Shown here piece by piece: positions 1 to 64,000 of a DNA stretch of 64,000 bases. A model generated the notes under the pieces. That model did not search any database. It saw nothing but the letters and a program-made list of their open reading frames with translations, and was not told the origin of the DNA. Source of the DNA: Mogibacterium sp. (GTDB taxonomy: Bacteria; Bacillota; Clostridia; Peptostreptococcales; Anaerovoracaceae); the NCBI GenBank assembly GCA_017403955.1, contig JAFRDH010000007.1, positions 62,001 through 126,000 on the forward strand, written 5' to 3'. Numbering within the stretch: position 1 is the stretch's first letter; every line of letters starts with the position of its first letter. The translations under genes and the position numbers were made by a program.

Positions 1-1
1 T

Positions 2-640
2 ATCGCAGGGGCAGGCATCGACAAAAAGGATCTGACCCATATCGCTGCATCTGTCGGGCCGGGATCTTTCACAGGAATAAGGATCGGGGTCACGACGGCA
101 AGAACGCTCGGACAGGTCCTTGGGATCCCGTGCGTCGCGGTTTCATCTCTTCTGGCAATGGCAGAAAGAGTCAGAGAAACAGCTGCATATGAAGGTGCTA
201 TGTATGTACTTGCTATGATCAATGCCAGAAGACATCAAATCTACGCAGGCGCATGGAAGATCTCCTCAGATGATGAGACGCAGCAGGCGGCCCTTGAACC
301 TTTCATGGCCGAGAAGCAGTACATGATCGAGGATATGCTTGCGGCTGTAAAGAAAGACGCGGATAAGACCGGCGGCAGGATCTTCATCACGGGCGATGGG
401 ATCGATGCCTATGAAGAGATCATCAGAGAAGGACTTGACAGCAGAATGTACATTCTTGCTGATGAGGAGCTGAGATATCAGAACGCAGCGGAGGTCGCTT
501 CTCTGGCTGCAGGATATGCTGCAGAGGGCAGGATCTCAGGATATGATGACCTGATGCCTGAATACATGAGACTGTCAGAAGCAGAGCAGAGGCTCAAAGA
601 AGGTACTCTCAGCGATAAAATAAGACGTACTGTCAAGTAA
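2..640 (+). CDS. tsaB: TsaB, tRNA threonylcarbamoyladenosine (t6A) biosynthesis protein (5' end cut by window)
   Basis: The reading frame is already open at base 2 and carries GPGSFTGIRIG, the hallmark TsaB/TsaD-superfamily phosphate-loop motif, before the first internal ATG at 158. That ATG is therefore not the start; the true start lies upstream of the window. TsaB is the non-catalytic ASKHA-fold partner that holds TsaD and TsaE together to make t6A37 on ANN-decoding tRNAs in the cytoplasm. About 212 codons are visible, so only a short N-terminal stretch is missing from a usual length of roughly 230. It is followed at once by rimI and tsaD, the conserved tsaB-rimI-tsaD order of many Bacillota, which supports the call. 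Nothing odd is seen in the visible part. Confidence 0.93.
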   Translation: MAGAGIDKKDLTHIAASVGPGSFTGIRIGVTTARTLGQVLGIPCVAVSSLLAMAERVRETAAYEGAMYVLAMINARRHQIYAGAWKISSDDETQQAALEPFMAEKQYMIEDMLAAVKKDADKTGGRIFITGDGIDAYEEIIREGLDSRMYILADEELRYQNAAEVASLAAGYAAEGRISGYDDLMPEYMRLSEAEQRLKEGTLSDKIRRTVK

Positions 641-658
641 GTGAAAGAAGGTCCCGAG

Positions 659-1171
659 ATGCCGGATATCAACTACAACATAAGACAGGCGAAGATTTAC
701 GATGTGCCTGCGATAGCAAGACTCGAGGAGAACACTTCCAATACCCCGTGGAGCGCAGCATCCATAACACAGGATGTCACTAAGAATGACAGAGCATACG
801 TAGCAGTCGTCACGCTTCCGGGAGCAGAAGAAGATCTTCCGGATGTCATCGGATATGCAGATATGTGGCTGGTGGCAGGCGAAGCGCAGCTGAATAATAT
901 CGCAGTAGAGGAAGGATACAGAGGTCAGCACATAGGCGAGATGCTCCTCGGACATATGCTGGACAAAGCTGAAAGCCTCGGGTGCGAACTGATGACCCTT
1001 GAGGTCAGGATCAGCAATATGACCGCGATATCCCTTTATACCAAAATGGGATTCAAGCGGAATGCCGTAAGACGCGGCTATTACAGAGACAATCATGAGG
1101 ATGCTGTCCTCATGAGCAGAAACATAGGCGAAATAAACGTAGAATATATAAGTAATAATGAAAAACGGTAA
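659..1171 (+). CDS. rimI: RimI-type ribosomal protein alanine N-acetyltransferase (GNAT)
   Basis: This is a GNAT acetyltransferase of about 170 residues. The acetyl-CoA loop is visible as [13 protein letters not shown], and the C-terminal beta-bulge region reads ISLYTKMGF, typical of RimI, which acetylates the N-terminal alanine of ribosomal protein S18 and relatives. An in-frame GTG at 641 directly abuts the tsaB stop, but GAAAGAAGG at 643-651 sits 7 nt before the ATG at 659, so 659 is the better start. The gene lies between tsaB and tsaD and its end overlaps the tsaD start by 14 nt, implying translational coupling. Family membership is clear; the exact protein substrate is assumed from context. 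Confidence 0.88.
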
Positions 1172-2174
1172 ACATCTGACACTTGGAATAGAGACCAGCT
1201 GTGATGAGACTGCAGTAAGCGTTGTTGCGGACGGCAGAGAGATCCTGAGCAATATTATCAGTTCACAGATCAGCATCCATACAGAGTTCGGCGGAGTAGT
1301 TCCTGAGATAGCATCGAGAAGACACCTTGAGAACATCAATGATGTCATAGAGGCAGCTCTCAGGGAAGCAGACACGACTCTTGATGAGATCGATCTTGTT
1401 GGCGTAACATACGGCCCGGGACTTGTCGGTGCGCTTCTCATAGGCGTAGCAGCTGCCAAAGCGATTTCTTATGCTGCAGATATACCTCTTGTCGGTGTCA
1501 ACCATATGCACGGGCATATCGCAGCCAACTATCTCGAGCATCACGAACTTGAGCCGCCTTTTATGGCGCTTGTCGTCTCCGGCGGACATACTAATATTGT
1601 GAATGTTCCGGATTATAATAGATGCGAGAAGCTCGGCGGTACCAGAGATGATGCTGCAGGAGAAGCCTTCGACAAGGTTGCAAGAGTCATAGGTCTCGGA
1701 TATCCGGGCGGACCTAAAGTAGACAAAGCTGCAAAACTCGGGAACCGGAACGCGATCGATTTCAAGAGAGTCTATCTCGGACAGGGGAACTTTGACTTCA
1801 GTTTCTCCGGCCTCAAAACACAGGCGCTGAACTATCTCAATACAGAGAAACAGGCAGGACGCGAGATCAACGTCAATGATGTCGCGGCAAGCTTCCAGGA
1901 AGCCATCGTAGAGGTCCTGGTCGACAAGGCTGTGGATGCCGCGCTGAAATATAAGCAAAAGCGTATCGTTATGGCGGGCGGAGTCGCGTCCAACTCAAGA
2001 CTCAGAGAGCTCATCGAGGAGCGCGCAGGAGCGCACGGGATCGAAGTACTGAGACCAAGTCCGATCCTTTGCACAGACAACGGAGCGATGATCGCTTCAG
2101 CCGCATATTATGCATACAAAGCAGGGGAGAGATCGGGATATGACCTTGACGCGGTCCCGGCACTCGAATTCTGA
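1158..2174 (+). CDS. tsaD: TsaD, tRNA N6-adenosine threonylcarbamoyltransferase
   Basis: TsaD transfers the threonylcarbamoyl group from threonylcarbamoyl-AMP to A37 of tRNA. The protein is 338 residues, normal for the family. It starts with [15 protein letters not shown], contains the metal-binding HxxxH at H116-H120 within NHMHGH, the SGGHT motif, and the late [12 protein letters not shown] motif with a following CTDNGAMIA. All family landmarks are in place and in order. It overlaps rimI by 14 nt and is third in the tsaB-rimI-tsaD operon. The following ABC-F gene begins 24 nt after the stop, so it may be cotranscribed. Confidence 0.97.
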
Positions 2175-2198
2175 TAAAACAACAGGAGACAATCATTA

Positions 2199-4127
2199 AT
2201 GCTTGTACTGTCAGGGAAAGACATAAATAAGACATACGGTACTGACATCATTATAGATGATGTCAGTTTTGGTGTGAGCAAAGGCGACAGGATCGGCATC
2301 GTCGGACCGAACGGCTCCGGCAAAACCACCTTGCTCAACATCATAACCGGCAGTCTCGAACCGACATCCGGCAATATTTATATAAGAAGCGATTACACGA
2401 TCGGTTATCTCAAGCAGAAGAACATATTCTTTTCAGGCGGCACGGTGATCAGCGAGGCAGAGAAGACTTTCAGCCATTTCTTTGAGATGGAGAAAGAACT
2501 CGACATGCTCCAGCTCAGACTCACAGACCATCTCAGCAGCACGTTCGACCGTGATCTGGCAAGATACACAGAGCTCATGGAAGAATATGAGAAGAAGGGC
2601 GGATATACTTACAAGAGTGAACTGGCTGCCGTTCTGAGGCATATGGGATTCGATGAAGAGGCCTGCAGCAAGAAAATCGAAGTTCTGTCAGGCGGCGAGA
2701 GGACCAGACTTGCGCTGTCATGTATGCTTCTCAGGAAACCGGACATACTTATTCTGGACGAGCCGACCAACCACCTCGACCTCAGGATGCTCGACTGGCT
2801 CGAGGCATATCTCAAGAACTATCAGGGGACTTTGCTGGTAGTATCCCACGACAGATATTTCCTCGACCGCATCGTCACACGCATTTTCGATATGAGCGGC
2901 GGCACTTTGACAGCATATACCGGCAACTATTCCGAATATCTCATCAAGAAGGCTGAAAGGCTCGAGGCGATGAGACGTGAGTATGAGAAGCAGCAGGCTG
3001 AGATAGCCCGGCAGGAAGAAATGATCAGGCGTTTCAAGCAGCACGGAACAGAGCATCTTGCCAAGAGAGCGCGCTCGAGAGAGAAGAGACTTGCCCATGT
3101 GGAAGTCCTCGAGAGACCTGAACTCACGCAGACTAAGATGAAACTCAACTTCGAGGCTGACTATAAGAGCGGCGGCGAAGTCATAAATGCAGAGGATCTG
3201 AGCAAAAGTTACGGTGACAGGCAGCTTTTCAGAAATGTGACATTTGATATCCGTAAGGGCGAGAGGATATGCATAATCGGGGATAATGGTATTGGAAAGA
3301 CTACCCTCCTCAGGATCATTATGGAGCAGGAGAAGGCAGACTCGGGTTATCTCAGGATCGGATATAATGTTAATTTCGGATATTACGATCAGGGTCAGAT
3401 GCTGCTCGACGATAATGAGACCGTTCTCGGCGAGATGAAGAATGCTTATCATTTGTATACCGACACGGAAATGAGATCGTTGCTCGGAAGATTCCTGTTC
3501 AAGGGCGATGACGTGTTCAAGATGGTCAAAGACCTTTCCGGAGGGGAAAAGGCAAAATTATCACTTCTCAAGCTCATGCTGTCCGGCTCTAATACGCTGG
3601 TGCTGGACGAGCCGACGAACCACCTTGATATCGAATCGAGAGAAGTCGTCGAAGACGCTTTGACCGAATTCGGCGGAACACTTATCATCGTTTCACACGA
3701 CAGATATCTGCTGACCAAGATCCCTGACAGGATCCTCGAACTCACTGAAGACGGCATCGTCGAATACAAAGGCAACTTCGAATACTATGCCGAGAAGAAC
3801 GCAGAGACTTCAGCAGGTGATGAACCGGAAACAGCCGCTGCCGGGAGAAATGAACTCGATGTGACCCTGAATGAGGTCCGTTCTTCCGAAGCAGAGAGGA
3901 AGGCAAAGAAGCAGCAGGAAGCAGAGGACAGACGTAAAGTCCGCCGCGAAGAGGAGATCGAAAACAAGATCCATGAACTCGAAGGCATGATCGCTGACAT
4001 CGAAGAGGCTATGTCAGACCCGGAAAAAGCCGGAGATTTCGAATGGCTTCATGAGCAGTCAGCGCTTATGGCCAGATACGAATCTGAGATCACAGCGCTC
4101 TATGATGAGTGGATGGAACTCCAGTAA
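2199..4127 (+). CDS. ABC-F family ATPase (Uup/YdiF type)
   Basis: This 642-residue protein has two ABC ATPase domains and no membrane segments, the ABC-F arrangement. Domain 1 shows GPNGSGKTT near residue 38, signature LSGGERTRLAL and Walker B LILDEPTNHLD. Domain 2 shows GDNGIGKTT near residue 366, LSGGEKAKLSL and LVLDEPTNHLD. A basic, charged linker between the domains matches the P-site tRNA interaction motif region, and the last 90 residues are a charged coiled coil rich in E, K and R as in Uup/YdiF. ABC-F proteins act on ribosomes; this one is probably housekeeping, because resistance subtypes are usually shorter and lack this tail. It has its own ribosome site (ACAGGAG) and follows tsaD closely. 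Sub-family assignment needs a tree. Confidence 0.9.
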   Translation: MLVLSGKDINKTYGTDIIIDDVSFGVSKGDRIGIVGPNGSGKTTLLNIITGSLEPTSGNIYIRSDYTIGYLKQKNIFFSGGTVISEAEKTFSHFFEMEKELDMLQLRLTDHLSSTFDRDLARYTELMEEYEKKGGYTYKSELAAVLRHMGFDEEACSKKIEVLSGGERTRLALSCMLLRKPDILILDEPTNHLDLRMLDWLEAYLKNYQGTLLVVSHDRYFLDRIVTRIFDMSGGTLTAYTGNYSEYLIKKAERLEAMRREYEKQQAEIARQEEMIRRFKQHGTEHLAKRARSREKRLAHVEVLERPELTQTKMKLNFEADYKSGGEVINAEDLSKSYGDRQLFRNVTFDIRKGERICIIGDNGIGKTTLLRIIMEQEKADSGYLRIGYNVNFGYYDQGQMLLDDNETVLGEMKNAYHLYTDTEMRSLLGRFLFKGDDVFKMVKDLSGGEKAKLSLLKLMLSGSNTLVLDEPTNHLDIESREVVEDALTEFGGTLIIVSHDRYLLTKIPDRILELTEDGIVEYKGNFEYYAEKNAETSAGDEPETAAAGRNELDVTLNEVRSSEAERKAKKQQEAEDRRKVRREEEIENKIHELEGMIADIEEAMSDPEKAGDFEWLHEQSALMARYESEITALYDEWMELQ

Positions 4128-4204
4128 ACGCTGCAAAATCAGTACTTTTAAGCCAAAAAAAGGCAAAGAAATCAATTGCTTCGTGAAATATACTACTCAA
4201 AGTG

Positions 4205-4234
4205 TTGAATTATTTTTGCCTAATAATCTATAAT
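4205..4234 (+). promoter_or_regulatory. Candidate sigma-A promoter of acpP
   Basis: TTGAAT (4205-4210) and a perfect TATAAT (4229-4234) are separated by 18 nt, in an AT-rich stretch 46 nt upstream of acpP. No other good promoter is seen between the ABC-F gene and acpP. Confidence 0.65.
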
Positions 4235-4280
4235 TAATATTGTAATACGACTAAAATAAAACAGAGAAAAGGAGACGCGT

Positions 4281-4508
4281 ATGGTATTTGAAAAAGTAAA
4301 ACAGCTGATCGTAGAACAGCTTGATGTAGATCCTGAAAGCATTACAATGGACACAGACTTCATGAAGGATCTTGAAGCAGACTCACTTGACGCTGTAGAA
4401 ATCATTCTTGGTGTTGAAGATGAGTACGGAATCGAGATTCCGGATGAAGTAGCAGAGAACTTTACAAAGGTCAGCGACATTGTAAGCTACATTGAGGCTA
4501 ACAAATAA
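4281..4508 (+). CDS. acpP: Acyl carrier protein
   Basis: This 75-residue acidic protein is a standard acyl carrier protein. The phosphopantetheine attachment serine is S35 in the motif EADSLDAVE. The size, the acidic composition and helix II sequence match AcpP of fatty acid synthesis. The ribosome site AAAAGGAG lies 8-9 nt upstream. The gene stands alone between an ABC-F gene and rex rather than in a fab cluster. It has its own promoter, and codon choice suggests good expression. A dedicated role outside fatty acid synthesis cannot be excluded, but no neighbour points to one. Confidence 0.95.
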   Translation: MVFEKVKQLIVEQLDVDPESITMDTDFMKDLEADSLDAVEIILGVEDEYGIEIPDEVAENFTKVSDIVSYIEANK

Positions 4509-4591
4509 TACAATCGTATCTGTTGATCAACTAAAGCGGCAGGGCGCTATTATTAATTGATTCGGGTTCGATTCAGGAAAGAGGGGAACAA

Positions 4592-5242
4592 ATGAGTAAC
4601 AAGCCTAAAGTGTCAAATGCGATCATCAGGAGGTTGCCACGTTACAGAAGATACTTGGGACATTTGCAAGCTAGAGGAGTTAGAAAGGTATCGTCAAATG
4701 AACTAAGTGAGATGATCGGTTATACCGCATCTCAGATCAGACAGGATCTCAATACATTCGGTGAATTCGGACAGCAGGGATACGGATACGAAGTAGACAA
4801 GCTTTACAAGGAGATCAATAAGATCCTTGGGCTTGATAGAGAATATAAGACTGTAGTTGTAGGCGTTGGTAATCTCGGACAAGCTATCACTAATTATACA
4901 TATTATTACAAGATCGGTTTCAACATCATGGGTCTGTTTGATGTCAATCCAAAGATCATCGGCAACTGGATCAATGATGTTGAGGTAATGGATTGTGCCA
5001 AGCTTGAAGAATATGTAAGAAATGAGAAGATTGACATCGGAATCATCTGTGTCAACAGAGAAAACGCACAGGATGTAGCTGACAAGCTGGTAGCCGGCGG
5101 AGTAAGCGGGATCTGGAATTTCGCTCCGATCGATCTGGTCGTTCCGGATAATGTCGCACTTGAGTCAGTACACCTTTCTGACAGTTTGCATGCGCTTTCA
5201 TTCATGATCAAGAACAAAGCAGAATCTGCAAAGAATCAGTAA
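4592..5242 (+). CDS. rex: Redox-sensing transcriptional repressor Rex
   Basis: Rex senses the NADH/NAD+ ratio and represses fermentation and respiration genes. The 216-residue protein has an N-terminal winged helix (about 1-80, with SSNELSEMIGYTASQIRQDL), a Rossmann fold with GVGNLGQA near residues 90-97, and a C-terminal swapped helix. The segment RQDLNTFGEFGQQGYGY is highly typical. A ribosome site GAGGGG precedes the ATG. Monocistronic organisation is likely, because a strong bidirectional terminator follows at 5283-5312. Its targets probably include the alcohol and aldehyde dehydrogenase genes elsewhere in this window, but no convincing Rex operator was found here. Confidence 0.95.
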   Translation: MSNKPKVSNAIIRRLPRYRRYLGHLQARGVRKVSSNELSEMIGYTASQIRQDLNTFGEFGQQGYGYEVDKLYKEINKILGLDREYKTVVVGVGNLGQAITNYTYYYKIGFNIMGLFDVNPKIIGNWINDVEVMDCAKLEEYVRNEKIDIGIICVNRENAQDVADKLVAGGVSGIWNFAPIDLVVPDNVALESVHLSDSLHALSFMIKNKAESAKNQ

Positions 5243-5282
5243 AAGCCGGAAGACTTTTTCTGAGTGAAGAATCTTACAAACA

Positions 5283-5312
5283 AAAATCCCGTAGCTGCTG
5301 CTACGGGATTTT
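5283..5312. terminator. Bidirectional intrinsic terminator between rex and ferredoxin
   Basis: AAAATCCCGTAGC (5283-5295) and GCTACGGGATTTT (5300-5312) form a perfect 13-bp stem with a 4-nt loop. The A and T tracts make it work in both directions, ending rex on the plus strand and the ferredoxin gene on the minus strand. Confidence 0.9.
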
Positions 5313-5346
5313 CGATAAATCCATACGGATGATTCAGTCGTTCAAC

Positions 5347-5514
5347 TTATGCCTCAACAGGAGCTCCTACTGGGCAGTTAGCTGCGCAAGCACCACAGTC
5401 GATGCAAGCAGACTCGTCGATTACGTAAGGTGTTCCCTCGGAAATAGCCTCAACTGGGCAGTTACCAGCACAAACTCCGCAACCGATGCAATCTTCAGTG
5501 ATCTTATATGCCAT
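5347..5514 (-). CDS. 2[4Fe-4S] ferredoxin, clostridial type
   Basis: Reading the minus strand from the ATG at 5514 gives a 55-residue protein beginning MAYKITEDCIGCGVCAGNCP. It has two CxxCxxCxxxCP clusters (CIGCGVCAGNCP and CIDCGACAANCP), each ligating one [4Fe-4S] centre, in the compact clostridial ferredoxin layout. It is the low-potential electron carrier for pyruvate:ferredoxin oxidoreductase, hydrogenase and, plausibly, the AOR encoded at 51956-53911. A strong ribosome site (AAGGAGGT on the minus strand, about 5520-5527) precedes the start. It is convergent with rex and shares its terminator. The gene is easily missed because of its size. Confidence 0.95.
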   Translation of the reverse strand: MAYKITEDCIGCGVCAGNCPVEAISEGTPYVIDESACIDCGACAANCPVGAPVEA

Positions 5515-5662
5515 AATGATACCTCCTTCTTACAAGAATAATCTACACCGCAAGTATAGCACGAGCATTTTAATTTGTAAATAGAACAAATCCCTTGAAA
5601 AATACGCTTTTGCGAGGCTTTGCAAAGTGAATGGCGTTAACTTGGGAAGAACGGAAAACCTC

Positions 5663-6538
5663 ATGAAAATAGTATCATTTACAGGAAAAAGCGGTACCGG
5701 AAAAAGCTACCAGGCGACTCATATCGCACAGAGCCGCGGCATTGACGCGATCATAGATGATGGACTTCTGATCTATAAAGGACAGATCGTCGCGGGTACA
5801 TCTGCCAAGAAATGCGCATCCAAGGCTGCAGCAATGCGGACCGCGCTTTTCAATTATGAAGACCATCGCAATGAGGTCATCAGCGCTCTTGTGAGATATC
5901 AGCCGGACACCCTGATGATCATCGGAACTTCCGACAAAATGACCAATATCATCGCAAGCCAGCTTGGCCTGCACGAACCGGACGAGAGAATATATATAGA
6001 GCAGGTTACTACAGAGGAGGAAAGGGCTTTAGCTGCGCACCACAGGATAGATGAAGGCCAGCACGTGATCCCTGCACCTGTTGGACAGCTCAGAAGAGAT
6101 TTTGCAGGATATTTCATGAATCCGCTCAAGATGTTCTGGGACAAGGCTATCGGTAATGCGGTAGCAGACAGGTCCGACAAAGACGACGAGACAACTCAGA
6201 CGGACAGAACCGTTGTCAGACCCCAGTTCAGCTATTTCGGTACTTTCTCTATCAGTGAACAGGTCATCAGAGATATCATCAAGATCGCAGCAGAGAAGTA
6301 CAGTGATCATCTGGTTATTGTTGACCGTTTGAGTAACGGCAAAACGCAAAACATGTCAGTCACTATCGATGTGCGTGCTCTCAAAGATCCTGAGACGGTC
6401 GATTGCTGTATCGCTTTTCAGAATGATGTATTTGACGCGATCGTTAATATGACAGCATTCACAGTTGACAGCGTGAATGTCAGAATAAGCGACATCGCGC
6501 ATGACATTGAGGATCTTCATTCGAGGAAACTCCACTAG
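5663..6538 (+). CDS. P-loop NTPase with C-terminal Asp23/Gls24-like domain, unknown function
   Basis: The protein begins with a Walker A motif almost at the N terminus (MKIVSFTGKSGTGKSYQATH), so the ATG at 5663 is preferred over one 36 nt upstream at 5627. Residues 1-170 look like a small P-loop ATP/GTPase. Residues 195-290 resemble the Asp23/Gls24 (DUF322) domain, ending in VNMTAFTVDSVNVRISDI, the typical last strands of that family. Asp23 proteins are linked to cell envelope and alkaline stress in Bacillota, usually without an NTPase. No specific function can be given. The ogg gene follows after 17 nt, so the two may be cotranscribed. The domain assignment is by eye. Confidence 0.7.
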   Translation: MKIVSFTGKSGTGKSYQATHIAQSRGIDAIIDDGLLIYKGQIVAGTSAKKCASKAAAMRTALFNYEDHRNEVISALVRYQPDTLMIIGTSDKMTNIIASQLGLHEPDERIYIEQVTTEEERALAAHHRIDEGQHVIPAPVGQLRRDFAGYFMNPLKMFWDKAIGNAVADRSDKDDETTQTDRTVVRPQFSYFGTFSISEQVIRDIIKIAAEKYSDHLVIVDRLSNGKTQNMSVTIDVRALKDPETVDCCIAFQNDVFDAIVNMTAFTVDSVNVRISDIAHDIEDLHSRKLH

Positions 6539-6555
6539 TAGAGGAGATTGCTCAT

Positions 6556-7413
6556 ATGAACAAACTTATTTTCAGGAATATCAGAGACTTTGATCTTACT
6601 CATATCTTCGAATGCGGACAGTGCTTCCGGTGGATCCCGGCAGATGACGGGAGCGGCGATTACATAGGCGCGGCGGGAAGCTATGCGGCCCGCATTTCTT
6701 TTGCACCGGATCATCCACATGGGGGAGCAGGCGACGAATGTACCGGAACGCTTACGATCGAAGCTACAGGCGGAGACGAGGATTTCTGGTATGACTATTT
6801 TGATCTCGGCACTGACTATAAAGCCATAAAAAACGAACTTGCCGCGAACGATCCGGACATCCTTCCTGCGCTTGAATACGGATACGGGATACGCATCCTG
6901 AATCAGGATCTCTTCGAGACCATAATCTCGTTCATCATTTCGCAGAACAACAACATCCCGAGGATCAGGAAGAATATTGAGTCGATCTGTTCCGTATACG
7001 GCAAGCCTATCGGTGAGGCTTTCGGAAGGGAATGGTATGCGTTTCCTGAGCCTGATGCGCTTGCTGCAGCTGAGGTAGACGACCTGATGGGACTCAGACT
7101 CGGATACAGAGCGGGATATATCAAAGCAGCGGGAGAGCGATTCACAAACTGCCCTGCGCCGGGATGCAGGGAAGAGATCCTGAGCTATCTCGGGATCGGA
7201 CCAAAAGTAGCGAACTGTATAATGCTCTTCGGACTCAGATGCACAGAGGCTTTTCCGATCGATACCTGGGTGAAACATATCATGAATGACATGTACGGTT
7301 TCGACGAGAAAGATGTCAGAGGAATGGCAGACTTTGCTTCTGAGAAGTTCGCTTCATACGCAGGCTACGCACAGCAATACCTGTTCTTTTTCTACAGAGA
7401 CAACGGCAAATAA
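6556..7413 (+). CDS. ogg: 8-oxoguanine DNA glycosylase / AP lyase (OGG1 family)
   Basis: This 285-residue enzyme removes 8-oxoguanine opposite C in base excision repair. The N-terminal part shows DLTHIFECGQCFRW, characteristic of OGG1-type enzymes. The helix-hairpin-helix plus GPD region reads LSYLGIGPKVANCIMLFG, giving catalytic Schiff-base lysine K217, followed by the catalytic aspartate D236 in AFPIDTWV. Length fits the family. There is no C-terminal Fe-S cluster, unlike Nth or MutY. It sits 17 nt after the P-loop/Asp23 gene and ends before the groESL promoter. With MutY at 22254-23357, the window encodes two parts of the GO repair system. Confidence 0.93.
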   Translation: MNKLIFRNIRDFDLTHIFECGQCFRWIPADDGSGDYIGAAGSYAARISFAPDHPHGGAGDECTGTLTIEATGGDEDFWYDYFDLGTDYKAIKNELAANDPDILPALEYGYGIRILNQDLFETIISFIISQNNNIPRIRKNIESICSVYGKPIGEAFGREWYAFPEPDALAAAEVDDLMGLRLGYRAGYIKAAGERFTNCPAPGCREEILSYLGIGPKVANCIMLFGLRCTEAFPIDTWVKHIMNDMYGFDEKDVRGMADFASEKFASYAGYAQQYLFFFYRDNGK

Positions 7414-7463
7414 GAAGTTGTACGATAAATCGTAATGTGGCGATTTCTTCACACAATAAGTGG

Positions 7464-7492
7464 TTGACAATGTATATATGTGTGAGTAGAAT
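7464..7492 (+). promoter_or_regulatory. Sigma-A promoter of groESL
   Basis: A perfect -35 TTGACA (7464-7469) and -10 TAGAAT (7487-7492) are spaced 17 nt apart, immediately upstream of the CIRCE element. Confidence 0.85.
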
Positions 7493-7503
7493 AATAAAGG
7501 AAT

Positions 7504-7530
7504 TTGGCACTCGGATACATAGAGTGCTAA
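7504..7530. promoter_or_regulatory. CIRCE operator (HrcA binding site)
   Basis: TTGGCACTC (7504-7512), a 9-nt spacer and GAGTGCTAA (7522-7530) match CIRCE (TTAGCACTC-N9-GAGTGCTAA) with one change in the left arm. It overlaps the expected transcription start, so HrcA should repress groESL and heat shock should release it. Confidence 0.93.
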
Positions 7531-7567
7531 CAAAACAGTCAAATAACTTTTATCAGGAGGCAAAATA

Positions 7568-7846
7568 ATGAGTATCGGTATCAAGCCACTCGGAGCAAGA
7601 GTTGTAATAAAGAAAATGGAAGCTGAAGAGAAGACCGAAGGCGGACTGCTTCTCAGCGGCAGCGCAAAGGAAAAACCACAACAGGCAGAGGTCCTCGCGG
7701 TTGGCCCGGGAACTAAGGACGAACCTATGGAACTCAAGGTAGGCGACAAGGTCATTTTCAGCAAGTACGGCGGGAGCGAGCTTAAGTACAAAGGCGTTGA
7801 ATATACGATCATCAGCCAGAAAGACATACTTGCGGTCGTAGAATAA
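7568..7846 (+). CDS. groES: Co-chaperonin GroES
   Basis: The 92-residue protein is the heptameric lid of the GroEL folding chamber. It begins with the usual IKPLGARVVIKKMEAEEKTEGGLLL, including the mobile loop region, and ends with the dome strands VGDKVIFSKYGGSELKYKGVEYTII. TCAGGAGG lies 9 nt before the ATG. It is the first gene of the CIRCE-controlled groES-groEL operon; groEL begins 39 nt after its stop. Confidence 0.97.
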   Translation: MSIGIKPLGARVVIKKMEAEEKTEGGLLLSGSAKEKPQQAEVLAVGPGTKDEPMELKVGDKVIFSKYGGSELKYKGVEYTIISQKDILAVVE

Positions 7847-9505
<1,659 letters not shown>

Positions 9506-9537
9506 TCGATTTCATGTGATCAATACACCGCAATCAG

Positions 9538-9583
9538 ACAGGTCCTGTGATGTCATATGATGACACCGCAGGACCTGTTTTTT
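9538..9583 (+). terminator. Intrinsic terminator of groESL
   Basis: ACAGGTCCTG (9538-9547) pairs with CAGGACCTGT (9569-9578), with further pairing inside the loop, followed by a run of six T. Confidence 0.9.
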
Positions 9584-9838
9584 AGTGCCTTGTCACGCTC
9601 GTGTCACGCAAAATGAGGAGATAACTCCCATAATTCTGAAATGCTCTGAATATGACAAAAGTTAGTTATTTCTAATTTATCAAAAACCCCTTGAAACCGC
9701 GATTTTTAATGATATATTAGTACAAAACAGCCCTAAAATGCTGTTTTGTTAAGGTTAACTAACTCGCATAATAATTCATTTTGACAATTAAATGGACAAA
9801 TAGATATAGCTTTCGAATCATGTAGAAAGAGGTGCAAA
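9584..9838. promoter_or_regulatory. guaB upstream region with hairpin, dyad and promoter
   Basis: This AT-rich gap holds no gene. ACAAAACAGC (9722-9731) and GCTGTTTTGT (9740-9749) form a perfect 10-bp hairpin with an 8-nt loop. A small dyad GTTAA-GG-TTAAC follows at 9748-9759. TTGACA (9781-9786) with a weak -10 TATAGC (9805-9810), 18 nt apart, is the best promoter for guaB. The hairpin and dyad lie upstream of that promoter, so they look more like an operator or the tail of an earlier transcript than an attenuator. No purine riboswitch core was recognised. Confidence 0.5.
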
Positions 9839-11353
9839 ATGGCAACTGTTCTCAAAGAACCATCAAGAACTTTTAACGAATATCTTCTCATTCCGGGTTA
9901 CTCCAGTGCTGAAGCAAGACCTGAGAATGTATCATTGAAGACTCCTGTAGTCAAATTCAGAAAGGGCGAAGAACCTGCACTCAGCATGAACATTCCTCTG
10001 ACTTCCGCAGTAATGCAGGCAGTCTCCGATGACGGAATGGCTGTAGCACTCGCCAAAGAGGGCGGGATCTCCTTTATCTTCGGCTCACAGTCGATCGAGA
10101 GCCAGGCCGCTATGGTAAGAAAAGCAAAGCGCGCTAAAGCCGGCTTTGTACCAAGTGATTCCAACCTCACACCGGACAGCACTCTCGGTGACGTACTTGA
10201 TCTTAAGGAGAGAAAAGGCCACTCGACTATCGCGATCACTGAAGACGGAACAGCAGACGGAAAACTTCTTGGAATCGTTACAAGCAGAGATTACAGACTC
10301 TCAAGAATGAGCATGGATACCAAGGTTTCCGAGTTCATGACTCCGTTCGAAAAACTGATTTTCGGAAAAGACGGCATCACGCTTTCAGAGGCAAACGACA
10401 TCATCTGGGACAACAAGCTCAACCAGCTTCCTATCGTTGATGATAATCAGAGACTTACAGCATTCGTTTTCCGTAAGGACTATGATTCACACAAAGAGCA
10501 TCCGCTTGAACTCCTCGATGCTGACAAGAGATATGTTGTCGGAGCAGGAATCAACACAAGAGATTTCAAGGAAAGAGTACCTGCTCTTGTAGACGCCGGC
10601 GTAGATATCATGACGATCGACTCCTCTGAGGGTTACTCTGAATGGCAGGCGATCACACTCAAGTGGATCAGAGATACTTACGGAGATACCGTAAAGGTAG
10701 GAGCAGGCAATGTTGTAGACGCTGACGGATTCAACTTCCTCGCAGACTGCGGAGCTGATTTTGTCAAAATCGGAATCGGCGGCGGATCCATCTGTATCAC
10801 AAGAGAGCAGAAGGGCATCGGAAGAGGACAGGCTTCTGCAGTACTCGAAGTTGCTCAGGCAAGAGACGAATATTATAAGAAGACCGGAGTTTATATCCCG
10901 ATCTGCTCAGACGGCGGAATCGTTTACGATTACCACATCGCTCTGGCACTCGCAATGGGTGCGGACTTCATCATGCTCGGCAGATATTTCGCAAGATTTG
11001 AGGAATCCCCATCTGCTAAGCTCATGGTCAATGGCAACTACGTCAAAGAGTACTGGGGTGAAGGTTCCGCAAGAGCCCGCAACTGGCAGAGATACGATCT
11101 TGGCGGAGATGCTAAGCTCAAATTCGAAGAGGGCGTTGACTCCTACGTACCATACGCAGGTCCGCTCCATGACAACGTTGCGCTCACACTCAACAAAGTA
11201 AAATCCACAATGTGCAACTGTGGTGTGCTTTCGATCCCTGAGTTCCACAAGAACGCCAAGCTGACACTCGTTTCAGCCGTCAGTATCGTAGAGGGCGGAG
11301 CACATGACGTCATCCTCAAAGAGGTATCCGGACGCACATCGAATTCACGCTAA
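9839..11353 (+). CDS. guaB: IMP dehydrogenase
   Basis: IMPDH makes XMP from IMP, the committed step to GMP. The 504-residue protein has the (beta/alpha)8 barrel split by a CBS pair (about residues 100-215), the catalytic loop [17 protein letters not shown] with nucleophile C319, and [17 protein letters not shown] near the mobile flap. The flap arginine-tyrosine region reads [15 protein letters not shown]. The N terminus ([17 protein letters not shown]) resembles the subset of IMPDHs in Clostridia and Mollicutes rather than E. coli. It ends 46 nt before a glutaminase-less GMP synthetase, so XMP production and amination are coupled in one operon. Codon bias indicates high expression. Confidence 0.95.
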
Positions 11354-11399
11354 TTAAACAGATAGTTTTTACTCTGAGGACTAACCGGGAGGTATACAT

Positions 11400-12368
11400 A
11401 TGGACAAGAGACCGGAAACAATGGAACGTATCACAACTCGTGCACTCGCTGACAAGTTCATCGAGGAGCAGCTCGCTGAGATCAAGGCTCAGGTAGGAGA
11501 CAAGAAAGTACTTCTTGCACTCTCAGGCGGCGTTGATTCAAGTGTAGTAGCTGCACTGCTGATCAAGGCTATCGGCGATAACCTGGTTTGTGTCCACGTA
11601 AACCACGGACTTCTCCGCAAGGGCGAGCCTGAAATGGTAGTCAAGGTATTCAAAGAGGAGCTCGGCGCTAACCTTATCTATGTTGACGCTGTTGACAGAT
11701 TCCTCGACAAACTCGCCGGCGTAGATGATCCTGAAACAAAGCGTAAGATCATCGGCAAAGAGTTCATCGACGTTTTCGCAGAAGAAGCAGCGAAGCTCGA
11801 AGGTATCGAGTTCCTCGGACAGGGTACGATCTACCCTGACATCCTGGAGTCTGACGGTGTCAAGGCTCACCACAATGTAGGCGGACTTCCTGAAGACCTG
11901 CAGTTCGAACTCGTTGAGCCGGTCAAGTTCCTCTATAAGGATGAGGTAAGAGTCGTCGGATCCGCACTCGGACTCCCTGACAGCATGGTTTACAGACAGC
12001 CGTTCCCGGGACCTGGACTCGGAGTAAGATGCGTCGGAGCTATCACAAGAGACAGACTTGAAGCTGTCAGAGAAGCAGATGCGATCGTAAGAGAAGAGAT
12101 CGGCAAACTCGAGCCGACACCATGGCAGTACTTCTGTGCGATCCCTGATTTCCAGTCAACAGGAATCAAGGACGGCAAGAGATATATGGGATGGGCAGTC
12201 GTTATCAGAGCTATCAACACTGTAGACGCAGTTACAGCTGAATCCGTTGAGATCCCTTGGGAAATGCTCAAGAGAATGAGAGACCGCATCATCGAGACAG
12301 TACCTGGAGTCAACAGAGTATTCTGGGACATCTCAGACAAACCGGTCAGCACAATCGAATTTGAATAA
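11400..12368 (+). CDS. guaA: GMP synthetase, ATP pyrophosphatase subunit only (no glutaminase domain)
   Basis: This 322-residue protein covers the C-terminal two thirds of GMP synthase: PP-loop [17 protein letters not shown], the [12 protein letters not shown] and [13 protein letters not shown] motifs, and the dimerisation end VNRVFWDISDKPVSTIEFE. It aminates XMP to GMP using ATP. The class I glutamine amidotransferase domain is absent. The start is intact, since GGGAGG precedes ATG 11400, so this is not a truncation. It must use free ammonia or a separate glutaminase subunit, as in archaeal GuaAA/GuaAB; no such subunit is adjacent. A full-length paralogue lies at 29186-30727. It is downstream of guaB in the same operon and ends at a terminator at 12413. 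Confidence 0.92.
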   Translation: MDKRPETMERITTRALADKFIEEQLAEIKAQVGDKKVLLALSGGVDSSVVAALLIKAIGDNLVCVHVNHGLLRKGEPEMVVKVFKEELGANLIYVDAVDRFLDKLAGVDDPETKRKIIGKEFIDVFAEEAAKLEGIEFLGQGTIYPDILESDGVKAHHNVGGLPEDLQFELVEPVKFLYKDEVRVVGSALGLPDSMVYRQPFPGPGLGVRCVGAITRDRLEAVREADAIVREEIGKLEPTPWQYFCAIPDFQSTGIKDGKRYMGWAVVIRAINTVDAVTAESVEIPWEMLKRMRDRIIETVPGVNRVFWDISDKPVSTIEFE

Positions 12369-12412
12369 ATACGAAAAATACATTCAGACAGAATAATCTG
12401 ATCACTCAGAGT

Positions 12413-12442
12413 AGCAGAGGTACTATACCTTTGCTGCTTTTT
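12413..12442 (+). terminator. Intrinsic terminator of guaB-guaA
   Basis: AGCAGAGGTA (12413-12422) pairs with TACCTTTGCT (12426-12435) through one G-T wobble and a 3-nt loop, followed by GCTTTTTC. Confidence 0.8.
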
Positions 12443-12511
12443 CAATGATATTTGATGGCATCTCTCGACTATTTGTTTCACTTTGCACATTCGGATCAAA
12501 GACGTATGTGA

Positions 12512-12538
12512 TATAATTCTTGCATCAGGAAGAATTAT
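12512..12538 (+). promoter_or_regulatory. Candidate -10 and overlapping operator of the HipA-like gene
   Basis: TATAAT at 12512-12517 overlaps a perfect inverted repeat, ATAATTCTT (12513-12521) and AAGAATTAT (12530-12538) with an 8-nt centre. No good -35 is found at the right distance. A repressor bound to the repeat would block this start site. The regulator is unknown. Confidence 0.45.
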
Positions 12539-12590
12539 CAAGTTGCTACATTAAATCAATTGATCAAGTAGTATATCAGGAGAACTTCAG

Positions 12591-13685
12591 ATGCAGAATT
12601 ACATAGTTATGCATATGGATAGGAGAGTAGCATCGATCAGGAGTGATGGCTCCTGCACGATTTATAATGCTTCTTTTATGCCGTATAATCTGTATCTTGA
12701 GAAAACTGTAGATGACATTGAAATCAGGCTTAATAATCTGAGTAACTTCACATACTGGTGTGCTTCAAGAATCCTTACAATGGATAGGAAATACGCCAAA
12801 GAAATACTTAACAGTCTTGGCAAGAAGCAGGCTGTAACAGACAGAGACCGCGCTGAGATAGCCGTTTCATATCATGCGCTTTCACTGACTGATGTGTATT
12901 GGGTGAAGAAGCAATATGAGCGGGTGGCTTATGAGGACATTAATCTATACGACCACTCACTTTCGGATTCCTTTGTAGATGTTAGCCTTCGAGGCAAGAG
13001 CCTTACAGCACAGAATGCAGAACTCGTGGAACCAAGAGATGCGGCCGGAGACGTAGCGACTCAGGGTGTTGCTCCTAAGGCATGGGTTCGCAGAAACGGG
13101 AAGTTCTATCTGCTTAAGGATGGGGATAAGCGGGATGTTGAAGCGGAACTCCTTGCAAGCAGGATAATGGATTGCTTCCGAATAGAGCATGTGCATTATG
13201 TTCCTGAGAAATATAAAGGTATAGATGTCAGTTCCAGTGAAATCATCACTTCCAAGGAACGCAGCATTGTAGCTATGGAATATGTAGAGATCTATGCACA
13301 TAATCATGATCAGGATTGGTTCAGAATGATTCTCGATAAAGATGCGTATGCATATTATTCAATGAATATCATCGATTACCTGATTGGGAATACTGATCGG
13401 CACTGGGGTAACTGGGGCGTATGGGTGGACAATCGTACTAACAAGATTCTCGGGCTGCATCCGCTTATGGACTTTAACAAGGCATTTACATCTTATGACA
13501 CATTGGATGGCGCAATATGCCAGACTTCTCAGACACGTCTTTCCCAGAAAGATGCTGCCATTGAGGCTGTCCGGAACATTGGACTAAACCAAACTGCTGA
13601 TGTCCAGCGCGAATGGTTCACAAGTGAAGATCAGTGGGCGATGTTCAGCAGCAGACTTGAAATTCTGAGAAAATCACTAGTGTAG
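12591..13685 (+). CDS. HipA-like serine/threonine kinase, solitary
   Basis: The C-terminal half shows the HipA/CtkA kinase core: a lysine-bearing strand in KFYLLKDG, then DYLIGNTDRHWGNWGVW (catalytic NTDRHxxN) and the metal-binding LHPLMDFNKAF. It is 364 residues. The N-terminal 150 residues do not resemble the usual HipA N-terminal domain and were not recognised. HipA kinases phosphorylate translation factors such as GltX and cause dormancy, normally held by a HipB partner. No HipB-type helix-turn-helix gene is next to this one. AGGAGA precedes the ATG. It opens an accessory island and has a palindrome over its -10. A phage- or host-interaction role is possible but unproven. Confidence 0.7.
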   Translation: MQNYIVMHMDRRVASIRSDGSCTIYNASFMPYNLYLEKTVDDIEIRLNNLSNFTYWCASRILTMDRKYAKEILNSLGKKQAVTDRDRAEIAVSYHALSLTDVYWVKKQYERVAYEDINLYDHSLSDSFVDVSLRGKSLTAQNAELVEPRDAAGDVATQGVAPKAWVRRNGKFYLLKDGDKRDVEAELLASRIMDCFRIEHVHYVPEKYKGIDVSSSEIITSKERSIVAMEYVEIYAHNHDQDWFRMILDKDAYAYYSMNIIDYLIGNTDRHWGNWGVWVDNRTNKILGLHPLMDFNKAFTSYDTLDGAICQTSQTRLSQKDAAIEAVRNIGLNQTADVQREWFTSEDQWAMFSSRLEILRKSLV

Positions 13686-13739
13686 ATTCAATTCACAATA
13701 ATTGCTCTGATACTTCTTTGATACTAAGATTTTTCAAAA

Positions 13740-14157
13740 CCATGTGAACGAGGCGAAATCAGTTGCTGAAATGACTCAGGAAGCCTGAAATAACATCGGA
13801 TGAACCCGTTAACACACGTGATCCTGAAGAGTTCGAGGTGTTGGAGTTACCCCTGCGCGAGTTCCCGGCGACTGCCGAGCTGAGGAATCGTCCTGACGAC
13901 TGACGAGCGTCAGCGAAGTCAGAGTCATGGAGATTCCTATACACAGTATGCCTGCGATTGGCGAGCGCTAGCTAAGCCAAAGCAGCTGCATACGAGCCGT
14001 TCGAGACGGCAGAGCCGCTGGGAGTAATATAATATCAATCACGCCAGAGAGCCGTATTTTTAAGGTTCCCTTCGGATCAAACGGCTTTGCCGTATGGACG
14101 GGAACCTTGATCTCCGGAGACTAAGCTCCTTCGATAAAAGCACTCTGGCGTTTTTAT
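13740..14157 (+). ncRNA. Candidate structured non-coding RNA (nested hairpins, terminator-like 3' end)
   Basis: No credible protein is encoded here, but paired elements are dense. AGGAATC (13883-13889) pairs with GATTCCT (13932-13938) around two nested CTGAC/GTCAG helices (13893-13922). GTATGC (13946-13951) pairs with GCATAC around TTGGC/GCCAA. GCCGT/ACGGC follows near 13996. Then ACGCCAGAG (14041-14049) pairs with CTCTGGCGT (14143-14151), enclosing AAGGTTCCC (14062-14070)/GGGAACCTT (14100-14108), which encloses ACGGC/GCCGT (14081-14093). The outer helix is followed by TTTTTATTT, like an intrinsic terminator. Strand is inferred from that T-run. It was not matched to a known RNA family with confidence; a HEARO/omega-RNA or intron remnant is possible. 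The 5' limit is a guess. Confidence 0.4.
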
Positions 14158-14598
14158 TTGCTGAGATATGTGAGAAATCCCGGAAAAGTCGCATAGTTTT
14201 CGAGTGGGTTCTTTTAACTCAGCCCAAAAGAGATGAATATATTCATGTGGAGGGAGCAGATGGGTTAAATCCAGAGCTTAAGAGAAAAGGTAACTTCCAC
14301 ATAAATGTATAAAAATAGGTTAAATCCAGAATTCAGAAGATGTCCGAAATCCGCAACTAGTTTCAAACCGGAACGGCTAAAGGGTGATTATTTATCGTAT
14401 AGCCAAAACACGCTAAAATACTGGTTTATAAGCCGGATTTTTCACGCTATAATAATTATGTATAAATATACCCTGAAAGGGGCTGACAGATTTGGAGGAA
14501 ACTTCTTATCTAAGCAACTCAAGTCAATTGTCGAAGATTATTTTCACTATTAATAGTAGCCCAGTGCCATACTTATCAGTGATAGCCATATTTATACA
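14158..14598. other. Gene-free stretch with a 13-nt direct repeat
   Basis: Short open frames exist here but lack ribosome sites and recognisable sequence. GGTTAAATCCAGA occurs at 14263-14275 and again at 14318-14330. The rest is AT-rich with nothing further recognised. It may be a degraded spacer of the accessory island. Confidence 0.5.
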
Positions 14599-14607
14599 GT
14601 GATAAAA

Positions 14608-15177
14608 ATGAGCGATAAAAAAATATACGAAAAACTACTGTCAGCATCAGTTCAATATGATGGCTGGCTGTATATCGGGGATGATAAGAGCAGATATGTT
14701 ATCGGCGAACCTGGTCGATACAACCTGCTTGTCATTGGCATCAATCCGAGCACAGCAACTCCGGTAAAACTGGATCCAACGATAAGGAAAGTTCGCAAGA
14801 TCGTTGAGCAGGACCAGATATTCAACGGCTGGCTCATGATCAATCTGTATCCGTTCAGAAATAAGGATCCCAAAGAAATGCCTGAGCAGCCTGATGAGGA
14901 ACTTTCACGTAATAACATTGCCGTCATCAAGGAAATCATGGCGCGATACGAGCTCTGGCGTATATGGGCTGCATGGGGAGATGCTATTGATACCAGAGAT
15001 TACTATGTTGAGGAGCTGAAGAAGATAGAGAGCCTCTCTTCAGGGGAATGGTATCACAAGGGCAAAATGACCAGACGTGGCAATCCGAGACATCCGCTTT
15101 ACCTGCCGGACGATGCCGAGTTTGAATGGTTTCCTGTTGCAGATTATATAACGTTATTCAGCGATGAATATTTCTAA
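14608..15177 (+). CDS. DUF1643 family protein
   Basis: The protein carries the DUF1643 hallmark GRYNLLVIGINPSTATPVKLDPTIRK and a following INLYPFRNKDP, then a WAAWGD strand. DUF1643 proteins are about 150-200 residues, cytoplasmic, of unknown biochemical function, and often occur in mobile or defence-rich islands; the fold resembles uracil-DNA glycosylase-like proteins, which is family knowledge rather than something shown here. An in-frame GTG at 14599 is an alternative start; neither has a clear ribosome site, so the start is uncertain. The gene precedes two small genes in the same direction (15187 and 15875) with tight spacing. Confidence 0.75.
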   Translation: MSDKKIYEKLLSASVQYDGWLYIGDDKSRYVIGEPGRYNLLVIGINPSTATPVKLDPTIRKVRKIVEQDQIFNGWLMINLYPFRNKDPKEMPEQPDEELSRNNIAVIKEIMARYELWRIWAAWGDAIDTRDYYVEELKKIESLSSGEWYHKGKMTRRGNPRHPLYLPDDAEFEWFPVADYITLFSDEYF

Positions 15178-15186
15178 TAGACAGCT

Positions 15187-15861
15187 ATGAAAAATCACGA
15201 GTGGATAGACGGCAAGATTTTACAAACGAATAAGAAGTATTCTCATCTTAAGCAAAAGCAGAAAGATAAGATTTACGAGTGGATGTATGCTGCTTTCAAG
15301 GACGTTTTTCAGCAGAATGGCCGGTTCCCGGGACAGAAGCAGGATGAGATCATCCTTGATAAGGTAATGGATAATATCCGTGCTGCAGAGATATGGATCC
15401 CGGAGTACGAGGCAGAGAAACACTACAAGGGAATCAAGAGCAAGCTGAACAAGCGTTATAAGAGGGAATGTGCTAGAGAACAGTCTGTATCAGTAGTTAT
15501 TGAGCCAATCGATGCACTTCTGACAGTATGCAAAGTTGAGGACTACTCGCAGATAGATCTGTCTGAGCCGTTTTGCTTTACAGGTGCTACTGATGAGGAA
15601 CTGTCACTTGTGTGTCCGACGGACATTGTTCCTGAGAATACAACAGATCGTGACGATGGGTGGAGAGCATTTCGCATAGTCGGAACACTGGACTTTGGCC
15701 TGATAGGCATTTTGGCCAGAATCTCCAAGATCCTCGCATCAAGTGAAATCGGCATATTCGCGATCTCAACATATAACACGGACTATATACTGACCAAAGA
15801 AGATAACTACGAGAAAGCACTTAATGTCCTGAAGAGCTCAGGATATGCGATCAAGGAGTAA
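15187..15861 (+). CDS. Unknown helical domain fused to a C-terminal ACT domain
   Basis: Residues 1-98 are lysine-rich and helical, with paired motifs YEWMYAAFKDVFQQNGRFPG and YKGIKSKLNKRYKRE, and were not recognised beyond possible nucleic-acid binding. Residues 100-224 match the CASTOR-type ACT proteins: VCKVEDYSQI, then FCFTGATDEELSLVCP, then GWRAFRIVGTLDFGLIGILARIS and the closing YILTKEDNYEKALNVLKSSGY. ACT domains bind amino acids and usually regulate enzymes. In most genomes this ACT protein stands alone at about 130 residues, so the N-terminal addition is unusual. It begins 9 nt after the DUF1643 stop with no clear ribosome site, implying coupling. Confidence 0.7.
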   Translation: MKNHEWIDGKILQTNKKYSHLKQKQKDKIYEWMYAAFKDVFQQNGRFPGQKQDEIILDKVMDNIRAAEIWIPEYEAEKHYKGIKSKLNKRYKRECAREQSVSVVIEPIDALLTVCKVEDYSQIDLSEPFCFTGATDEELSLVCPTDIVPENTTDRDDGWRAFRIVGTLDFGLIGILARISKILASSEIGIFAISTYNTDYILTKEDNYEKALNVLKSSGYAIKE

Positions 15862-15874
15862 GCGGGAGGTAGTT

Positions 15875-16204
15875 ATGCCAGCTATAGAAATAAAGAAAAG
15901 TGATTGGAAACTGTTCCGTGAGCGCCTTCCGGGATGGCAGGAAAAGTATATGGAGCAGCTGGTAAAAGAGTACGCCGACTATCTTCAGAGTGATGTGCCT
16001 GCCTCTACGAAGTTCTGGGAGATGGAGAAAAGGATCAAAGAAGACAAGCACAGGCCAGGCGTGCTGCTTTCACTCGAAAAGAAAAACGTGGATTTTGACC
16101 TGATGCGCCTGATGAAGGATGGAGCTATAGAGGAAAAAGACCTTGAAGGATTCAGTCAGGAACTAATCGACCGAGTCATCGAGTTATATAACGTTAAGTG
16201 GTAG
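15875..16204 (+). CDS. Small conserved protein of unknown function
   Basis: Starting at ATG 15875, behind the clear ribosome site GGGAGGT, the product is 109 residues. An upstream in-frame ATG at 15845 lies inside the preceding gene and is less likely. The sequence begins MPAIEIKKSDWKLFRERLPGWQE and continues with charged helices (YMEQLVKEYADYL, FWEMEKRIKEDK, GVLLSLEKKNVDFDLMRLM). Similar short proteins are common in Bacillota and Bacteroidota and are often mislabelled as multidrug transporters, although there is no membrane segment. No function is assigned. It is third in a run of small genes and ends just before a tandem repeat and a broken gene. Confidence 0.65.
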   Translation: MPAIEIKKSDWKLFRERLPGWQEKYMEQLVKEYADYLQSDVPASTKFWEMEKRIKEDKHRPGVLLSLEKKNVDFDLMRLMKDGAIEEKDLEGFSQELIDRVIELYNVKW

Positions 16205-16225
16205 AACGGGAGAACGGGAGAACGG
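16203..16225. repeat. Tandem 8-nt repeat in a leader
   Basis: AGAACGGG is repeated nearly three times in tandem directly before the ATG at 16228 and includes its likely Shine-Dalgarno sequence. Slippage here could change the ribosome site strength or spacing. Confidence 0.8.
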
Positions 16226-16227
16226 AT

Positions 16228-16601
16228 ATGGCTGATAAGAGTAATGATAAAGTGGTCAACCTCTTCCTGGAATAACGGTAGAAGAGGTTTGGTCTATTGC
16301 GAAATCTTTATCATCTACTCAAGAACTCGCCAAGATATATGCTTGCGTTCATAATCAGTTCTGGTGGGTTGAGGATAACGAATATGATTATGAGGAAGGC
16401 ACTGAAGAATATAAAAAGGCATGTGATGCTACAGATGCCTGGGGCGACTTAATGGATCATCTTCAAGATAGAGTGGTCGCAGCTGCCAAACATGAAGAAC
16501 TTTTGCTTGAGAAGCAGGAGAATTCGGGCCTAATAAAACAGATCGAACCATTCATGAAGAAATATGGCTTGGCTTCAGCCGTAAAAATGCTTATATATTA
16601 A
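16228..16601 (+). pseudogene. Frameshifted small gene, unknown function
   Basis: ATG 16228 opens a frame that stops after 15 codons (TAA at 16273). A long open stretch then continues in another frame from about 16260 to a TAA at 16599-16601, without its own start. That stretch would encode about 110 residues with the composition of a real protein, including VEEVWSIAKSLSSTQELAKIYACV, FWWVEDNE, and a C-terminal FMKKYGLASAVKMLIY. One inserted or deleted base near 16260-16275 would join the two. It is either a recent pseudogene, a programmed shift or a sequencing error. No family was recognised. Confidence 0.55.
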
Positions 16602-16758
16602 TAGAATGATATGAACAGACAATGCAGTAGAGGCATTATACTTCTGATGTTTTTTGTTTTGTTATAGCGGGACTTATGTTATCGTTTTGAAAGATAGTGA
16701 GCGTGTTTTTCCATGGTGTGTTAAAATTATAGATAACAGGACAAATTACAACTGAAAA

Positions 16759-16777
16759 TGCCAGACACTGTCTGGCA
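16759..16777. repeat. Perfect short inverted repeat at the truncated end of a nuclease gene
   Basis: TGCCAGACA (16759-16767) and TGTCTGGCA (16769-16777) are perfect inverted repeats around one central base. They lie exactly where homology to the full-length YhcG-type nuclease is lost. Confidence 0.7.
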
Positions 16778-16779
16778 AA

Positions 16780-17499
16780 TTGAGTTGGTCGCATTATTGT
16801 GAGCTTCTTATAATATCCGATGCTGACCGCCGCAGCTTTTATGAGAAAGAATGTGAGCGATCAGGCTGGTCCGTGCGGGAACTGAAGAGACAGATATCGA
16901 CATCTCTTTATGAGAGGTTGCTGCTTTCTGACGGTAATGCAAATAAAGAAAAAGTATACGAACTTGCAACTCGAGGCCAAGAGCTATCAACGCCTGAGGA
17001 TATCGTGAAAGATCCGTATGTGTTTGAATTCCTCGGCATTCCTGAGAACAAACCGGTTCTTGAAAGTGAGCTTGAAAAGGCACTTGTAAGACAGATAGAA
17101 GACTTCATGCTGGAACTTGGCAGAGGCTTCATGTTTGTCGGAACTCAGCAGCGTGTTACTCTGAACAATACCCACTATTATGTGGATATGGTCTTCTACA
17201 ATAAAGAACTTCATGCATATGTGCTTATCGAATTGAAGACCGTGAAGCTCATGCCTGAAGTTGTTAGGCAACTGAATATGTATCTGAACTACTATGCAGC
17301 CGAAGTAGATGAACCCGGTGATAATCCACCGATCGGAATCATTCTATGCACAGACAAGGACAACGTAAGTGCTGAATATGCTCTTGGAGGACTCTCAAAT
17401 AACATTTTTGCTTCAACATATACATATGTGATTCCGGACAAGGAAAGATTAATCGCACAGGTAGAAGCGGTGCTAAAACAATGGGATGATAACGAATAA
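16780..17499 (+). pseudogene. DUF1016/YhcG-type PDDEXK nuclease, 5'-truncated
   Basis: The first translated residues, LSWSHYCELLIISDADRRSFYEKECERSGWSVRELKRQI in family terms, correspond to the middle of YhcG proteins, which normally run to 330-370 residues with a DUF1016 N-terminal domain before this point. The nuclease domain itself seems whole: NTHYYVDMVFYNKELHAYVLIELKTVKL gives the D...ExK catalytic set. The frame extends upstream only to a TGA at 16753-16755 and lacks an ATG; a TTG at 16780 without a ribosome site is the only start. The N-terminal domain, needed for recognition, is therefore missing. It is probably a remnant in the accessory island, though a short product cannot be ruled out. 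Confidence 0.7.
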
Positions 17500-17840
17500 T
17501 ACAATCTGACTCGTTGATGAGGGCGTAATTTAGGCGGGGTTGCATGATACCAATCTGATACTTAAAACCTTTGAAGCTGTGGCGAATACGGTAAATCTGT
17601 TAAAAATGGTTAGTAAAGCCCTTGAAAAATCGGATGAGTCATCGCAAGTTGTGGCTACATCTGAAGAATTCGAATAGGGTAATAACAGATACGCCGGAGT
17701 GCTGAATTTGAAGGCACTTCGGCGTTTTTTTTGATGTTAACGAAAGCCGGAAAACGTTAGGCTCCTGATACTGTAAAGTGTTAGAATAATTACAAATAAT
17801 AAATGTTTTTCTTTGAAATGCATGGGGAGGGAATGTAATA
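17500..17840. other. Gene-free stretch with possible gene remnant and terminator
   Basis: An open but start-less frame between about 17571 and 17679 (ending KMVSKALEKSDESS...EEFE and a stop) may be a gene remnant; its last 13 nt, GAATTCGAATAGG, recur at 22220-22232. A terminator lies at 17691-17732. Between it and 17840 only the ribosome site of the next gene (GGGAGGGAA) is seen. Confidence 0.5.
17691..17732 (+). terminator. Intrinsic terminator
   Basis: ACGCCGGAGTGC (17691-17702) pairs with GCACTTCGGCGT (17714-17725), with one wobble, and is followed by a run of eight T. Confidence 0.85.
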
Positions 17841-18869
17841 ATGATTTCACTTAAAGGACCCGGACTCAGAATATTCGCAGTTATCATAGCTGTGGCTGCA
17901 CTGGCTTTTGGTGTATATTCGACTTTCATTCAGTCAGCAGGATACCTGAAAACAACGGCGACGATCGTATCTATTGAGGAAGACCTTGAGTCAGGAGAGG
18001 AAGATTCATATATAGTTACTGTCAGGTATACTGTGGGGGACAAAGAATATACAAATGTACTTGATTCCTACAGTCCTTCATATGAGGCAGGCGGCACTGT
18101 TGAAATACGCTACGATCCTGCAGATCCGAACAAGATCACATCCGGATTTGGTATTGGCATATACGCTATGATCGTTGGCGCAGCGATTCTTCTGATTGTC
18201 GGATTCGTATCTCTCAAGGATAAGAATTCTGTCAGACAGCTCAAAGAAGGTGCAGGAGAGATCAAGTATCTCCCGTCACAAAAGGGCGAAGAACGTGAGC
18301 TTTATTTCCTCACTGATCTTGGCACACCTAAATTCGGACATCGCATAGAGGATGCAGAGCGCAGAGTGCTCTATGAAGCAAAAATGACAAAGTTCACGCT
18401 GCTTTCTGCATATGAGTTTGACTTCATTGATCATGAAAAGAATCTGACAACACGTCATCTGATCGGCCATACAGAGGAGACAGACTGGGATTCACTCCTG
18501 ATCGATAACAACAGCACATTCACGCTGGACGGGATGGATGTGTGGAAACATTTGAGATCCATAGGAGTCACCATTGATTCCAGATTTGGCAAAGCAGAAG
18601 GAATCATGCCGAGTTACGATATCCGCAGGAACGGGGAGGTTCTCGCCTATGCGGAGAATACCAGCCACTACGTCCACGAGGAAGATGCTGAGCAGCATAG
18701 TGTTGCGAGCAAGATCCCGAATCCGATGTTCTTCAGAGTATTTACCAGTGAGAGGAACATCGACCTGCTTTTCATGATTCTTGTTGCATTGGCTCGCACA
18801 GGAGCGACCGACGAGCGCGGAGGAAGCCGCCGTATGATACTGAATACCGTTACGGGAGATGATGAATAA
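17841..18869 (+). CDS. DUF3592 domain membrane protein
   Basis: The 342-residue protein has a membrane segment at about 9-30, an extracytoplasmic DUF3592-like region (ATIVSIEEDLESG..YIVTVRYTVGDKEYTN, then GGTVEIRYDPADPNKIT) at about 38-100, and a second membrane segment at about 104-125. The C-terminal 200 residues are soluble and strand-rich and include RIEDAERRVLYEAKMTKF and YDIRRNGEVLAYAENTSH, which faintly recall tubby/LURP-one-like folds; that is a guess. DUF3592 has no known biochemical activity. A GGGAGGGAA ribosome site precedes the ATG. It follows a terminator, so it is the first gene of its transcript. Confidence 0.7.
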   Translation: MISLKGPGLRIFAVIIAVAALAFGVYSTFIQSAGYLKTTATIVSIEEDLESGEEDSYIVTVRYTVGDKEYTNVLDSYSPSYEAGGTVEIRYDPADPNKITSGFGIGIYAMIVGAAILLIVGFVSLKDKNSVRQLKEGAGEIKYLPSQKGEERELYFLTDLGTPKFGHRIEDAERRVLYEAKMTKFTLLSAYEFDFIDHEKNLTTRHLIGHTEETDWDSLLIDNNSTFTLDGMDVWKHLRSIGVTIDSRFGKAEGIMPSYDIRRNGEVLAYAENTSHYVHEEDAEQHSVASKIPNPMFFRVFTSERNIDLLFMILVALARTGATDERGGSRRMILNTVTGDDE

Positions 18870-18870
18870 G

Positions 18871-18984
18871 ATGAGAAGAAAGAACAACACGGTACTAAAA
18901 GTACTTCGAGAGGTTCAATATGCAATGGCTTTCGCAGGGTTGACTTTGGAAATGTGCGGGGCTAGACTTGTTATGCTTTATTAG
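18871..18984 (+). CDS. Possible 37-residue small protein
   Basis: An ATG one base after the DUF3592 stop opens a 37-codon frame beginning MRRKNNTVLKVLREVQYAMA and ending in a hydrophobic, cysteine-containing tail. A basic N terminus followed by an apolar stretch would suit a small membrane-associated peptide. The only ribosome-site-like sequence (GGGAGA) is about 14 nt away, so translation would depend on coupling. No homology is recognised; it could be chance. Confidence 0.3.
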   Translation: MRRKNNTVLKVLREVQYAMAFAGLTLEMCGARLVMLY

Positions 18985-19009
18985 TTTTTAACAAAAGGGG
19001 AAGTGATGT

Positions 19010-20326
19010 ATGGACTCCAATCAGATAAATAAAGAACTCTTTTCATTCCTTGACAACAGTCCCAATGCTTTTTTTGCTGTAAAAAACATGTGCGACATTC
19101 TGGATAAGAACGGGATGACACGCCTGTATGAAGGCAAGCCGTGGGATCTTGAATCAGGTAAGGGCTATTACGTGACCAGAAATGATTCCGCGATCATCGC
19201 GTTCAGGATCCCTGAGAAGGATTATAAGGGGTTCATGATCATGACCAGCCATTGTGATTCTCCTGTATTCAAGATCAAGGCTAATGCTGAGATCACGGTA
19301 GATGACCGTTATGTTAAGCTCAATGTGGAGAAATACGGCGGGATGCTTTGCGCTCCGTGGTTTGACAGGCCGCTTTCGGCAGCAGGAAGGATCGTTGTCA
19401 GAACAGAGGACGGCATCGAAACAAAGCTTGTGAATGTCGACCGCGACCTCATGATAATTCCTAATCTTTCTATCCACATGAACAGGAAGGTCAACGAAGG
19501 ATATGAATATAACGCGCAGGTAGACATGCTGCCGCTCTTCTGCGAAAAGGGCGGGGAATCAAATTCTTTCATGAAGCTGATCTCTTCGGAGGCGGGAGTA
19601 TCCGCTGAGGATATTCTTGATACGGATCTTTTCCTCTACAACCGCATGCCTGCTGTAATGCTGGGACTAAACAACGAGTTCATATCGAGTGGCCGGCTTG
19701 ACGATCTGCAGTGCGCTTTTGCTTCTCTCAAAGGATTTACAGAAGCGACACCTGGAGGATCGGTGGCGGTACATTGTGTATTCGACAATGAAGAGGTGGG
19801 CTCGGGCACCAAGCAGGGCGCCGCTGGCAGCTTCCTTAAGGATACTTTGCACCGCATAAACAGTTCGATGGGAAAGACGGAGGAGGAGTATCTGATGGAT
19901 ATCGCCTCAAGTTTCCTCGTCTCAGCGGACAATGCCCACGCAGTGCATCCTAATCACACGGACAAGAGCGATCCGACCAACCGTGTTTATCTCAACAAGG
20001 GAGTTGTGATCAAATACAGCGCTAACCAGAAATATACTACTGACGCAGTATCAGGAGCCATGATGCGCGCGATCTTCGATAAAGCGGGTGTTCCGTATCA
20101 GACATTCACTAACCGCTCCGACATGCTCGGCGGTTCCACGCTCGGCAATATCGCTCAGAGCCAGGTGTCATTGAACACCGTAGATATCGGTCTCCCACAG
20201 CTTGCAATGCATTCCTCTTATGAAACAGCAGGCGCTGAGGATACCGCATATCTTGTTGATACCGCCCGGGTACTGTTTTCCTCATCCTTTGAGGGAACAG
20301 ACAACGGTAAATACAAACTGTTCTGA
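19010..20326 (+). CDS. M18 family aminopeptidase
   Basis: This 438-residue cytosolic metallopeptidase removes N-terminal residues from peptides, with a di-zinc centre in dodecameric particles. Landmarks are MTSHCDSPVFKIK (first metal histidine), the EEVGSGTKQGAAGS segment with the catalytic glutamates, HAVHPNHTDKSDP, and the closing TNRSDMLGGSTLGNIAQSQ and AMHSSYETAG (last metal histidine). All M18 motifs are present and length is normal. AAAAGGGG lies before the ATG. It stands alone with a 39-nt gap to the next gene on the same strand. Confidence 0.93.
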   Translation: MDSNQINKELFSFLDNSPNAFFAVKNMCDILDKNGMTRLYEGKPWDLESGKGYYVTRNDSAIIAFRIPEKDYKGFMIMTSHCDSPVFKIKANAEITVDDRYVKLNVEKYGGMLCAPWFDRPLSAAGRIVVRTEDGIETKLVNVDRDLMIIPNLSIHMNRKVNEGYEYNAQVDMLPLFCEKGGESNSFMKLISSEAGVSAEDILDTDLFLYNRMPAVMLGLNNEFISSGRLDDLQCAFASLKGFTEATPGGSVAVHCVFDNEEVGSGTKQGAAGSFLKDTLHRINSSMGKTEEEYLMDIASSFLVSADNAHAVHPNHTDKSDPTNRVYLNKGVVIKYSANQKYTTDAVSGAMMRAIFDKAGVPYQTFTNRSDMLGGSTLGNIAQSQVSLNTVDIGLPQLAMHSSYETAGAEDTAYLVDTARVLFSSSFEGTDNGKYKLF

Positions 20327-20365
20327 CAGTTGTTGTCGTAATACTGCTCAAGACATTTGTGAAAG

Positions 20366-21448
20366 ATGAGTATGGAAGAAAGAAAAGCAGTAAGGAAATC
20401 AGGAATTGAAGCACGGAACAGCCTGACAGAGGAAGAAAAGGTGTCGTACTCTGCTGCGATCTGTGAACAAGTCATCTCCCTTCCGGAATACCAGAATGCG
20501 AAAACGGTATTACTTTACAAATGGACAAAAGGGGAAACGAGACTTGAAGAGCTAGAGAAAGCTGCAGCGGCTGATGGAAAAAGAGTCCTGTATCCTCTCT
20601 GCGTGAGTGATACGGAAATGGCAGCCATAGAACCCGGAAAGGGCAAAAACGCATGGCGTACCGGTGCATATGGGATCACGGAGCCTGATTCACAATACGG
20701 AACTATCGCAGAGCCTGAGGAAATCGACCTTGTCATATGTCCATGCACTACGTTTGACGAGAATTGTCACCGCATGGGTATTGGAGCAGGTTATTATGAC
20801 AGATATCTGGCTAAATGCACCAATGCCGCGGCTGTCGCTGTGGCCTTTGAGGTGCAGAAGTCAGCAGTAATTCATGTGAATGACTATGATGTTCCGATGG
20901 AGGCAGTTGTCACAGAGACCAGCCTGTACCGGGCTGAAAAGAGAAGGTGCAGTTGGAGTGCAGAAATGAACAGAGCGGACAAAGCGGAAGAATTATTCAG
21001 AAGTGGTTATAACTGCGGACAGTCGGTGTTTGCGGCTTTTGCGGATGTTGTCGGAATGACGGAGACTGAGGCTGCAAAGATTGCAAGCCCGTTCGGTGCG
21101 GGATTCGGCAAGTTGAGAGAGGTATGCGGAGCAGTATCAGGCATGACTCTGGTCGCAGGGTATCTTGGCGGATATGACGATCCTGCGGATGCAGAGGGCA
21201 AGAAAGCTCTCTATGCACTGATACAGAAAATGGCAGGCGAATTCGAAGAGCGTCATGGATCGATCATCTGCAGAGAACTCCTTGGACTTGCCAAAGGAGA
21301 GGACCTCGCCGAGCCGGCTGTCAGGACGGAAGAGTATTATCAGAGCAGACCGTGCGTGGCCGCATGCAGGACTGCAGCAGAGATAGCAGAGAAGTATCTG
21401 CTCGGGAAGAGCAAAAATGAGTCAGGGGACGTACTCGCGAGTGTGTGA
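20366..21448 (+). CDS. 5-formyltetrahydrofolate cyclo-ligase fused to a C_GCAxxG_C_C domain
   Basis: Residues 1-190 form 5-formyl-THF cyclo-ligase (MTHFS), which converts 5-formyl-THF to 5,10-methenyl-THF using ATP: basic N-terminal helix, LYKWTKGE, and the substrate loop RMGIGAGYYDRYL. Residues 195-350 are a second domain of the C_GCAxxG_C_C family, with conserved cysteines in GYNCGQSVF, EVCGAVSG, IICRELLG and CVAACR. That family is thought to bind metal or redox cofactors and usually forms a separate protein of about 150 residues. The join is in frame without internal stop; an internal ATG near 20967 could also start the second domain alone. No known pathway explains the fusion. Confidence 0.85.
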   Translation: MSMEERKAVRKSGIEARNSLTEEEKVSYSAAICEQVISLPEYQNAKTVLLYKWTKGETRLEELEKAAAADGKRVLYPLCVSDTEMAAIEPGKGKNAWRTGAYGITEPDSQYGTIAEPEEIDLVICPCTTFDENCHRMGIGAGYYDRYLAKCTNAAAVAVAFEVQKSAVIHVNDYDVPMEAVVTETSLYRAEKRRCSWSAEMNRADKAEELFRSGYNCGQSVFAAFADVVGMTETEAAKIASPFGAGFGKLREVCGAVSGMTLVAGYLGGYDDPADAEGKKALYALIQKMAGEFEERHGSIICRELLGLAKGEDLAEPAVRTEEYYQSRPCVAACRTAAEIAEKYLLGKSKNESGDVLASV

Positions 21449-21472
21449 AATAAAGTCTGTAAATAGCTCACT

Positions 21473-21715
21473 ATGGTAGCTAACTTACGCAGGGTGACTG
21501 GCTGTAACAGCGTAGTCTGAGGACTCGCAGACTGTCCTTTGATCGCTGTACCTACAAGCGTAGGATACGGCGCATCCTTCGGCGGACTGTCGGCACTTCT
21601 GTCAATGCTCAATTCCTGCGCAAGCGGAGTTTCTGTCGTTAATATAGACAATGGCTTTGGCGCGGGTTATATGGCGAATATGATAAACCACGTAGGTAAA
21701 TTGGACGGAGACTAC
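21473..21715 (+). pseudogene. larB: larB remnant (nickel-pincer cofactor biosynthesis)
   Basis: The last third of LarB is recognisable: [22 protein letters not shown], then [27 protein letters not shown]. LarB carboxylates and hydrolyses nicotinate adenine dinucleotide in making the nickel-pincer nucleotide of lactate racemase. Here the N-terminal two thirds are missing. The in-frame sequence just upstream (VTGCNSVV) still resembles the family but ends in a TGA at 21518-21520. There is no start or ribosome site. The gene is broken and is followed by a broken larC, so the pathway at this locus is dead. Confidence 0.8.
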
Positions 21716-21716
21716 C

Positions 21717-22203
21717 ATGAAACAACTATATTTAGACTGCAATATGGGTGCTGCAGGCGACATGTTTACTGCGGCGCTTTACGAGCTTCTTGATGATGAG
21801 GGAAAGAAGACCTTTATTGAAACGATGAACGGACTCGCTCATGAAGGCGTCGAGGTCTCTGTAAGACCGGAAACCAAGTGCGGTATCCTTGGCACACATT
21901 TCGATGTAGTGTTCAACGGGGAAGAGGAGCATTCTCATGATCATCACGATCACGACCATATTCATCATCACGATCACAGTCATGAACATGACCACGAACA
22001 TCATCATCACCACGGCCACGTGCATCACAGCATGGCTGATGTAGAGGCGATAATAGACGGATTCAGCGGGATCAGCGCTTCTGAGGCATTTTTCATCTGA
22101 GTTCCGCGATCAGCCCCTTATGACTGTCGACAGAATCGGATACGGGATGGGGACCAAGAACTTTGAGGTGTGCAACTGTATCCGGGCGCTCATTGGATAC
22201 TGA
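21717..22203 (+). pseudogene. larC: larC remnant (nickel insertion protein), internally deleted
   Basis: ATG 21717 begins a good LarC N terminus, [20 protein letters not shown], and continues into a long histidine/aspartate-rich nickel-binding stretch (residues about 68-104) and the HHSMADVEAIIDGF segment. The frame then stops at 22098-22100. Shifted by one base, 22099-22203 encodes QPLMTVDRIGYGMGTKNFE, a later part of LarC, ending in TGA at 22201. About 130 residues between the two parts and the rest of the C-terminal domain are gone. A short His-rich product might still be made, but not working LarC. Confidence 0.8.
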
Positions 22204-22232
22204 TACAGTATCAACAATTGAATTCGAATAGG
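22196..22232. other. Palindrome and a short guaA-like tail at a rearrangement point
   Basis: GATACTG-ATA-CAGTATC (22196-22212) is a perfect dyad. Overlapping it, 22202-22231 reads DTVSTIEFE and a stop, nearly the last residues of the GMP synthetase at 11400-12368 (DKPVSTIEFE). This may be the scar of a deletion that removed larC and another gene, or coincidence. Confidence 0.3.
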
Positions 22233-22253
22233 TTCCGTCGTGATTATATTTTT

Positions 22254-23357
22254 TCATTCTTTAGATGACTCTTGCAGCGTGTCCGGTTCGAGATAATCGA
22301 ACCGGATCCTGGAAGTATATCCGGCAAAAGCGGATGGAATAGAGTAGACATTCCGAAGATCCTCGGCGGATGCCAGGAACAGCTCGTGCTCACGCGGGGC
22401 GCCGGATGTGAATTCTTCCCATTCGTCAGCAAGGATTTCCCAGCCTGTCATATGCCATTCACGGTGGGTAAAAACATGTTTCGCTTCCGGGAGTGCGCGG
22501 AACCGGATCGCGGAGAACCCCAAAGTTTGCAAATAGGAAGACACCTCGGAACTATCCAGCGTACCACCTGTATTCGGATATTCATACAGACCGGCAAGCA
22601 GACCTTTTTCAGGACGCCGGCGAAGAACAAGCCGGCCGTGATAATAGATAAGGAAAACTGTCAGGTGCTCGATCTGACGCTTTGGCTTCGCAAGTACGAC
22701 CGGAAGATGCTGACTGGTACCGTCGGCTTTGGAGCGGCAATAGCCGGCCCACGGACATTCTTCGCAGTGAGGAACACCATTTGGCAAACAAACGCAGGCG
22801 CCGAGATCCATCAGAGCCTGATTGAAATCCCCGCAGCGATGATGAGGAAATACTTGCTCGTAGAATTCAAGCGCTGCGGCTTTTGCTGCACCCGACTTGA
22901 TATCCTGATCATAACCGGTCATGCGCGAGAACACACGTAGGAGATTTCCGTCGATGGCAGGAATGCGTTCATCAAAGCAGATAGAAGCGATGGCGGCGGC
23001 AGTATAGGGACCAATGCCCGGAAGCTTGCGGAGCTCAGCCGCGGTCCGGGGTATGTTACCACTGTGCTCATTCATGAGTTCTGCCGCGGCTCTGTGCAGG
23101 TTGCGGACCCGGCTGTAATAACCCAGTCCCTGCCAGAGCTTCGTACACAGGTCTTCGTCTGCTTTCGCCAATGCTTCGATCGTCGGGAGCTTCTCCAGGA
23201 AACGGGCATAGTAATCCCGCACGGCTTCTACGCGGGTCTGCTGCAGCATGATCTCGGAAAGCCACACATGATAGGGCGTAGGATCCTCGCGCCACGGCAG
23301 GATCCTTTTGTTGGCATCATACCAATCCAGCAATAATTTTGATAACTCGTTCTTAAT
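22254..23357 (-). CDS. mutY: MutY, adenine DNA glycosylase
   Basis: MutY removes adenine mispaired with 8-oxoguanine. The sequence contains LPWREDPTPYHVWLSEIMLQQTRV (catalytic glutamate), the HhH motif KLPGIGPYTAAAIASI, the catalytic aspartate in PAIDGN, and a Cx6Cx2Cx5C [4Fe-4S] site (CLPNGVPHCEECPWAGYC). The C-terminal NUDIX-like 8-oxoG recognition domain follows. The first TTG (23333) has no ribosome site. AAAGGAG lies 8 nt before an in-frame ATT at 23357, which would add IKNELSKL, like normal MutY N termini, so initiation at ATT is suggested. It is last in an operon with the ChlI/VWA pair; ogg at 6556 acts in the same repair pathway. Confidence 0.92.
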   Translation of the reverse strand: MKNELSKLLLDWYDANKRILPWREDPTPYHVWLSEIMLQQTRVEAVRDYYARFLEKLPTIEALAKADEDLCTKLWQGLGYYSRVRNLHRAAAELMNEHSGNIPRTAAELRKLPGIGPYTAAAIASICFDERIPAIDGNLLRVFSRMTGYDQDIKSGAAKAAALEFYEQVFPHHRCGDFNQALMDLGACVCLPNGVPHCEECPWAGYCRSKADGTSQHLPVVLAKPKRQIEHLTVFLIYYHGRLVLRRRPEKGLLAGLYEYPNTGGTLDSSEVSSYLQTLGFSAIRFRALPEAKHVFTHREWHMTGWEILADEWEEFTSGAPREHELFLASAEDLRNVYSIPSAFAGYTSRIRFDYLEPDTLQESSKE

Positions 23358-23370
23358 TTCTTTGTCTCCT

Positions 23371-24174
23371 TTATTTATATGGCTGCTTTTTTTCTGCTGT
23401 CAGCATCCGGGAGTTGATCTCGGCTATTCTGAGGTCTTCCAGCTGATGATATGAAGCATGGAGTTTGGCTGCGAGCAGGGTGGTCCTTTTTATGGATGTT
23501 TTATTCGTTCTTCCGGCATTTATAAGGGTCACGGGGATCTTTCGTGCCTGACAGAAGTTTCCGAACTCACTGATCTGCCAGTTTTCATGTCCTGTAGTGT
23601 GCCGGTCGTATCTTCCATCTGAAAGAATGTAAATTGACAGATCTTCATCGCGCATCCGGTCGATCAGTTTGCCGGCGGCTTCGAGCGCAGGGATAAGTGG
23701 GGTAGAGCCGCCTCCTTTGAGGTTGCTGATACGCTCCGCAACCAGCTCGGCAGAAGTTGTAAAAGGAACTTCAAGTTTTGCTCTGCCGCCGCCATAGCTG
23801 ATGACAGCAACACGAACACGCCTTGAGTAAGAACTCTCAAGAAGCGAAATAATAAATCCTTTGACTTTGGCAAAACGATCGTCTTTGACCATGGATCCGC
23901 TGGTGTCTATGATGAAAAGGTAGTTCATTCGACCGCGGCCGGATACCTTGGAGTAACGAAGATTATGCGGGTATATGCCTTCTGACAGATCCTCGCCTTG
24001 TGAAAGCTGTGCGAGAATGCTGCCCGGAAGATGGACGTGGCCGGATAGAGGATCGACTGTGCAGCCTATGGTGCGGCCTTTGACTGCGCCTTTAAGACGA
24101 GGCCCTTTTCTGGATTCCTGAGCCCTCTGTATACGGCTTTTTGTCGTTTCCAGCGGTCTGGCGCGAAAAGTCAT
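23371..24174 (-). CDS. VWA-domain protein, magnesium-chelatase ChlD-like
   Basis: The 267-residue protein has an arginine/lysine-rich N terminus followed by a von Willebrand A domain. The MIDAS site is seen in FIIDTSGSM (DxSxS), a threonine in GGGSTPL and an aspartate in ILSDGRYD. This matches the C-terminal domain of ChlD/BchD-type chelatase subunits, without their inactive AAA+ half. It follows the AAA+ partner gene by 44 nt. Such ChlI/VWA pairs drive metal insertion with a large catalytic subunit, or act as MoxR-VWA type remodelling chaperones. No catalytic subunit (ChlH/CobN) is nearby, so the target is unknown. Confidence 0.8.
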   Translation of the reverse strand: MTFRARPLETTKSRIQRAQESRKGPRLKGAVKGRTIGCTVDPLSGHVHLPGSILAQLSQGEDLSEGIYPHNLRYSKVSGRGRMNYLFIIDTSGSMVKDDRFAKVKGFIISLLESSYSRRVRVAVISYGGGRAKLEVPFTTSAELVAERISNLKGGGSTPLIPALEAAGKLIDRMRDEDLSIYILSDGRYDRHTTGHENWQISEFGNFCQARKIPVTLINAGRTNKTSIKRTTLLAAKLHASYHQLEDLRIAEINSRMLTAEKKQPYK

Positions 24175-24218
24175 AACAGGGACTTCAAACTGGGGCAGCT
24201 CCCGGACAGGTGCTGCCC

Positions 24219-25220
24219 CTATACTTTTTTTGCGCTTTTTTCACTTTCCGGTTCTGCTGCTGCGGCTTCGACTTTTGCTTCGGTCTGCCTGACTTCATTT
24301 TGCAGAAGGTCAGCTGCTTTCCGGAGCATTTTGTCAGTCATGCCCATCTCTTCAAACGGGAGTTTTTTCATTCTGTGAGGCAGGACGAAACGCGCAGCGG
24401 TCAGGATGTCATCCTTGGTGACCTGCGTCCTTGAATCAAGAGCTGCAGCAGCACGGGCTGTGCGTATCATAGAGATATCTCCGCGATATCCGTCAATATT
24501 GAATTCAGCGCACAGGTCCGATGCAAATGCAGCCAGATCGTCGGAGAAAACCACATCTTTATATATCTGAGCCGCATGTCTTATGCGTTGGGAAAGCAGT
24601 TCTTCCTGCTTGCTCCATTTGTGTGAAAATGCAGACGGATCGCGTTCCATTTCTGTAAGACGCTGTATCAGAGTGATGCGTTCGTCTCTGCTGAGATTTC
24701 CGCTTACTTTGACAGACAGCCCAAAACGGTCGAGAAGCTGAGGACGGAGTGAGCCTTCTTCGGGATTCATCGTCCCGATCAGAACGAATCTTGCAGGAAT
24801 ATTCATCGAAACACCTTCCCGCTCAATGTGGCAAACTCCGGTAGCTGCAGCATCCAGCAGCAAATCTACGATCGAGTCCTCCAGAAGATTGATTTCGTCA
24901 ACATAGAGAATATTACCATCCGCTTCGGCCATAAGACCCGGGATGAACTCTCTCTGACCATTCTGCATGAGTGTATCCAGTCGCAAAGTGCCGACTACCC
25001 GGTCTTCTGACGCATTTAGAGGAAGTTCTATCACACGGATGTTCCCACCGAGAAGAGAAGGTAAAGCCCGGACAGCTGTAGTTTTGGCTGTTCCGCGCTC
25101 GCCATAGATAAGGACACCGCCAATAGCAGGCTGGACCGCAATGAGACAGAGTGCGAGCTTCATGTCATCTTGTCCCACGATAGCACTGAACGGATATTGA
25201 GTCTGAATCGTAGAATCCAT
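24219..25220 (-). CDS. AAA+ ATPase, magnesium-chelatase ChlI-like
   Basis: From ATG 25220, preceded by GGTGGTG, the product is 333 residues. It shows [14 protein letters not shown], Walker [11 protein letters not shown], the ChlI-type insert [15 protein letters not shown], Walker [13 protein letters not shown], sensor GTMNPEEG and the arginine finger region [11 protein letters not shown]. These are diagnostic of the BchI/ChlI clade. Clostridia do not make chlorophyll, so a role with a cobalt or nickel chelatase, or in VWA-partnered protein remodelling, is more likely. It heads the operon ChlI-VWA-mutY. An upstream TTG at 25253 is possible but less well placed. Confidence 0.85.
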
Positions 25221-25283
25221 AACACCACCAATGACCTTTCCCGGAGTAATCAATCGAAATAAGTTTGATTTATTTTAACATAC

Positions 25284-25316
25284 GGAGAGGAGACAGAGAA
25301 CTGTCCCTTTTTCCTC
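25284..25316. repeat. Dispersed GGAGACAG...GTCCC repeat, copy 1
   Basis: The stretch contains GGAGACAGAGAACTGTCCC and a flanking CCTTTTTCCTC that can fold back on GGAGAGG. Relatives lie at 27821-27876, 30740-30763 and 41441-41473, always between genes. Confidence 0.7.
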
Positions 25317-25325
25317 AAAAAAGTG

Positions 25326-25354
25326 TTGCACTTATGCTGTAGGTAGTGTATAAT
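25326..25354 (+). promoter_or_regulatory. Sigma-A promoter of the TRAP-SBP/GltS operon
   Basis: TTGCAC (25326-25331) and TATAAT (25349-25354) are spaced 17 nt apart, close to consensus, 78 nt before the gene. Confidence 0.85.
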
Positions 25355-25358
25355 ATAA

Positions 25359-25390
25359 TTGTCGTATGTCAGACATACGACATACGACAA
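25359..25390. promoter_or_regulatory. Palindromic operator over the transcription start
   Basis: TTGTCGTATGTC (25359-25370) and GACATACGACAA (25379-25390) are perfect 12-bp inverted repeats with an 8-nt centre. A second, inner dyad (GTCGTATGT-CAG-ACATACGAC) overlaps. It begins 4 nt after the -10, so a bound protein would block initiation. GntR-type repressors use sites of this kind (GTATG-type half sites), but the regulator is not identified. Confidence 0.8.
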
Positions 25391-25432
25391 AGAATGCTAT
25401 TGTTGAAGAGTTAAAAGTGGACAGGAGGAATC

Positions 25433-26479
25433 ATGAAAAGTAAGTTTCTTGGCAGGGCTGCAGTATTGATGATGGTAATTGCGATGCTGTTGTCAATGAC
25501 TGCATGCAGCACTTTTAATCCGGATTCCGGGAATGACGATACCGGTAAGGTTGAGTATGTTATCAGACTTGGCCACAGTGATACAGCTGACAATCTGGTG
25601 AATGTTTCACTTCAGAATTATGCGGACTGGGTAAATGAGCAAACCGGCGGCCGCGTGATAGTAAGACTGTATCCTAATGAAGAACTTGGGGATAACACTG
25701 AAATGGCACAGCAGCTGGTTACAGGTGAACTGGATGCGATGATGATGCCTCAGGGAGTAGAAGCGACTTACGCTCCTAAAATAGCTACGCTTGGACTTCC
25801 TTTCCTGTTTTCGAGTTCTGAGCAGGCCTGGGCGGTGACAGATAATGAAGAGATTGCCGGCAAGCTCACGGAAGAGCTTTCTAACTACAATCTTATTCAG
25901 CTGGCATTCTGGGAAAACGGAATGCGTCAGTTAACAAACAACGTTAAGGAAATCAATACACCGGCAGATATGGCCGGAATGAACTTCCGTATCCCGGACG
26001 ACGATATGACTGCTTCGATCATCAAAGAGCTTGGAGCGAAAGCGACAAAGTTTGCATGGAGCAAAACTTACGACGCGCTGAAGCAAGGCACCTTTGACGG
26101 ACAGGAGAATCCGGTCGCTAACATTTACGCGAACAACATTCAGGAAGTCAACAAGTATATGACTATCACCAACCACAAGTATGAATCCAAGAATCTGGTA
26201 TTTTCACTTACTACATGGAAGAAACTGCCAAAGGATATTCAGGATGTACTTCTGGAAGGAGCTAAGACATTCGGCAAAGAGCACCGTGAAGCTGTAGCGG
26301 CTCATGAGAGCGAACAGCTTGAGAAGCTGAAAGCTGCCGGAATGGTAGTCAATGAAAACCCTGATATCGCTGCTTTCAAGAAAGCAACCACGAATGTATA
26401 TACCCAATTTGAACTGCAGAATGAATGGACAGCGGATCTCGTTGCTCTGATTCGTGAGGCAGTAGCGCAGATGCAGTAA
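25433..26479 (+). CDS. TRAP-type substrate-binding lipoprotein (DctP family), orphan
   Basis: A signal peptide with lipobox LLSMTAC (cleavage before the cysteine near residue 24) places this 348-residue protein on the outer membrane face. The mature part is DctP/TAXI-like: YVIRLGHSDTADN, a central AFWENGMRQLTNNVKEINTPADM with the ligand-contacting arginine and FRIPDDD, then WSKTYDALKQGTFDGQENP. TRAP binding proteins hand carboxylates to DctQ/DctM membrane subunits. Neither is encoded here; a GltS-type symporter follows after 11 nt in the same operon. Either it serves remote DctQM proteins or it works with the symporter. AGGAGG precedes the ATG. Confidence 0.88.
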   Translation: MKSKFLGRAAVLMMVIAMLLSMTACSTFNPDSGNDDTGKVEYVIRLGHSDTADNLVNVSLQNYADWVNEQTGGRVIVRLYPNEELGDNTEMAQQLVTGELDAMMMPQGVEATYAPKIATLGLPFLFSSSEQAWAVTDNEEIAGKLTEELSNYNLIQLAFWENGMRQLTNNVKEINTPADMAGMNFRIPDDDMTASIIKELGAKATKFAWSKTYDALKQGTFDGQENPVANIYANNIQEVNKYMTITNHKYESKNLVFSLTTWKKLPKDIQDVLLEGAKTFGKEHREAVAAHESEQLEKLKAAGMVVNENPDIAAFKKATTNVYTQFELQNEWTADLVALIREAVAQMQ

Positions 26480-26490
26480 AGGAGAGAGCT

Positions 26491-27807
26491 ATGTTTGAAG
26501 CAATACTTATGGATTTTGCATGGGCCAGCATGCTGTTGATAATCGGACTCTTTCTGAGGTCCAAGGTGGGATTCCTGCAGAAGATGTTTATACCTGTAGC
26601 TGTTGTCGGCGGACTTGTCGGACTGCTCCTCGGATCGGAAGTGCTGGGAAAATTCTGCCCGTACTACATTCACTGGTCAGATAACGTCAGCGGATTCGCA
26701 AACCCGCTTCTCGCTATACTGTTCGTAACACAATTTATTTCGCTGTCCTTTGACAGGAAAATGATCAAAAAATGTTCGCTGATATTCCTCATCTCTGCAT
26801 CTGTTATAGCCGTTCAGGTGCTTTCGGCAATGGGACTCGGCAAGCTTTTCGGACTGCCTGACGGAGCAGCACTGCTCCCATTCGGCGCATTCTATGGCGC
26901 TCACGGAATTCCGCAGGTAATTGCAGGTATATATGATACACTCGGATACTGGAACTATGATGAAGCTTCTGCATTCGGTACAACTTACGCAACGATCGGT
27001 ATGCTTTACGGTATCATCGTAGGTATCGCTATTCTGAACTACGGAATCCGCAAGGGCTGGGTCACAGCGGAGAAATCCGGCAATCTCAGCAGAGAGGATT
27101 ACACAGGTATTCTGGAGAAAGAACATCAGTATAAGTTCATGAAGGCATTTACTTCAGATATCGCCTTCGACCCGCTGACACTTCACTTCGGTATCGTACT
27201 TGGAATCATGCTTCTGGCTTACGGCCTGCTCAAGATCCTGCATCTGGTACCGCTGTTCTCAGGATTTGCGATCTATGTTCCTGCAATTCTCGTATCACTG
27301 ATCGCCGGAGTTGTCATCAAGAGAACACGCCTTCGTGAATTCATCGATAATGAATCGCTTGCTCATATCGGATCACTTGCTCTTGAGTATCTGATCATCA
27401 CAGCGATCGCAACGATGAAACTGGACGTTATCCTCAATAACGCCAGCGCGATACTGACGATCTCACTTATAGGACTTATTCTGACTACGATAGTACTCAT
27501 GATCCTGCCAAAGCTCTGGCTCAAGACAAACTGGCTTGAGAACGCAATGGTAATGTTCGGAGCATGGACAGGTTCGACTGCTACAGGAATGATGCTTCTC
27601 AAGATCGCAGACCCTGAACTTGAGACAGACGCCGGCCCGAACCTGATCGCAGCTACACCGCTCTGGCAGATCAGTACTCAGAATTTCTACCTGACGATCG
27701 CTCCACTGTTCATGGTAACAGCCGCCGGAGCACAAAACGTCATGTTCATTACAATAGGAATGCTCGTAGTAGCACTTGTCCTTGGATTCATAATAGGAAG
27801 AAAATAA
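26491..27807 (+). CDS. Sodium/glutamate symporter family protein (GltS-like)
   Basis: The 438-residue, very hydrophobic protein has about 10-12 membrane segments and the GltS-type repeats GAFYGAHGIPQVIAGI in the first half and MFGAWTGSTATGMMLLKIADP in the second, matching the paired re-entrant loops of the GltS family. GltS normally moves glutamate with sodium and needs no binding protein. Here it follows a TRAP-type binding lipoprotein by 11 nt behind one promoter and operator. The substrate may be a carboxylate other than glutamate. It ends at a strong hairpin (27821-27876). Confidence 0.85.
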   Translation: MFEAILMDFAWASMLLIIGLFLRSKVGFLQKMFIPVAVVGGLVGLLLGSEVLGKFCPYYIHWSDNVSGFANPLLAILFVTQFISLSFDRKMIKKCSLIFLISASVIAVQVLSAMGLGKLFGLPDGAALLPFGAFYGAHGIPQVIAGIYDTLGYWNYDEASAFGTTYATIGMLYGIIVGIAILNYGIRKGWVTAEKSGNLSREDYTGILEKEHQYKFMKAFTSDIAFDPLTLHFGIVLGIMLLAYGLLKILHLVPLFSGFAIYVPAILVSLIAGVVIKRTRLREFIDNESLAHIGSLALEYLIITAIATMKLDVILNNASAILTISLIGLILTTIVLMILPKLWLKTNWLENAMVMFGAWTGSTATGMMLLKIADPELETDAGPNLIAATPLWQISTQNFYLTIAPLFMVTAAGAQNVMFITIGMLVVALVLGFIIGRK

Positions 27808-27820
27808 CACGAAGGAGGCA

Positions 27821-27876
27821 GGGGACGGTTCTCTGTCTCCTTTTAGATTGCCGGAAGGAGACAGAGAACCGTCCCC
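27821..27876. repeat. Dispersed repeat copy 2: 22-bp perfect hairpin
   Basis: The arms 27821-27842 and 27855-27876 are perfectly complementary over 22 bp (starting GGGGACGGTTCTCTGTC), with a 12-nt loop. It is two inverted copies of the repeat unit seen singly at the other three sites, like a REP doublet. It can also end transcription of the GltS gene. Confidence 0.85.
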
Positions 27877-27962
27877 TCCACCTCATTGTGAATGCATCGG
27901 TAACAACATATAATGAGTGATATGAAAAGTGTTATTGGTTTTCACGTATGAGAGGAGTTGTA

Positions 27963-29132
27963 ATGGATAATACGGACCTGTTACAGAATTATTCGCACTG
28001 TGCAGATGAATTCCCGGTTCTCAGCCAGCAGACTCATAAGGTGCTCAGGGACCGCTCGATCGTTAATGAGCGGATCAACATAAATGATAATTTGATCAAT
28101 TATGTACAGGATACTGCACTTCTTATATCTGAGATAGACGGGTCGCTGAAATCATCAGTGCCTTTTGAACACGTTGTATATCTCGATAAATCTGCCAGAC
28201 CGGTGTCCTGGCTTGTCAATATGTTCTGGGATGAATTCGCTGCAAAAGATGCTGAGGGCAAACCTGCAGGAAGACCTCCGCATTCGTACATCAATATAGA
28301 CCGCGCGCCTTGGTTCAGAAATGTCGGGATCGATGTCACTGACGATGGCAGACAGATGGCCGGCGGAGAGCTGGCAACATACTGGGATTTCACCAAGAAT
28401 ATCGGAAATCTTACAAAAAGGCATCTGGCGGAGATAAGAGCTTTATATATAGCAGGGGGGATCGATGAAGAAGATGCAGACTGGATATTCGATCAGCCTA
28501 CGGTCCTCAGTGGCAAGCGTGTTTTGATAGTCGATGAGGTATCAAGAACAGGATCGACATTGAAAATAGCTGTGAAGCTCTTTCAACTGGCATTTCCTGA
28601 TGCAAAAGCGATCGAAAGTGCTTATTTCTGGCATCCTCATGAATCTGCGTTGAAGATGGGAAATGAAGATGTGCTCACGAGCCTGCCTGTATGGTATGAC
28701 CCGAATACATATTTCGGCCGCGGTATCGGAGGACTGGACAAACACTATTACAGAAAGCTTTATGAGAAATACCTGGGGGAGATGGAACAATACCCTAATA
28801 TCGATATAAAGAAATTCCGCACATTTGCATTCTCCTCGTCAGTATTCAGCACGCCTTTGCTGGATGAAAGCGGGGAGCCGATGGGACTGGCAGTGGAAAA
28901 GGTCACATGGGCGCTGACCAGAGACCTGCGAAAACTATATGATGAATATAAGGCCGGACGTATATTTTTCGTACCGCCATTTGAGTGGGCTATGGATGAT
29001 CGTTTCGAACAGTTCCTGGAAGCTCAGGGTGTGCTGCTGTTACCTTTGAACGCATCGGAAAGAGAACGTGAACGTATAAGGAAAGAACCTCGGTTTTACC
29101 TGAATTTCATCGAAAAACTCAGAAACGCATAG
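27963..29132 (+). CDS. Phosphoribosyltransferase-like protein, unknown function
   Basis: ATG 27963 follows GAGAGGAG, so the ATG at 27948 is rejected. The 389-residue protein has a PRPP-binding motif in VLIVDEVSRTGSTLK near residue 190, preceded by strands HVVYLDKSARPVSWLV and a large insert. The C-terminal 150 residues were not recognised. Type I phosphoribosyltransferases of salvage pathways are about 180-200 residues, so this is a distinct, larger family; similar LDKSARP proteins occur in tellurite-type stress clusters, but that link is from memory. guaA begins 53 nt downstream on the same strand, and a nucleotide-related role is plausible. Confidence 0.65.
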   Translation: MDNTDLLQNYSHCADEFPVLSQQTHKVLRDRSIVNERININDNLINYVQDTALLISEIDGSLKSSVPFEHVVYLDKSARPVSWLVNMFWDEFAAKDAEGKPAGRPPHSYINIDRAPWFRNVGIDVTDDGRQMAGGELATYWDFTKNIGNLTKRHLAEIRALYIAGGIDEEDADWIFDQPTVLSGKRVLIVDEVSRTGSTLKIAVKLFQLAFPDAKAIESAYFWHPHESALKMGNEDVLTSLPVWYDPNTYFGRGIGGLDKHYYRKLYEKYLGEMEQYPNIDIKKFRTFAFSSSVFSTPLLDESGEPMGLAVEKVTWALTRDLRKLYDEYKAGRIFFVPPFEWAMDDRFEQFLEAQGVLLLPLNASERERERIRKEPRFYLNFIEKLRNA

Positions 29133-29185
29133 ACGGATTTTGGCGAAAAAAGTGATACAATAACTCTGTAAAAGGAGGGGGAGTA

Positions 29186-30727
29186 ATGAGTGACAGGATC
29201 CTTATAGTAGATTTTGGCGGACAGTATAATCAGCTGATCGCCCGTCGCGTCAGAGAGTGCGGAGTTTACTCGGAGATCCATAATTATGATGAAGTGGATG
29301 CGGCATATGTCCGCGGGTTCGGACCAAATGGAATCATCTTTACGGGAGGACCGCAGAGTGCTTATGGAGAAGGCGCACCGTCTATCGATGACGGCATTTT
29401 CGGGTTGGGCATTCCTATCCTCGGGATTTGCTATGGAGCGCAGCTGATGGCGTATCGTCTGGGAGGAAGCATAGATTCAGCACCTACCAGTGAATACGGA
29501 CGCACTGAAGTCACGATAGATGACAAGGGCGGGATACTTGCTTCTGCTGACGATGTCAACACATGCTGGATGAGCCATACCGATTATATCAGCTGCCCGC
29601 CGGAAGGTTTTGTCATCACAGCTCATACGGATGACTGCCCTGTAGCGGGAATGGAAGACCGTGCAAGAGGTTTCTATGCTGTGCAGTTCCATCCGGAAGT
29701 GAATCATACAAAACACGGAGCGGAGTTCATCAGAAGCTTTGTGCTGGATGTCTGCGGGTGCAGCCAGGACTGGCAGATGGATTCGTTCGCAGAGAAACAG
29801 ATACAGGCTGTCAGAGAAACGGTAGGAGACGGAAAAGTCCTGCTCGCTCTTTCCGGGGGCGTTGACTCATCAGTAGTCGCGGCGCTTCTGGCCAAAGCTA
29901 TCGGGCCGCAGCTCACCTGCGTTTTCGTCGATCACGGCCTGCTCCGCAAGAATGAAGCAGAAGAAGTCGCGGACGTATTCGGAAGCGGCAAATTGTTCGA
30001 TCTTAATTTTGTCAAAATAGACGCAGCCGACAGATTCTATGCGAAACTTGCCGGAGTGACTGAGCCTGAGAGCAAGCGCAAAATCATTGGTGAAGAGTTC
30101 ATCAGGGTATTTGAGGAAACAGCAAAGAAGATAGGACGAGTCGATTTCCTGGCGCAGGGTACGATTTATCCTGATCTGATCGAGAGCGGACTCGGAAAGT
30201 CTGCGGTGATCAAATCCCATCACAATGTCGGAGGTCTTCCGGACTATGTCGACTTCAGAGAGATAATCGAGCCTCTTAGGATGCTTTTCAAGGATGAAGT
30301 AAGACAGCTTGGCAGAGAACTCGGCCTGCCTGAATATCTGGTCAGCAGACAGCCATTCCCGGGACCGGGGCTTGGCATACGCATCATCGGAGAGGTGACA
30401 GCTGAGAAAGTCCGCATCGTACAGGATGCAGATGCGATCTATAGAGAAGAAATAGCAGCTGCAGGTCTTGCCGGCTCGATCAGCCAGTACTATGCAGCGC
30501 TTACAAATATGCAGACTGTTGGAGTCATGGGAGACTTCAGAACTTATGACTACGCAATTGCATTACGTGCAGTAATAACTTCAGACTTCATGACAGCCGA
30601 GGCAGCACATCTGCCGTGGGATGTCCTCGAACGGGTCATGACACGAATCGTCAACGAAGTAGATCATGTAAACAGAGTATTCTACGACCTAACGAGCAAA
30701 CCACCGGGGACGGTAGAATTGGAATAA
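29186..30727 (+). CDS. guaA: GMP synthase, full length (glutamine-hydrolysing)
   Basis: At 513 residues this is the normal two-domain enzyme that makes GMP from XMP with glutamine. The glutaminase half has nucleophile C82 in [10 protein letters not shown] and H169/E171 in VQFHPEV. The ATP-pyrophosphatase half has [26 protein letters not shown] and [13 protein letters not shown] and ends [19 protein letters not shown]. It is a paralogue of the glutaminase-less protein at 11400-12368 but clearly diverged. AAAGGAGGGGG precedes the ATG. It follows a phosphoribosyltransferase-like gene and ends at a repeat that can act as terminator. Confidence 0.95.
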
Positions 30728-30739
30728 GAATAGGGGAAA

Positions 30740-30763
30740 GGGGACAGTTCGCTGTCTCCTTTA
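30740..30763. repeat. Dispersed repeat copy 3 / convergent terminator
   Basis: GGGGACAGTTCGCTGTCTCC followed by TTT lies between convergent guaA and the sigma-54 activator. GGGACAG and CTGTCTC form a short stem with a TTCG tetraloop. Confidence 0.75.
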
Positions 30764-32206
30764 TTTTCCAGATATGCCATATTTGGCGGCTTTGCGTGAT
30801 AATGTTGAGATGCTGACGCCGAGGTGTTTTGCGGCTTCTGTTATGGTTCCGTATTCACGGAGAGAGCGTTCGATAAGATCCTTTTCAAAGTCATCGACGA
30901 TCTGATTGAGGCTTCCTTCAGGCAGGGATGCTGCATCTGTGCCCGCAGTTGTTGCAGTAGAGTTGGAACCGGATGGCATGCTGCTGACTGTCGGATCGAC
31001 CTTCTTTGCAGAGTAAGGCATCGGTATCGAACGTATTTCCTGTACGGTCAGATCGCTGGTCAGTAATACTCGCTCGATCGTGTTGCGAAGTTCGCGCACA
31101 TTGCCTGGCCAGTCATATTCTTCAAGTTCTCTGTAAACTTCTTCGGAGAATGATTTTCTTATCCCGTAGTTTTTACACATTTCTTCAAGGAAATGTGCTG
31201 CAAGAGGTCTGACATCTTCCATGCGGTCACGTAGAGGCGGGAGCGTTACGGATAGAATATTTAGTCTGTAGTACAGATCCTCTCTGAATTTTCCTTCCTT
31301 TGCAAGTTTTTCAAGATCTTTATTAGTTGCCACTATCAGCCTGAAATCGACTTCTCTCGGTGTGTTGCTGCCAACACGTCTGACTCGCTTTGTCTCGAGC
31401 ACTCGAAGGAGTTTGCCTTGACATTCAAGAGGAATTGAGTCTATTTCATCCAGGAATAATGTGCTGCCTTCTGCCGTTTCGATCAGACCAGGCTTGCCTG
31501 CGTCACTGGCACCGGTGAAAGAACCGCCTTCATAACCGAACATTTCTGTTTCGAAAAGGGAAGGTGACATAGCTGCGCAGTTAAGAAAAACCATATCCTT
31601 GTCGCGGCGCGGACTCATGCTGTGAATAAATCTTGCGGAGACATCTTTTCCGGTGCCGGTTTCGCCTTGTATCAGTACGTGGGCTGAGGTCTGTGCTATA
31701 CGGCTCATTACGTTTGCAGCGCGGCCCATAGACTCGCTGACATAGATGAGATCTCCGCTTTTACGCGAAGTTATCCTGATACCTGAGGTAGGAGGTGGCG
31801 CAAGGGTGATAGATGCATATTGCTTTTCTATGCGTTCGCGGGGTATATCCTGTCCGACTACATATCTTACATTTCCATCAGCATCGAAAATCGGACTTTC
31901 TGAAACATAAATCTGTTTGGGCCTGCGTCCCGGGACCATCAGATAATTCCATGCGGTAATATCTGTCTTTTTCTCCATTACCTGTTCGAAGACAGTTTCT
32001 TTATAATTCCCCTCTGCTTTCATTTTGTAGGAATCAGAATACTTCTCCTCAAATTCTTCTTTGCTGCAATTGTACTGCTTGTATGTAGCGTTGTTTGCAA
32101 GAAGCGTTTTCCCCGATTTATCAATAATGAATAATGGGTTGTCGCTGTTGTTGAAAATCAATCTGAGATATTCGAGTTCTTCCTGTTCAGTCATCTGTTT
32201 GTTCAT
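30761..32206 (-). CDS. Sigma-54-dependent transcriptional activator (PAS-AAA+-Fis)
   Basis: The 481-residue protein has an N-terminal PAS domain (about 1-120: YLRLIFNNSDNPLFIID..), an AAA+ sigma-54 activator domain (Walker A GETGTGKD near 181, sigma-54 contact loop GSFTGAS near 226, Walker B LFLDEIDSIP, LRDRMEDVRPLA), and a C-terminal Fis-type helix-turn-helix (TITEAAKHLGVSISTLSRK). It hydrolyses ATP to open sigma-54 promoters. The contact loop reads GSFTGA instead of GAFTGA, a tolerated variant. It diverges from the dehydrogenase-kinase-permease-PduL-rpoN cluster, so that is the likely target; the PAS domain probably senses the substrate or an aldehyde. GGAGGT precedes the ATG. Confidence 0.92.
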   Translation of the reverse strand: MNKQMTEQEELEYLRLIFNNSDNPLFIIDKSGKTLLANNATYKQYNCSKEEFEEKYSDSYKMKAEGNYKETVFEQVMEKKTDITAWNYLMVPGRRPKQIYVSESPIFDADGNVRYVVGQDIPRERIEKQYASITLAPPPTSGIRITSRKSGDLIYVSESMGRAANVMSRIAQTSAHVLIQGETGTGKDVSARFIHSMSPRRDKDMVFLNCAAMSPSLFETEMFGYEGGSFTGASDAGKPGLIETAEGSTLFLDEIDSIPLECQGKLLRVLETKRVRRVGSNTPREVDFRLIVATNKDLEKLAKEGKFREDLYYRLNILSVTLPPLRDRMEDVRPLAAHFLEEMCKNYGIRKSFSEEVYRELEEYDWPGNVRELRNTIERVLLTSDLTVQEIRSIPMPYSAKKVDPTVSSMPSGSNSTATTAGTDAASLPEGSLNQIVDDFEKDLIERSLREYGTITEAAKHLGVSISTLSRKAAKYGISGK

Positions 32207-32294
32207 CTCTTGTACCTCCGTTAATACAATTGCCTGTTAGCATATTTGACCACTTTTGCAACAATATTGCAATGCAAATATGCAAAAGTTTTGC

Positions 32295-32380
32295 AAAAAT
32301 GCAAAAGATAATTAAATATTTATCATAAAAACCGTTCATAAACACTTTCGTTTTGAAAAAATGCAAAAAATAATTAAATA
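32295..32380. promoter_or_regulatory. Paired upstream activator sites, candidate
   Basis: Two 24-nt direct repeats, 32295-32318 and 32357-32380, share the core ATGCAAAA and the end AATTAAATA and differ at one base. They are 62 nt apart centre to centre, about six helical turns. More TTTTGCA/TGCAAAA copies lie at 32255-32300. They sit between the activator gene and its probable target promoter, as enhancer sites do. Confidence 0.6.
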
Positions 32381-32457
32381 ACAAGTGGCTGAAATCAACG
32401 GGTTGAGGCCGTCAGGTGGTGAACAATCGGACAGAAAAGGAAAAATTAAGGCATAAT

Positions 32458-32472
32458 TGGCACAATATTGCT
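32458..32472 (+). promoter_or_regulatory. Candidate sigma-54 (-24/-12) promoter
   Basis: TGGCAC (32458-32463) and TTGCT (32468-32472) match the two sigma-54 boxes, but the distance between the GG and GC pairs is one base shorter than consensus. It is otherwise correctly placed, about 90 nt before the first gene and 80-165 nt after the paired repeats. Confidence 0.5.
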
Positions 32473-32562
32473 TATAAGCATTAATGAAAGGAAGCAGTGG
32501 CCATGCTTCCGTAATTGGCCAATACATCAATTATTGCTGTTATTAACAAGGAGGAACAGTAA

Positions 32563-33750
32563 ATGAAAGCGTTAGATGCACCTAAGAAAAAATTTATGGA
32601 AAATAGTCTTCCAAAGATGCTGTTCGGGTGCGGAGTAATAAATGACCTGCACACATACGAACTCCCTGGGAAGAAGGCGATGATCACCACTACCGGAGAG
32701 CAGTTCTATGTAGATTGCGGTTACTACGACAGACTGACCAAGCAGCTCGATCTCGCAGGCGTCGAATGGGTCATTTTTGACAAGATCAGACCTAATCCGC
32801 TCAAAGAGATGATCAATGAAGGCGGTGAGTTTGCAAGAGAGAATAATGTAGACTTTATCATTTCATTCGGAGGCGGAGGATGCCACGATTCATCAAAGTC
32901 CATCGCTGTAGCAGCTATCAATGAAGGCGATATCTGGGATTACATCGGTGACGGAACAGGCGGCGGGAAGCCAATCAAGAACGGTTCGCTTCCTGTAGTC
33001 TGCATCACACTTACAGCAGGTACAGGATCTGAGACAAACGCCGGAGCAGTCATTAATAATGCGGAGACAAACGAGAAACTCTCGCTGAAAGGACCTTTCC
33101 TCTTCCCTAAGTATTGCATCGTCGACCCGGAACTGATGGTATCGTGTCCGCCTAGAGCCAGTGCAATGATGGGATTCGATGCTATGACTCATGCATTCGA
33201 AGCATACTTTGGAAAAAATGCTGACTACATGTCGGATATGTATAACGAAGCATCGATCAAGCACATCTATCCATGGCTGCCAAAGGTATTTGCAGAACCA
33301 TCGAATCTTGAGGCGAGAGAGCACGTAGCTATGGGAGCTCATCTTGCAGGACGCGGCATGATCCACGGATCACTGGGAATGCATGCTATGGAGCACGGAA
33401 TGTCAGGCTATTATATCAAGCTGCCTCATGGACTCGGACTTGCAATGATTTTCCGTGAATATTACAAGAAGCTGATCGAGCATGGTATGACCAATGACCG
33501 CTTCATCCAGATGGCACAGATCATGGGTAAGGATGGCACCGATGATCCGTTCGATTTCCTGGTCGCAATGGATGAACTGATGGCAGCAACCGGTCTTGAT
33601 ACTGCCAAAATGAGTGATTTCGGTATTACAGAAGATGACTTCCCGAAGTTCATTGAGAAGGCACACCTCATGGAGAGACTCATGGTTCAGGAGCAGCCGA
33701 TGCTGACTGACGAAGAATGGATGGACATCCTGAAGAAGTCTTATAAGTAA
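32563..33750 (+). CDS. Iron-containing alcohol dehydrogenase
   Basis: This 395-residue type III dehydrogenase interconverts an alcohol and an aldehyde with NAD(P)H. The nucleotide motif is FIISFGGGGCHDSSK (GGGS-type). Metal ligands are visible as an aspartate and histidine in MMGFDAMTHAFEAYF and two histidines in GSLGMHAMEHGMSG..KLPHGLGLA. Length is normal. The substrate cannot be read from sequence. It is the first gene of the putative sigma-54 operon, followed by an acid kinase, a CoA-acylating aldehyde dehydrogenase, permeases and PduL, so it probably re-oxidises NADH by reducing the same aldehyde. AAGGAGG lies 8 nt before the ATG. Confidence 0.93.
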   Translation: MKALDAPKKKFMENSLPKMLFGCGVINDLHTYELPGKKAMITTTGEQFYVDCGYYDRLTKQLDLAGVEWVIFDKIRPNPLKEMINEGGEFARENNVDFIISFGGGGCHDSSKSIAVAAINEGDIWDYIGDGTGGGKPIKNGSLPVVCITLTAGTGSETNAGAVINNAETNEKLSLKGPFLFPKYCIVDPELMVSCPPRASAMMGFDAMTHAFEAYFGKNADYMSDMYNEASIKHIYPWLPKVFAEPSNLEAREHVAMGAHLAGRGMIHGSLGMHAMEHGMSGYYIKLPHGLGLAMIFREYYKKLIEHGMTNDRFIQMAQIMGKDGTDDPFDFLVAMDELMAATGLDTAKMSDFGITEDDFPKFIEKAHLMERLMVQEQPMLTDEEWMDILKKSYK

Positions 33751-33785
33751 TAAACCGGTAACAGTTGATAAAGGAGGAAAGCAAG

Positions 33786-34892
33786 ATGGCAAAATTACTT
33801 GTTATCAATCTGGGCGGATCCTCATCCAAGCTTGCAATTTATGACAACAAAAAATGTCTGGCAGATAAATCCATTCAGCACACTCAGGAGGAGATGGCGG
33901 CTAACCCATTATCCAAGCAACAGGTAGCTTACCGGTCTTCCCTGATCAAAGCATGGATGAATGAAAACGGCTATGACATCACGGACTTTGACGCAATAGC
34001 GATAAGAGCTACACCTATCAAACAGGCAGTTCACGGCGGAACTTATAAGATCGAAGGAAGATACCGTGAACTTGTACTGGAACAGTATTTCCCGGACCAG
34101 AAACCTGTCCATGGGACAAGACTCGCAGTACCGGTAGCTGAGACATTGATGGGAGATCACAAGATACCGATGTACGTAACAGACCCGGGCGGGAGCAATG
34201 AGCTTCCTCCGGTCGCAAGAGTCACAGGCCTCAAAGAGTATCCGAGATTTCCTACAGGACACGCGCTCAATCAGAAGGCTGTAGCCAGAAGATATGCGGA
34301 GATGATAGGCAAGCCTTATAAGGACTGCAGGATCGTAGTAGTGCATCTCGGCTCGGGCATCACAGTCGGAGCACATGAAAACGGAGGAATCGTTGACCTG
34401 AATGAAGGCGGCGACGGATATGGACCTTTCTCACCACTGAGAGCAGGGACGGTTGAGAGCAGAGTGATGCTGGATCTGTGCTTCGACTTCGGAATGACCA
34501 AAGCAGAAGTCAAGCAGAAGATCAGAAATGAAGCAGGAATTCTGTCGCATCTCGGAACTGACGACATGAGAGTTGTTGAGAAAATGGCACAGGTCGACAG
34601 TTATGCAGCTCTTGTCTATGAGGCGATGGCTTATAACATTGCAAAGTCAGTCGGAGCGAGAGTGGCGATCCTGAAAGGCAATATCGACGGAATCCTGATC
34701 ACAGGTGCTATAGCTCACAGCAATGTATTTATCAATAAGATCAAAGCATACGTTGAACAGTTCGCACCGGTTGCGGCATATCCGGGAGAGTTCGAGAACG
34801 AAGCCCTTGCGTATGGTGCACTGAGGGTGATCTCCGGAGAAGAGGAACCGCAGACGATCATTGAAGATCTGAGTGATTTTACAAAACTTTAA
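33786..34892 (+). CDS. buk: Butyrate kinase-type acid kinase
   Basis: The protein is in the ASKHA acetate/butyrate kinase superfamily. It begins LLVINLGGSSSKLAIYD (phosphate-1 loop) and has FPTGHALNQKAVARRYA, VVVHLGSGITVGAHENGG and ILITGAIAHS, the butyrate-kinase versions of the family motifs. It is 368 residues, near the butyrate kinase size and shorter than acetate kinase. It would make ATP and a free acid from an acyl phosphate. AAGGAGG at 33773-33779 sets the start at 33786 rather than 33765. Its acyl phosphate is probably supplied by the downstream PduL. The true chain length or substituent of the acid is unknown. Confidence 0.88.
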   Translation: MAKLLVINLGGSSSKLAIYDNKKCLADKSIQHTQEEMAANPLSKQQVAYRSSLIKAWMNENGYDITDFDAIAIRATPIKQAVHGGTYKIEGRYRELVLEQYFPDQKPVHGTRLAVPVAETLMGDHKIPMYVTDPGGSNELPPVARVTGLKEYPRFPTGHALNQKAVARRYAEMIGKPYKDCRIVVVHLGSGITVGAHENGGIVDLNEGGDGYGPFSPLRAGTVESRVMLDLCFDFGMTKAEVKQKIRNEAGILSHLGTDDMRVVEKMAQVDSYAALVYEAMAYNIAKSVGARVAILKGNIDGILITGAIAHSNVFINKIKAYVEQFAPVAAYPGEFENEALAYGALRVISGEEEPQTIIEDLSDFTKL

Positions 34893-34940
34893 CAGCGTAA
34901 TAAATAAGATTTGGAGATATCAGAGTAAAGGAGAATTGAG

Positions 34941-36338
34941 ATGGCATACGTAGAAGCAAATGATTATGTAAAAGGTCTTGTCGCAAAGGCTAAGGCAGCA
35001 CAGGCTATCGTTGGAGAATATACCCAGGAACAGATCGATGCTGTTGTATATGAGGTAGCTAAGTGCGGTTATCTTACAGCTTATGAAATGGCTGTTATGG
35101 CACATGAAGAAACAGGAATGGGATCAGTTGAAGGAAAATTCGGCAAAAACACGAAGACTCCTCAGATGCAGTGGTGGGATGTACATGACAAAAAATCTGT
35201 AGGTGTTGTAGAAGTAGATAAAGAAAAAGGCTTTGTCTGCATCGCAAAACCTTGCGGAGTCGTAGCATCCATCGTTCCGACGACCAACCCGACAGTAACG
35301 CCGGTAGGTAACGGGATCCAGATCCTCAAGGGACGTAATGCTGTGATCTTCTGTCCTCATCCAAAAGCTAAGAAGTCCACATACCATATGTGTGAGCTCC
35401 TCAGAGAAGCTGTAGCTAAGGTAGGATGCCCTAAGGACATCATCCAGTGTGTCGAGGAGCCTACTCTTGAGACATCTCAGATGGTAATGTCCGCATGTGA
35501 CGCAGTAGTTGCAACAGGCGGTCCGGGAATGGTCAGAGCAGCTTACTCATCTGGAAAGCCATCCTTCGGAGTAGGCCAGGGTAATGTACAGATGATCCTG
35601 GGCGATGATTATGAGGATCTTGAAAAATTCGCAGAAGATTCGATTTCCTGCCGTACGTTCGACATGGGACTCGGATGCACATCGGACCAGATGGTCCACA
35701 TTCCTGCAGACAAGTATGATGCAGTCAAAGACGCATTCGTAAGACATGGAGCTCTCTATTTTGACGATAAGGAGACCATCGATAAGCTGAGAAACCTCAT
35801 TTTCGAAGAAGGCGGAAGACTCAGCAGAGACTGTGTCGGTAATACTGCTGTAGAACTCGCTGATAAGCTCGGTATCGAACATGATGGAAATATCAGGACG
35901 CTGCTCCTGCCATGTGATGCAGTAGCTGAAGAAGACTACTTCACAAAAGAGATCCTCTGCCCGATCGAGAGACTTCACAAGTATACAGATTTCAAGCAGA
36001 CCGTTGAGGACGCGCGCAAGAACTACCTGATGGAAGGGCAGGGCCATGTAAGCGCTCTTTATACAGAGAATCAGGATTACATTTCTTATGCAGGTGAAAG
36101 ACTTCCGGTATGCAGACTGATGATCTGCCAGACGGCTGGAGCCGGTGCAGGACGTTACAACAACGGATTTAATGGAACGAACACTCTTGGATGCGGATTC
36201 TGGGGCGGAAACAGTATCGATGAGAACCTGAGTTACAAGCATCTGATCCAGTACACAAGAATTTCCACAGTAGTTCCTGAAATGCATGAACCAACATTTG
36301 AAGAAATCTTCCCTGACCTTGCAGCAGAGAAGAAATAG
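34941..36338 (+). CDS. CoA-acylating aldehyde dehydrogenase
   Basis: The 465-residue protein belongs to the EutE/PduP/AdhE-N clade of aldehyde dehydrogenases, which turn aldehyde, CoA and NAD+ into acyl-CoA. It shows GVVASIVPTTNPTVTP, IIFCPHPKAKKSTY-like sequence, VATGGPGMVRAAYSSGKPSFGVG and the catalytic cysteine C246 in GLGCTSDQ. There is no N-terminal extension of the sort that targets EutE/PduP to microcompartments, so it should be cytosolic. It is third in the operon between the kinase and the first permease. Substrate is unknown; acetaldehyde, butyraldehyde or a substituted aldehyde all fit. Confidence 0.9.
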   Translation: MAYVEANDYVKGLVAKAKAAQAIVGEYTQEQIDAVVYEVAKCGYLTAYEMAVMAHEETGMGSVEGKFGKNTKTPQMQWWDVHDKKSVGVVEVDKEKGFVCIAKPCGVVASIVPTTNPTVTPVGNGIQILKGRNAVIFCPHPKAKKSTYHMCELLREAVAKVGCPKDIIQCVEEPTLETSQMVMSACDAVVATGGPGMVRAAYSSGKPSFGVGQGNVQMILGDDYEDLEKFAEDSISCRTFDMGLGCTSDQMVHIPADKYDAVKDAFVRHGALYFDDKETIDKLRNLIFEEGGRLSRDCVGNTAVELADKLGIEHDGNIRTLLLPCDAVAEEDYFTKEILCPIERLHKYTDFKQTVEDARKNYLMEGQGHVSALYTENQDYISYAGERLPVCRLMICQTAGAGAGRYNNGFNGTNTLGCGFWGGNSIDENLSYKHLIQYTRISTVVPEMHEPTFEEIFPDLAAEKK

Positions 36339-36387
36339 AAGGCAGAACGGTAAACATCTCCTTACATTCACATAATATCAGTTAAAA

Positions 36388-36412
36388 CCGGGGCCACAGC
36401 GGATGGCCCCGG
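36388..36412 (+). other. GC-rich hairpin before permease 1
   Basis: CCGGGGCCA (36388-36396) and TGGCCCCGG (36404-36412) form a perfect 9-bp stem with a 7-nt loop. There is no T-run, so it is more likely an mRNA stability or partial-attenuation element than a terminator. Confidence 0.7.
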
Positions 36413-36453
36413 AGGATGGGAGAAGGATCTGAAGATAGAGAAAGGAGTCTGTC

Positions 36454-37896
36454 ATGACAAAAAAACTATCTACTTTTCAGTGGATCATGCTGATTATCTG
36501 CATTTTCCTGTTGTACTTCAATAAACTTATACCGCCTTTCGGCGGACTCAACCAGGCGGGCGTACAGGTGCTTTGCCTCGTAGTAGGAACACTCCTCATG
36601 ATGCTTACAATTGATATCATTCTTCCTGCTATGTTCCTCATATTGGCACTTCCGCTGTCAGGTCTGTACTCACTTGGAGAAACCCTTGCTATGACGATGG
36701 GCCACAGCGTAGTAAACTTCATGATATTCAACGGATTGATGCTCTATGTTCTGCAAGAGACAGGAGTACTCAGAAGGATCGCTATCAACATGATCACAAT
36801 GCCGATAACGCAGAAAAATCCTAAGGCGTTCGTTGCGGGACTGTGGCTGGTAATTTTCATAATCGGGTGCTTTATTGATATCACTGCATGTGTTATTCTG
36901 TTCTCAATCCTTATCATAGAGATTCTGGATCAGATCGGGGTCAAGAAGGGCGATAAGCTTGGCGAGATGCTGCTTTTCGGTAATATGATCTTCTGCTGCA
37001 TCAGCTATGGATTCACCCCGATAGGACATTCGGTACCAATATTGGCGATCTCAGTATTTGCAGATATACAGGAGATCTCAATGCTCAAATACACTATAGT
37101 AGGTGTGATCCTGGGAATCATTTGCTGGATCATCTTCTGTGCAATTGAACTCTTCCTGGTAAAGGTAGATCTGTCGCCTATCAAGAACTTCGATGGAGCG
37201 AAGATGAGATCACAGCTCGGAAAATGGACAGTATCTGAAAAACTTGCTCTTGGAATATTCATTGCTGTAGTAGTTCTCTGGCTCAGCCCTGACTTCCTTA
37301 AGGGGGCACCTGCTGTTTATGGCGCAGTTACTTCACTCGGTCAGGTCGGAGCACCTCTGCTTGCTGTAGTCGTAATGTGCCTGATCAGAATCGATAATAA
37401 ACCTCTTCTGAATTTCGGCGATGCCATGTTATCAGGTGGAGTTGCATGGGCTCCTATTTACCTTATCGCAGCTTCGATGGCTCTTGGTGCCGTTATCGGT
37501 AATGCTGATGCCGGCATCCCGGCATATCTCGCGGAGCACCTCGGAGGCTCTATCGGGCAGCTCGCTCCATTCACATTCGTAATTCTCATGGCACTCATTG
37601 CGATCGTTATCACAAACTTCACATCCTGCACTGTAGCTCTGACAATTGCATATACTGTCGCACTTGCCCTCATTGGAACTGTAGGCGGTGTAAGCGCAGG
37701 CGCGCTGGCACTCGTTCTCGGTGCAGGTGCCGGTCTCGCATTCATGACTCCTCCAGCAGGAACAAGCGCTGCTGTAACAGTCGGATACGGATATGTCAGT
37801 TCAGGACAGATGTTCAAAAAAGGAGCATTATATGCTGTCTTATTCGGAGCTATCACAATAGTGATCGGATACTTCATCGCTTCAGCTATTGTATAG
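36454..37896 (+). CDS. SLC13/DASS-like carboxylate permease 1
   Basis: This 480-residue protein has about 11-12 membrane segments and resembles the SLC13/DASS and related ion-transporter superfamily permeases. Features include LIPPFGGLNQAGVQVLC, FIDITACVILFSILI, SYGFTPIGHSVPILA and the matched second-half loop AFMTPPAGTSAAVTVGYGY, with serine/threonine- and proline-rich re-entrant loops as in dicarboxylate carriers. The paralogue at 38010 has the same length and motifs, from a tandem duplication. It probably imports an anionic precursor of the aldehyde, or exports the acid made by the kinase. AAAGGAG precedes the ATG. Confidence 0.8.
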   Translation: MTKKLSTFQWIMLIICIFLLYFNKLIPPFGGLNQAGVQVLCLVVGTLLMMLTIDIILPAMFLILALPLSGLYSLGETLAMTMGHSVVNFMIFNGLMLYVLQETGVLRRIAINMITMPITQKNPKAFVAGLWLVIFIIGCFIDITACVILFSILIIEILDQIGVKKGDKLGEMLLFGNMIFCCISYGFTPIGHSVPILAISVFADIQEISMLKYTIVGVILGIICWIIFCAIELFLVKVDLSPIKNFDGAKMRSQLGKWTVSEKLALGIFIAVVVLWLSPDFLKGAPAVYGAVTSLGQVGAPLLAVVVMCLIRIDNKPLLNFGDAMLSGGVAWAPIYLIAASMALGAVIGNADAGIPAYLAEHLGGSIGQLAPFTFVILMALIAIVITNFTSCTVALTIAYTVALALIGTVGGVSAGALALVLGAGAGLAFMTPPAGTSAAVTVGYGYVSSGQMFKKGALYAVLFGAITIVIGYFIASAIV

Positions 37897-37923
37897 TTTG
37901 ATTCTCGTATAGTTAAGTAATGT

Positions 37924-37958
37924 CGGCATCTGCCGGAAATGCGTCCGGTGGATGCCGG
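37924..37958 (+). other. Hairpin between the two permease genes
   Basis: CGGCATC (37924-37930) pairs with GATGCCG (37951-37957), and inside it CCGG pairs with CCGG. There is no T-run. It may set the relative level of the second permease. Confidence 0.65.
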
Positions 37959-38009
37959 TAAATCAAATAGGCATAGAATCGTTAAATTTAGAAAGAAAAG
38001 GTGATCTGT

Positions 38010-39452
38010 ATGAAAAAGTATCAATGGGTCATTACCATCGTCAGTATTTTCCTGATGTATGGTAATAAACTGATTCCGCCTTTCCCTGGACTCAGTAGTA
38101 CAGGAATGTCGATTCTGTGTATTTTCGCAGGAACGATGATGATGCTCCTGTTCGTAAGCCTTACCTGGCCGGTCGTACTAAGCGTCCTGTCTTATGCTGT
38201 ATGCGGAGTATATGCACTTCCTACTGCGATTTCCATGTCCTTCGGACATCACATTTTCTGGTTCGTTGCATTCAGCGGTATGATCATGAGCTCGCTCAAC
38301 AGAGAAGGAATGCTCAGGAGACTGGCGATCTGGATGATAAGCAGACCTTTTGCAAGGAAAAGTCCTTGGGTATTTCTGACTACATACTTCTTCGTAATAA
38401 TGCTTGTCGGAAGTATCATGGACGTTACTGCTGCAACGATCCTGTTTTCCGGACTTACAGCTGAGATGCTGTATTCTCTGGATGTGAAAAAAGGAGATAG
38501 ATTCGGCGAGATAATTATGCTTGGAGTACACGTGATCTGTGGACTGTCATATGGTATAACTCCGATTTGCCATTCAGTCCCGATCCTTGCTATGAGCCTG
38601 TTCAGTGATTTCACATCAACTAACTTCCTGCATTACTGCATTGTGGGTTATGTATGTGGAACATTGATCCTCATAGCATATATTCTGAGCTTTAAGTTCA
38701 TACTCAAGCTCGACATCAGTATTCTGGCGGGCTTTGATGCCAGATCTCTGGAACACGATTTCAAGCCTCTCAGCAAGAGAGACAAGAGCTGTGCGTTTGT
38801 GTACGGATTCATTATTGTTCTGTGGATCCTGCCGAGCTTACTGCAGAATCTGGCACCGGCGGTATATACATTCTTCGATTCTCTGACATCAACAATGCCG
38901 ATGCTCCTCGGAGTCATCATTATGTGCCTCTGGCATGTCGATGGAAAGCCTCTTATGGATTTCGGCAAGGAACTTAATGAAGGAGTTCCTTGGGTAGCAT
39001 GCTTCCCGATGGCGGCTGCTATGATGATCGCAGTTGCAATGAATAATGAAGAAGGAGGTATCCCTGCATGGATCGCAGGTGGTACTACTGATCTTCTCAG
39101 TAATGTGACCCCGTTCATGTTTGTGTTCTTCATCTGCATATTCTGCACTGTGATCACAAATTTTGCTTCGGACACTGTCGCTCTTGTCCTTGCGTCATCT
39201 GTTGCAACGACATTAATGGCAGGCGGCGCGCTGGATATTTCAGGCTTGTATATCCCGGGTCTGGCTATAGCTCTCGGAGTTGTAGCATCCTGCGCATATG
39301 CAACACCTGCAGGCTCGACATATGGGGCACTCATAAGCGGACAGGGCTGGGTAAGCAGAAAGTGTCAGTTCATTGATGGAATGCTGTACGCGATGTTCAA
39401 TGCAGTGGTATGTGCGACGCTTGGATATTTCCTGGCTATGGCAATTGCTTGA
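38010..39452 (+). CDS. SLC13/DASS-like carboxylate permease 2
   Basis: ATG 38010, about 10 nt after AAAAGG, gives 480 residues; an upstream in-frame GTG at 38001 is less likely. It is a paralogue of the preceding permease: LIPPFPGLSSTGMSILC, IMDVTAATILFSGLTAEML, SYGITPICHSVPILA and YATPAGSTYGALISGQGW align with the same positions. Conservation of the loops with divergence elsewhere suggests related but not identical substrates, or a heteromer. It is fifth in the sigma-54 cluster. Confidence 0.8.
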   Translation: MKKYQWVITIVSIFLMYGNKLIPPFPGLSSTGMSILCIFAGTMMMLLFVSLTWPVVLSVLSYAVCGVYALPTAISMSFGHHIFWFVAFSGMIMSSLNREGMLRRLAIWMISRPFARKSPWVFLTTYFFVIMLVGSIMDVTAATILFSGLTAEMLYSLDVKKGDRFGEIIMLGVHVICGLSYGITPICHSVPILAMSLFSDFTSTNFLHYCIVGYVCGTLILIAYILSFKFILKLDISILAGFDARSLEHDFKPLSKRDKSCAFVYGFIIVLWILPSLLQNLAPAVYTFFDSLTSTMPMLLGVIIMCLWHVDGKPLMDFGKELNEGVPWVACFPMAAAMMIAVAMNNEEGGIPAWIAGGTTDLLSNVTPFMFVFFICIFCTVITNFASDTVALVLASSVATTLMAGGALDISGLYIPGLAIALGVVASCAYATPAGSTYGALISGQGWVSRKCQFIDGMLYAMFNAVVCATLGYFLAMAIA

Positions 39453-39574
39453 TGCGGAGGCGGTTTGCGATTATCTCATAGGAACGGCAAAAGAGTGGGG
39501 CAATCTGCTTCCTGTCGTAAGAGATGCATATGCAGCAGCATTTGCGATATAAGTTACAGAATGGAGCTATTGAA

Positions 39575-40162
39575 ATGAAAAAAGAAGTTTTTATAGATAT
39601 ATCAGCTAGACACGTGCATCTGTCAGATAAAGACAGAGAGGCACTGTTCGGCGAGGGCTACACACTTACTAAGAAGAAAATGCTTGGCCCGACTAACTAT
39701 TCGACCGAAGAGCAGATCGCTGTGACAAGTGAGAAGTCGACATTCTCTAAGGTCAGAATGATCGAACCTGCAAGAAAGAGAACACAGGTTGAGATCTCAA
39801 GGACTGATGCCAGAACTCTCGGTATGAATCCGCCGGTCAGGCTCTCAGGAGACCTGGACGGAACTCCGGGTATCAAGCTTACCGGTCCTGCAGGTGAGGT
39901 CGAAATAGAAGAAGGCGTTATTGTTGTAAAGAGACATCTTCATCTCGGACCTAATTTTGCGGAAAAGTACGGTATCAAGAACGGAGATAATGTCTGGGTC
40001 CGCGTAGACTCAGACGGCCGCAGACTGATTTTCGGCGATGTCGAAGCAAGGGTAAGCAAAGAGGATTCTGACAAAGTCCTGATGCATATCGATACCGATG
40101 AAGCAAATGCTGCAGGTATGCCGGGCCCGATGTGGGGATATATCGTAGATATTGACGACTGA
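39575..40162 (+). CDS. pduL: Phosphate acyltransferase PduL
   Basis: PduL exchanges CoA and phosphate on an acyl group. The 195-residue protein has FIDISARHVHLSDKD and VVKRHLHLGPNFAEKYG, the paired histidine motifs that bind zinc in the two beta-barrels, and a closing HIDTDEANAAGM. ATG 39575, behind ATGGAGC, is the start; an upstream ATG at 39524 would add an unconserved stretch. There is no N-terminal microcompartment-targeting helix. It links the acylating dehydrogenase to the butyrate-type kinase, completing aldehyde to acid with ATP yield. It lies 122 nt after permease 2. Confidence 0.93.
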   Translation: MKKEVFIDISARHVHLSDKDREALFGEGYTLTKKKMLGPTNYSTEEQIAVTSEKSTFSKVRMIEPARKRTQVEISRTDARTLGMNPPVRLSGDLDGTPGIKLTGPAGEVEIEEGVIVVKRHLHLGPNFAEKYGIKNGDNVWVRVDSDGRRLIFGDVEARVSKEDSDKVLMHIDTDEANAAGMPGPMWGYIVDIDD

Positions 40163-40182
40163 CAAAGGACTTTTGCTATAAT
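40152..40182 (+). promoter_or_regulatory. Possible promoter giving a leaderless rpoN transcript
   Basis: TTGACG (40152-40157) and TATAAT (40177-40182) are 19 nt apart, overlapping the pduL stop. The expected start of transcription falls on the rpoN ATG at 40189, and no good ribosome site precedes that ATG. Confidence 0.35.
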
Positions 40183-40188
40183 AATCAT

Positions 40189-41442
40189 ATGAGTATATCT
40201 GCCGGTCAGAAAATCATAATAACGACGGCCGCAGACACTGAGGCTAAGAGCGAAGTCAGGATCACGCCGCAGTTGATCCAGTATCTTAGTGTGCTGCAGA
40301 TGAACGTGGCAGCTTTTGAAGCGTATATAAAGGGAGCTGTTGATGAGAATCCTATGCTGGAACTATCCTGGAAGGATTCACAGACAGTTCCTTTTAATTA
40401 TTCAGGGAAGAGCGGCGAGGCTAATAACATCAGCGATCCTCTGGAGAACTCTTCCGGAAACTCTGTTCCGTTTGAAGAGACACTGGCTTTCGAACTCAGA
40501 TCGCAGCTCGAAGGGATCAAAAAAGCACAGGGACTTGCGGAACTGACATACAGGCTTTGCCAGCTCTATATCGATAATATCGACGATGATGGTTATTTAT
40601 CTGCTGATCTCGTTGAGCAGGCTGCAAAACTCAGAGAAGTAGGCAGGGATGCTGCTGAAGAGGCGCTGACGATCATACAGAGCATGTCTCCTGCGGGTGT
40701 TGGAGCGCGCGATGACAACGAGTGCATCGACATACAGAAATCCCGCGAAGTTCCTGTGAATATCAGGCCGGGGCAGCTATATTCAAGGCAGGATGCTGTA
40801 CAGTACGTATATCCGGACATATATATAAGAATCGCTGAGCCTGATGATGAAGATGATGATATTGCGAAAAGAATTTATGTTGAAATCGACTCAAGGCATG
40901 AGCCAAAACTGGAACTGAGCAGTCAGTATCTTCGTATGCTCGAAGAAACGACTGATGCAGAGGCAAAGGCATATCTAAAAGAAAAGAAGCAGCATGCAGA
41001 ATGGGTCATAAGTTGTATTGAGCAAAGATACAGGACATTACAATCTGTTGCAGAGGCAATAGCCGAACTGCAGATGGACTATCTGACAGATGAAAATGCA
41101 ATGATAAGTATGATCACTTTAAGTGATGTTGCAAAGATAGCAGGAGTAAATGAGTCAACTGTTTCAAGAGCTATAAGAGATAAATATGCAAGCACGCCAA
41201 GAGGGACATTTCCCCTTCCGTTTTTCATACCAAGGGCGAGGAGCTCTCAAGCGGGTACTTTGTCGTATGCGGATATGGTGAGGATGCTGATCCGCAGACT
41301 GATATACAACGAAGACAAAGCCGCTCCGCTTTCCGACCGGAAGATCGCAGAAGAACTTGAAAAGGCGGGATATGTGATATCCAGAAGGGCAATAACGAAA
41401 TACAGAAAGGAACTGGGAATACCAAGCACCAGGCAAAGATAA
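40189..41442 (+). CDS. rpoN: RNA polymerase sigma-54 factor, shortened core-binding domain
   Basis: Region I is present (ITPQLIQYLSVLQMNVAAFEAYI..ENPMLEL), as is the first core-binding segment with LAELTYRLCQLYIDNIDDDGYL. The HTH (SDVAKIAGVNESTVSRAIRDKYASTPRGTF) and the RpoN box (SRRAITKYRKELGIPS) are intact, so promoter recognition should work. After SPAGVGARDDNECI (about residues 166-180) the usual 50-60 residues of helices are missing, and the sequence jumps to RPGQLYS..VQYVYPDIYIR. The total, 417 residues, is short for the family (about 430-490). The deletion is in frame. It closes the operon whose activator is encoded divergently, an unusually local arrangement. Confidence 0.92.
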   Translation: MSISAGQKIIITTAADTEAKSEVRITPQLIQYLSVLQMNVAAFEAYIKGAVDENPMLELSWKDSQTVPFNYSGKSGEANNISDPLENSSGNSVPFEETLAFELRSQLEGIKKAQGLAELTYRLCQLYIDNIDDDGYLSADLVEQAAKLREVGRDAAEEALTIIQSMSPAGVGARDDNECIDIQKSREVPVNIRPGQLYSRQDAVQYVYPDIYIRIAEPDDEDDDIAKRIYVEIDSRHEPKLELSSQYLRMLEETTDAEAKAYLKEKKQHAEWVISCIEQRYRTLQSVAEAIAELQMDYLTDENAMISMITLSDVAKIAGVNESTVSRAIRDKYASTPRGTFPLPFFIPRARSSQAGTLSYADMVRMLIRRLIYNEDKAAPLSDRKIAEELEKAGYVISRRAITKYRKELGIPSTRQR

Positions 41443-41473
41443 GGAGACAGGGAACCGTCCCCTGCCTCCTTTA
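41441..41473. repeat. Dispersed repeat copy 4 / terminator between rpoN and metA
   Basis: AAGGAGACAGGG and CCCTGCCTCCTT form a 12-bp stem with one A-C mismatch, followed by T-rich sequence. It ends convergent rpoN and metA and overlaps the metA stop by 3 nt. Confidence 0.8.
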
Positions 41474-42427
41474 TTCTAATGTATTTTTGATTGTGTAACT
41501 GTCTTCTTCGATCGGTCTGAGTTCGTTCAGGTCGTATGGTGTGTCCTGATAAACAAGGTTGAGCCAGTTGGTGTATGTGCAGTTGGAACTAGAGCGCCAT
41601 GAGAGGATCGGTTCCTGACTTGGATCATCGTCAGGGTAGTAGTTGACCGGAATCTCCGGGTCAAGTCCTTTCGCAACATCTCGCTTGTATTCTTTATCAA
41701 GGTCATATCTGTCATATTCAGAGTGGCCTGTTACGAATACCTGCCTTGATGAGTAAGCGAGTATCAGGTAGCTGCCGGCTTCAGGGCTCTCGGCCACTAC
41801 ATAGAGTTCAGGATGGTTCCTGACTTTCTCTTCTTCTATTCCTGTATACCTCGACTGAGGGACATAGAATATATCATCCATTCCTCTCATGAGTATCTTC
41901 TTTCTGTGAATGACACGGTGCAGATATACACCGCTAAGTTTTTTAGGAAGCAGCGTCTTCTTTATTCCGTAGTGATAGTACAGTCCTGCCTGGGCGCCCC
42001 AGCAAATGTGGAATGTAGAATAAACATGTGTCTTCGACCACTCGAATATCTGACAAAGTTCGTCCCAGTACGTAACTTCTTCGAATTCAAGCTGCTCGAC
42101 CGGCGCTCCTGTGATGATCAGTCCGTCAAAGTTCCTGTCTTTGACATCATCGAATGTCTGATAAAATTTGTTGAGGTGTGATGTGTCCACATGGGTCCCG
42201 CGGTGAGTTGCAGTAGTAAGGAAAGTGATCTCCAGCTGGATAGGGAAATTAGAAAGGACCCTGAGTATATCAAGCTCGGTATCTTCCTTAAGAGGCATCA
42301 AATTGAGAATGGCGATTTCAAGCGGTCTGATATCCTGAGATTCAGCTCTGCTCTGATCCATTACGAATATATTTTCATCTTCCAGTATCTTCTTGACCGG
42401 AAGATCGTTCTGTACTTTGATTGGCAT
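41471..42427 (-). CDS. metA: Homoserine O-acetyltransferase (MetA family)
   Basis: This 318-residue enzyme activates homoserine for methionine synthesis. The nucleophile is C142 in FHICWGAQAG, with H235 and E237 in VTGHSEYDRY. Residue 111 is glutamate (GAPVEQLEF). In this family E111 goes with acetyl-CoA use and G111 (as in E. coli) with succinyl-CoA, so the enzyme should make O-acetylhomoserine. That agrees with the divergent neighbour, an O-acetylhomoserine sulfhydrylase. The ribosome site GGAG(A) precedes the ATG on the minus strand. Confidence 0.94.
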   Translation of the reverse strand: MPIKVQNDLPVKKILEDENIFVMDQSRAESQDIRPLEIAILNLMPLKEDTELDILRVLSNFPIQLEITFLTTATHRGTHVDTSHLNKFYQTFDDVKDRNFDGLIITGAPVEQLEFEEVTYWDELCQIFEWSKTHVYSTFHICWGAQAGLYYHYGIKKTLLPKKLSGVYLHRVIHRKKILMRGMDDIFYVPQSRYTGIEEEKVRNHPELYVVAESPEAGSYLILAYSSRQVFVTGHSEYDRYDLDKEYKRDVAKGLDPEIPVNYYPDDDPSQEPILSWRSSSNCTYTNWLNLVYQDTPYDLNELRPIEEDSYTIKNTLE

Positions 42428-42561
42428 TTATTTCTCCTGTCCCCGTATTTACAAACTATAAGCCGGATAGCGGCACATCACGAATAACTAATTAAATAAT
42501 GATAATATGTGGCTTTGCGCGCTGTCAAATGATATTTGCAGGGGAAATGGAATTTGGTTAC

Positions 42562-42590
42562 TTGCATGAGTCAGGTTAATTAAGTATGAT
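42562..42590 (+). promoter_or_regulatory. Sigma-A promoter of metY
   Basis: TTGCAT (42562-42567) and TATGAT (42585-42590) are spaced 17 nt apart, 39 nt before the gene. No S-box riboswitch was recognised in the 200-nt gap to metA. Confidence 0.65.
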
Positions 42591-42628
42591 TTCTATAATG
42601 AAATTGGAAAAGGGAGGTATCAGAGAAA

Positions 42629-43906
42629 ATGAAAGATTACAAACTCGGCACAAAGTGTGTTCAGGCAGGCTATACACCCGGCAATGGAGAGCCAAGACAG
42701 ATCCCGATCATCCAGTCAACGACTTTCAAGTACGATACTGGAGAAGATATGGGCAAGCTGTTCGATCTGGAGGCATCCGGTTATTTTTACACCAGACTTC
42801 AGAACCCGACCAACGATATGGTAGCTGCCAAGATCGCAGCTCTTGAAGGCGGTACAGCAGCGATGCTTACATCATCCGGCCAGGCAGCTAATTTCTTTTC
42901 TTTGTTCAATATATGCGAATCAGGCGATCACATCGTTTCATCAGCATCGATCTACGGTGGAACATTCAACCTGATCTCAGTGACTATGGCCAAAATGGGA
43001 ATCTCCGCGACTTTCGTTTCTCCTGACTGCACAGAAGAGGAACTGAACGCGGCATTCCGGGATAATACAAAGGCAGTTTTCGGCGAGACCATTGCTAATC
43101 CTGCACTGACAGTCCTGGATATCGAGAAATTCGCCAAGGCTGCGCATGAGCATGGTGTGCCGCTTATCGTAGACAATACATTCCCGACACCTGTCAACTG
43201 CAGACCGATCGAATGGGGTGCGGATATCGTCACGCATTCGACGACAAAGTACATGGACGGACATGGTTCCGGCGTCGGCGGAGCAATTGTTGATTCAGGC
43301 AAATTCGACTGGATGGCACATAAGGACAAGTTCCCGGGCCTTACGACACCGGACGATTCTTATCATGGTATCATCTACGCGGAGAAGTTCGGAAATGAGG
43401 GCGCATTCATCACTAAGGCGACTTCACAGCTGATGAGAGATTTTGGCAGCATACAGTCACCTCAGAATGCGTTCCTGCTCAATCTCGGACTTGAGTCGAT
43501 GCATGTCCGCATGCCTAAACATGTTGAAAACGGACAGGCGGTCGCAGAATTCCTGAACGCTCATCCAAAGGTCAAGAAGGTCAGCTATTCCGGCCTTCCG
43601 GGAGATCCATATTATGAGATCGCCAAGAAATATATGCCTAACGGAGGATGCGGAGTCGTCTCGTTCGAGCTCGAAGACAGACAGGCTGCCGAGAAGTTCA
43701 TGAGCCGCCTCAAACTAGCAGCTATCGAAACTCACGTTGCTGATGCAAGGACATGCTGTCTTAACCCTGCTTCGACCACACATCGCCAGATGACAGATGA
43801 ACAGCTGATGGCTGCAGGTATTCCTGCAGGCCTTGTAAGGATGTCGTGCGGACTTGAGAATAAGGAAGATCTGATCGAAGATATCAGACAGGCACTTGAG
43901 GATTAG
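42629..43906 (+). CDS. metY: O-acetylhomoserine sulfhydrylase
   Basis: This 425-residue PLP enzyme makes homocysteine from O-acetylhomoserine and sulfide. Typical motifs are YTRLQNPTNDMVAAKIAALEGG, ASSIYGGTF-type PLP phosphate-binding sequence, VDNTFPTP and the PLP lysine in VTHSTTKYMDGHG. Length and C-terminal ARTCCLNPASTTHRQM are those of the MetY class rather than MetB/MetC. It diverges from metA, so the two form a complete acetylation plus direct sulfhydrylation route. GGGAGG precedes the ATG by about 11 nt. Confidence 0.94.
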   Translation: MKDYKLGTKCVQAGYTPGNGEPRQIPIIQSTTFKYDTGEDMGKLFDLEASGYFYTRLQNPTNDMVAAKIAALEGGTAAMLTSSGQAANFFSLFNICESGDHIVSSASIYGGTFNLISVTMAKMGISATFVSPDCTEEELNAAFRDNTKAVFGETIANPALTVLDIEKFAKAAHEHGVPLIVDNTFPTPVNCRPIEWGADIVTHSTTKYMDGHGSGVGGAIVDSGKFDWMAHKDKFPGLTTPDDSYHGIIYAEKFGNEGAFITKATSQLMRDFGSIQSPQNAFLLNLGLESMHVRMPKHVENGQAVAEFLNAHPKVKKVSYSGLPGDPYYEIAKKYMPNGGCGVVSFELEDRQAAEKFMSRLKLAAIETHVADARTCCLNPASTTHRQMTDEQLMAAGIPAGLVRMSCGLENKEDLIEDIRQALED

Positions 43907-43955
43907 CCAAGGGGTGATTAGAGGCTTTAATTCTGTCAGTTGAAAGGAGCTGGGC

Positions 43956-45470
43956 ATGAGATCTGATTTACAATTCCACCTTACATACGATGATGCTGAA
44001 GTGAATAAGTGTCTGCTTTGCCATGAACCACTGTGCACGGGAGCCTGTCCTCAGAAAACTCCTGTCGGTGAAATACTCAGATCCTTATATTTCCTGAACG
44101 TGAAATCGGGAGTGGATAAGCTTGCGAATACTGACTGCACATATTGCAATGCGCCATGTGAAAAAGCCTGTATACTTTCAGCAGGAAGCATTCCTGTAGG
44201 GATAAGGGATGTGTTTATGGCTCTTAAGAAGGACAGAGAGGTGTTGCCGGATCACAGGATCGATGCGGTGGATATTTCTACTGATATATGCGGAGTCAGA
44301 CTCGAGAACCCGTTCCTGCTTTCTTCGTCAGTTGTTGCCAGCTCATACGATATGTGCAAAAGAGCATTTCAGGCAGGCTGGGCAGGAGCTTCATTCAAGA
44401 CGATCTGCAGCTTTCCTCAGCATGAGGCATCACCAAGGTTCTCCTCGATCAAGAACCATTCCAACGCTTTCTGCGGATTCAAGAATATTGAGCAGCTTTC
44501 GGACCACAGTGTTGAAGAAAACATGGAAATTTTCCGGAAACTCAAAGAAGAATTCCCGGAGAAGGTCATCGTAGCGTCTATCATGGGTCAGAATGAAGAG
44601 GAATGGGCAAGTCTCGCTGAGAAGTGTGAGAAAGCCGGTGCTTCTGTTATCGAGTGTAATTTCTCATGCCCGAATATGGAAGACGAAGATCTCGGATCTA
44701 CGATCGGGCAGTCCGCAGAGCTGGTGGAAAGATTCACAAGGGCGGTAAAGAGTGGAGCGAGACTGCCGGTACTAGCCAAACTTACACCGAATATAACCGA
44801 CATGGTACCAGTTGCTATTGCTGCGAAAAGAGGCGGGGCTGACGGCATTTCGGCGATCAATACTATCAATTCGATAACCGGAGTCAATATTAATACTCTT
44901 GTCGCAGAGCCTGCAGTTCATGGGAAGTCGATCATCGGAGGATATTCAGGGCCAGCGGTCAAACCGATAGCACTGAGATTTATTTCAGACATCTCGAGAG
45001 CTAAGGAGCTGGAAGGGATGCACATCAGCGGAATGGGCGGCATAGAGACATGGTATGACGCACTGGAGTTTGCGCTTCTTGGTGCCGGAAGCCTTCAAAT
45101 GACTACTGCAGTAATGCAGTTCGGCTACAGGATCATAGAAGATCTGGTCGGCGGCCTTCAGGAATACATGAAGTGCAAAGGCATTGCGTCTTTCCGCAGT
45201 CTGATCGGTGCTGCAAGTGGTACGATCGTTGATCACCAGAGCATAGAACGGGATTTCGTTGTATATCCTGTAATCAATTATGATACATGCAATGGCTGCG
45301 GCAGATGCTATATTTCATGTATGGATGGTGGACATCAGGCGATAGATTTTGATACCGAGACACGAACCCCGAGAATTATTGGTAAGAAGTGTGTAGGCTG
45401 CCATTTGTGCAGACAGGTCTGTGCGATGGATGCGATAGGTGTTTCATCCAAAGCTGTACCGATACAATAA
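43956..45470 (+). CDS. Dihydropyrimidine dehydrogenase PreA-like, with extra N-terminal Fe-S domain
   Basis: The 504-residue protein has three parts. Residues 1-100 hold cysteine motifs CLLCHEPLCTGACP and CTYCNAPCEKAC, as in the N-terminal Fe-S domain of eukaryotic DPD and bacterial PreT. Residues 105-405 are the FMN barrel of PreA/dihydroorotate dehydrogenase type (ASFKTICSFPQHEASPRF, VECNFSCPN, VLAKLTPNITDM). Residues 440-490 carry two [4Fe-4S] motifs (CNGCGRCYISC and CVGCHLCRQVC). It should reduce uracil/thymine or a related ring. The FAD/NAD domains of DPD are absent, and no PreT gene is adjacent. PreA of E. coli is about 410 residues and lacks the N-terminal part. Confidence 0.82.
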   Translation: MRSDLQFHLTYDDAEVNKCLLCHEPLCTGACPQKTPVGEILRSLYFLNVKSGVDKLANTDCTYCNAPCEKACILSAGSIPVGIRDVFMALKKDREVLPDHRIDAVDISTDICGVRLENPFLLSSSVVASSYDMCKRAFQAGWAGASFKTICSFPQHEASPRFSSIKNHSNAFCGFKNIEQLSDHSVEENMEIFRKLKEEFPEKVIVASIMGQNEEEWASLAEKCEKAGASVIECNFSCPNMEDEDLGSTIGQSAELVERFTRAVKSGARLPVLAKLTPNITDMVPVAIAAKRGGADGISAINTINSITGVNINTLVAEPAVHGKSIIGGYSGPAVKPIALRFISDISRAKELEGMHISGMGGIETWYDALEFALLGAGSLQMTTAVMQFGYRIIEDLVGGLQEYMKCKGIASFRSLIGAASGTIVDHQSIERDFVVYPVINYDTCNGCGRCYISCMDGGHQAIDFDTETRTPRIIGKKCVGCHLCRQVCAMDAIGVSSKAVPIQ

Positions 45471-45478
45471 AGAACTAT

Positions 45479-45576
45479 TTGATTTAGTCGAACGACTATA
45501 TTATACTGTTGTTGTATGATATTTAGCCGTTCGACTATTTTTTATTGCTTAATGGCGAAATTTAGCCGTTCGACTA
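45479..45576 (+). promoter_or_regulatory. hipBA promoter with three evenly spaced operators
   Basis: TTGATT (45479-45484) and TATACT (45502-45507) are 17 nt apart. The 14-nt dyad TAGYCGWWCGACTA occurs at 45485-45498 (between -35 and -10), 45524-45537 and 45563-45576, exactly 39 nt apart each time. HipB dimers are the obvious ligand, giving autorepression. Confidence 0.85.
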
Positions 45577-45612
45577 TTTTTGGCGATTTCGACAGATCGA
45601 CGGAGGTCTATC

Positions 45613-45831
45613 ATGAAAACTGTTCATTCAGCTGCAGATATCGGAAAAGCGATCAGAGTCAGGCGCAAGGAACTTGGTTATACGCAGGCATTTCTGGCAG
45701 AGTATGCCGGTGTCAGCGCCAGTTTTCTTTCTGAACTTGAGAATGGCAAAGAGACCGTGCAGATCAACAAACTAATGGATGTGATGAGCCTTCTTGGAAT
45801 GGATCTGTGTATTTACAGGAGGGGCGAGTGA
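45613..45831 (+). CDS. hipB: HipB-type XRE antitoxin/repressor
   Basis: ATG 45613, behind GGAGG, gives a 72-residue protein made almost entirely of an XRE helix-turn-helix (IGKAIRVRRKELGYTQAFLAEYAGVSASFLSELENGK in family terms). It should bind the three upstream dyads and neutralise the HipA kinase. Its stop overlaps the hipA start (TGATG), as usual for hipBA pairs. An upstream ATG at 45580 lies inside the operator region and is unlikely. Confidence 0.92.
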   Translation: MKTVHSAADIGKAIRVRRKELGYTQAFLAEYAGVSASFLSELENGKETVQINKLMDVMSLLGMDLCIYRRGE

Positions 45832-47126
45832 TGAAGCGGCTTGACATAGCCATTGAGATCATGGGACGACATAAAGAAGTCGGCAGCATCACAGGTGATT
45901 CCGATTTCAACGCGGAATTCAGATATTCCGATGACTATCTGAATTCACCTGAAGCAGTTCCTTTGTCGTTAAGTCTTCCGCTTACAGATGAGCCGTACGG
46001 CCCTGAACCTACCAGGAACTTCTTTGAGGGGCTGCTCCCGGAAGGTTTCCTCAGGCGGGCTGTTGCGAAGAATAACAGGGTCGATGCTGATGATTATCTC
46101 ACGCTCCTGGAGATGCTCGGGGCAGAGTGCCTTGGAGCGATATCTGTCAAAGGCACCAACTACGAATGGACGGAGCCTGAATACAGAGAACTTGACGCTG
46201 ATCTGATGTACAGACTTGCCGCTGAAGGCGCGACTAAGTCTGCAGATCTTGTCGTCGAAGCACATCTTTCTCTGACAGGTGCTTCGGGCAAAGTCGGTGT
46301 CTACTGCGGACCTGAAGGCAAATGGTTCCTGCCGGTCGGAAGTGCGCCGAGTACCCATATCCTCAAGCAAAGTCATATAAGATATGACCACATAGTCCAG
46401 AATGAGCAGCTTTGTCTCATGACCGCAAAAGCGATGGGGATCAAGGTGCCTGAGAGCACGATCATTGAGTCAGAAGCCGCAGAATCAGATGATGCAGTGC
46501 TGCTTGCTACGGAACGGTATGACAGGATCCTGGAGGGAAGTGTAGCGGAGATATCCGGACTGCCTTGTCCTCTCAGACTTCATCAGGAAGATTTCGCTCA
46601 GGCCATGGGGATCTCGTCTGCAAACAAATATGAACGTCAGGGTGAACATCACATGCACGAAATGTTCAGGATACTCAGACGGAATTCTGCATCACCGATC
46701 GAAGATCAGTTCAAATTGTGGGACATAATAGTATTCCACTATCTGATAGGAAATACGGACGGACACATCAAGAATTTCTCGCTGTTATATGATCCGAATC
46801 TCAAAGGGATCAGGCTTGCTCCGGCTTATGACATTGTCAGCACTATAGTATATGACTCTCATTCCACACAGATGGCATTTTCGATAGGAGGAGAGAGTGA
46901 ATGGAGCAGACTCGACCGCAGCTGCTTTGAAAGGGCTGCTGATGAGGCAGGTCTGAACAGGAGATTGTTCATGAATAGATTTGACGATATGGCTGCAAGA
47001 TTCAAGGATGTCCTGACTCAGACGGCAGCATCGATGACTGCGGAAGGACATACAGAAGCAGAGGCCATGGCAGCTAAAATTATAAACAGTCATGAAAGGG
47101 GGAGAACATGGAATTCAAAGAAGTAA
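45831..47126 (+). CDS. hipA: HipA-type serine/threonine kinase toxin
   Basis: The 431-residue protein has both HipA domains: an N-terminal part with FFEGLLPEG and a C-terminal kinase with HILKQSHIRYDHIVQNEQLCL, YHYLIGNTDGHIKNFSLLYDP (catalytic NTDxHxKN) and LAPAYDIVSTIVY (metal-binding DxV). HipA phosphorylates targets such as glutamyl-tRNA synthetase and induces dormancy. It is translationally coupled to hipB. Its end overlaps the nitroreductase start by 19 nt, so a third gene is carried on the same message. It is the second HipA-type kinase in the window. Confidence 0.93.
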   Translation: MKRLDIAIEIMGRHKEVGSITGDSDFNAEFRYSDDYLNSPEAVPLSLSLPLTDEPYGPEPTRNFFEGLLPEGFLRRAVAKNNRVDADDYLTLLEMLGAECLGAISVKGTNYEWTEPEYRELDADLMYRLAAEGATKSADLVVEAHLSLTGASGKVGVYCGPEGKWFLPVGSAPSTHILKQSHIRYDHIVQNEQLCLMTAKAMGIKVPESTIIESEAAESDDAVLLATERYDRILEGSVAEISGLPCPLRLHQEDFAQAMGISSANKYERQGEHHMHEMFRILRRNSASPIEDQFKLWDIIVFHYLIGNTDGHIKNFSLLYDPNLKGIRLAPAYDIVSTIVYDSHSTQMAFSIGGESEWSRLDRSCFERAADEAGLNRRLFMNRFDDMAARFKDVLTQTAASMTAEGHTEAEAMAAKIINSHERGRTWNSKK

Positions 47127-47620
47127 TCAGAAGTCGTTATTCATGCAGAAAGTATAGTCACAAGGCAGTGGAGACTGAGAAGCTGGATGCGATCCTGGAA
47201 GCAGGCAGGGTGGCTCCAACAGCAAAAAATCTCCAGGAACAGCGTATCTATGTGTTGCAGTCGGAGGATGCGCTTGCGAAGATAGACAGCGTGACACCTT
47301 GCAGATTCGGTGCACCGATCGTCATCGCTGTCGCTTTTGATAAGAATAACGTCTATACATATCCGGGCGAAATGAAGACCTCGGGAGATGAAGATGCGAC
47401 GATCGTTGCAACACACATGATACTGGCTGCAGCAGACGAAGGACTCGGAAGCTGCTGGCTCAATCGTTTTGACCCGCAGAAAACGGCAGAACTCCTCGGC
47501 CTGCCTGAGAATGAAGAACTTGTCATGCTGATGGATGTCGGATATGCGGCAGAAGACGCTGCACCGTCTCCTATGCACGACAAAAGAAAAGAGATATCTG
47601 AAACCGTCAGATATCTCTGA
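47108..47620 (+). CDS. Nitroreductase family flavoprotein
   Basis: The 170-residue protein starts FKEVIRSRYSCRKYSHKAVE, the FMN-binding RxSxRxY opening of nitroreductases, and has ILEAGRVAPTAKNLQEQR and LGSCWLNRFDPQKTAELLGLPE. It is one of the short nitroreductase subfamilies of anaerobes; the physiological electron acceptor is unknown. GAAAGGGGGAG precedes the ATG. It overlaps hipA by 19 nt. Its last codons form a perfect hairpin. Confidence 0.88.
   Translation: MEFKEVIRSRYSCRKYSHKAVETEKLDAILEAGRVAPTAKNLQEQRIYVLQSEDALAKIDSVTPCRFGAPIVIAVAFDKNNVYTYPGEMKTSGDEDATIVATHMILAAADEGLGSCWLNRFDPQKTAELLGLPENEELVMLMDVGYAAEDAAPSPMHDKRKEISETVRYL
47590..47618. terminator. Hairpin overlapping the nitroreductase stop
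   Basis: AGAGATATCTGA (47590-47601) and TCAGATATCTCT (47607-47618) form a perfect 12-bp stem with a 5-nt loop. There is no T-run, so termination strength is uncertain. The opposing gene ends at 47646. Confidence 0.6.
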
Positions 47621-47645
47621 TCCGAATATACAATATAACTGGGAA

Positions 47646-48371
47646 TTAAAGGTGATCTTTCATAAGTGTTCCCAGATAGTCGATCCTGACGTGGCTTTCA
47701 AGAATCCGAAGAGTGTCCCATAAACAGCAGAGATTGCTGGATATTACAGGTTTGTGGTATTTCTGTTCAAGCGTATCGCAGATGTGAAAACCTTCTACGT
47801 TGGTGCAGCTAATAAATATCACATCGGCCTCTTCGGTGTCAGCCTCGGCGATCATCCGGTCGATCACTTCGACCGGCTGAGTACGCATTTCTTCAGGATC
47901 GGTGATCCCAAGACCTCTGGCACCGCAGACAAAGTATCCTTGCTCTTCCAGAAACTCGATTTCTTTCTCATTGATCGATTCCAGATATGGAGTGACAAGG
48001 GTGATTTTTCTTGCGTCCAGTTCCTCCAGAGCATCAAGTACAGCGCGTGAAGCTGTGATAACAGGGCAGCCGCAGATGCCGGAGATCGTATTGCACAATT
48101 CTTTTTCGCCATCCATCCCTTTCACGAGACTTCCGCTTGTGCACCCGAAAATAATCGCTTCCGGGAAGACATCGCGAAGCATTTCAGCAGCGTGCGCAAC
48201 ATCTTTTTCCATTCCCAGCAGACCCTCTTCCGTTACTTGTCCCAGCTTGATTCTGCTTGTGTAAAAGTTGAAATCAGAAAGCTCCGGGGTGCGGTAGTAT
48301 TCCGGTTCAAGTCTGATGTTGATCGATGGCATGATCATGCCGATTCTTCTTTTATCAGAGTCGTGTTTCAT
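47646..48371 (-). CDS. Asp/Glu racemase superfamily protein (maleate isomerase/AMDase type)
   Basis: The 241-residue protein matches the maleate cis-trans isomerase/arylmalonate decarboxylase group: RIGMIMPSINIRLEPEY at the N terminus, one catalytic cysteine in IIFGCTSGSLVKG and the second in VIFISCTNVEGF. These enzymes act on dicarboxylates through a cysteine pair. It lies 48 nt downstream of the LysR gene in the same operon and is divergent to the AOR operon, so it may take part in the same catabolic route. The substrate is not known. Confidence 0.82.
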   Translation of the reverse strand: MKHDSDKRRIGMIMPSINIRLEPEYYRTPELSDFNFYTSRIKLGQVTEEGLLGMEKDVAHAAEMLRDVFPEAIIFGCTSGSLVKGMDGEKELCNTISGICGCPVITASRAVLDALEELDARKITLVTPYLESINEKEIEFLEEQGYFVCGARGLGITDPEEMRTQPVEVIDRMIAEADTEEADVIFISCTNVEGFHICDTLEQKYHKPVISSNLCCLWDTLRILESHVRIDYLGTLMKDHL

Positions 48372-48419
48372 AACTCAAATAGTTTTCCTTCCTGAATACA
48401 GCAGATAGTTTCACAGTTG

Positions 48420-49298
48420 TTATTTCTTTTCCATTGTGCTCACTGACAATAACTCCTCGTGGAACAATTGATAGACCTTAGAAAGGCGTTTAAAGTCACG
48501 GCATGCGATGGCGATCGTTCTCGTAGGAGGGTTATCGACCGGGCGCCATAACACATCTGCCGGAATGATAGGGACCATGGTTTGAGGTATCATGCTGATC
48601 CCGAGTCCGGCTTTAATAAATCCTATCTGAGACAGGTTTCCTTTTACTATCTGGCTAATGCTAAGACTTGTTCCGTTCTTGCGGAAGTGATCCATAAAGG
48701 AAGTCAGACTTCCGTCATCGTTCAAAATGAATTTCTCACCCTCCAGATCGCTGAGGTTCACGATGCTCTTGCCTGAGAATGGATGATCCTTGTGGAAAAT
48801 CAGAACCAGTGGTTCCGGCTCAAAACTGATGATATCCAGTTGATGCACGGAAGGGTATCTGATGAACCCGATGTCTACTTTTCCGTTCACAATGTAATCT
48901 TCGACTTCGTTGTAATTCCCTTGCAGTACCTGGTACTCAACGAGGGGATATTTTTGTGAAAAAGATTTCATCGCTTCAGGCAGAATCGAACATGAAATAC
49001 TTGGGAAAACTCCAATACGAATCGTGCTTTTGAGCTGCTCCGGATTATCCACAAGCATGTCCCCGAGACGCATCTCTGCATCATGAATCTCTGTAAAGAG
49101 CGGCAGCATTCGTTCCCCGTCAGTCGTAAGAACAAATCCTTTCTTGCTCCTGTGGAGCAATGTGACTCCAAGATCATTCTCAAGACTCTGAACGAATTGG
49201 CTGATTGCTGACTGGGTGTAACTAAGCTTCTCGGCGGCTTTCGAAAAGCTGCCGCATTTGTATATCTCAACAAATAATGCAAATTTGGAAAGTCTCAT
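48420..49298 (-). CDS. LysR-family transcriptional regulator
   Basis: ATG 49298, behind AGAGGTG, gives 292 residues; a longer frame to 49364 has no support. The N terminus is a LysR helix-turn-helix (MRLSKFALFVEIYKCGSFSKAAEKLSYTQSAISQFVQSLE), followed by the two-lobed effector domain with IRIGVFPSISCSILP. It is divergent to the UPF0597-AOR-creatininase operon and probably controls both directions through the dyads at 49370-49436. The effector is probably a pathway substrate. Confidence 0.93.
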   Translation of the reverse strand: MRLSKFALFVEIYKCGSFSKAAEKLSYTQSAISQFVQSLENDLGVTLLHRSKKGFVLTTDGERMLPLFTEIHDAEMRLGDMLVDNPEQLKSTIRIGVFPSISCSILPEAMKSFSQKYPLVEYQVLQGNYNEVEDYIVNGKVDIGFIRYPSVHQLDIISFEPEPLVLIFHKDHPFSGKSIVNLSDLEGEKFILNDDGSLTSFMDHFRKNGTSLSISQIVKGNLSQIGFIKAGLGISMIPQTMVPIIPADVLWRPVDNPPTRTIAIACRDFKRLSKVYQLFHEELLSVSTMEKK

Positions 49299-49369
49299 CC
49301 GCTTCACCTCTTTTTTGTTTCGCCGGGTCCAACATTCCTTAAATATAGAATAATTATATAACAAAAAAA

Positions 49370-49436
49370 CTAATATTTCACATAAGAAACATTAGCTTTT
49401 ATTGATATTTGCGCGATGTTAGACTTTTCACATAAG
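49370..49436. promoter_or_regulatory. Two LysR-type operator sites
   Basis: TTTCACATAAG occurs at 49376-49386 and 49426-49436, exactly 50 nt apart. The first is the centre of a dyad, CTAATATTTC (49370-49379) and GAAACATTAG (49386-49395). The second has TTTTC/GAAAA symmetry. The layout fits recognition and activation sites of a LysR regulator between divergent operons. Confidence 0.7.
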
Positions 49437-49495
49437 GAAAAACCATAGAAACTCACTTGAAACTATAAGCACTCATAAAGGGGATGGAAAACAAA

Positions 49496-50788
49496 ATGGA
49501 ACGTAACGACGAAAGATATCAGACATATCTCCGTATTCTCAAAAGAGAACTTGTTAAGGCAATGGGATGCACAGAGCCGATCGCGATCGCATATGCTGCA
49601 GCAAAGGCGCGTTCAGTTCTGGGGGATATTCCGGACAGGATCGTTATCGCAGCAAGCGGGAACATCATCAAGAACGTAAAGAGTGTTATCGTACCGAATT
49701 CCGGTGGAAGAAAAGGGATTCCGGTCGCAGCAGCACTGGGTGTGCTTGGCGGAGACGAGGACGCGGAGCTCCTTGTGATCGCAAATATTACGGATGCAGT
49801 AAAAGAAGAACTGCCAATTTATATAGAAAATACTGATATCAGCGTGGAAGTGCTGGACTCGGAAGCTCTACTGGACGTGGAAATAACAGTTTTCAAGGGA
49901 ACTTCCAGCGCAATGGTCCACATAGTCAATGAACATACAAATATTGTCTGCATAGAGAAAGATGGAGAGATCATTGTTAAGAAGGATGCACTTTCTGAAG
50001 AGGACAACGCGTTAAAGATTGAAACGCAGAAAGAGTATGAACTCCTTACTGTAGCAGACATATACGATTTCGCGACGACCTGTGATCTCAATGATGTTGA
50101 AGAGGTCCTGAATACTCAGATCGTATGTAATACGGCGATAGCAGAGGAAGGCCTTGCCAATGAATGGGGTGCCTGCATCGGTCAGAATCTTATCAACAAT
50201 AATGAAAACAGCACAAAGACCAAGGCAAGAGCTATGGCAGCAGCAGGGTCGGATGCCCGTATGAGCGGCTGCGAGATGCCTGTTATCATCAACTCCGGAA
50301 GCGGAAATCAGGGACTGACCGCATCGCTTCCTGTGATCGTTTACGCAAGAGAGACCGGTGCATCGCATGAGAAACTGCTTAGAGGTCTGCTGATCTCAAA
50401 CCTTGTAACGATCCATGCGAAAACAGGCATCGGAAGACTGTCCGCATATTGCGGGGCAATAACCGCAGGAGCCGCTGCAGGTGCAGGTGTTGCATATATC
50501 TGTGGAGGAGACAAAAAGACGATCTCACATACTATTGTAAATGCGCTTGCAATAACTTCCGGCATCGTCTGTGACGGAGCAAAGCCATCTTGCGCGGCAA
50601 AGATCGCAGTAGCCGTAGAGGCAGGCATCATGGGATACGAAATGTATAAAGAAGGTCGTCAGTTCTATGCCGGAGAAGGACTGGTACTGAAGGGCGTAGA
50701 GAATTCGATCAGGAATTTCGGATATCTCGGCCGTGTCGCAATGAGCGAGACAAACAAAGAGATCTGCAACATGATGGTGCAGTGCTGA
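49496..50788 (+). CDS. UPF0597 / L-cysteine desulfidase family protein
   Basis: The protein carries RELVKAMGCTEPIAIAYAAAKA near the start, SGNIIKNVKSVIVPNSGGRKGIPVAAALG, and late GIGRLSAYCGAITAGAAAGAGVAY and NALAITSGIVCDGAKPSCAAKIA. These are the conserved cysteine motifs of the UPF0597 (YhaM/CdsB) family, related to the alpha chain of Fe-S serine dehydratases; the cysteines should hold a [4Fe-4S] cluster. Known members release sulfide or ammonia from cysteine or serine. ATG 49496 is chosen because AAAGGGG abuts the ATG at 49484. As first gene of the AOR operon it may act on a different beta-substituted or hydroxy acid. Confidence 0.85.
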   Translation: MERNDERYQTYLRILKRELVKAMGCTEPIAIAYAAAKARSVLGDIPDRIVIAASGNIIKNVKSVIVPNSGGRKGIPVAAALGVLGGDEDAELLVIANITDAVKEELPIYIENTDISVEVLDSEALLDVEITVFKGTSSAMVHIVNEHTNIVCIEKDGEIIVKKDALSEEDNALKIETQKEYELLTVADIYDFATTCDLNDVEEVLNTQIVCNTAIAEEGLANEWGACIGQNLINNNENSTKTKARAMAAAGSDARMSGCEMPVIINSGSGNQGLTASLPVIVYARETGASHEKLLRGLLISNLVTIHAKTGIGRLSAYCGAITAGAAAGAGVAYICGGDKKTISHTIVNALAITSGIVCDGAKPSCAAKIAVAVEAGIMGYEMYKEGRQFYAGEGLVLKGVENSIRNFGYLGRVAMSETNKEICNMMVQC

Positions 50789-50803
50789 TAAGGATGGTGT
50801 CAT

Positions 50804-51652
50804 ATGAAGGCGGTTGTTACTTTAAGACCAAGTGAATCCAAGAGACTGATCGCCAAAGCAGTAGCTGATATGGATGCAGTCCAAAAGGCATGGGACAGAG
50901 CATACATGCTCATAGCTGACGGTACAACGAATGCATTTATCAAGCAGGAACTCGTCGATGACAGGTCGATTGGAGCCGGGGGCAGCACGATCGGGTTAAG
51001 TACAGCTGGTCTTCTGTGTGTGAATATCCCTAAGAACAGAAAGTCATACGCCAATGTTTTCTACAAAGGCAAGCCGGTCGAGGGAAGGTCGTTCGCGGAA
51101 GCTCTGGCAGACCATCACAGCGAGACCGTTGTGATCAAGGGGGCAAATGCGATCGATCCTGACGGCAACATAGGGATCATCACCACGGGTTTTGACGGAG
51201 GAACAATCCCAAGAGTGATTGGACCGATCACATCCAAGGGGATCACATTTATTACTCCGGTCGGACTTGAGAAGCTTGTTCCGTCTGTCCCGCAAGCAGC
51301 AAAAGCCTTCAACGGAGCACAGAATATAGACATTACCATGGGAGCAGCAGGTGGCATGTTCGTCCTGACTAATACGATAGTAATCACAGAGATCGAGGCC
51401 GCAAAACAGCTCTTCGATATCGAGGGGACGCTCGTTGCAGCAGGCGGAATCGGAGGCAACGAAGGCGCGGTGACAATGGTTTTCGAAGGTAATGAAGAGA
51501 ATATAAAGGGCTTTGTGGAATTTCTGGAGAAAGAGGTCAAAGGAGAGCCCGCAATAAAAGGGATCAAAGGCGAATGCAAGACCTGCAGATATCAGGACTG
51601 CAGATACAGCGGCCTTGACGAAAGCGAACAACCTGAGTGGATGAAATTGTAG
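50804..51652 (+). CDS. Conserved protein of unknown function in the AOR operon
   Basis: I do not recognise this 282-residue protein. It begins VVTLRPSESKRLIAKAVADM, has AYMLIADGTTNAFI, and many glycine-rich turns (GAGGSTIGLS, ITTGFDGGTIPRVIGPITSKG, NIDITMGAAGGMFVLTN, VAAGGIGGNEGAVTMVFEG), suggesting a compact alpha/beta fold that may bind a nucleotide or substrate phosphate. The C terminus has CKTCRYQDCRYSG, a likely metal-binding cysteine set. There is no signal peptide or membrane segment. It sits 15 nt after the UPF0597 gene and 28 nt before the Fe-S protein gene, so it belongs to the same pathway. Confidence 0.6.
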   Translation: MKAVVTLRPSESKRLIAKAVADMDAVQKAWDRAYMLIADGTTNAFIKQELVDDRSIGAGGSTIGLSTAGLLCVNIPKNRKSYANVFYKGKPVEGRSFAEALADHHSETVVIKGANAIDPDGNIGIITTGFDGGTIPRVIGPITSKGITFITPVGLEKLVPSVPQAAKAFNGAQNIDITMGAAGGMFVLTNTIVITEIEAAKQLFDIEGTLVAAGGIGGNEGAVTMVFEGNEENIKGFVEFLEKEVKGEPAIKGIKGECKTCRYQDCRYSGLDESEQPEWMKL

Positions 51653-51680
51653 AGATAGATATTGTAGGAGGAGCCGCAAA

Positions 51681-51956
51681 ATGGAAAAAAGAGTAATGCT
51701 CAAGGGCTGTGTCGGCTGCAAGGCATGTGAAATGGCATGCAGTCTGCACCACACGGATGCGTTCAGCTTCAGAAACTCCAGCATTGATATTCAATGGGAG
51801 AAGGAAGGCTACAGCATCGCATTCAAAAGCCCGATGACATGTGACACATGTGAGGGCGAGGGCGAGAACAACTATCAGTGCGTCCGTTACTGCTACAGAG
51901 CAAAGGATGCATTGAAAGCATTCATCCTGAATACCGAAGAGGGAGGTGAAGCCTGA
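51681..51956 (+). CDS. Small [4Fe-4S] protein, partner of AOR
   Basis: The 91-residue protein has CVGCKACEMACSLHH, a full CxxCxxCxxxC cluster motif, and a second cysteine group in MTCDTCEGEGENNYQCVRYC with wider spacing, as in the AorB/HybA-type electron-transfer subunits. It probably carries electrons between the AOR cofactor and ferredoxin or another acceptor. GTAGGAGG precedes the ATG. Its TGA overlaps the AOR ATG (TGATG), so the two are coupled and likely form a complex. Confidence 0.85.
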   Translation: MEKRVMLKGCVGCKACEMACSLHHTDAFSFRNSSIDIQWEKEGYSIAFKSPMTCDTCEGEGENNYQCVRYCYRAKDALKAFILNTEEGGEA

Positions 51957-53911
51957 TGAACATGGGAACAATTCTGAGAGTCAATCTGACAACCGGCAAA
52001 ATGACCAGAGAAAGCGCTGATCGTTATGAGAAGTGGATCGGCGGCATCGGAGTCGCTCAGCAGATCCTCTATGATGAGGTAAAACCATGGATGAGCGCAT
52101 TCGACCCGGGTAACAGATTCATCGTAGCTACCGGAGCGATGACCGGAATGCTTTGCCCGGGCAGCGGAAGAATCGCAGCTGTCACAAAATCCCCGATGAC
52201 AACAGGAATCGCATCCGGTAACGCAGGCGGACTTTTCGCTCCTAAGATGATCTATGCCGGATTTGAATATATCGTTTTCGAAGGCCGCTCAAGAAAGCCT
52301 GTATATCTCTATCTGAAGAATGGTGAGGCAAAGCTTCTCAGTGCGGATGAGATCAGCGGGAAGACAGTCGGAGAAAGCGTCGATTACTTCGAAGAAAAGC
52401 ACGGCCGCCAGGTAAGCAGTATGTGCATCGGACCTGCGGGTGAGAACCTTGTACGTTATGCCTGCGTGACGATCGACCGTTTCAGAGTCATCGGAAAATG
52501 CGGATTCGGGGCAGTCATGGGATCAAAAAATCTCAAGGCTATCGTTGCGGATGGTTCAGAGGGATCCGTAAAGCCTGCCGATCCGTATGGACTCAAGAGA
52601 AAACTCGATGATATCTATGACCGTATCGACTCCAACGCGAATTACAAACACCTGATGGATTACGGAACACTTTGCCACATACCGGGCAAGTATCTGACTG
52701 CAGGTTTCAGCTTCCGTCATGGACAGGACCTCAATATCCCTAAGGAAATGGCAGATGCATATGACCCGGATAACATTGTTAACACTTACCGTGTTCACCA
52801 GTCATCCTGCGGCGGATGCTTCGTAGGATGCCAGAACCACCACAGGATCCAGACCGGCGAATATGCCGGAAAGGTAGTCGGAGGAGCACCATTCAACTCT
52901 GTTCTGAACTTCGGAACAAAGCTCGATATCACCAACTATGGTTACTGCGTTGAGGCGACATGGCTCTGCAATGACCTGGGAATGGACATGGATGCTGTCG
53001 CTGAGATCCTGGGATGGGTCATGGAGTGCTATGAGAAGGGAATGATCACTTCAGATCAGATCGATGGCATGGATATCCCGTTCGGCGAGCAGAAGCAGTC
53101 ACTCGAACTGATCAAGATGATCGGCTATAGACAAGGTGTCGGCGATATCCTTGCTGAGGGAGTTGCAAGAGCAGCATCTGCTTTCGCAAAAGAGACAGAG
53201 TACTATGGCAATCACCTCAAGGGCAACGACCTCTACGAGATCATCAGACCGCTCATTGGATACGGATTCGGTGCTGCAGTAAGCACACGCGGAGGAAGCC
53301 ATGTACTTGGCTCACCGGTATGCGAATCCAGCAAATTCAATGAAGCTGAGAGAGAGATGGCTCTCAAGAAGTTCAAAGTAAACACCTTCAACGATCCTCT
53401 CGCATATGATGGAAAGCCTGAGATCGTTACATATTATGAGTCACTGACAAGAGCCTGCAGCTCGATGGGTCTGTGCATCTTTGTAAGCGACTGGCAGCAG
53501 ATCCATATGCTGGATCACCAGGATCTTGCGGATCTCCTCAAATATTCAGTAGGTCTCGAGATCAGTGCAGATGAACTCAGAGAGCGGATGATGGCAGTCC
53601 TGAACCTGGAGAAAATGTTCAATTACTGCCACGCAGGATTCACCAGAGAGGATGATATGCCTAGAGAAAGACTCTTCAAGGAAAAGGTTCCTACAGGTCC
53701 TGCAAAGGGTACCGTACTCGACTATGATAAGTGGAATGCTATGCTTGACCACTATTACGATATCCACGGCTGGGATACCAAGACCGGAATCCCTAAGCCG
53801 GAGACATTGCACAAACTCGGCCTTGATGATCTGATCCCTGATCTCATGCAGCCGGCACAGGTCCCGGGACATTCATTCATCCATGAGGATCTGGTAACGA
53901 ATAAGAAATAG
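51956..53911 (+). CDS. aor: Tungsten-containing aldehyde:ferredoxin oxidoreductase
   Basis: The 651-residue protein is an AOR-family tungsten enzyme with a bis-pterin cofactor and one [4Fe-4S] cluster. It begins GTILRVNLTTGKMTRE and has ATGAMTGMLCPGSGR, FAPKMIYAGFEYIVFEGRS and the cluster motif SSCGGCFVGCQNHH, with a later cysteine in SSMGLC. It oxidises an aldehyde to an acid, or reduces an acid at low potential. The substrate is not evident; its neighbours (creatininase-type amidohydrolase, UPF0597 protein) suggest an unusual aldehyde from amide or amino-acid breakdown. Cofactor synthesis genes are not in the window. GAGGGAGG sits about 9 nt before the ATG. Confidence 0.93.
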   Translation: MNMGTILRVNLTTGKMTRESADRYEKWIGGIGVAQQILYDEVKPWMSAFDPGNRFIVATGAMTGMLCPGSGRIAAVTKSPMTTGIASGNAGGLFAPKMIYAGFEYIVFEGRSRKPVYLYLKNGEAKLLSADEISGKTVGESVDYFEEKHGRQVSSMCIGPAGENLVRYACVTIDRFRVIGKCGFGAVMGSKNLKAIVADGSEGSVKPADPYGLKRKLDDIYDRIDSNANYKHLMDYGTLCHIPGKYLTAGFSFRHGQDLNIPKEMADAYDPDNIVNTYRVHQSSCGGCFVGCQNHHRIQTGEYAGKVVGGAPFNSVLNFGTKLDITNYGYCVEATWLCNDLGMDMDAVAEILGWVMECYEKGMITSDQIDGMDIPFGEQKQSLELIKMIGYRQGVGDILAEGVARAASAFAKETEYYGNHLKGNDLYEIIRPLIGYGFGAAVSTRGGSHVLGSPVCESSKFNEAEREMALKKFKVNTFNDPLAYDGKPEIVTYYESLTRACSSMGLCIFVSDWQQIHMLDHQDLADLLKYSVGLEISADELRERMMAVLNLEKMFNYCHAGFTREDDMPRERLFKEKVPTGPAKGTVLDYDKWNAMLDHYYDIHGWDTKTGIPKPETLHKLGLDDLIPDLMQPAQVPGHSFIHEDLVTNKK

Positions 53912-53953
53912 CATAAACAAATAGCAAGTAGTTCAACAGAAAAGGAGAATGCA

Positions 53954-54742
53954 ATGAGATCAGTATGGATCAATGAACTGACATGGGAAGATGTCGAAGA
54001 GTATCTACAGCGTGACAAGATCGCGCTGATCCCTGTAGGAAGCACAGAGCAGCACGGACCGGCAGGTCCTCTGGGCGTTGATGCTTATGCAGCGATCGCG
54101 ATCGCAGAGGATGCCGCTAAGGCAGCAGATGTACTTACTACACCACCGCTTTGGTTCAGCGATGCACCGCATCATCTGAACTTCCCGGGAACGATTTCCT
54201 TAAGACCTGAGACACTTATCAACGTAGTCAAGGATATTGTTCACTCGCTTTATCGCAATGGTTTCAGGAAGTTCATCGTGATCAACGGCCATAAGGGCAC
54301 AAACATTCCTGCCCTGACACTCGCTTGCCGTGAGATCCAGCAGTATGAGCTGACAGACGCCAGAATGGCACTGACAGACCCGCTTTATCTTTGCACTAAC
54401 GCAAATGAATGCAAGGGCGATCATCCTGAACATCACGCCGGAGTACTTGAGATCTCTCACGTAATGTACAAATTCCCGGGACTTGTCAAGGAAGACAAGC
54501 GCCCGACAGAGGACGTAAGCCTTGACAGCGTTTTCGGCGACTATATCAAGAAGGACCTGTTCAGCGGTCCGCATCCGACAGTAGAACTGATGTGGAACAG
54601 CATCCAGCAGGAGAAATTTGCTCCTAGAGGCAACTTCTCCGCATCGGATTTCGGCTCAGCAGAGATGGGCAAGAAATATCATGACAACATGGTCGAGAAT
54701 CTGGTCAAGTTCATTAATTGGTACCGTACTTATGAGGCATAA
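53954..54742 (+). CDS. Creatininase family amidohydrolase
   Basis: The 262-residue protein has the creatininase metal motif IPVGSTEQHGPAGPLGVDAYAA (E, H and D ligands), APHHLNFPGTISL, and VINGHKGTN in place of the more usual NGHGGN, then HHAGVLEISHV with the last glutamate ligand. The family cleaves cyclic or linear amides (creatinine, formamides, mycofactocin precursor). The K in GHKGT is a small variation near the active site. It is the fifth gene of the AOR operon, 42 nt after AOR. AAAGGAG precedes the ATG. The natural substrate cannot be inferred. Confidence 0.88.
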   Translation: MRSVWINELTWEDVEEYLQRDKIALIPVGSTEQHGPAGPLGVDAYAAIAIAEDAAKAADVLTTPPLWFSDAPHHLNFPGTISLRPETLINVVKDIVHSLYRNGFRKFIVINGHKGTNIPALTLACREIQQYELTDARMALTDPLYLCTNANECKGDHPEHHAGVLEISHVMYKFPGLVKEDKRPTEDVSLDSVFGDYIKKDLFSGPHPTVELMWNSIQQEKFAPRGNFSASDFGSAEMGKKYHDNMVENLVKFINWYRTYEA

Positions 54743-54785
54743 ATAAAGATTGACAAAGTAGGTATTGTTAAATAAGGAGGAAAAA

Positions 54786-56072
54786 ATGGAAGAGAAGAAA
54801 GTAGTCAACACCCCTAATGTGGGCAATCCGAACGAGCCGGATAAGAAGTACTCGTTCATGGAACTGCTCAGAACGATCGGACCCGGAGCTGTTGTATGTG
54901 CCACGATCATCGGACCTGGAACAGTAACAACATGCACGCTTGCAGGCGTCAATTTTGAGTATTCCCTGATATGGGCAGCTATTTTCGCAACTATTGCAGC
55001 AATCATTTTGCAGATGATCTCATCACGTCTCGGAATCGCTTCCGGACGCAGCCTTGGTGAAGTAATCTACGACACATATGATGGAACATGGCTCAGACAC
55101 CTTTTCGCAGTTATCATCTTTATCGCTCTCGGTTTCGGTAACTCTGCATTCCAGAGCGGAAATATGGCCGGCGCGGTTCTCGGTATCAAGGCGGTAGTCG
55201 ATATACCGACATCTGTAGCAGCGCTCATCATCGCAGCAATCACATTTGCTCTTCTCTGGACAGGCAAGACACAGATGATCGAGAAACTCATGACTGTTCT
55301 GGTATTTGTCATGGTGATTCTGTTCGTTATCACTGCTATTGTAGTAAAGCCTGACTTTGGCAGACTCTGCGCAGGAGTCATTCCAAGAATTCCGTCAGGA
55401 GCGATACTGGTTACGATCGGTGTAGTTGGAACTACTGTAATCCCGCACCTTCTGTTCCTCCACTCCAGCCTTACATCCAAGAAGTGGGCCAACAGAAACA
55501 TCCACAACGCTCTCATCGAGAGTAACTTTGACACTATCTTCAGCATGGTTCTCTGCGGTCTGATCACGATCTGTGTAATCATCACCGGAGCTTCCATGTT
55601 CGGAACAGGCGTCACGATCGCAAACGGTCTTGACATGGCTAAGCAGCTCGAGCCGATCGCAGGAAGCTGGGCAAGATACGTCTTCGGTATCGGTCTCTTC
55701 GCTGCAGGCATCACTTCATCACTCTCCGCTCCTATGAGCGCAGCATATGCTCTCTGCAGTGTAATGCGTTGGTCAACTGACATGAAGGACAAGAAGTTCC
55801 GTATCATCTGGATCATCGTTCTTCTCGCAGGTACACTTGTAACTGCTTCCGGATACAGCCCTGTTACAGTTATCCTCGCAGCTCAGGCATTCAACGGAAT
55901 CATGCTCCCTGTATCAGCTGTCATCCTTATGATCATGGCTAACAACAAGCAGGCTCTTGGTGCGTACAAGAACAATACAAAGTGGAATATCCTTGGAGTA
56001 CTCGTAATCATCGTTACTCTCATTCTCGGATTCCGCACAATGTACAACGTACTGCCAACACTGTTCGGCTAA
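54786..56072 (+). CDS. NRAMP-fold transporter lacking metal ligands
   Basis: AAGGAGG sets the start at ATG 54786 and gives 428 residues with about 11 membrane segments. It aligns with NRAMP/MntH proteins: LRTIGPGAVVCATIIGPGTVTTC in TM1 and GTTVIPHLLFLHSSLTSKKW in TM6. The TM1 metal site DPGN is GPGT here (residues 43-46), losing both the aspartate and asparagine ligands, and the TM6 methionine before PH is isoleucine. Mn/Fe transport as in MntH is therefore unlikely. As last gene of a catabolic operon it may carry an organic substrate or a different cation. Confidence 0.82.
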   Translation: MEEKKVVNTPNVGNPNEPDKKYSFMELLRTIGPGAVVCATIIGPGTVTTCTLAGVNFEYSLIWAAIFATIAAIILQMISSRLGIASGRSLGEVIYDTYDGTWLRHLFAVIIFIALGFGNSAFQSGNMAGAVLGIKAVVDIPTSVAALIIAAITFALLWTGKTQMIEKLMTVLVFVMVILFVITAIVVKPDFGRLCAGVIPRIPSGAILVTIGVVGTTVIPHLLFLHSSLTSKKWANRNIHNALIESNFDTIFSMVLCGLITICVIITGASMFGTGVTIANGLDMAKQLEPIAGSWARYVFGIGLFAAGITSSLSAPMSAAYALCSVMRWSTDMKDKKFRIIWIIVLLAGTLVTASGYSPVTVILAAQAFNGIMLPVSAVILMIMANNKQALGAYKNNTKWNILGVLVIIVTLILGFRTMYNVLPTLFG

Positions 56073-56111
56073 AATCAAACAGCTCAGGCTGATCCCAATA
56101 TTATCCACTCA

Positions 56112-56150
56112 AAAGGGACTGTCACACTGCTATTGTGCGACAGTCCCTTT
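56112..56150. terminator. Bidirectional intrinsic terminator
   Basis: AAAGGGACTGTC (56112-56123) and GACAGTCCCTTT (56139-56150) form a 12-bp stem, extended by CAC/GTG past an A-C mismatch. It separates convergent NRAMP-like and GH13 genes. Confidence 0.9.
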
Positions 56151-56165
56151 GCTGCTTTACTGCAA

Positions 56166-57710
56166 TTATCCAGTAACTGCATAGCTTCCGGCTGGAAGTT
56201 TTATAGATTTATTATCGTTTGTATGAGCACCGCCATATGAGAGAAGAAGACGTGAATCTGTGCCTGTATCCGGCAATGTGTATTCCGTCTCTTCTCCGGA
56301 TGGATTGATCATAATGATCAGGTGCTCATTTTGATTGCTTCGTTCGAATACAAGAGGGTATCCTTTCCCATCACACAGGAACCGGAAGGCTGCTCCGCTG
56401 CTGAGTGCAGAATGCTGTCTCCTGAATTCGATGAGTGACTGCACATGCCGCCACAGAGATCCCTCTTCGGACATCTGGCTCTCAGCGTCCGGCTTTTCGG
56501 TATTGCTGCTGACCGGGAGATAGAGATCATCAGGTGATGCAGAGGAGAAACCTGCATTCAGGCCTTTGCTCCACTGCATTGGCGTGCGAGACCCTGTCCG
56601 GTCATATCCGCCTTCCTTACTCTTGAGGCCATGCACATACTCCATTCCGATCTCATCTCCATAATAAATGAACGGACATCCCGGCATCATAAGAAGGAAC
56701 GCAAACGCGATTTTCATTTCTTCGGGCATCAGAGTATCCCTCATCCTGACCATGTCATGATTGCCTGACGGGATGCAGATCAGTCCTTTGTCATGAGTGC
56801 GTGAATAAGCGAAATTATAATAACTGATAAAATCTGTCAGATCGCTGCGGCCTTGCTGTGAAAAGTACGGCCTGGTCCTGAAGAGATCCATGTAGTGGGA
56901 TGGCCCGCCGTGAAGAAGGAAGTCCATGTGAAATCCGGCCTCAAGTGCCTGAAGGGGATCGCCCCACTCGGAAATAAGAGCTGCTTCGGGATAGTTTTCG
57001 TCAAGAAAGGCGCGTACTTTCTGCCATAGCCTGATAGTGCATTTACGATCTTTATCTTCCTTGACAAGGCTTCCTGCCATATCTACTCTGAAACCGTCAC
57101 ATCCCATATCCAGCCAGAAACTCATAATATCCTGCATCACAAGACGTGTGGCTTCGGCAACCTCGGAATCCGCGCTGAATTGCCAATCTTCAGTCACCAG
57201 CCCAAAACCGTAATTGAGGGCAGGCTGAGTGGAGAAGCAGTTTACCGCGAATGCACCCGGCCTCTCGGAAAGTCCGCAAAGGAATGAGGCGATCCCTTTA
57301 TACTGAGGTCCCCATGGTCCGCCTGTCCGCCAGATAAACCTGTCGGTATATTCATTCTTCTCGTCCTTACATGATTCTGTGAACCAAGGATTGTCTATCG
57401 CAGTATGTCCCGGAATGAGGTCAAGGAGGATATGCATCCCTCTATTGTGTACTGCTTCAAACAGATGACGGAGATCGTCATTGGTACCATAGCGCGGCGC
57501 AGCCTTATAATGATCCTTCACATCATACCCGGCATCATAGAAGGACGACTCATAGCATGGATTCATCCAAATTGCATTGACGCCCAGCTCCTGCAGGTAG
57601 TCCAGCTTCTCTTCTATCCCTTTGAAGTCACCGATCCCGTCGCCGTTGGAATCATTGAATGACTGAGGATATATTTCATAAAATACAGCATCTTCCAGCC
57701 AACCCGGCAT
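56166..57710 (-). CDS. GH13 alpha-amylase-family glycosidase
   Basis: The 514-residue cytosolic enzyme has the four GH13 regions: DLIPGHTA (region I), GCDGFRVDMAG with the nucleophile aspartate near residue 209, LISEWGD with the acid/base glutamate near 245, and PSGNHDMVR with the third aspartate near 318. It opens with DAVFYEIYPQSFNDSNGDGIGDFKGI, typical of oligo-1,6-glucosidase, sucrose hydrolase and trehalose synthase types, and has a C-terminal beta domain. There is no signal peptide. The exact specificity cannot be given. The minus-strand ribosome site AGGGGG lies before the start. Confidence 0.88.
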   Translation of the reverse strand: MPGWLEDAVFYEIYPQSFNDSNGDGIGDFKGIEEKLDYLQELGVNAIWMNPCYESSFYDAGYDVKDHYKAAPRYGTNDDLRHLFEAVHNRGMHILLDLIPGHTAIDNPWFTESCKDEKNEYTDRFIWRTGGPWGPQYKGIASFLCGLSERPGAFAVNCFSTQPALNYGFGLVTEDWQFSADSEVAEATRLVMQDIMSFWLDMGCDGFRVDMAGSLVKEDKDRKCTIRLWQKVRAFLDENYPEAALISEWGDPLQALEAGFHMDFLLHGGPSHYMDLFRTRPYFSQQGRSDLTDFISYYNFAYSRTHDKGLICIPSGNHDMVRMRDTLMPEEMKIAFAFLLMMPGCPFIYYGDEIGMEYVHGLKSKEGGYDRTGSRTPMQWSKGLNAGFSSASPDDLYLPVSSNTEKPDAESQMSEEGSLWRHVQSLIEFRRQHSALSSGAAFRFLCDGKGYPLVFERSNQNEHLIIMINPSGEETEYTLPDTGTDSRLLLSYGGAHTNDNKSIKLPAGSYAVTG

Positions 57711-57761
57711 AATAACCCCCTCTTAACAAATAGTACTTTAGGCGATGATACTACCGACTGC

Positions 57762-57848
57762 ACAAATTATCAAGCCATCTGCCGGATTGGATAATTTGTA
57801 ACAATGGTGTCAGATGGATCACCAAAGCTGTGGAAAATACAGTATAAT
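57762..57848. promoter_or_regulatory. Dyad and -10 between divergent GH13 and P1 peptidase genes
   Basis: ACAAATTATC (57762-57771) and GATAATTTGT (57790-57799) are perfect inverted repeats with an 18-nt centre that itself has CCATC/GATTGG pairing. A perfect TATAAT lies at 57843-57848 before the peptidase gene, without a clear -35. The dyad may control one or both genes. Confidence 0.55.
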
Positions 57849-57896
57849 GAAACATGAAGTTTTGATCGGCAAGTGTATGAAGAAAGGAACGTAGCA

Positions 57897-58940
57897 ATGG
57901 GTATTCCAGCTGAATTCGGAATTAAGATCGGGAAATTGCCGGTGGGCAGGCTGGATCAGATAACAGATGTGCCGGGGGTCTCGGTTTCGCATGTCACTCT
58001 TAAGCAGGGATCCATTCAGACCGGAGTCACAGCATTGATCCCTCATAAGGGGAATTGCTTCAGGGAAAAGTGCCTTGTAGCGGCTCATGTGATAAACGGT
58101 TTCGGCAAAAGTGCCGGACTGATACAGGTGCAGGAACTGGGCACGCTCGAAACACCGCTTGTGATGACGAATACTTTTGCAGTCGGCACGGCATCTACGG
58201 CACTGATCCGCTACATGCTTGAAGACAATCCGGACATCGGGACTACGACCGGTTCGGTCAATCCGGTGGTCTTTGAGTGCAATGACAGCAAGCTGAATGA
58301 TATCCGCGGAATGCATATAACTGAAAATCATGTAAGGCTTGCGCTCGAAAGGGCTTCCGGTGAGACCGGGGCTTTTGAAGAGGGGGCTGTTGGCGCAGGC
58401 ACAGGAATGTGCTGCTATGGTCTGAAAGGCGGCATCGGTTCAGCCTCGCGTCTTGTAACACTGGGAGATATTACTTACACACTCGGTACTTTGGTACTGA
58501 CCAATTTCGGCAAACTTCATGAGCTTGTTGTTTGCGGAAGACCGATCGGTGAAGAAATCGAAGATCAAGGCTTTGGGAATGAGGAGCCGGACCGGGGATC
58601 GATAATCGTAGTGATCGCTACTGACCTTCCACTTTCTGCAAGGCAGCTCGGCCGTATATCAAAGAGAGCGCAGAACGGTATAGCAAGGACAGGTTCGATC
58701 ACCGCAAACGGGAGCGGAGAGATAGTACTCAGCTTCTCGACTGCGAACAGGATCAGCCACTATCCGGATGGTGATCTGATCAAAGCGGAATTACTTCACG
58801 AAGAAAAGATGGACACTGTGTTCGCGGCAGTTTGCGAAGCCGTTGAGGAAAGCATAATAAGCTCGCTACTGCATGCTGAAGTCGACGAATCGCTGAAAGG
58901 AAAGATCCGCAGCCTGAGGGACTATCTCTGGAAAGAATGA
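57897..58940 (+). CDS. P1 family (DmpA-like) aminopeptidase
   Basis: ATG 57897, behind AAAGGA, gives 347 residues. The sequence has ITDVPGVSVSHVTL at the start, NTFAVGTASTAL, GAVGAGTGMCCYGLKGGIGSASR, and the self-cleavage site GS in DRGSIIVVIATDLPLSARQL, where S235 becomes the N-terminal nucleophile of the beta chain. This is the Ntn-like fold of DmpA/BapA peptidases, which hydrolyse L- or D-alanyl and beta-peptide amides. It is cytosolic and stands alone, with a terminator after it. Confidence 0.92.
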   Translation: MGIPAEFGIKIGKLPVGRLDQITDVPGVSVSHVTLKQGSIQTGVTALIPHKGNCFREKCLVAAHVINGFGKSAGLIQVQELGTLETPLVMTNTFAVGTASTALIRYMLEDNPDIGTTTGSVNPVVFECNDSKLNDIRGMHITENHVRLALERASGETGAFEEGAVGAGTGMCCYGLKGGIGSASRLVTLGDITYTLGTLVLTNFGKLHELVVCGRPIGEEIEDQGFGNEEPDRGSIIVVIATDLPLSARQLGRISKRAQNGIARTGSITANGSGEIVLSFSTANRISHYPDGDLIKAELLHEEKMDTVFAAVCEAVEESIISSLLHAEVDESLKGKIRSLRDYLWKE

Positions 58941-58957
58941 ATGAAGGCGGAAAAAAG

Positions 58958-58982
58958 ACTGACCCGCTGAGGTCAGTTTTTT
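58958..58982 (+). terminator. Intrinsic terminator of the P1 peptidase gene
   Basis: ACTGACC (58958-58964) and GGTCAGT (58971-58977) form a stem with a 6-nt loop, followed by a run of six T. Confidence 0.85.
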
Positions 58983-59334
58983 AGTGGGTGTCCCGGTTAC
59001 TGTAAAAAACAAGAAATAATCCCGTTTTGTCATGAAATGGACTGTTTTAGAGCCTATATTGCCCGTTTTCAAACATTTATACTGAAAAAATCAAGCAGAA
59101 ACTGATAAAATGTCATGAAAAACCGCCAATTTTCATGACAAAACATCCTGATGATGCTTGCTTTTTCAGTAAAAATCCAAACAACAGCTCTTATCTGCCT
59201 GCTCTCAAGATAGTTTCATGACATTTATTCCAGACTAAACAATTGTTGTCATAATACACCCCATGCAGAAATGGAAAGAAAGGGATGTGTTATAATAGGG
59301 TGGCAAAAGAATAACCGTTTATCAGGAGCATACG
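58983..59334. other. Gene-free region upstream of the chaperone cassette
   Basis: No gene is seen. The octamer TGTCATGA or its complement TCATGACA occurs at 59028-59035, 59111-59118, 59133-59140 and 59216-59223. A perfect TATAAT at 59291-59296 with TG upstream is the likely -10 for the cassette. No CIRCE or CtsR-type site was found. Confidence 0.65.
59081..59170. repeat. Nested inverted repeats upstream of the chaperone cassette
   Basis: The outer arms, ACTGAAAAAATCAAGCA (59081-59097) and TGCTTGCTTTTTCAGT (59155-59170), pair with one bulge and one mismatch. The inner arms, TGTCATGAAAA (59111-59121) and TTTTCATGACA (59130-59140), pair perfectly around an 8-nt loop. The element could be a small non-autonomous mobile element, an operator array or a structured RNA. 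Confidence 0.7.
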
Positions 59335-59691
59335 ATGGCAGATAATGAAAGAACAATTAATAATCTTGTGGGGATCGCAGTAGAGACATACCGCCTTAAG
59401 GACGTATTCAAACGGGCTTTGAGGAACGCTGACCCCGGTGAGAAGAAGAAATATATGAGCCAGTTCAACTGGTTCGAGAAGCAGGTGCATGCAGCACTCA
59501 AAGATATGGATATACGTGTGGTAGATCTGTCCGGGCAGAAATATGATCCCGGCATGGCTGTGACACCGATCAATCTGGATGATTTTGACATGGATACCGG
59601 CCTGATCATCGACCGCATGATGGAACCCGTCGTAATGCTGGGCGATCAGCTGATCAGGACCGGCACAGTGATACTCAGAGAGGAGAATTGA
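59335..59691 (+). CDS. GrpE-like nucleotide exchange factor, short form
   Basis: The 118-residue protein has a helical first half (INNLVGIAVETYRLKDVFKRALRNA) and a strand-rich second half with VVDLSGQKYDPGMAVTPINLDDF and VMLGDQLIRTGTVILREE. The latter resembles the beta-wing of GrpE (FDPxxHEAV..RPAxVxVS). It lacks GrpE's long N-terminal coiled coil and is about half the usual size. It overlaps the Hsp70-like gene by one base (TGATG), which makes an exchange-factor role for that protein likely. The assignment rests on that context and the weak wing similarity. A ribosome site CAGGAG precedes the ATG. Confidence 0.65.
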   Translation: MADNERTINNLVGIAVETYRLKDVFKRALRNADPGEKKKYMSQFNWFEKQVHAALKDMDIRVVDLSGQKYDPGMAVTPINLDDFDMDTGLIIDRMMEPVVMLGDQLIRTGTVILREEN

Positions 59692-62174
59692 TGGCAATTT
59701 ATATAGGCATAGATCTTGGAACAACTAACAGTGCGATATGTTCTTACGATGGTCTGGAGACCAAAGTCTGGAAGAGCCCTGAGCAGAGCGATGTCACACC
59801 TTCGGCGATCTATATAGATAAACGAGGCAATCGCTACTACGGGCAGAAGGCATACAATCAGTCAGCTTACAATCCGGGCAATTCGGCTACTCTCTTCAAG
59901 CGCTTCATCGGTACCGATACCGTTATGAGATTCGAGGATGCAGACATCACGATGACCCCGGAAGAGTGCAGCGCTGAGATCCTGAGGATACTTTTCAGCT
60001 ATCTGCCTGAGGAAATCAGGAACGACAGTGCAACAGGCACGGTCATCACAGTACCTGCAGCATTCAACGTAATGAAGAAGGAAGCTACGATGGAAGCTGC
60101 TCGTCTTGCGGGCATCGGTAATGTGGCGCTGATGCAGGAGCCGGTCGCCGCGGTAATGAGCGTACTCAAGACATCACCTGAAGACGGGCTGTTCCTGGTT
60201 TATGATCTGGGCGGAGGTACTTTCGATGTATCGATAGCTGAGAATATTTCGGGCAAAATCTCGTTGCTGGCCCACGGCGGTATCGAGATGTGCGGCGGAC
60301 GTGACATTGACCGAAGTATCTATAAGAGCATTGTAGAGCCGTGGATGAGAGCCAATTTCAACCTTCCTGATGACATGGAGGAAGATAAAAAATACAGAAA
60401 ACTCATAAGGATCGCTCAGTGGGCAGCCGAGAGAGCCAAGATAGAGGTCTCATACAAAGGCTCGGGAACCATTGCAATGAGCGAGGATGAGCTTAGATGC
60501 ACAGACCTTGACGGTGAAGAGATGTATCTGGATATAGATATCTCGCAGGAGCAGATGGACAGTCTGCTCTCCGGTATCATAGATGATACGGTCAAGGCTG
60601 CGAAGGATACAATAACCAAGACGGGGCTGAAACCGGGTGATATCCGCAAAATCGTTTTCATAGGCGGGCCGACCAATTACGCACCTCTGAGAGACCGCGT
60701 TTCTGAGGCTCTCGGCATCCCGACCAACACTGATGTCAATCCGATGATCGCAGTCGCTGAAGGCGCAGCAATTTACGCTGAGTCGATCGACTGGAGTGAT
60801 GACAATCATAGCCGCAAGAGCCAGAAAGAGTCACTCGAGTTCGACGCTGACATCAGGCTCAATTACATTGCCAGAACAGCATCAGAAATGGCCATGGTAT
60901 TGCTGGAGACAGACGGGAATGTCAGTGGATACGCAGAGTTCGAATGCACAGACAACGGCTGGACTTCGGGCAAAATATCGATTGAAGATGGCGCAACTGC
61001 AAGTCTTCCGCTGGTGCAGAGAGGTGATAATCATTTCCGCGTCAAAATGACAGACCTTAGAGGTAATAGCCTGAAAGATCCTGAGGATATCGTGATCACA
61101 AGGACAATGGCAACTGTCAGTGCTATCCCGGCATCACATTCAATAGGGATCGAAGTTATCAGTAAACTCGGAGGAGCGTCGGAGTTGGTCTTCCTTGTAA
61201 AGGAAGGTGACAGTCTCCCGGCCAAAGGGACGATAAGGGTCAAAGCCGGTCAGACTATACGCTCGGGATCTGCTGAGTCCATCAATATAAAGCTTTGGGA
61301 AGGAGACATCCAGACAAGGATCGAAGATAACAGATTCATCGGTATGCTCAAGATCCGCGGCACGGATATCGATGCAGGAATGATCCCGACCGGGACAGAT
61401 ATAGACTGTGAGTATGAAGTCACGGATTCAGGTCAGATCAGACTTGAGGCATCCGTTCCGTATATTGCGGCGACCTTCAAAGGAAACAACCTTTATTCCA
61501 GACAGGAAGGCGCAGTCATAGACAAAAATGTTGTCGCCAAAGCAGGCAGGAGACTTCTTGAAGAGATCACGGATATGCTCCATAGGATACCATCTGCCGA
61601 ACTCTACGCAGCCAAGGCAAAAGCTCAGAACGCTGCCAATGCGGGGGGCCTTAGAGACGATGATGCAGAGCAGATCCAGAAGGCTGACAATGACCTGCTC
61701 GAAGCGAGAAGGATCGCTGACAAATACCGCAGAGAAAACGTAAAGCTGATACGTGAGATGCAGGTGGAAAAGAAGCGCAGCCATTATGAGCAGGATATTG
61801 CAGAATATGCGACAACAGCGGAGAAACAGCAGATCGAGAATTACTTCAGGCTGGCGAAGCAATCCCTGGAGCAGGACGGGAAGTATCTCGAGGATATTCT
61901 GAGTGATCTCGGAAGAATGTTTATTAATATTCTGTGGCGTCAGGATTGGTATGTCATCAGATATTTCCAGATATTAGTGATCAGCGATGGTACTTATACT
62001 GACAGCGAAAGGTATTATGAACTGATCGAACGGGGAAATAAGTTCCTCGAAGACGGTAATATTGAGGCCCTGCGAGGGATAGTGATCTCTATCCTGAATC
62101 TCAGAAAAGATGATGACGATGACATTGAGGAGATGACAGGCCTTATGGACGTCGCTAATATCATCAAAGGATAG
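59691..62174 (+). CDS. Enlarged Hsp70 family chaperone
   Basis: The 827-residue protein has a complete Hsp70 nucleotide domain: IGIDLGTTNS (6-14), phosphate-2 motif YDLGGGTFDVS (171-181) and adenosine motif IGGPTNYAPLRDRV (324 on), ending near 366. A strand-rich insert of about 110 residues (370-480) replaces the short DnaK linker. A substrate-domain-like part follows, starting HSIGIEVISKLGG (483) and including IRVKAGQTIRSGSAESINIKLWEGD. Then comes a long helical lid (about 610-740) and a charged C-terminal tail with RKDDDDDIEE. Usual DnaK is about 610 residues. It is coupled to a GrpE-like gene and followed by an AAA+ and a J-like gene, so it is a dedicated, non-housekeeping Hsp70. Confidence 0.88.
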   Translation: MAIYIGIDLGTTNSAICSYDGLETKVWKSPEQSDVTPSAIYIDKRGNRYYGQKAYNQSAYNPGNSATLFKRFIGTDTVMRFEDADITMTPEECSAEILRILFSYLPEEIRNDSATGTVITVPAAFNVMKKEATMEAARLAGIGNVALMQEPVAAVMSVLKTSPEDGLFLVYDLGGGTFDVSIAENISGKISLLAHGGIEMCGGRDIDRSIYKSIVEPWMRANFNLPDDMEEDKKYRKLIRIAQWAAERAKIEVSYKGSGTIAMSEDELRCTDLDGEEMYLDIDISQEQMDSLLSGIIDDTVKAAKDTITKTGLKPGDIRKIVFIGGPTNYAPLRDRVSEALGIPTNTDVNPMIAVAEGAAIYAESIDWSDDNHSRKSQKESLEFDADIRLNYIARTASEMAMVLLETDGNVSGYAEFECTDNGWTSGKISIEDGATASLPLVQRGDNHFRVKMTDLRGNSLKDPEDIVITRTMATVSAIPASHSIGIEVISKLGGASELVFLVKEGDSLPAKGTIRVKAGQTIRSGSAESINIKLWEGDIQTRIEDNRFIGMLKIRGTDIDAGMIPTGTDIDCEYEVTDSGQIRLEASVPYIAATFKGNNLYSRQEGAVIDKNVVAKAGRRLLEEITDMLHRIPSAELYAAKAKAQNAANAGGLRDDDAEQIQKADNDLLEARRIADKYRRENVKLIREMQVEKKRSHYEQDIAEYATTAEKQQIENYFRLAKQSLEQDGKYLEDILSDLGRMFINILWRQDWYVIRYFQILVISDGTYTDSERYYELIERGNKFLEDGNIEALRGIVISILNLRKDDDDDIEEMTGLMDVANIIKG

Positions 62175-62185
62175 GAGAATAAGTA

Positions 62186-63592
62186 ATGAAAATGTGGCTT
62201 AAAAAGGGCACGGCTGTTGGTGGCGCCACAGCCGGAAGAATGATAGCTTCCGGTGATGATTGGCAGATCTATAAGACTGACAGGGAGTCTTACATCCTTG
62301 CTGTGCGCAAAAGCCTGGCGGCAAGATGGTCGGATCATCCTGAGACTGCTTCTCTTTTCACACCTTATACAAAAGATGAGGATATACTGACCTTTGTCTC
62401 TAAACCGGGATGGTTAGTGTCGTCTCTGAGCAAAGGACCGTTCCCTCGCGCGAGAACACAGATCGAGAATTTTGACAATGCATGCGTGAGACTCAGGAGA
62501 GAGTATCCCGATGCGCCTGTAACAGGAGCGTTATTCATAGAAGAATGTAACCTTATACTTCCTGCTGACCCTGACGCAGACAGATCAGACGATGATCTTG
62601 CGATCGGCACCTGGATCACGGGCGGCGTCCACGTCCTCATATCGGATACAGCGGCGGCACACAGAATGGCGTCATGGTTCCCCGAAGAAGTGCTGATGAG
62701 GATCGCAGAGGATGCAAAAGTGGTCCAGGGCAAAGGCGCGGGGCTGCGGACGAGAACGGATGTCGCAGATGCGAATGTGAACACTGATGATCCAGTGCCG
62801 CCTGTATCTGCAAGGAGAGAGATGCCTGACGAACCGTTCAGCCTCCCGGGCAGCAGCAAACTCGAGAAGTTTTTCAATGAAGAAATAATAGATATCGTGC
62901 GACACGCTGATGAGTACAAGAGGATGGGGATCGAATTCCCGGGAGCGGTAGTGCTCTACGGACCGCCGGGCACCGGCAAGACTTTTGCCGTAGAGAAACT
63001 CGCCGAATACCTCGGATGGCCGAGATACGACATCAACTCAGACAGTGTCGGCAGCACATACATACATGAGACAGGAATGAAGATCGCAAGGATTTTCGAC
63101 ATGGCGATCAGCAATGCACCGTCCGTTATAGTGATCGATGAGATGGAATCCTTCCTGTCTGAAAGGGCCGGAAAGCAGCAGCACCACGTTGAGGAAGTCG
63201 CAGAGTTTCTCCGCAAGATACCTGAAGCGACATCGAAAAATGTGCTTGTTTTCGGTATGACCAATGTCATAAAGGAAATCGATCAGGCTATACTCAGGCG
63301 GGGCAGATTCGACTATATGATAGAGGTCGATTACGCGGACAAGAACGATATAAGAAATTTGCTGGAGGCCAGAAAGAAAACGATCCCGATCGATGATGAT
63401 GCAGATCTTGACAGACTTGCCGGCGAACTTGCAGGACATCCTATGTCGGATGTGGTTTTCGTCCTGAAAGAAGCCGGAAGATACGCTGTCAAAAATAGGG
63501 TCAGGACAATAACAGATGAGGCTTTCAGAGCAGCACTCAAACAGCTTAAGGGCGTCAAGAAGACAAAAAACAAAATAGGTTTTTCAGTTTAG
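62186..63592 (+). CDS. AAA+ ATPase of the chaperone cassette
   Basis: The 468-residue protein has an unrecognised N-terminal domain of about 225 residues, opening GTAVGGATAGRMIASGDDWQIY, which faintly recalls a degenerate kinase glycine loop. A classical AAA+ domain follows: Walker A GPPGTGKT (259-266), Walker B VIVIDEMES (D318, E319), sensor VFGMTNV and arginine finger ILRRGRFDYMIEV. It resembles the FtsH/CDC48/spastin branch and lacks a protease domain. It begins 11 nt after the Hsp70 gene, with ATAGGAG as ribosome site. A remodelling ATPase next to Hsp70 suggests a disaggregase-like or complex-disassembling pair. Confidence 0.85.
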   Translation: MKMWLKKGTAVGGATAGRMIASGDDWQIYKTDRESYILAVRKSLAARWSDHPETASLFTPYTKDEDILTFVSKPGWLVSSLSKGPFPRARTQIENFDNACVRLRREYPDAPVTGALFIEECNLILPADPDADRSDDDLAIGTWITGGVHVLISDTAAAHRMASWFPEEVLMRIAEDAKVVQGKGAGLRTRTDVADANVNTDDPVPPVSARREMPDEPFSLPGSSKLEKFFNEEIIDIVRHADEYKRMGIEFPGAVVLYGPPGTGKTFAVEKLAEYLGWPRYDINSDSVGSTYIHETGMKIARIFDMAISNAPSVIVIDEMESFLSERAGKQQHHVEEVAEFLRKIPEATSKNVLVFGMTNVIKEIDQAILRRGRFDYMIEVDYADKNDIRNLLEARKKTIPIDDDADLDRLAGELAGHPMSDVVFVLKEAGRYAVKNRVRTITDEAFRAALKQLKGVKKTKNKIGFSV

Positions 63593-63613
63593 ACAGCAGG
63601 AGTGAAGATAAGG

Positions 63614-64000
63614 ATGCTGCAGAATAATCCGTTTTACATATTGAATATCCCGATGAACGCGGGCAAAAGCGCGATAGTTGCCGCATCAGAAGCTGCGCTC
63701 CTGAAAGGCAGCAAAAAACCCGGCGATGAGAGCGAAGGCGCTTTTTCCGTGCTGGTAAATCCCGATCAGCGCCTTGCTGCCGAACTTGATTGGTTCCCGG
63801 GGCTTGAGGAAGAGAAAATCTCTGAGATATGCCGTGCGGTCAGATCTACTCTGCCGATAGATGAACAGGGACTCAGTGGTGTAGCTCTTCTCAATGCCGG
63901 GCTTTACAACCTTGGCCTCATGACAATGCAGAAGGGCGGGAGCAAAAAGAACTTCATACAGAGCGTTGCTGATGCTGTATGGAAGATCGCTGAGCTTTAT
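63614..64000 (+). CDS. J-domain-like protein (3' end cut by window)
   Basis: ATG 63614, 21 nt after the AAA+ stop, opens a frame that runs to the window end (129 codons). It begins MLQNNPFYILNIPMNAGKSA, the NPF-x-I/V-L-x-hP opening of J-domains and J-like proteins of Hsp70 clusters, and continues FSVLVNPDQRLAAELDWFPG, also typical of those. The catalytic HPD is not seen between the two. It may be a degenerate J-protein that recruits the neighbouring Hsp70, but most of the gene is outside the window. It is fourth in the cassette. Confidence 0.55.
   Translation, partial: MLQNNPFYILNIPMNAGKSAIVAASEAALLKGSKKPGDESEGAFSVLVNPDQRLAAELDWFPGLEEEKISEICRAVRSTLPIDEQGLSGVALLNAGLYNLGLMTMQKGGSKKNFIQSVADAVWKIAELY

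Follow-up and report, generated by a model that had tools for sequence, protein, structure and literature searches.

A conserved Hsp70 and AAA+ chaperone cassette of Mogibacterium sp. with a predicted J-like partner that lacks the HPD tripeptide

The window analyzed here, a stretch of 64,000 nucleotides from a Mogibacterium sp. contig, contains a real and conserved cassette of chaperone genes. Its new feature is a J-like protein with a predicted J fold that lacks the HPD tripeptide, encoded beside an Hsp70 that lacks the matching arginine and retains the residues of the ATPase. According to a published account (PMC7289447), J proteins depend critically on HPD to trigger Hsp70, and R167 of Hsp70 is its partner. 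HPD was present in 0 of the 87 J-like proteins longer than 300 aa and in 0 of 38 aligned domains; the counts come from an alignment of 38 chosen domains and a tally over all 87 proteins, which superseded a regular-expression cut of the J domain that had retained 38 of the 87. All 75 family Hsp70s counted, including the window's copy and near-copies, are without arginine at the R167 position (A in 67, T in 7 and G in 1) and carry Q in place of N170. Equivalents of the ATPase residues D8, K70, E171, D194, T199, and D201, in E. coli numbering, are present in the same 75 of 75.

Organization and distribution of the cassette

The features are listed in Table 1. As claimed in the preliminary description of this DNA, the four ORFs lie on the + strand, with a one-base overlap between the GrpE-like and Hsp70 genes and gaps of 11 nt before the AAA+ gene and 21 nt before the J-like gene. 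These distances hold with ATG 59691 as the Hsp70 start, which is likelier than TTG 59688, with the AAA+ gene read from 62186, and with ATG 63614 as the J-like start, for which GTG 63602 is the other candidate. Since genes were called as six-frame ORFs, gap lengths depend on the first start codon. The proposed -10 was found on direct reading, although the promoter scanner listed none at 59291–59296. The cassette had been described as one of four genes. Extending the contig past position 64000, as had been suggested, completed the J-like gene (to L007:7871) and revealed a second J-like gene, so that the unit consists of five genes. An operator role for four upstream copies of TGTCATGAAA was rejected because the same arrangement recurs around the genome. 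The same genome also carries a second, related cassette elsewhere, absent from the preliminary description.

Table 1. Features of the cassette (window positions unless prefixed L007)
Feature	Position	Strand	Basis
Candidate -10 of the operon, TATAAT	59291-59296	+	Direct reading
Ribosome site, AGGAG	59324-59328	+	Direct reading
GrpE-like nucleotide-exchange factor, 118 aa	59335-59691	+	C-terminal part of Pfam GrpE profile matched
Family Hsp70, 828 aa from TTG	59688-62174	+	Pfam HSP70, ATPase domain, E 5.5e-56
Predicted beta-sandwich insert in Hsp70, about residues 379-472	60822-61103	+	AlphaFold2 model
Hsp70 substrate-binding beta domain, about residues 474-608	61107-61511	+	
Hsp70 long helical C-terminal region, about residues 613-805	61524-62102	+	AlphaFold2, nine helices
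AAA+ ATPase, 468 aa, Cdc48/p97-type	62186-63592	+	Pfam AAA 5e-28
J-like protein, gene cut by window end	63602-64000	+	Predicted fold; full 422 aa, L007:6603-7871
Second J-like gene, 570 aa, past window end	L007:7873-9585		

The loci compared were the best 80 of 160 relatives obtained with the AAA+ protein as the probe (tblastn, E 1e-3), and the co-occurrence figures are therefore conditional on the AAA+ gene. Where the contig reaches, the Hsp70 gene lies upstream of the AAA+ gene in 65 of 65 loci, the GrpE-like gene upstream in 64 of 65, and a J-like gene downstream in 69 of 70 (the J-like profile was made in three rounds and included family members). A 4-base overlap of the GrpE-like and Hsp70 genes occurs in 58 of 69. 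The possibility, raised with the preliminary description, that the genes are rarely found together is refuted by these counts. Near-copies exist among the loci in the Hsp70 tree (L069/L070/L071, L075/L083, and L036/L049). The AAA+ is a better probe for the family than the C-terminal half of the Hsp70, which as a single-sequence probe matched its own genome alone among 148 of the family.

It is highly improbable that these are ordinary housekeeping chaperone genes clustered by chance. All parts resemble known chaperone folds, but the window's genome has a normal DnaK, and a separate DnaK match (E 2e-235 or better) is present in each of the 25 carrier genomes examined, with a TGA interrupting one of these DnaK genes. 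Moreover, the cassette is rare, being carried by 2 of 47 genomes within the genus and by 2 of 398 in a sample of the phylum, own genome included in both, and gene order is fixed across phyla. The separate DnaK, the rarity and the gene order already refute the housekeeping explanation. Co-occurrence and the separate DnaK support the earlier proposal of a self-contained remodelling set distinct from housekeeping DnaK.

The cassette is patchy and crosses phyla in the Hsp70 tree, with near-identical Hsp70s in Lysobacter and Methylotetracoccus. Among 5426 E. coli, two carry it, one as a remnant; GTPase genes are annotated on the island of E. coli HeN100. Copies were found on plasmids, two of these directly behind Tn7-like genes. 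Full-length relatives of the Hsp70 occur in 13 plasmid records, only 4 of which hold a full-length AAA+, which is therefore not obligatory in the wider family. In three of the records without a full-length AAA+, its place is taken by a gene of GrpE size and one for a large protein of unknown kind, and their Hsp70s are 26–35% identical to that of Shewanella. Among the matches listed for viral contigs there was no full-length member, only partial AAA domains (best 35% over residues 222–435). Thirty-nine phage records matched the Hsp70, none over 80% of its length, and the matches in the 20 records listed end by about residue 367. A comparison with G585 in search of an empty site failed, the upstream gene alone being common to both.

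Components of the chaperone machine

The Hsp70 is 44–54% identical to four remote members of the family. It has the actin-like ATPase domain with its catalytic residues and retains the beta-sandwich substrate-binding domain. A hydrophobic linker directly joining the two is lacking; the DnaK linker columns show no conservation, and a predicted beta domain of about 95 residues separates the two domains, with strands at fragment residues 6–98 in the AlphaFold2 model. The strand pattern may be read as Ig-like. The helical C-terminal region is larger than the DnaK lid. Comparison of the Hsp70 profile with a single DnaK by hhalign gave 0.17 percent and that of the J-like profile with a single DnaJ 1.0 percent; in both, the aligned parts read as in the right register. 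Because these probabilities are very low, predicted folds were relied on for both proteins.

The J-like protein matched no sequence profile, and its own profile matched none of the PDB sequences, so the name J-like rests on the fold predicted at residues 1–66. Hydrophobic segments are predicted to start at residues 352 and 390. Such a segment occurs in the J-like or a second accessory protein at 66 of 83 loci with a J-like gene. An accessory membrane protein was counted at 55 of 70 loci, 53 being the safer figure because at L020 and L059 the weak match is the J-like protein itself. The hydrophobic segments would suit a private chaperone that assembles or dismantles a complex of the envelope, whether for secretion, at the surface, or linked to peptidoglycan, and whose carriage on islands has nothing to do with defence, as would the peptidoglycan-binding domain of the Shewanella accessory protein (E 1.5e-15) and an RDD-family gene in two longer cassette operons. 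This alternative is quite unlikely, as no structural or secretion gene common to the loci was seen beyond the cassette in a non-systematic inspection of the neighbours, and known defence genes surround several copies. The fifth gene, the loss of HPD and arginine on both sides, and the inserted beta domain were absent from the preliminary description.

The GrpE-like protein, 33–44% identical to four remote family members, matched positions 72–162 of the 165 of the Pfam GrpE profile with E 9e-4, scoring 19.3 bits against a curated cut-off of 25.8; a protein of contig 12 scored 21 bits against the GrpE profile. Among solved structures it comes closest to the GrpE in a DnaK–GrpE entry (E 0.0047), and the hhalign match is weak (6.5 percent). 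The AAA+ protein has one classical AAA domain and an N-terminal domain of its own of about 230 aa, with no match to a protease domain, and the AAA+ motifs were found in most family members. By definition, ClpB/Hsp100 proteins combine two AAA rings and a middle domain of the ClpB type. With its single AAA domain and Cdc48/VCP as the best match among both NCBIfam models and solved structures, the protein falls outside that class, in agreement with the earlier statement that it is non-ClpB. As to the names first given to the four proteins, AAA+ is clear, Hsp70 holds through the ATPase domain, GrpE is a weak assignment, and the J-like protein is one by predicted fold only.

Defence genes beside the cassette and proposed mechanism

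Cassette copies have been found beside RADAR rdrB with a piece of dptF, beside zorA, and beside type I-E cas genes. Other neighbours are HamA and HamB at L037 and L045, a type I restriction-modification system at L037, SngC at L038, HEC-05 at L061, HmaC at L086, and type IIG systems at L050 and L087; the PADLOC codes stand for the systems Hachiman, Shango, and Hma. For a matched comparison, 120 ORFs of 150–900 aa from 25 cassette loci were set against as many from 24 control regions on those contigs, a 25th control region having been left out to keep the set within the permitted number of residues. At least 5 of the 25 loci (L036, L037, L038, L045, and L061) gave a PADLOC match below 1e-100, and the best among the matches listed for the control ORFs was 8.6e-74, to PD-T4-6, a kinase model. 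ORFs longer than 900 aa were scanned on the cassette side only, and the matches at L050 and L088 and those to HamB thus stand outside the matched comparison. The totals of families matched at 1e-10 (184 against 40) were not used because restriction models are redundant and the listing stopped at 25 for either side. Only 7 of the 25 matched-set loci were seen to adjoin a known or candidate defence gene (L036, L037, L038, L045, L050, L061, and L088). Of 36 chosen flank proteins, 16 matched PADLOC, one of them by a kinase-type model only (L034), and 20 had no match at the set limits. PDC-S20 and PDC-S37 are themselves mere candidates. PADLOC 2.0.0 contains no model of the cassette. In a scan of nine proteins, generic AAA+ models matched the AAA+ proteins (IetA best, 3.6e-27), and the best other match was PDC-M61B (1e-4). 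No defence gene was seen beside the window's own cassette when two flanking proteins were compared with NCBIfam.

Quality control, complex disassembly, and phage conflict had been offered as possible roles. Of these, phage conflict is the one that the neighbourhoods favour most, though only indirectly. The evidence leans towards a dedicated machine for protein remodelling with a probable role in defence, directed at phages or other mobile elements. In the favoured reading this machine is mobile and works apart from the DnaK system of the cell. Its J-like protein, which lacks HPD and would be anchored in the membrane either directly or through a partner, would recognize the target and pass it to the family Hsp70 by way of some contact other than the HPD–arginine pair. 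The short GrpE-like factor would reset the Hsp70, as its position and weak homology suggest. The Cdc48-class ring would then pull the target apart, judging from its motifs and from the AAA+/Hsp70 precedent of ClpB, and the neighbourhoods point to a foreign or infection-induced assembly as the target. A more detailed version is offered tentatively: an undescribed defence system with an Hsp70 core, in which the J–Hsp70 switch has been re-invented. Having lost HPD and its arginine partner, such a system would not respond to the DnaJ of the host or to J-proteins of phages, and a J-like sensor at the membrane would feed infection-specific complexes to the Cdc48-like ring for disassembly.

The combination of Hsp70 and AAA+ also follows the logic of protein disaggregation, and a mobile general disaggregase for stress survival, resembling tLST, is a somewhat unlikely alternative. 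A published account of tLST (PMC8290217) describes it as mobile too and at times flanked by Tn7 elements, and plasmid and Tn7-like carriers occur among the cassette copies as well. However, tLST consists of other parts (sHsp20, ClpG, and FtsH, with DnaK only in a core-genome ClpB–DnaK pair), whereas the cassette, which shares with it mobile chaperone genes and an AAA+ protein, uses Hsp70, GrpE-like, and J-like proteins. In addition, the recognizable neighbours, in a survey not directed at tLST genes, are defence genes, and neither the predicted membrane links nor the loss of HPD is expected of a general disaggregase.

Comparison with known systems and significance

The cassette resembles DnaK–DnaJ–GrpE with ClpB in having an Hsp70, an exchange factor, a J-fold protein, and an AAA+ ATPase. 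It differs in its Cdc48-type AAA+ with one AAA domain, in lacking both HPD and the R167 partner, in the predicted beta domain in the linker region of the Hsp70, in the frequent hydrophobic segment of the J-like protein, and in having all parts in one mobile operon. HPD-less J-like proteins are known mainly from eukaryotes. A J fold without HPD is shared with Pam16-type proteins (Pam16 itself is taken to lack it), but the Hsp70 of the same operon here also lacks the matching arginine. Kaur et al. 2020 (PMC7159879) describe GAP1-N2 systems, GTPase-centred predicted conflict systems with an HSP70/GrpE theme found mainly in actinobacteria and firmicutes, which likewise combine Hsp70, GrpE, and a DnaJ-domain protein with membrane features. 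Those are centred on a GTPase and GAP1, with the DnaJ domain fused to an FNIII-repeat protein; the conserved partner here is a Cdc48-class AAA+, the J domain is without HPD, and GTPase and GAP1 are not among the conserved partners identified in a survey that was not aimed at these two families. A study of bNACHT25 (PMC12169576) reports that this phage defence requires host DnaJ and its contact with DnaK and that DnaJ with point mutations in HPD does not function in the defence assay. A J-protein and Hsp70 are tied to phage sensing there as well, but bNACHT25 relies on host chaperones, whereas the chaperones belong to the cassette itself here. No description of the gene set was found in the accessible text of the papers listed from the open-licence literature outside bioRxiv.

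Overall, a natural family across many phyla has dropped both HPD and R167 and retained the ATPase residues, and the requirements of the J–Hsp70 switch can therefore be tested cleanly with it. The parts are small enough for expression and assay in a laboratory strain. Chaperones in anti-phage systems are known mainly as host factors; if the link to defence is true, a complete private chaperone machine would join these systems.

The window operon and its proteins

The four open reading frames of the preliminary description were recovered by ORF reading with tight spacing (see table), and direct reading identified a plausible -10 and a ribosome site ahead of them. The four genes stand, but the count of four does not: extension of the contig past the window end completed gene four (422 aa) and brought a fifth gene behind it. 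The fifth product (570 aa) has one hydrophobic segment and the same N-terminal motif as that of gene four, from which both J-like proteins (named from a predicted J fold without HPD) look membrane-anchored. The window also contains a dispersed palindromic intergenic repeat, TGTCATGAAA at fixed spacing, possibly a MITE-like or structured element. Its 10-mer has 46 copies in the genome, whereas the reversed pattern has 4; the fixed spacing is found again at several other places in the genome.

A non-ClpB AAA+ ATPase had been proposed, and profile search agrees: the window protein has a single AAA domain, nearest to Cdc48/VCP. Strict patterns for the Walker A, Walker B, arginine-finger and aromatic pore-loop motifs matched 75, 77, 78 and 63 of 80 AAA+ copies, respectively. 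No protease domain was matched in the AAA+ protein, suggesting that it should remodel rather than degrade. All 75 family Hsp70 members retain the ATPase residues. At the position of E. coli DnaK R167 none has arginine (A in 67, T in 7, G in 1), and at N170 all have Q. The DnaK linker columns show no conservation in the family alignment, and a predicted beta-sandwich, which we call Ig-like from its strands, occupies the place of the linker. The C-terminal half is predicted to run from this sandwich through an Hsp70 substrate-binding domain to a long helical array.

The window Hsp70 is one of three in the genome, beside a normal DnaK and a third protein on contig 12. The presence of the normal DnaK, with GrpE before and DnaJ after it by ORF reading, bears out the earlier view that the cassette Hsp70 is separate from the housekeeping protein. 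The contig 12 cassette is related to, yet distinct from, that of the window. It is also rare: the C-terminal half of its Hsp70, used as a probe, matched its own genome alone among 146 of the family. In the genome of Marinobacter salarius, a cassette carrier, the main DnaK frame contains one TGA, which may be a sequence error.

Coordinates and properties of the features discussed
Feature	Location	Position	Strand	Detail
Palindromic repeat	window	59024-59226
GrpE-like	window	59335-59691	plus
Hsp70	window	59688-62174	plus
AAA+	window	62186-63592	plus
J-like	window	from 63602	plus
Normal DnaK	C22	16663
Second cassette (L008)	contig 12	4986-13204	minus
GrpE-like	contig 12 cassette		minus	141 aa
Hsp70	contig 12 cassette		minus	838 aa; 27% identity to window Hsp70
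AAA+	contig 12 cassette		minus	SpoVK/CbbX type nearest
Sel1-repeat + DUF1883 protein	contig 12 cassette		minus	J-like stretch by motif reading only
Zinc-ribbon protein	contig 12 cassette		minus
Apparent longer operon, small genes	L014/L015	~15000-18800
Main DnaK frame, M. salarius	G548:C1	2206737-2208508

Spread and mobility of the cassette

An AAA+ profile search of one-per-species genomes gave 160 relatives, the best 80 of which were kept. These 80 include Clostridia, Pseudomonadota, Thermodesulfobacteriota, Myxococcota, Chloroflexota and Nitrospirota, with further carriers among Acidobacteriota, Verrucomicrobiota, Gemmatimonadota, Chlorobiota and one archaeal bin. Co-occurrence counted on these loci supports the cassette as a unit, the four genes being regularly together. 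Hsp70 was present in 65 of 65 loci with at least 3.2 kb of upstream sequence and the GrpE-like gene in 64 of the same 65, while the J-like gene was present in 69 of 70 with at least 3 kb downstream; a 4-base GrpE-like/Hsp70 overlap occurred in 58 of 69. The Blautia locus had no GrpE-like match upstream of AAA+, and the archaeal locus no J-like match downstream. Besides the J-like protein, 55 of 70 loci were counted as having a further accessory protein with a hydrophobic segment, or 53 after removal of two weak matches to the J-like protein itself. It is absent mainly from Clostridia and has a peptidoglycan-binding domain in the Shewanella copy. A clostridial subgroup (L027, L028, L034, L035, L046, L060, L082) has another membrane protein (~550-590 aa) intervening between AAA+ and J-like, or another arrangement. 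At L014/L015 the operon seems to extend beyond the cassette through a series of small genes, including one RDD-family member and one with weak T2SS-M similarity. Similar gene sizes occur in L069, L081, L090, L091 and L096, judged by size and order only; these loci belong to several Gammaproteobacteria and Betaproteobacteria.

Carriage is patchy: 2 of 47 genomes of the genus and 2 of 398 of the phylum sample, own genome counted in each. DNA resembling the Shewanella copy was found in 2 of 5426 E. coli genomes, as a complete gene set in HeN100 and only a remnant in NH-21. Plasmid-borne cassettes occur in Aeromonas, Shewanella, Polaromonas and Vibrio, and Tn7-like tnsE genes immediately precede those of Aeromonas and Shewanella. 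On strongly supported branches of the Hsp70 tree, Pseudomonadota require at least 7 changes and Thermodesulfobacteriota at least 5. The tree is a quick one with some long branches, some of its organisms are bins, and change counts of this kind do not prove transfer. The Lysobacter and Methylotetracoccus copies are near-identical. Taken together, these observations fit transfer better than descent.

Defence neighbourhoods and known systems

In E. coli HeN100, RADAR rdrB and a piece of dptF lie behind the cassette, beyond an IS3, on an island that also carries toxin-antitoxin and antirestriction genes. The Polaromonas cassette is flanked by zorA on one side and an AAA-ATPase/helicase pair on the opposite side, and in one clostridial bin the J-like gene is directly followed by type I-E cas3 and casA to casE. 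HamA and HamB occur on the cassette strand in the endosymbiont of Escarpia, where type I restriction-modification is also near, and in Desulfopila. Other neighbours are SngC (Marinobacter salarius), HEC-05 (Advenella), HmaC (a Thiocapsa bin) and type IIG enzymes (Pseudoxanthomonas and a Hyphomicrobiales bin); candidate models PDC-S20 (L036) and PDC-S37 (L053, L088, L080) were also matched. When cassette loci were compared with matched control ORFs, 5 or more of the 25 loci had a PADLOC match below 1e-100 and no control ORF had one below 8.6e-74 among the matches listed, a difference clear in kind from a small sample. Beside most cassette loci, PADLOC scans of chosen flank proteins identified no known defence gene.

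A full-length Hsp70 relative is present on 13 plasmid records, 4 of which have a full-length AAA+. Three of the others, from Sinorhizobium (L101), Aminobacter (L102) and Pseudomonas (L103), carry a large unknown protein, a GrpE-sized gene (so called from its length only, 117-118 aa) and an Hsp70 of 833-843 aa, with no family AAA+. In this sister arrangement, a restriction endonuclease lies nearby with toxin-antitoxin genes at L101, an AAA/helicase pair at L102 and genes of the PAPS-reductase family at L103. These plasmids, with the archaeal and Blautia exceptions, weigh against a single joint machine of all the cassette proteins and suggest that AAA+ may be one among several Hsp70 partners.

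PADLOC has no specific model for the cassette, and no published description was found in the part of the literature covered by the search. Closest among the published ideas found there are the GAP1-N2 systems with their HSP70/GrpE theme (Kaur et al. 2020; PMC7159879), which are GTPase-centred. Overall, the cassette is read as a variant of Hsp70-based machines, with defence a plausible candidate role.
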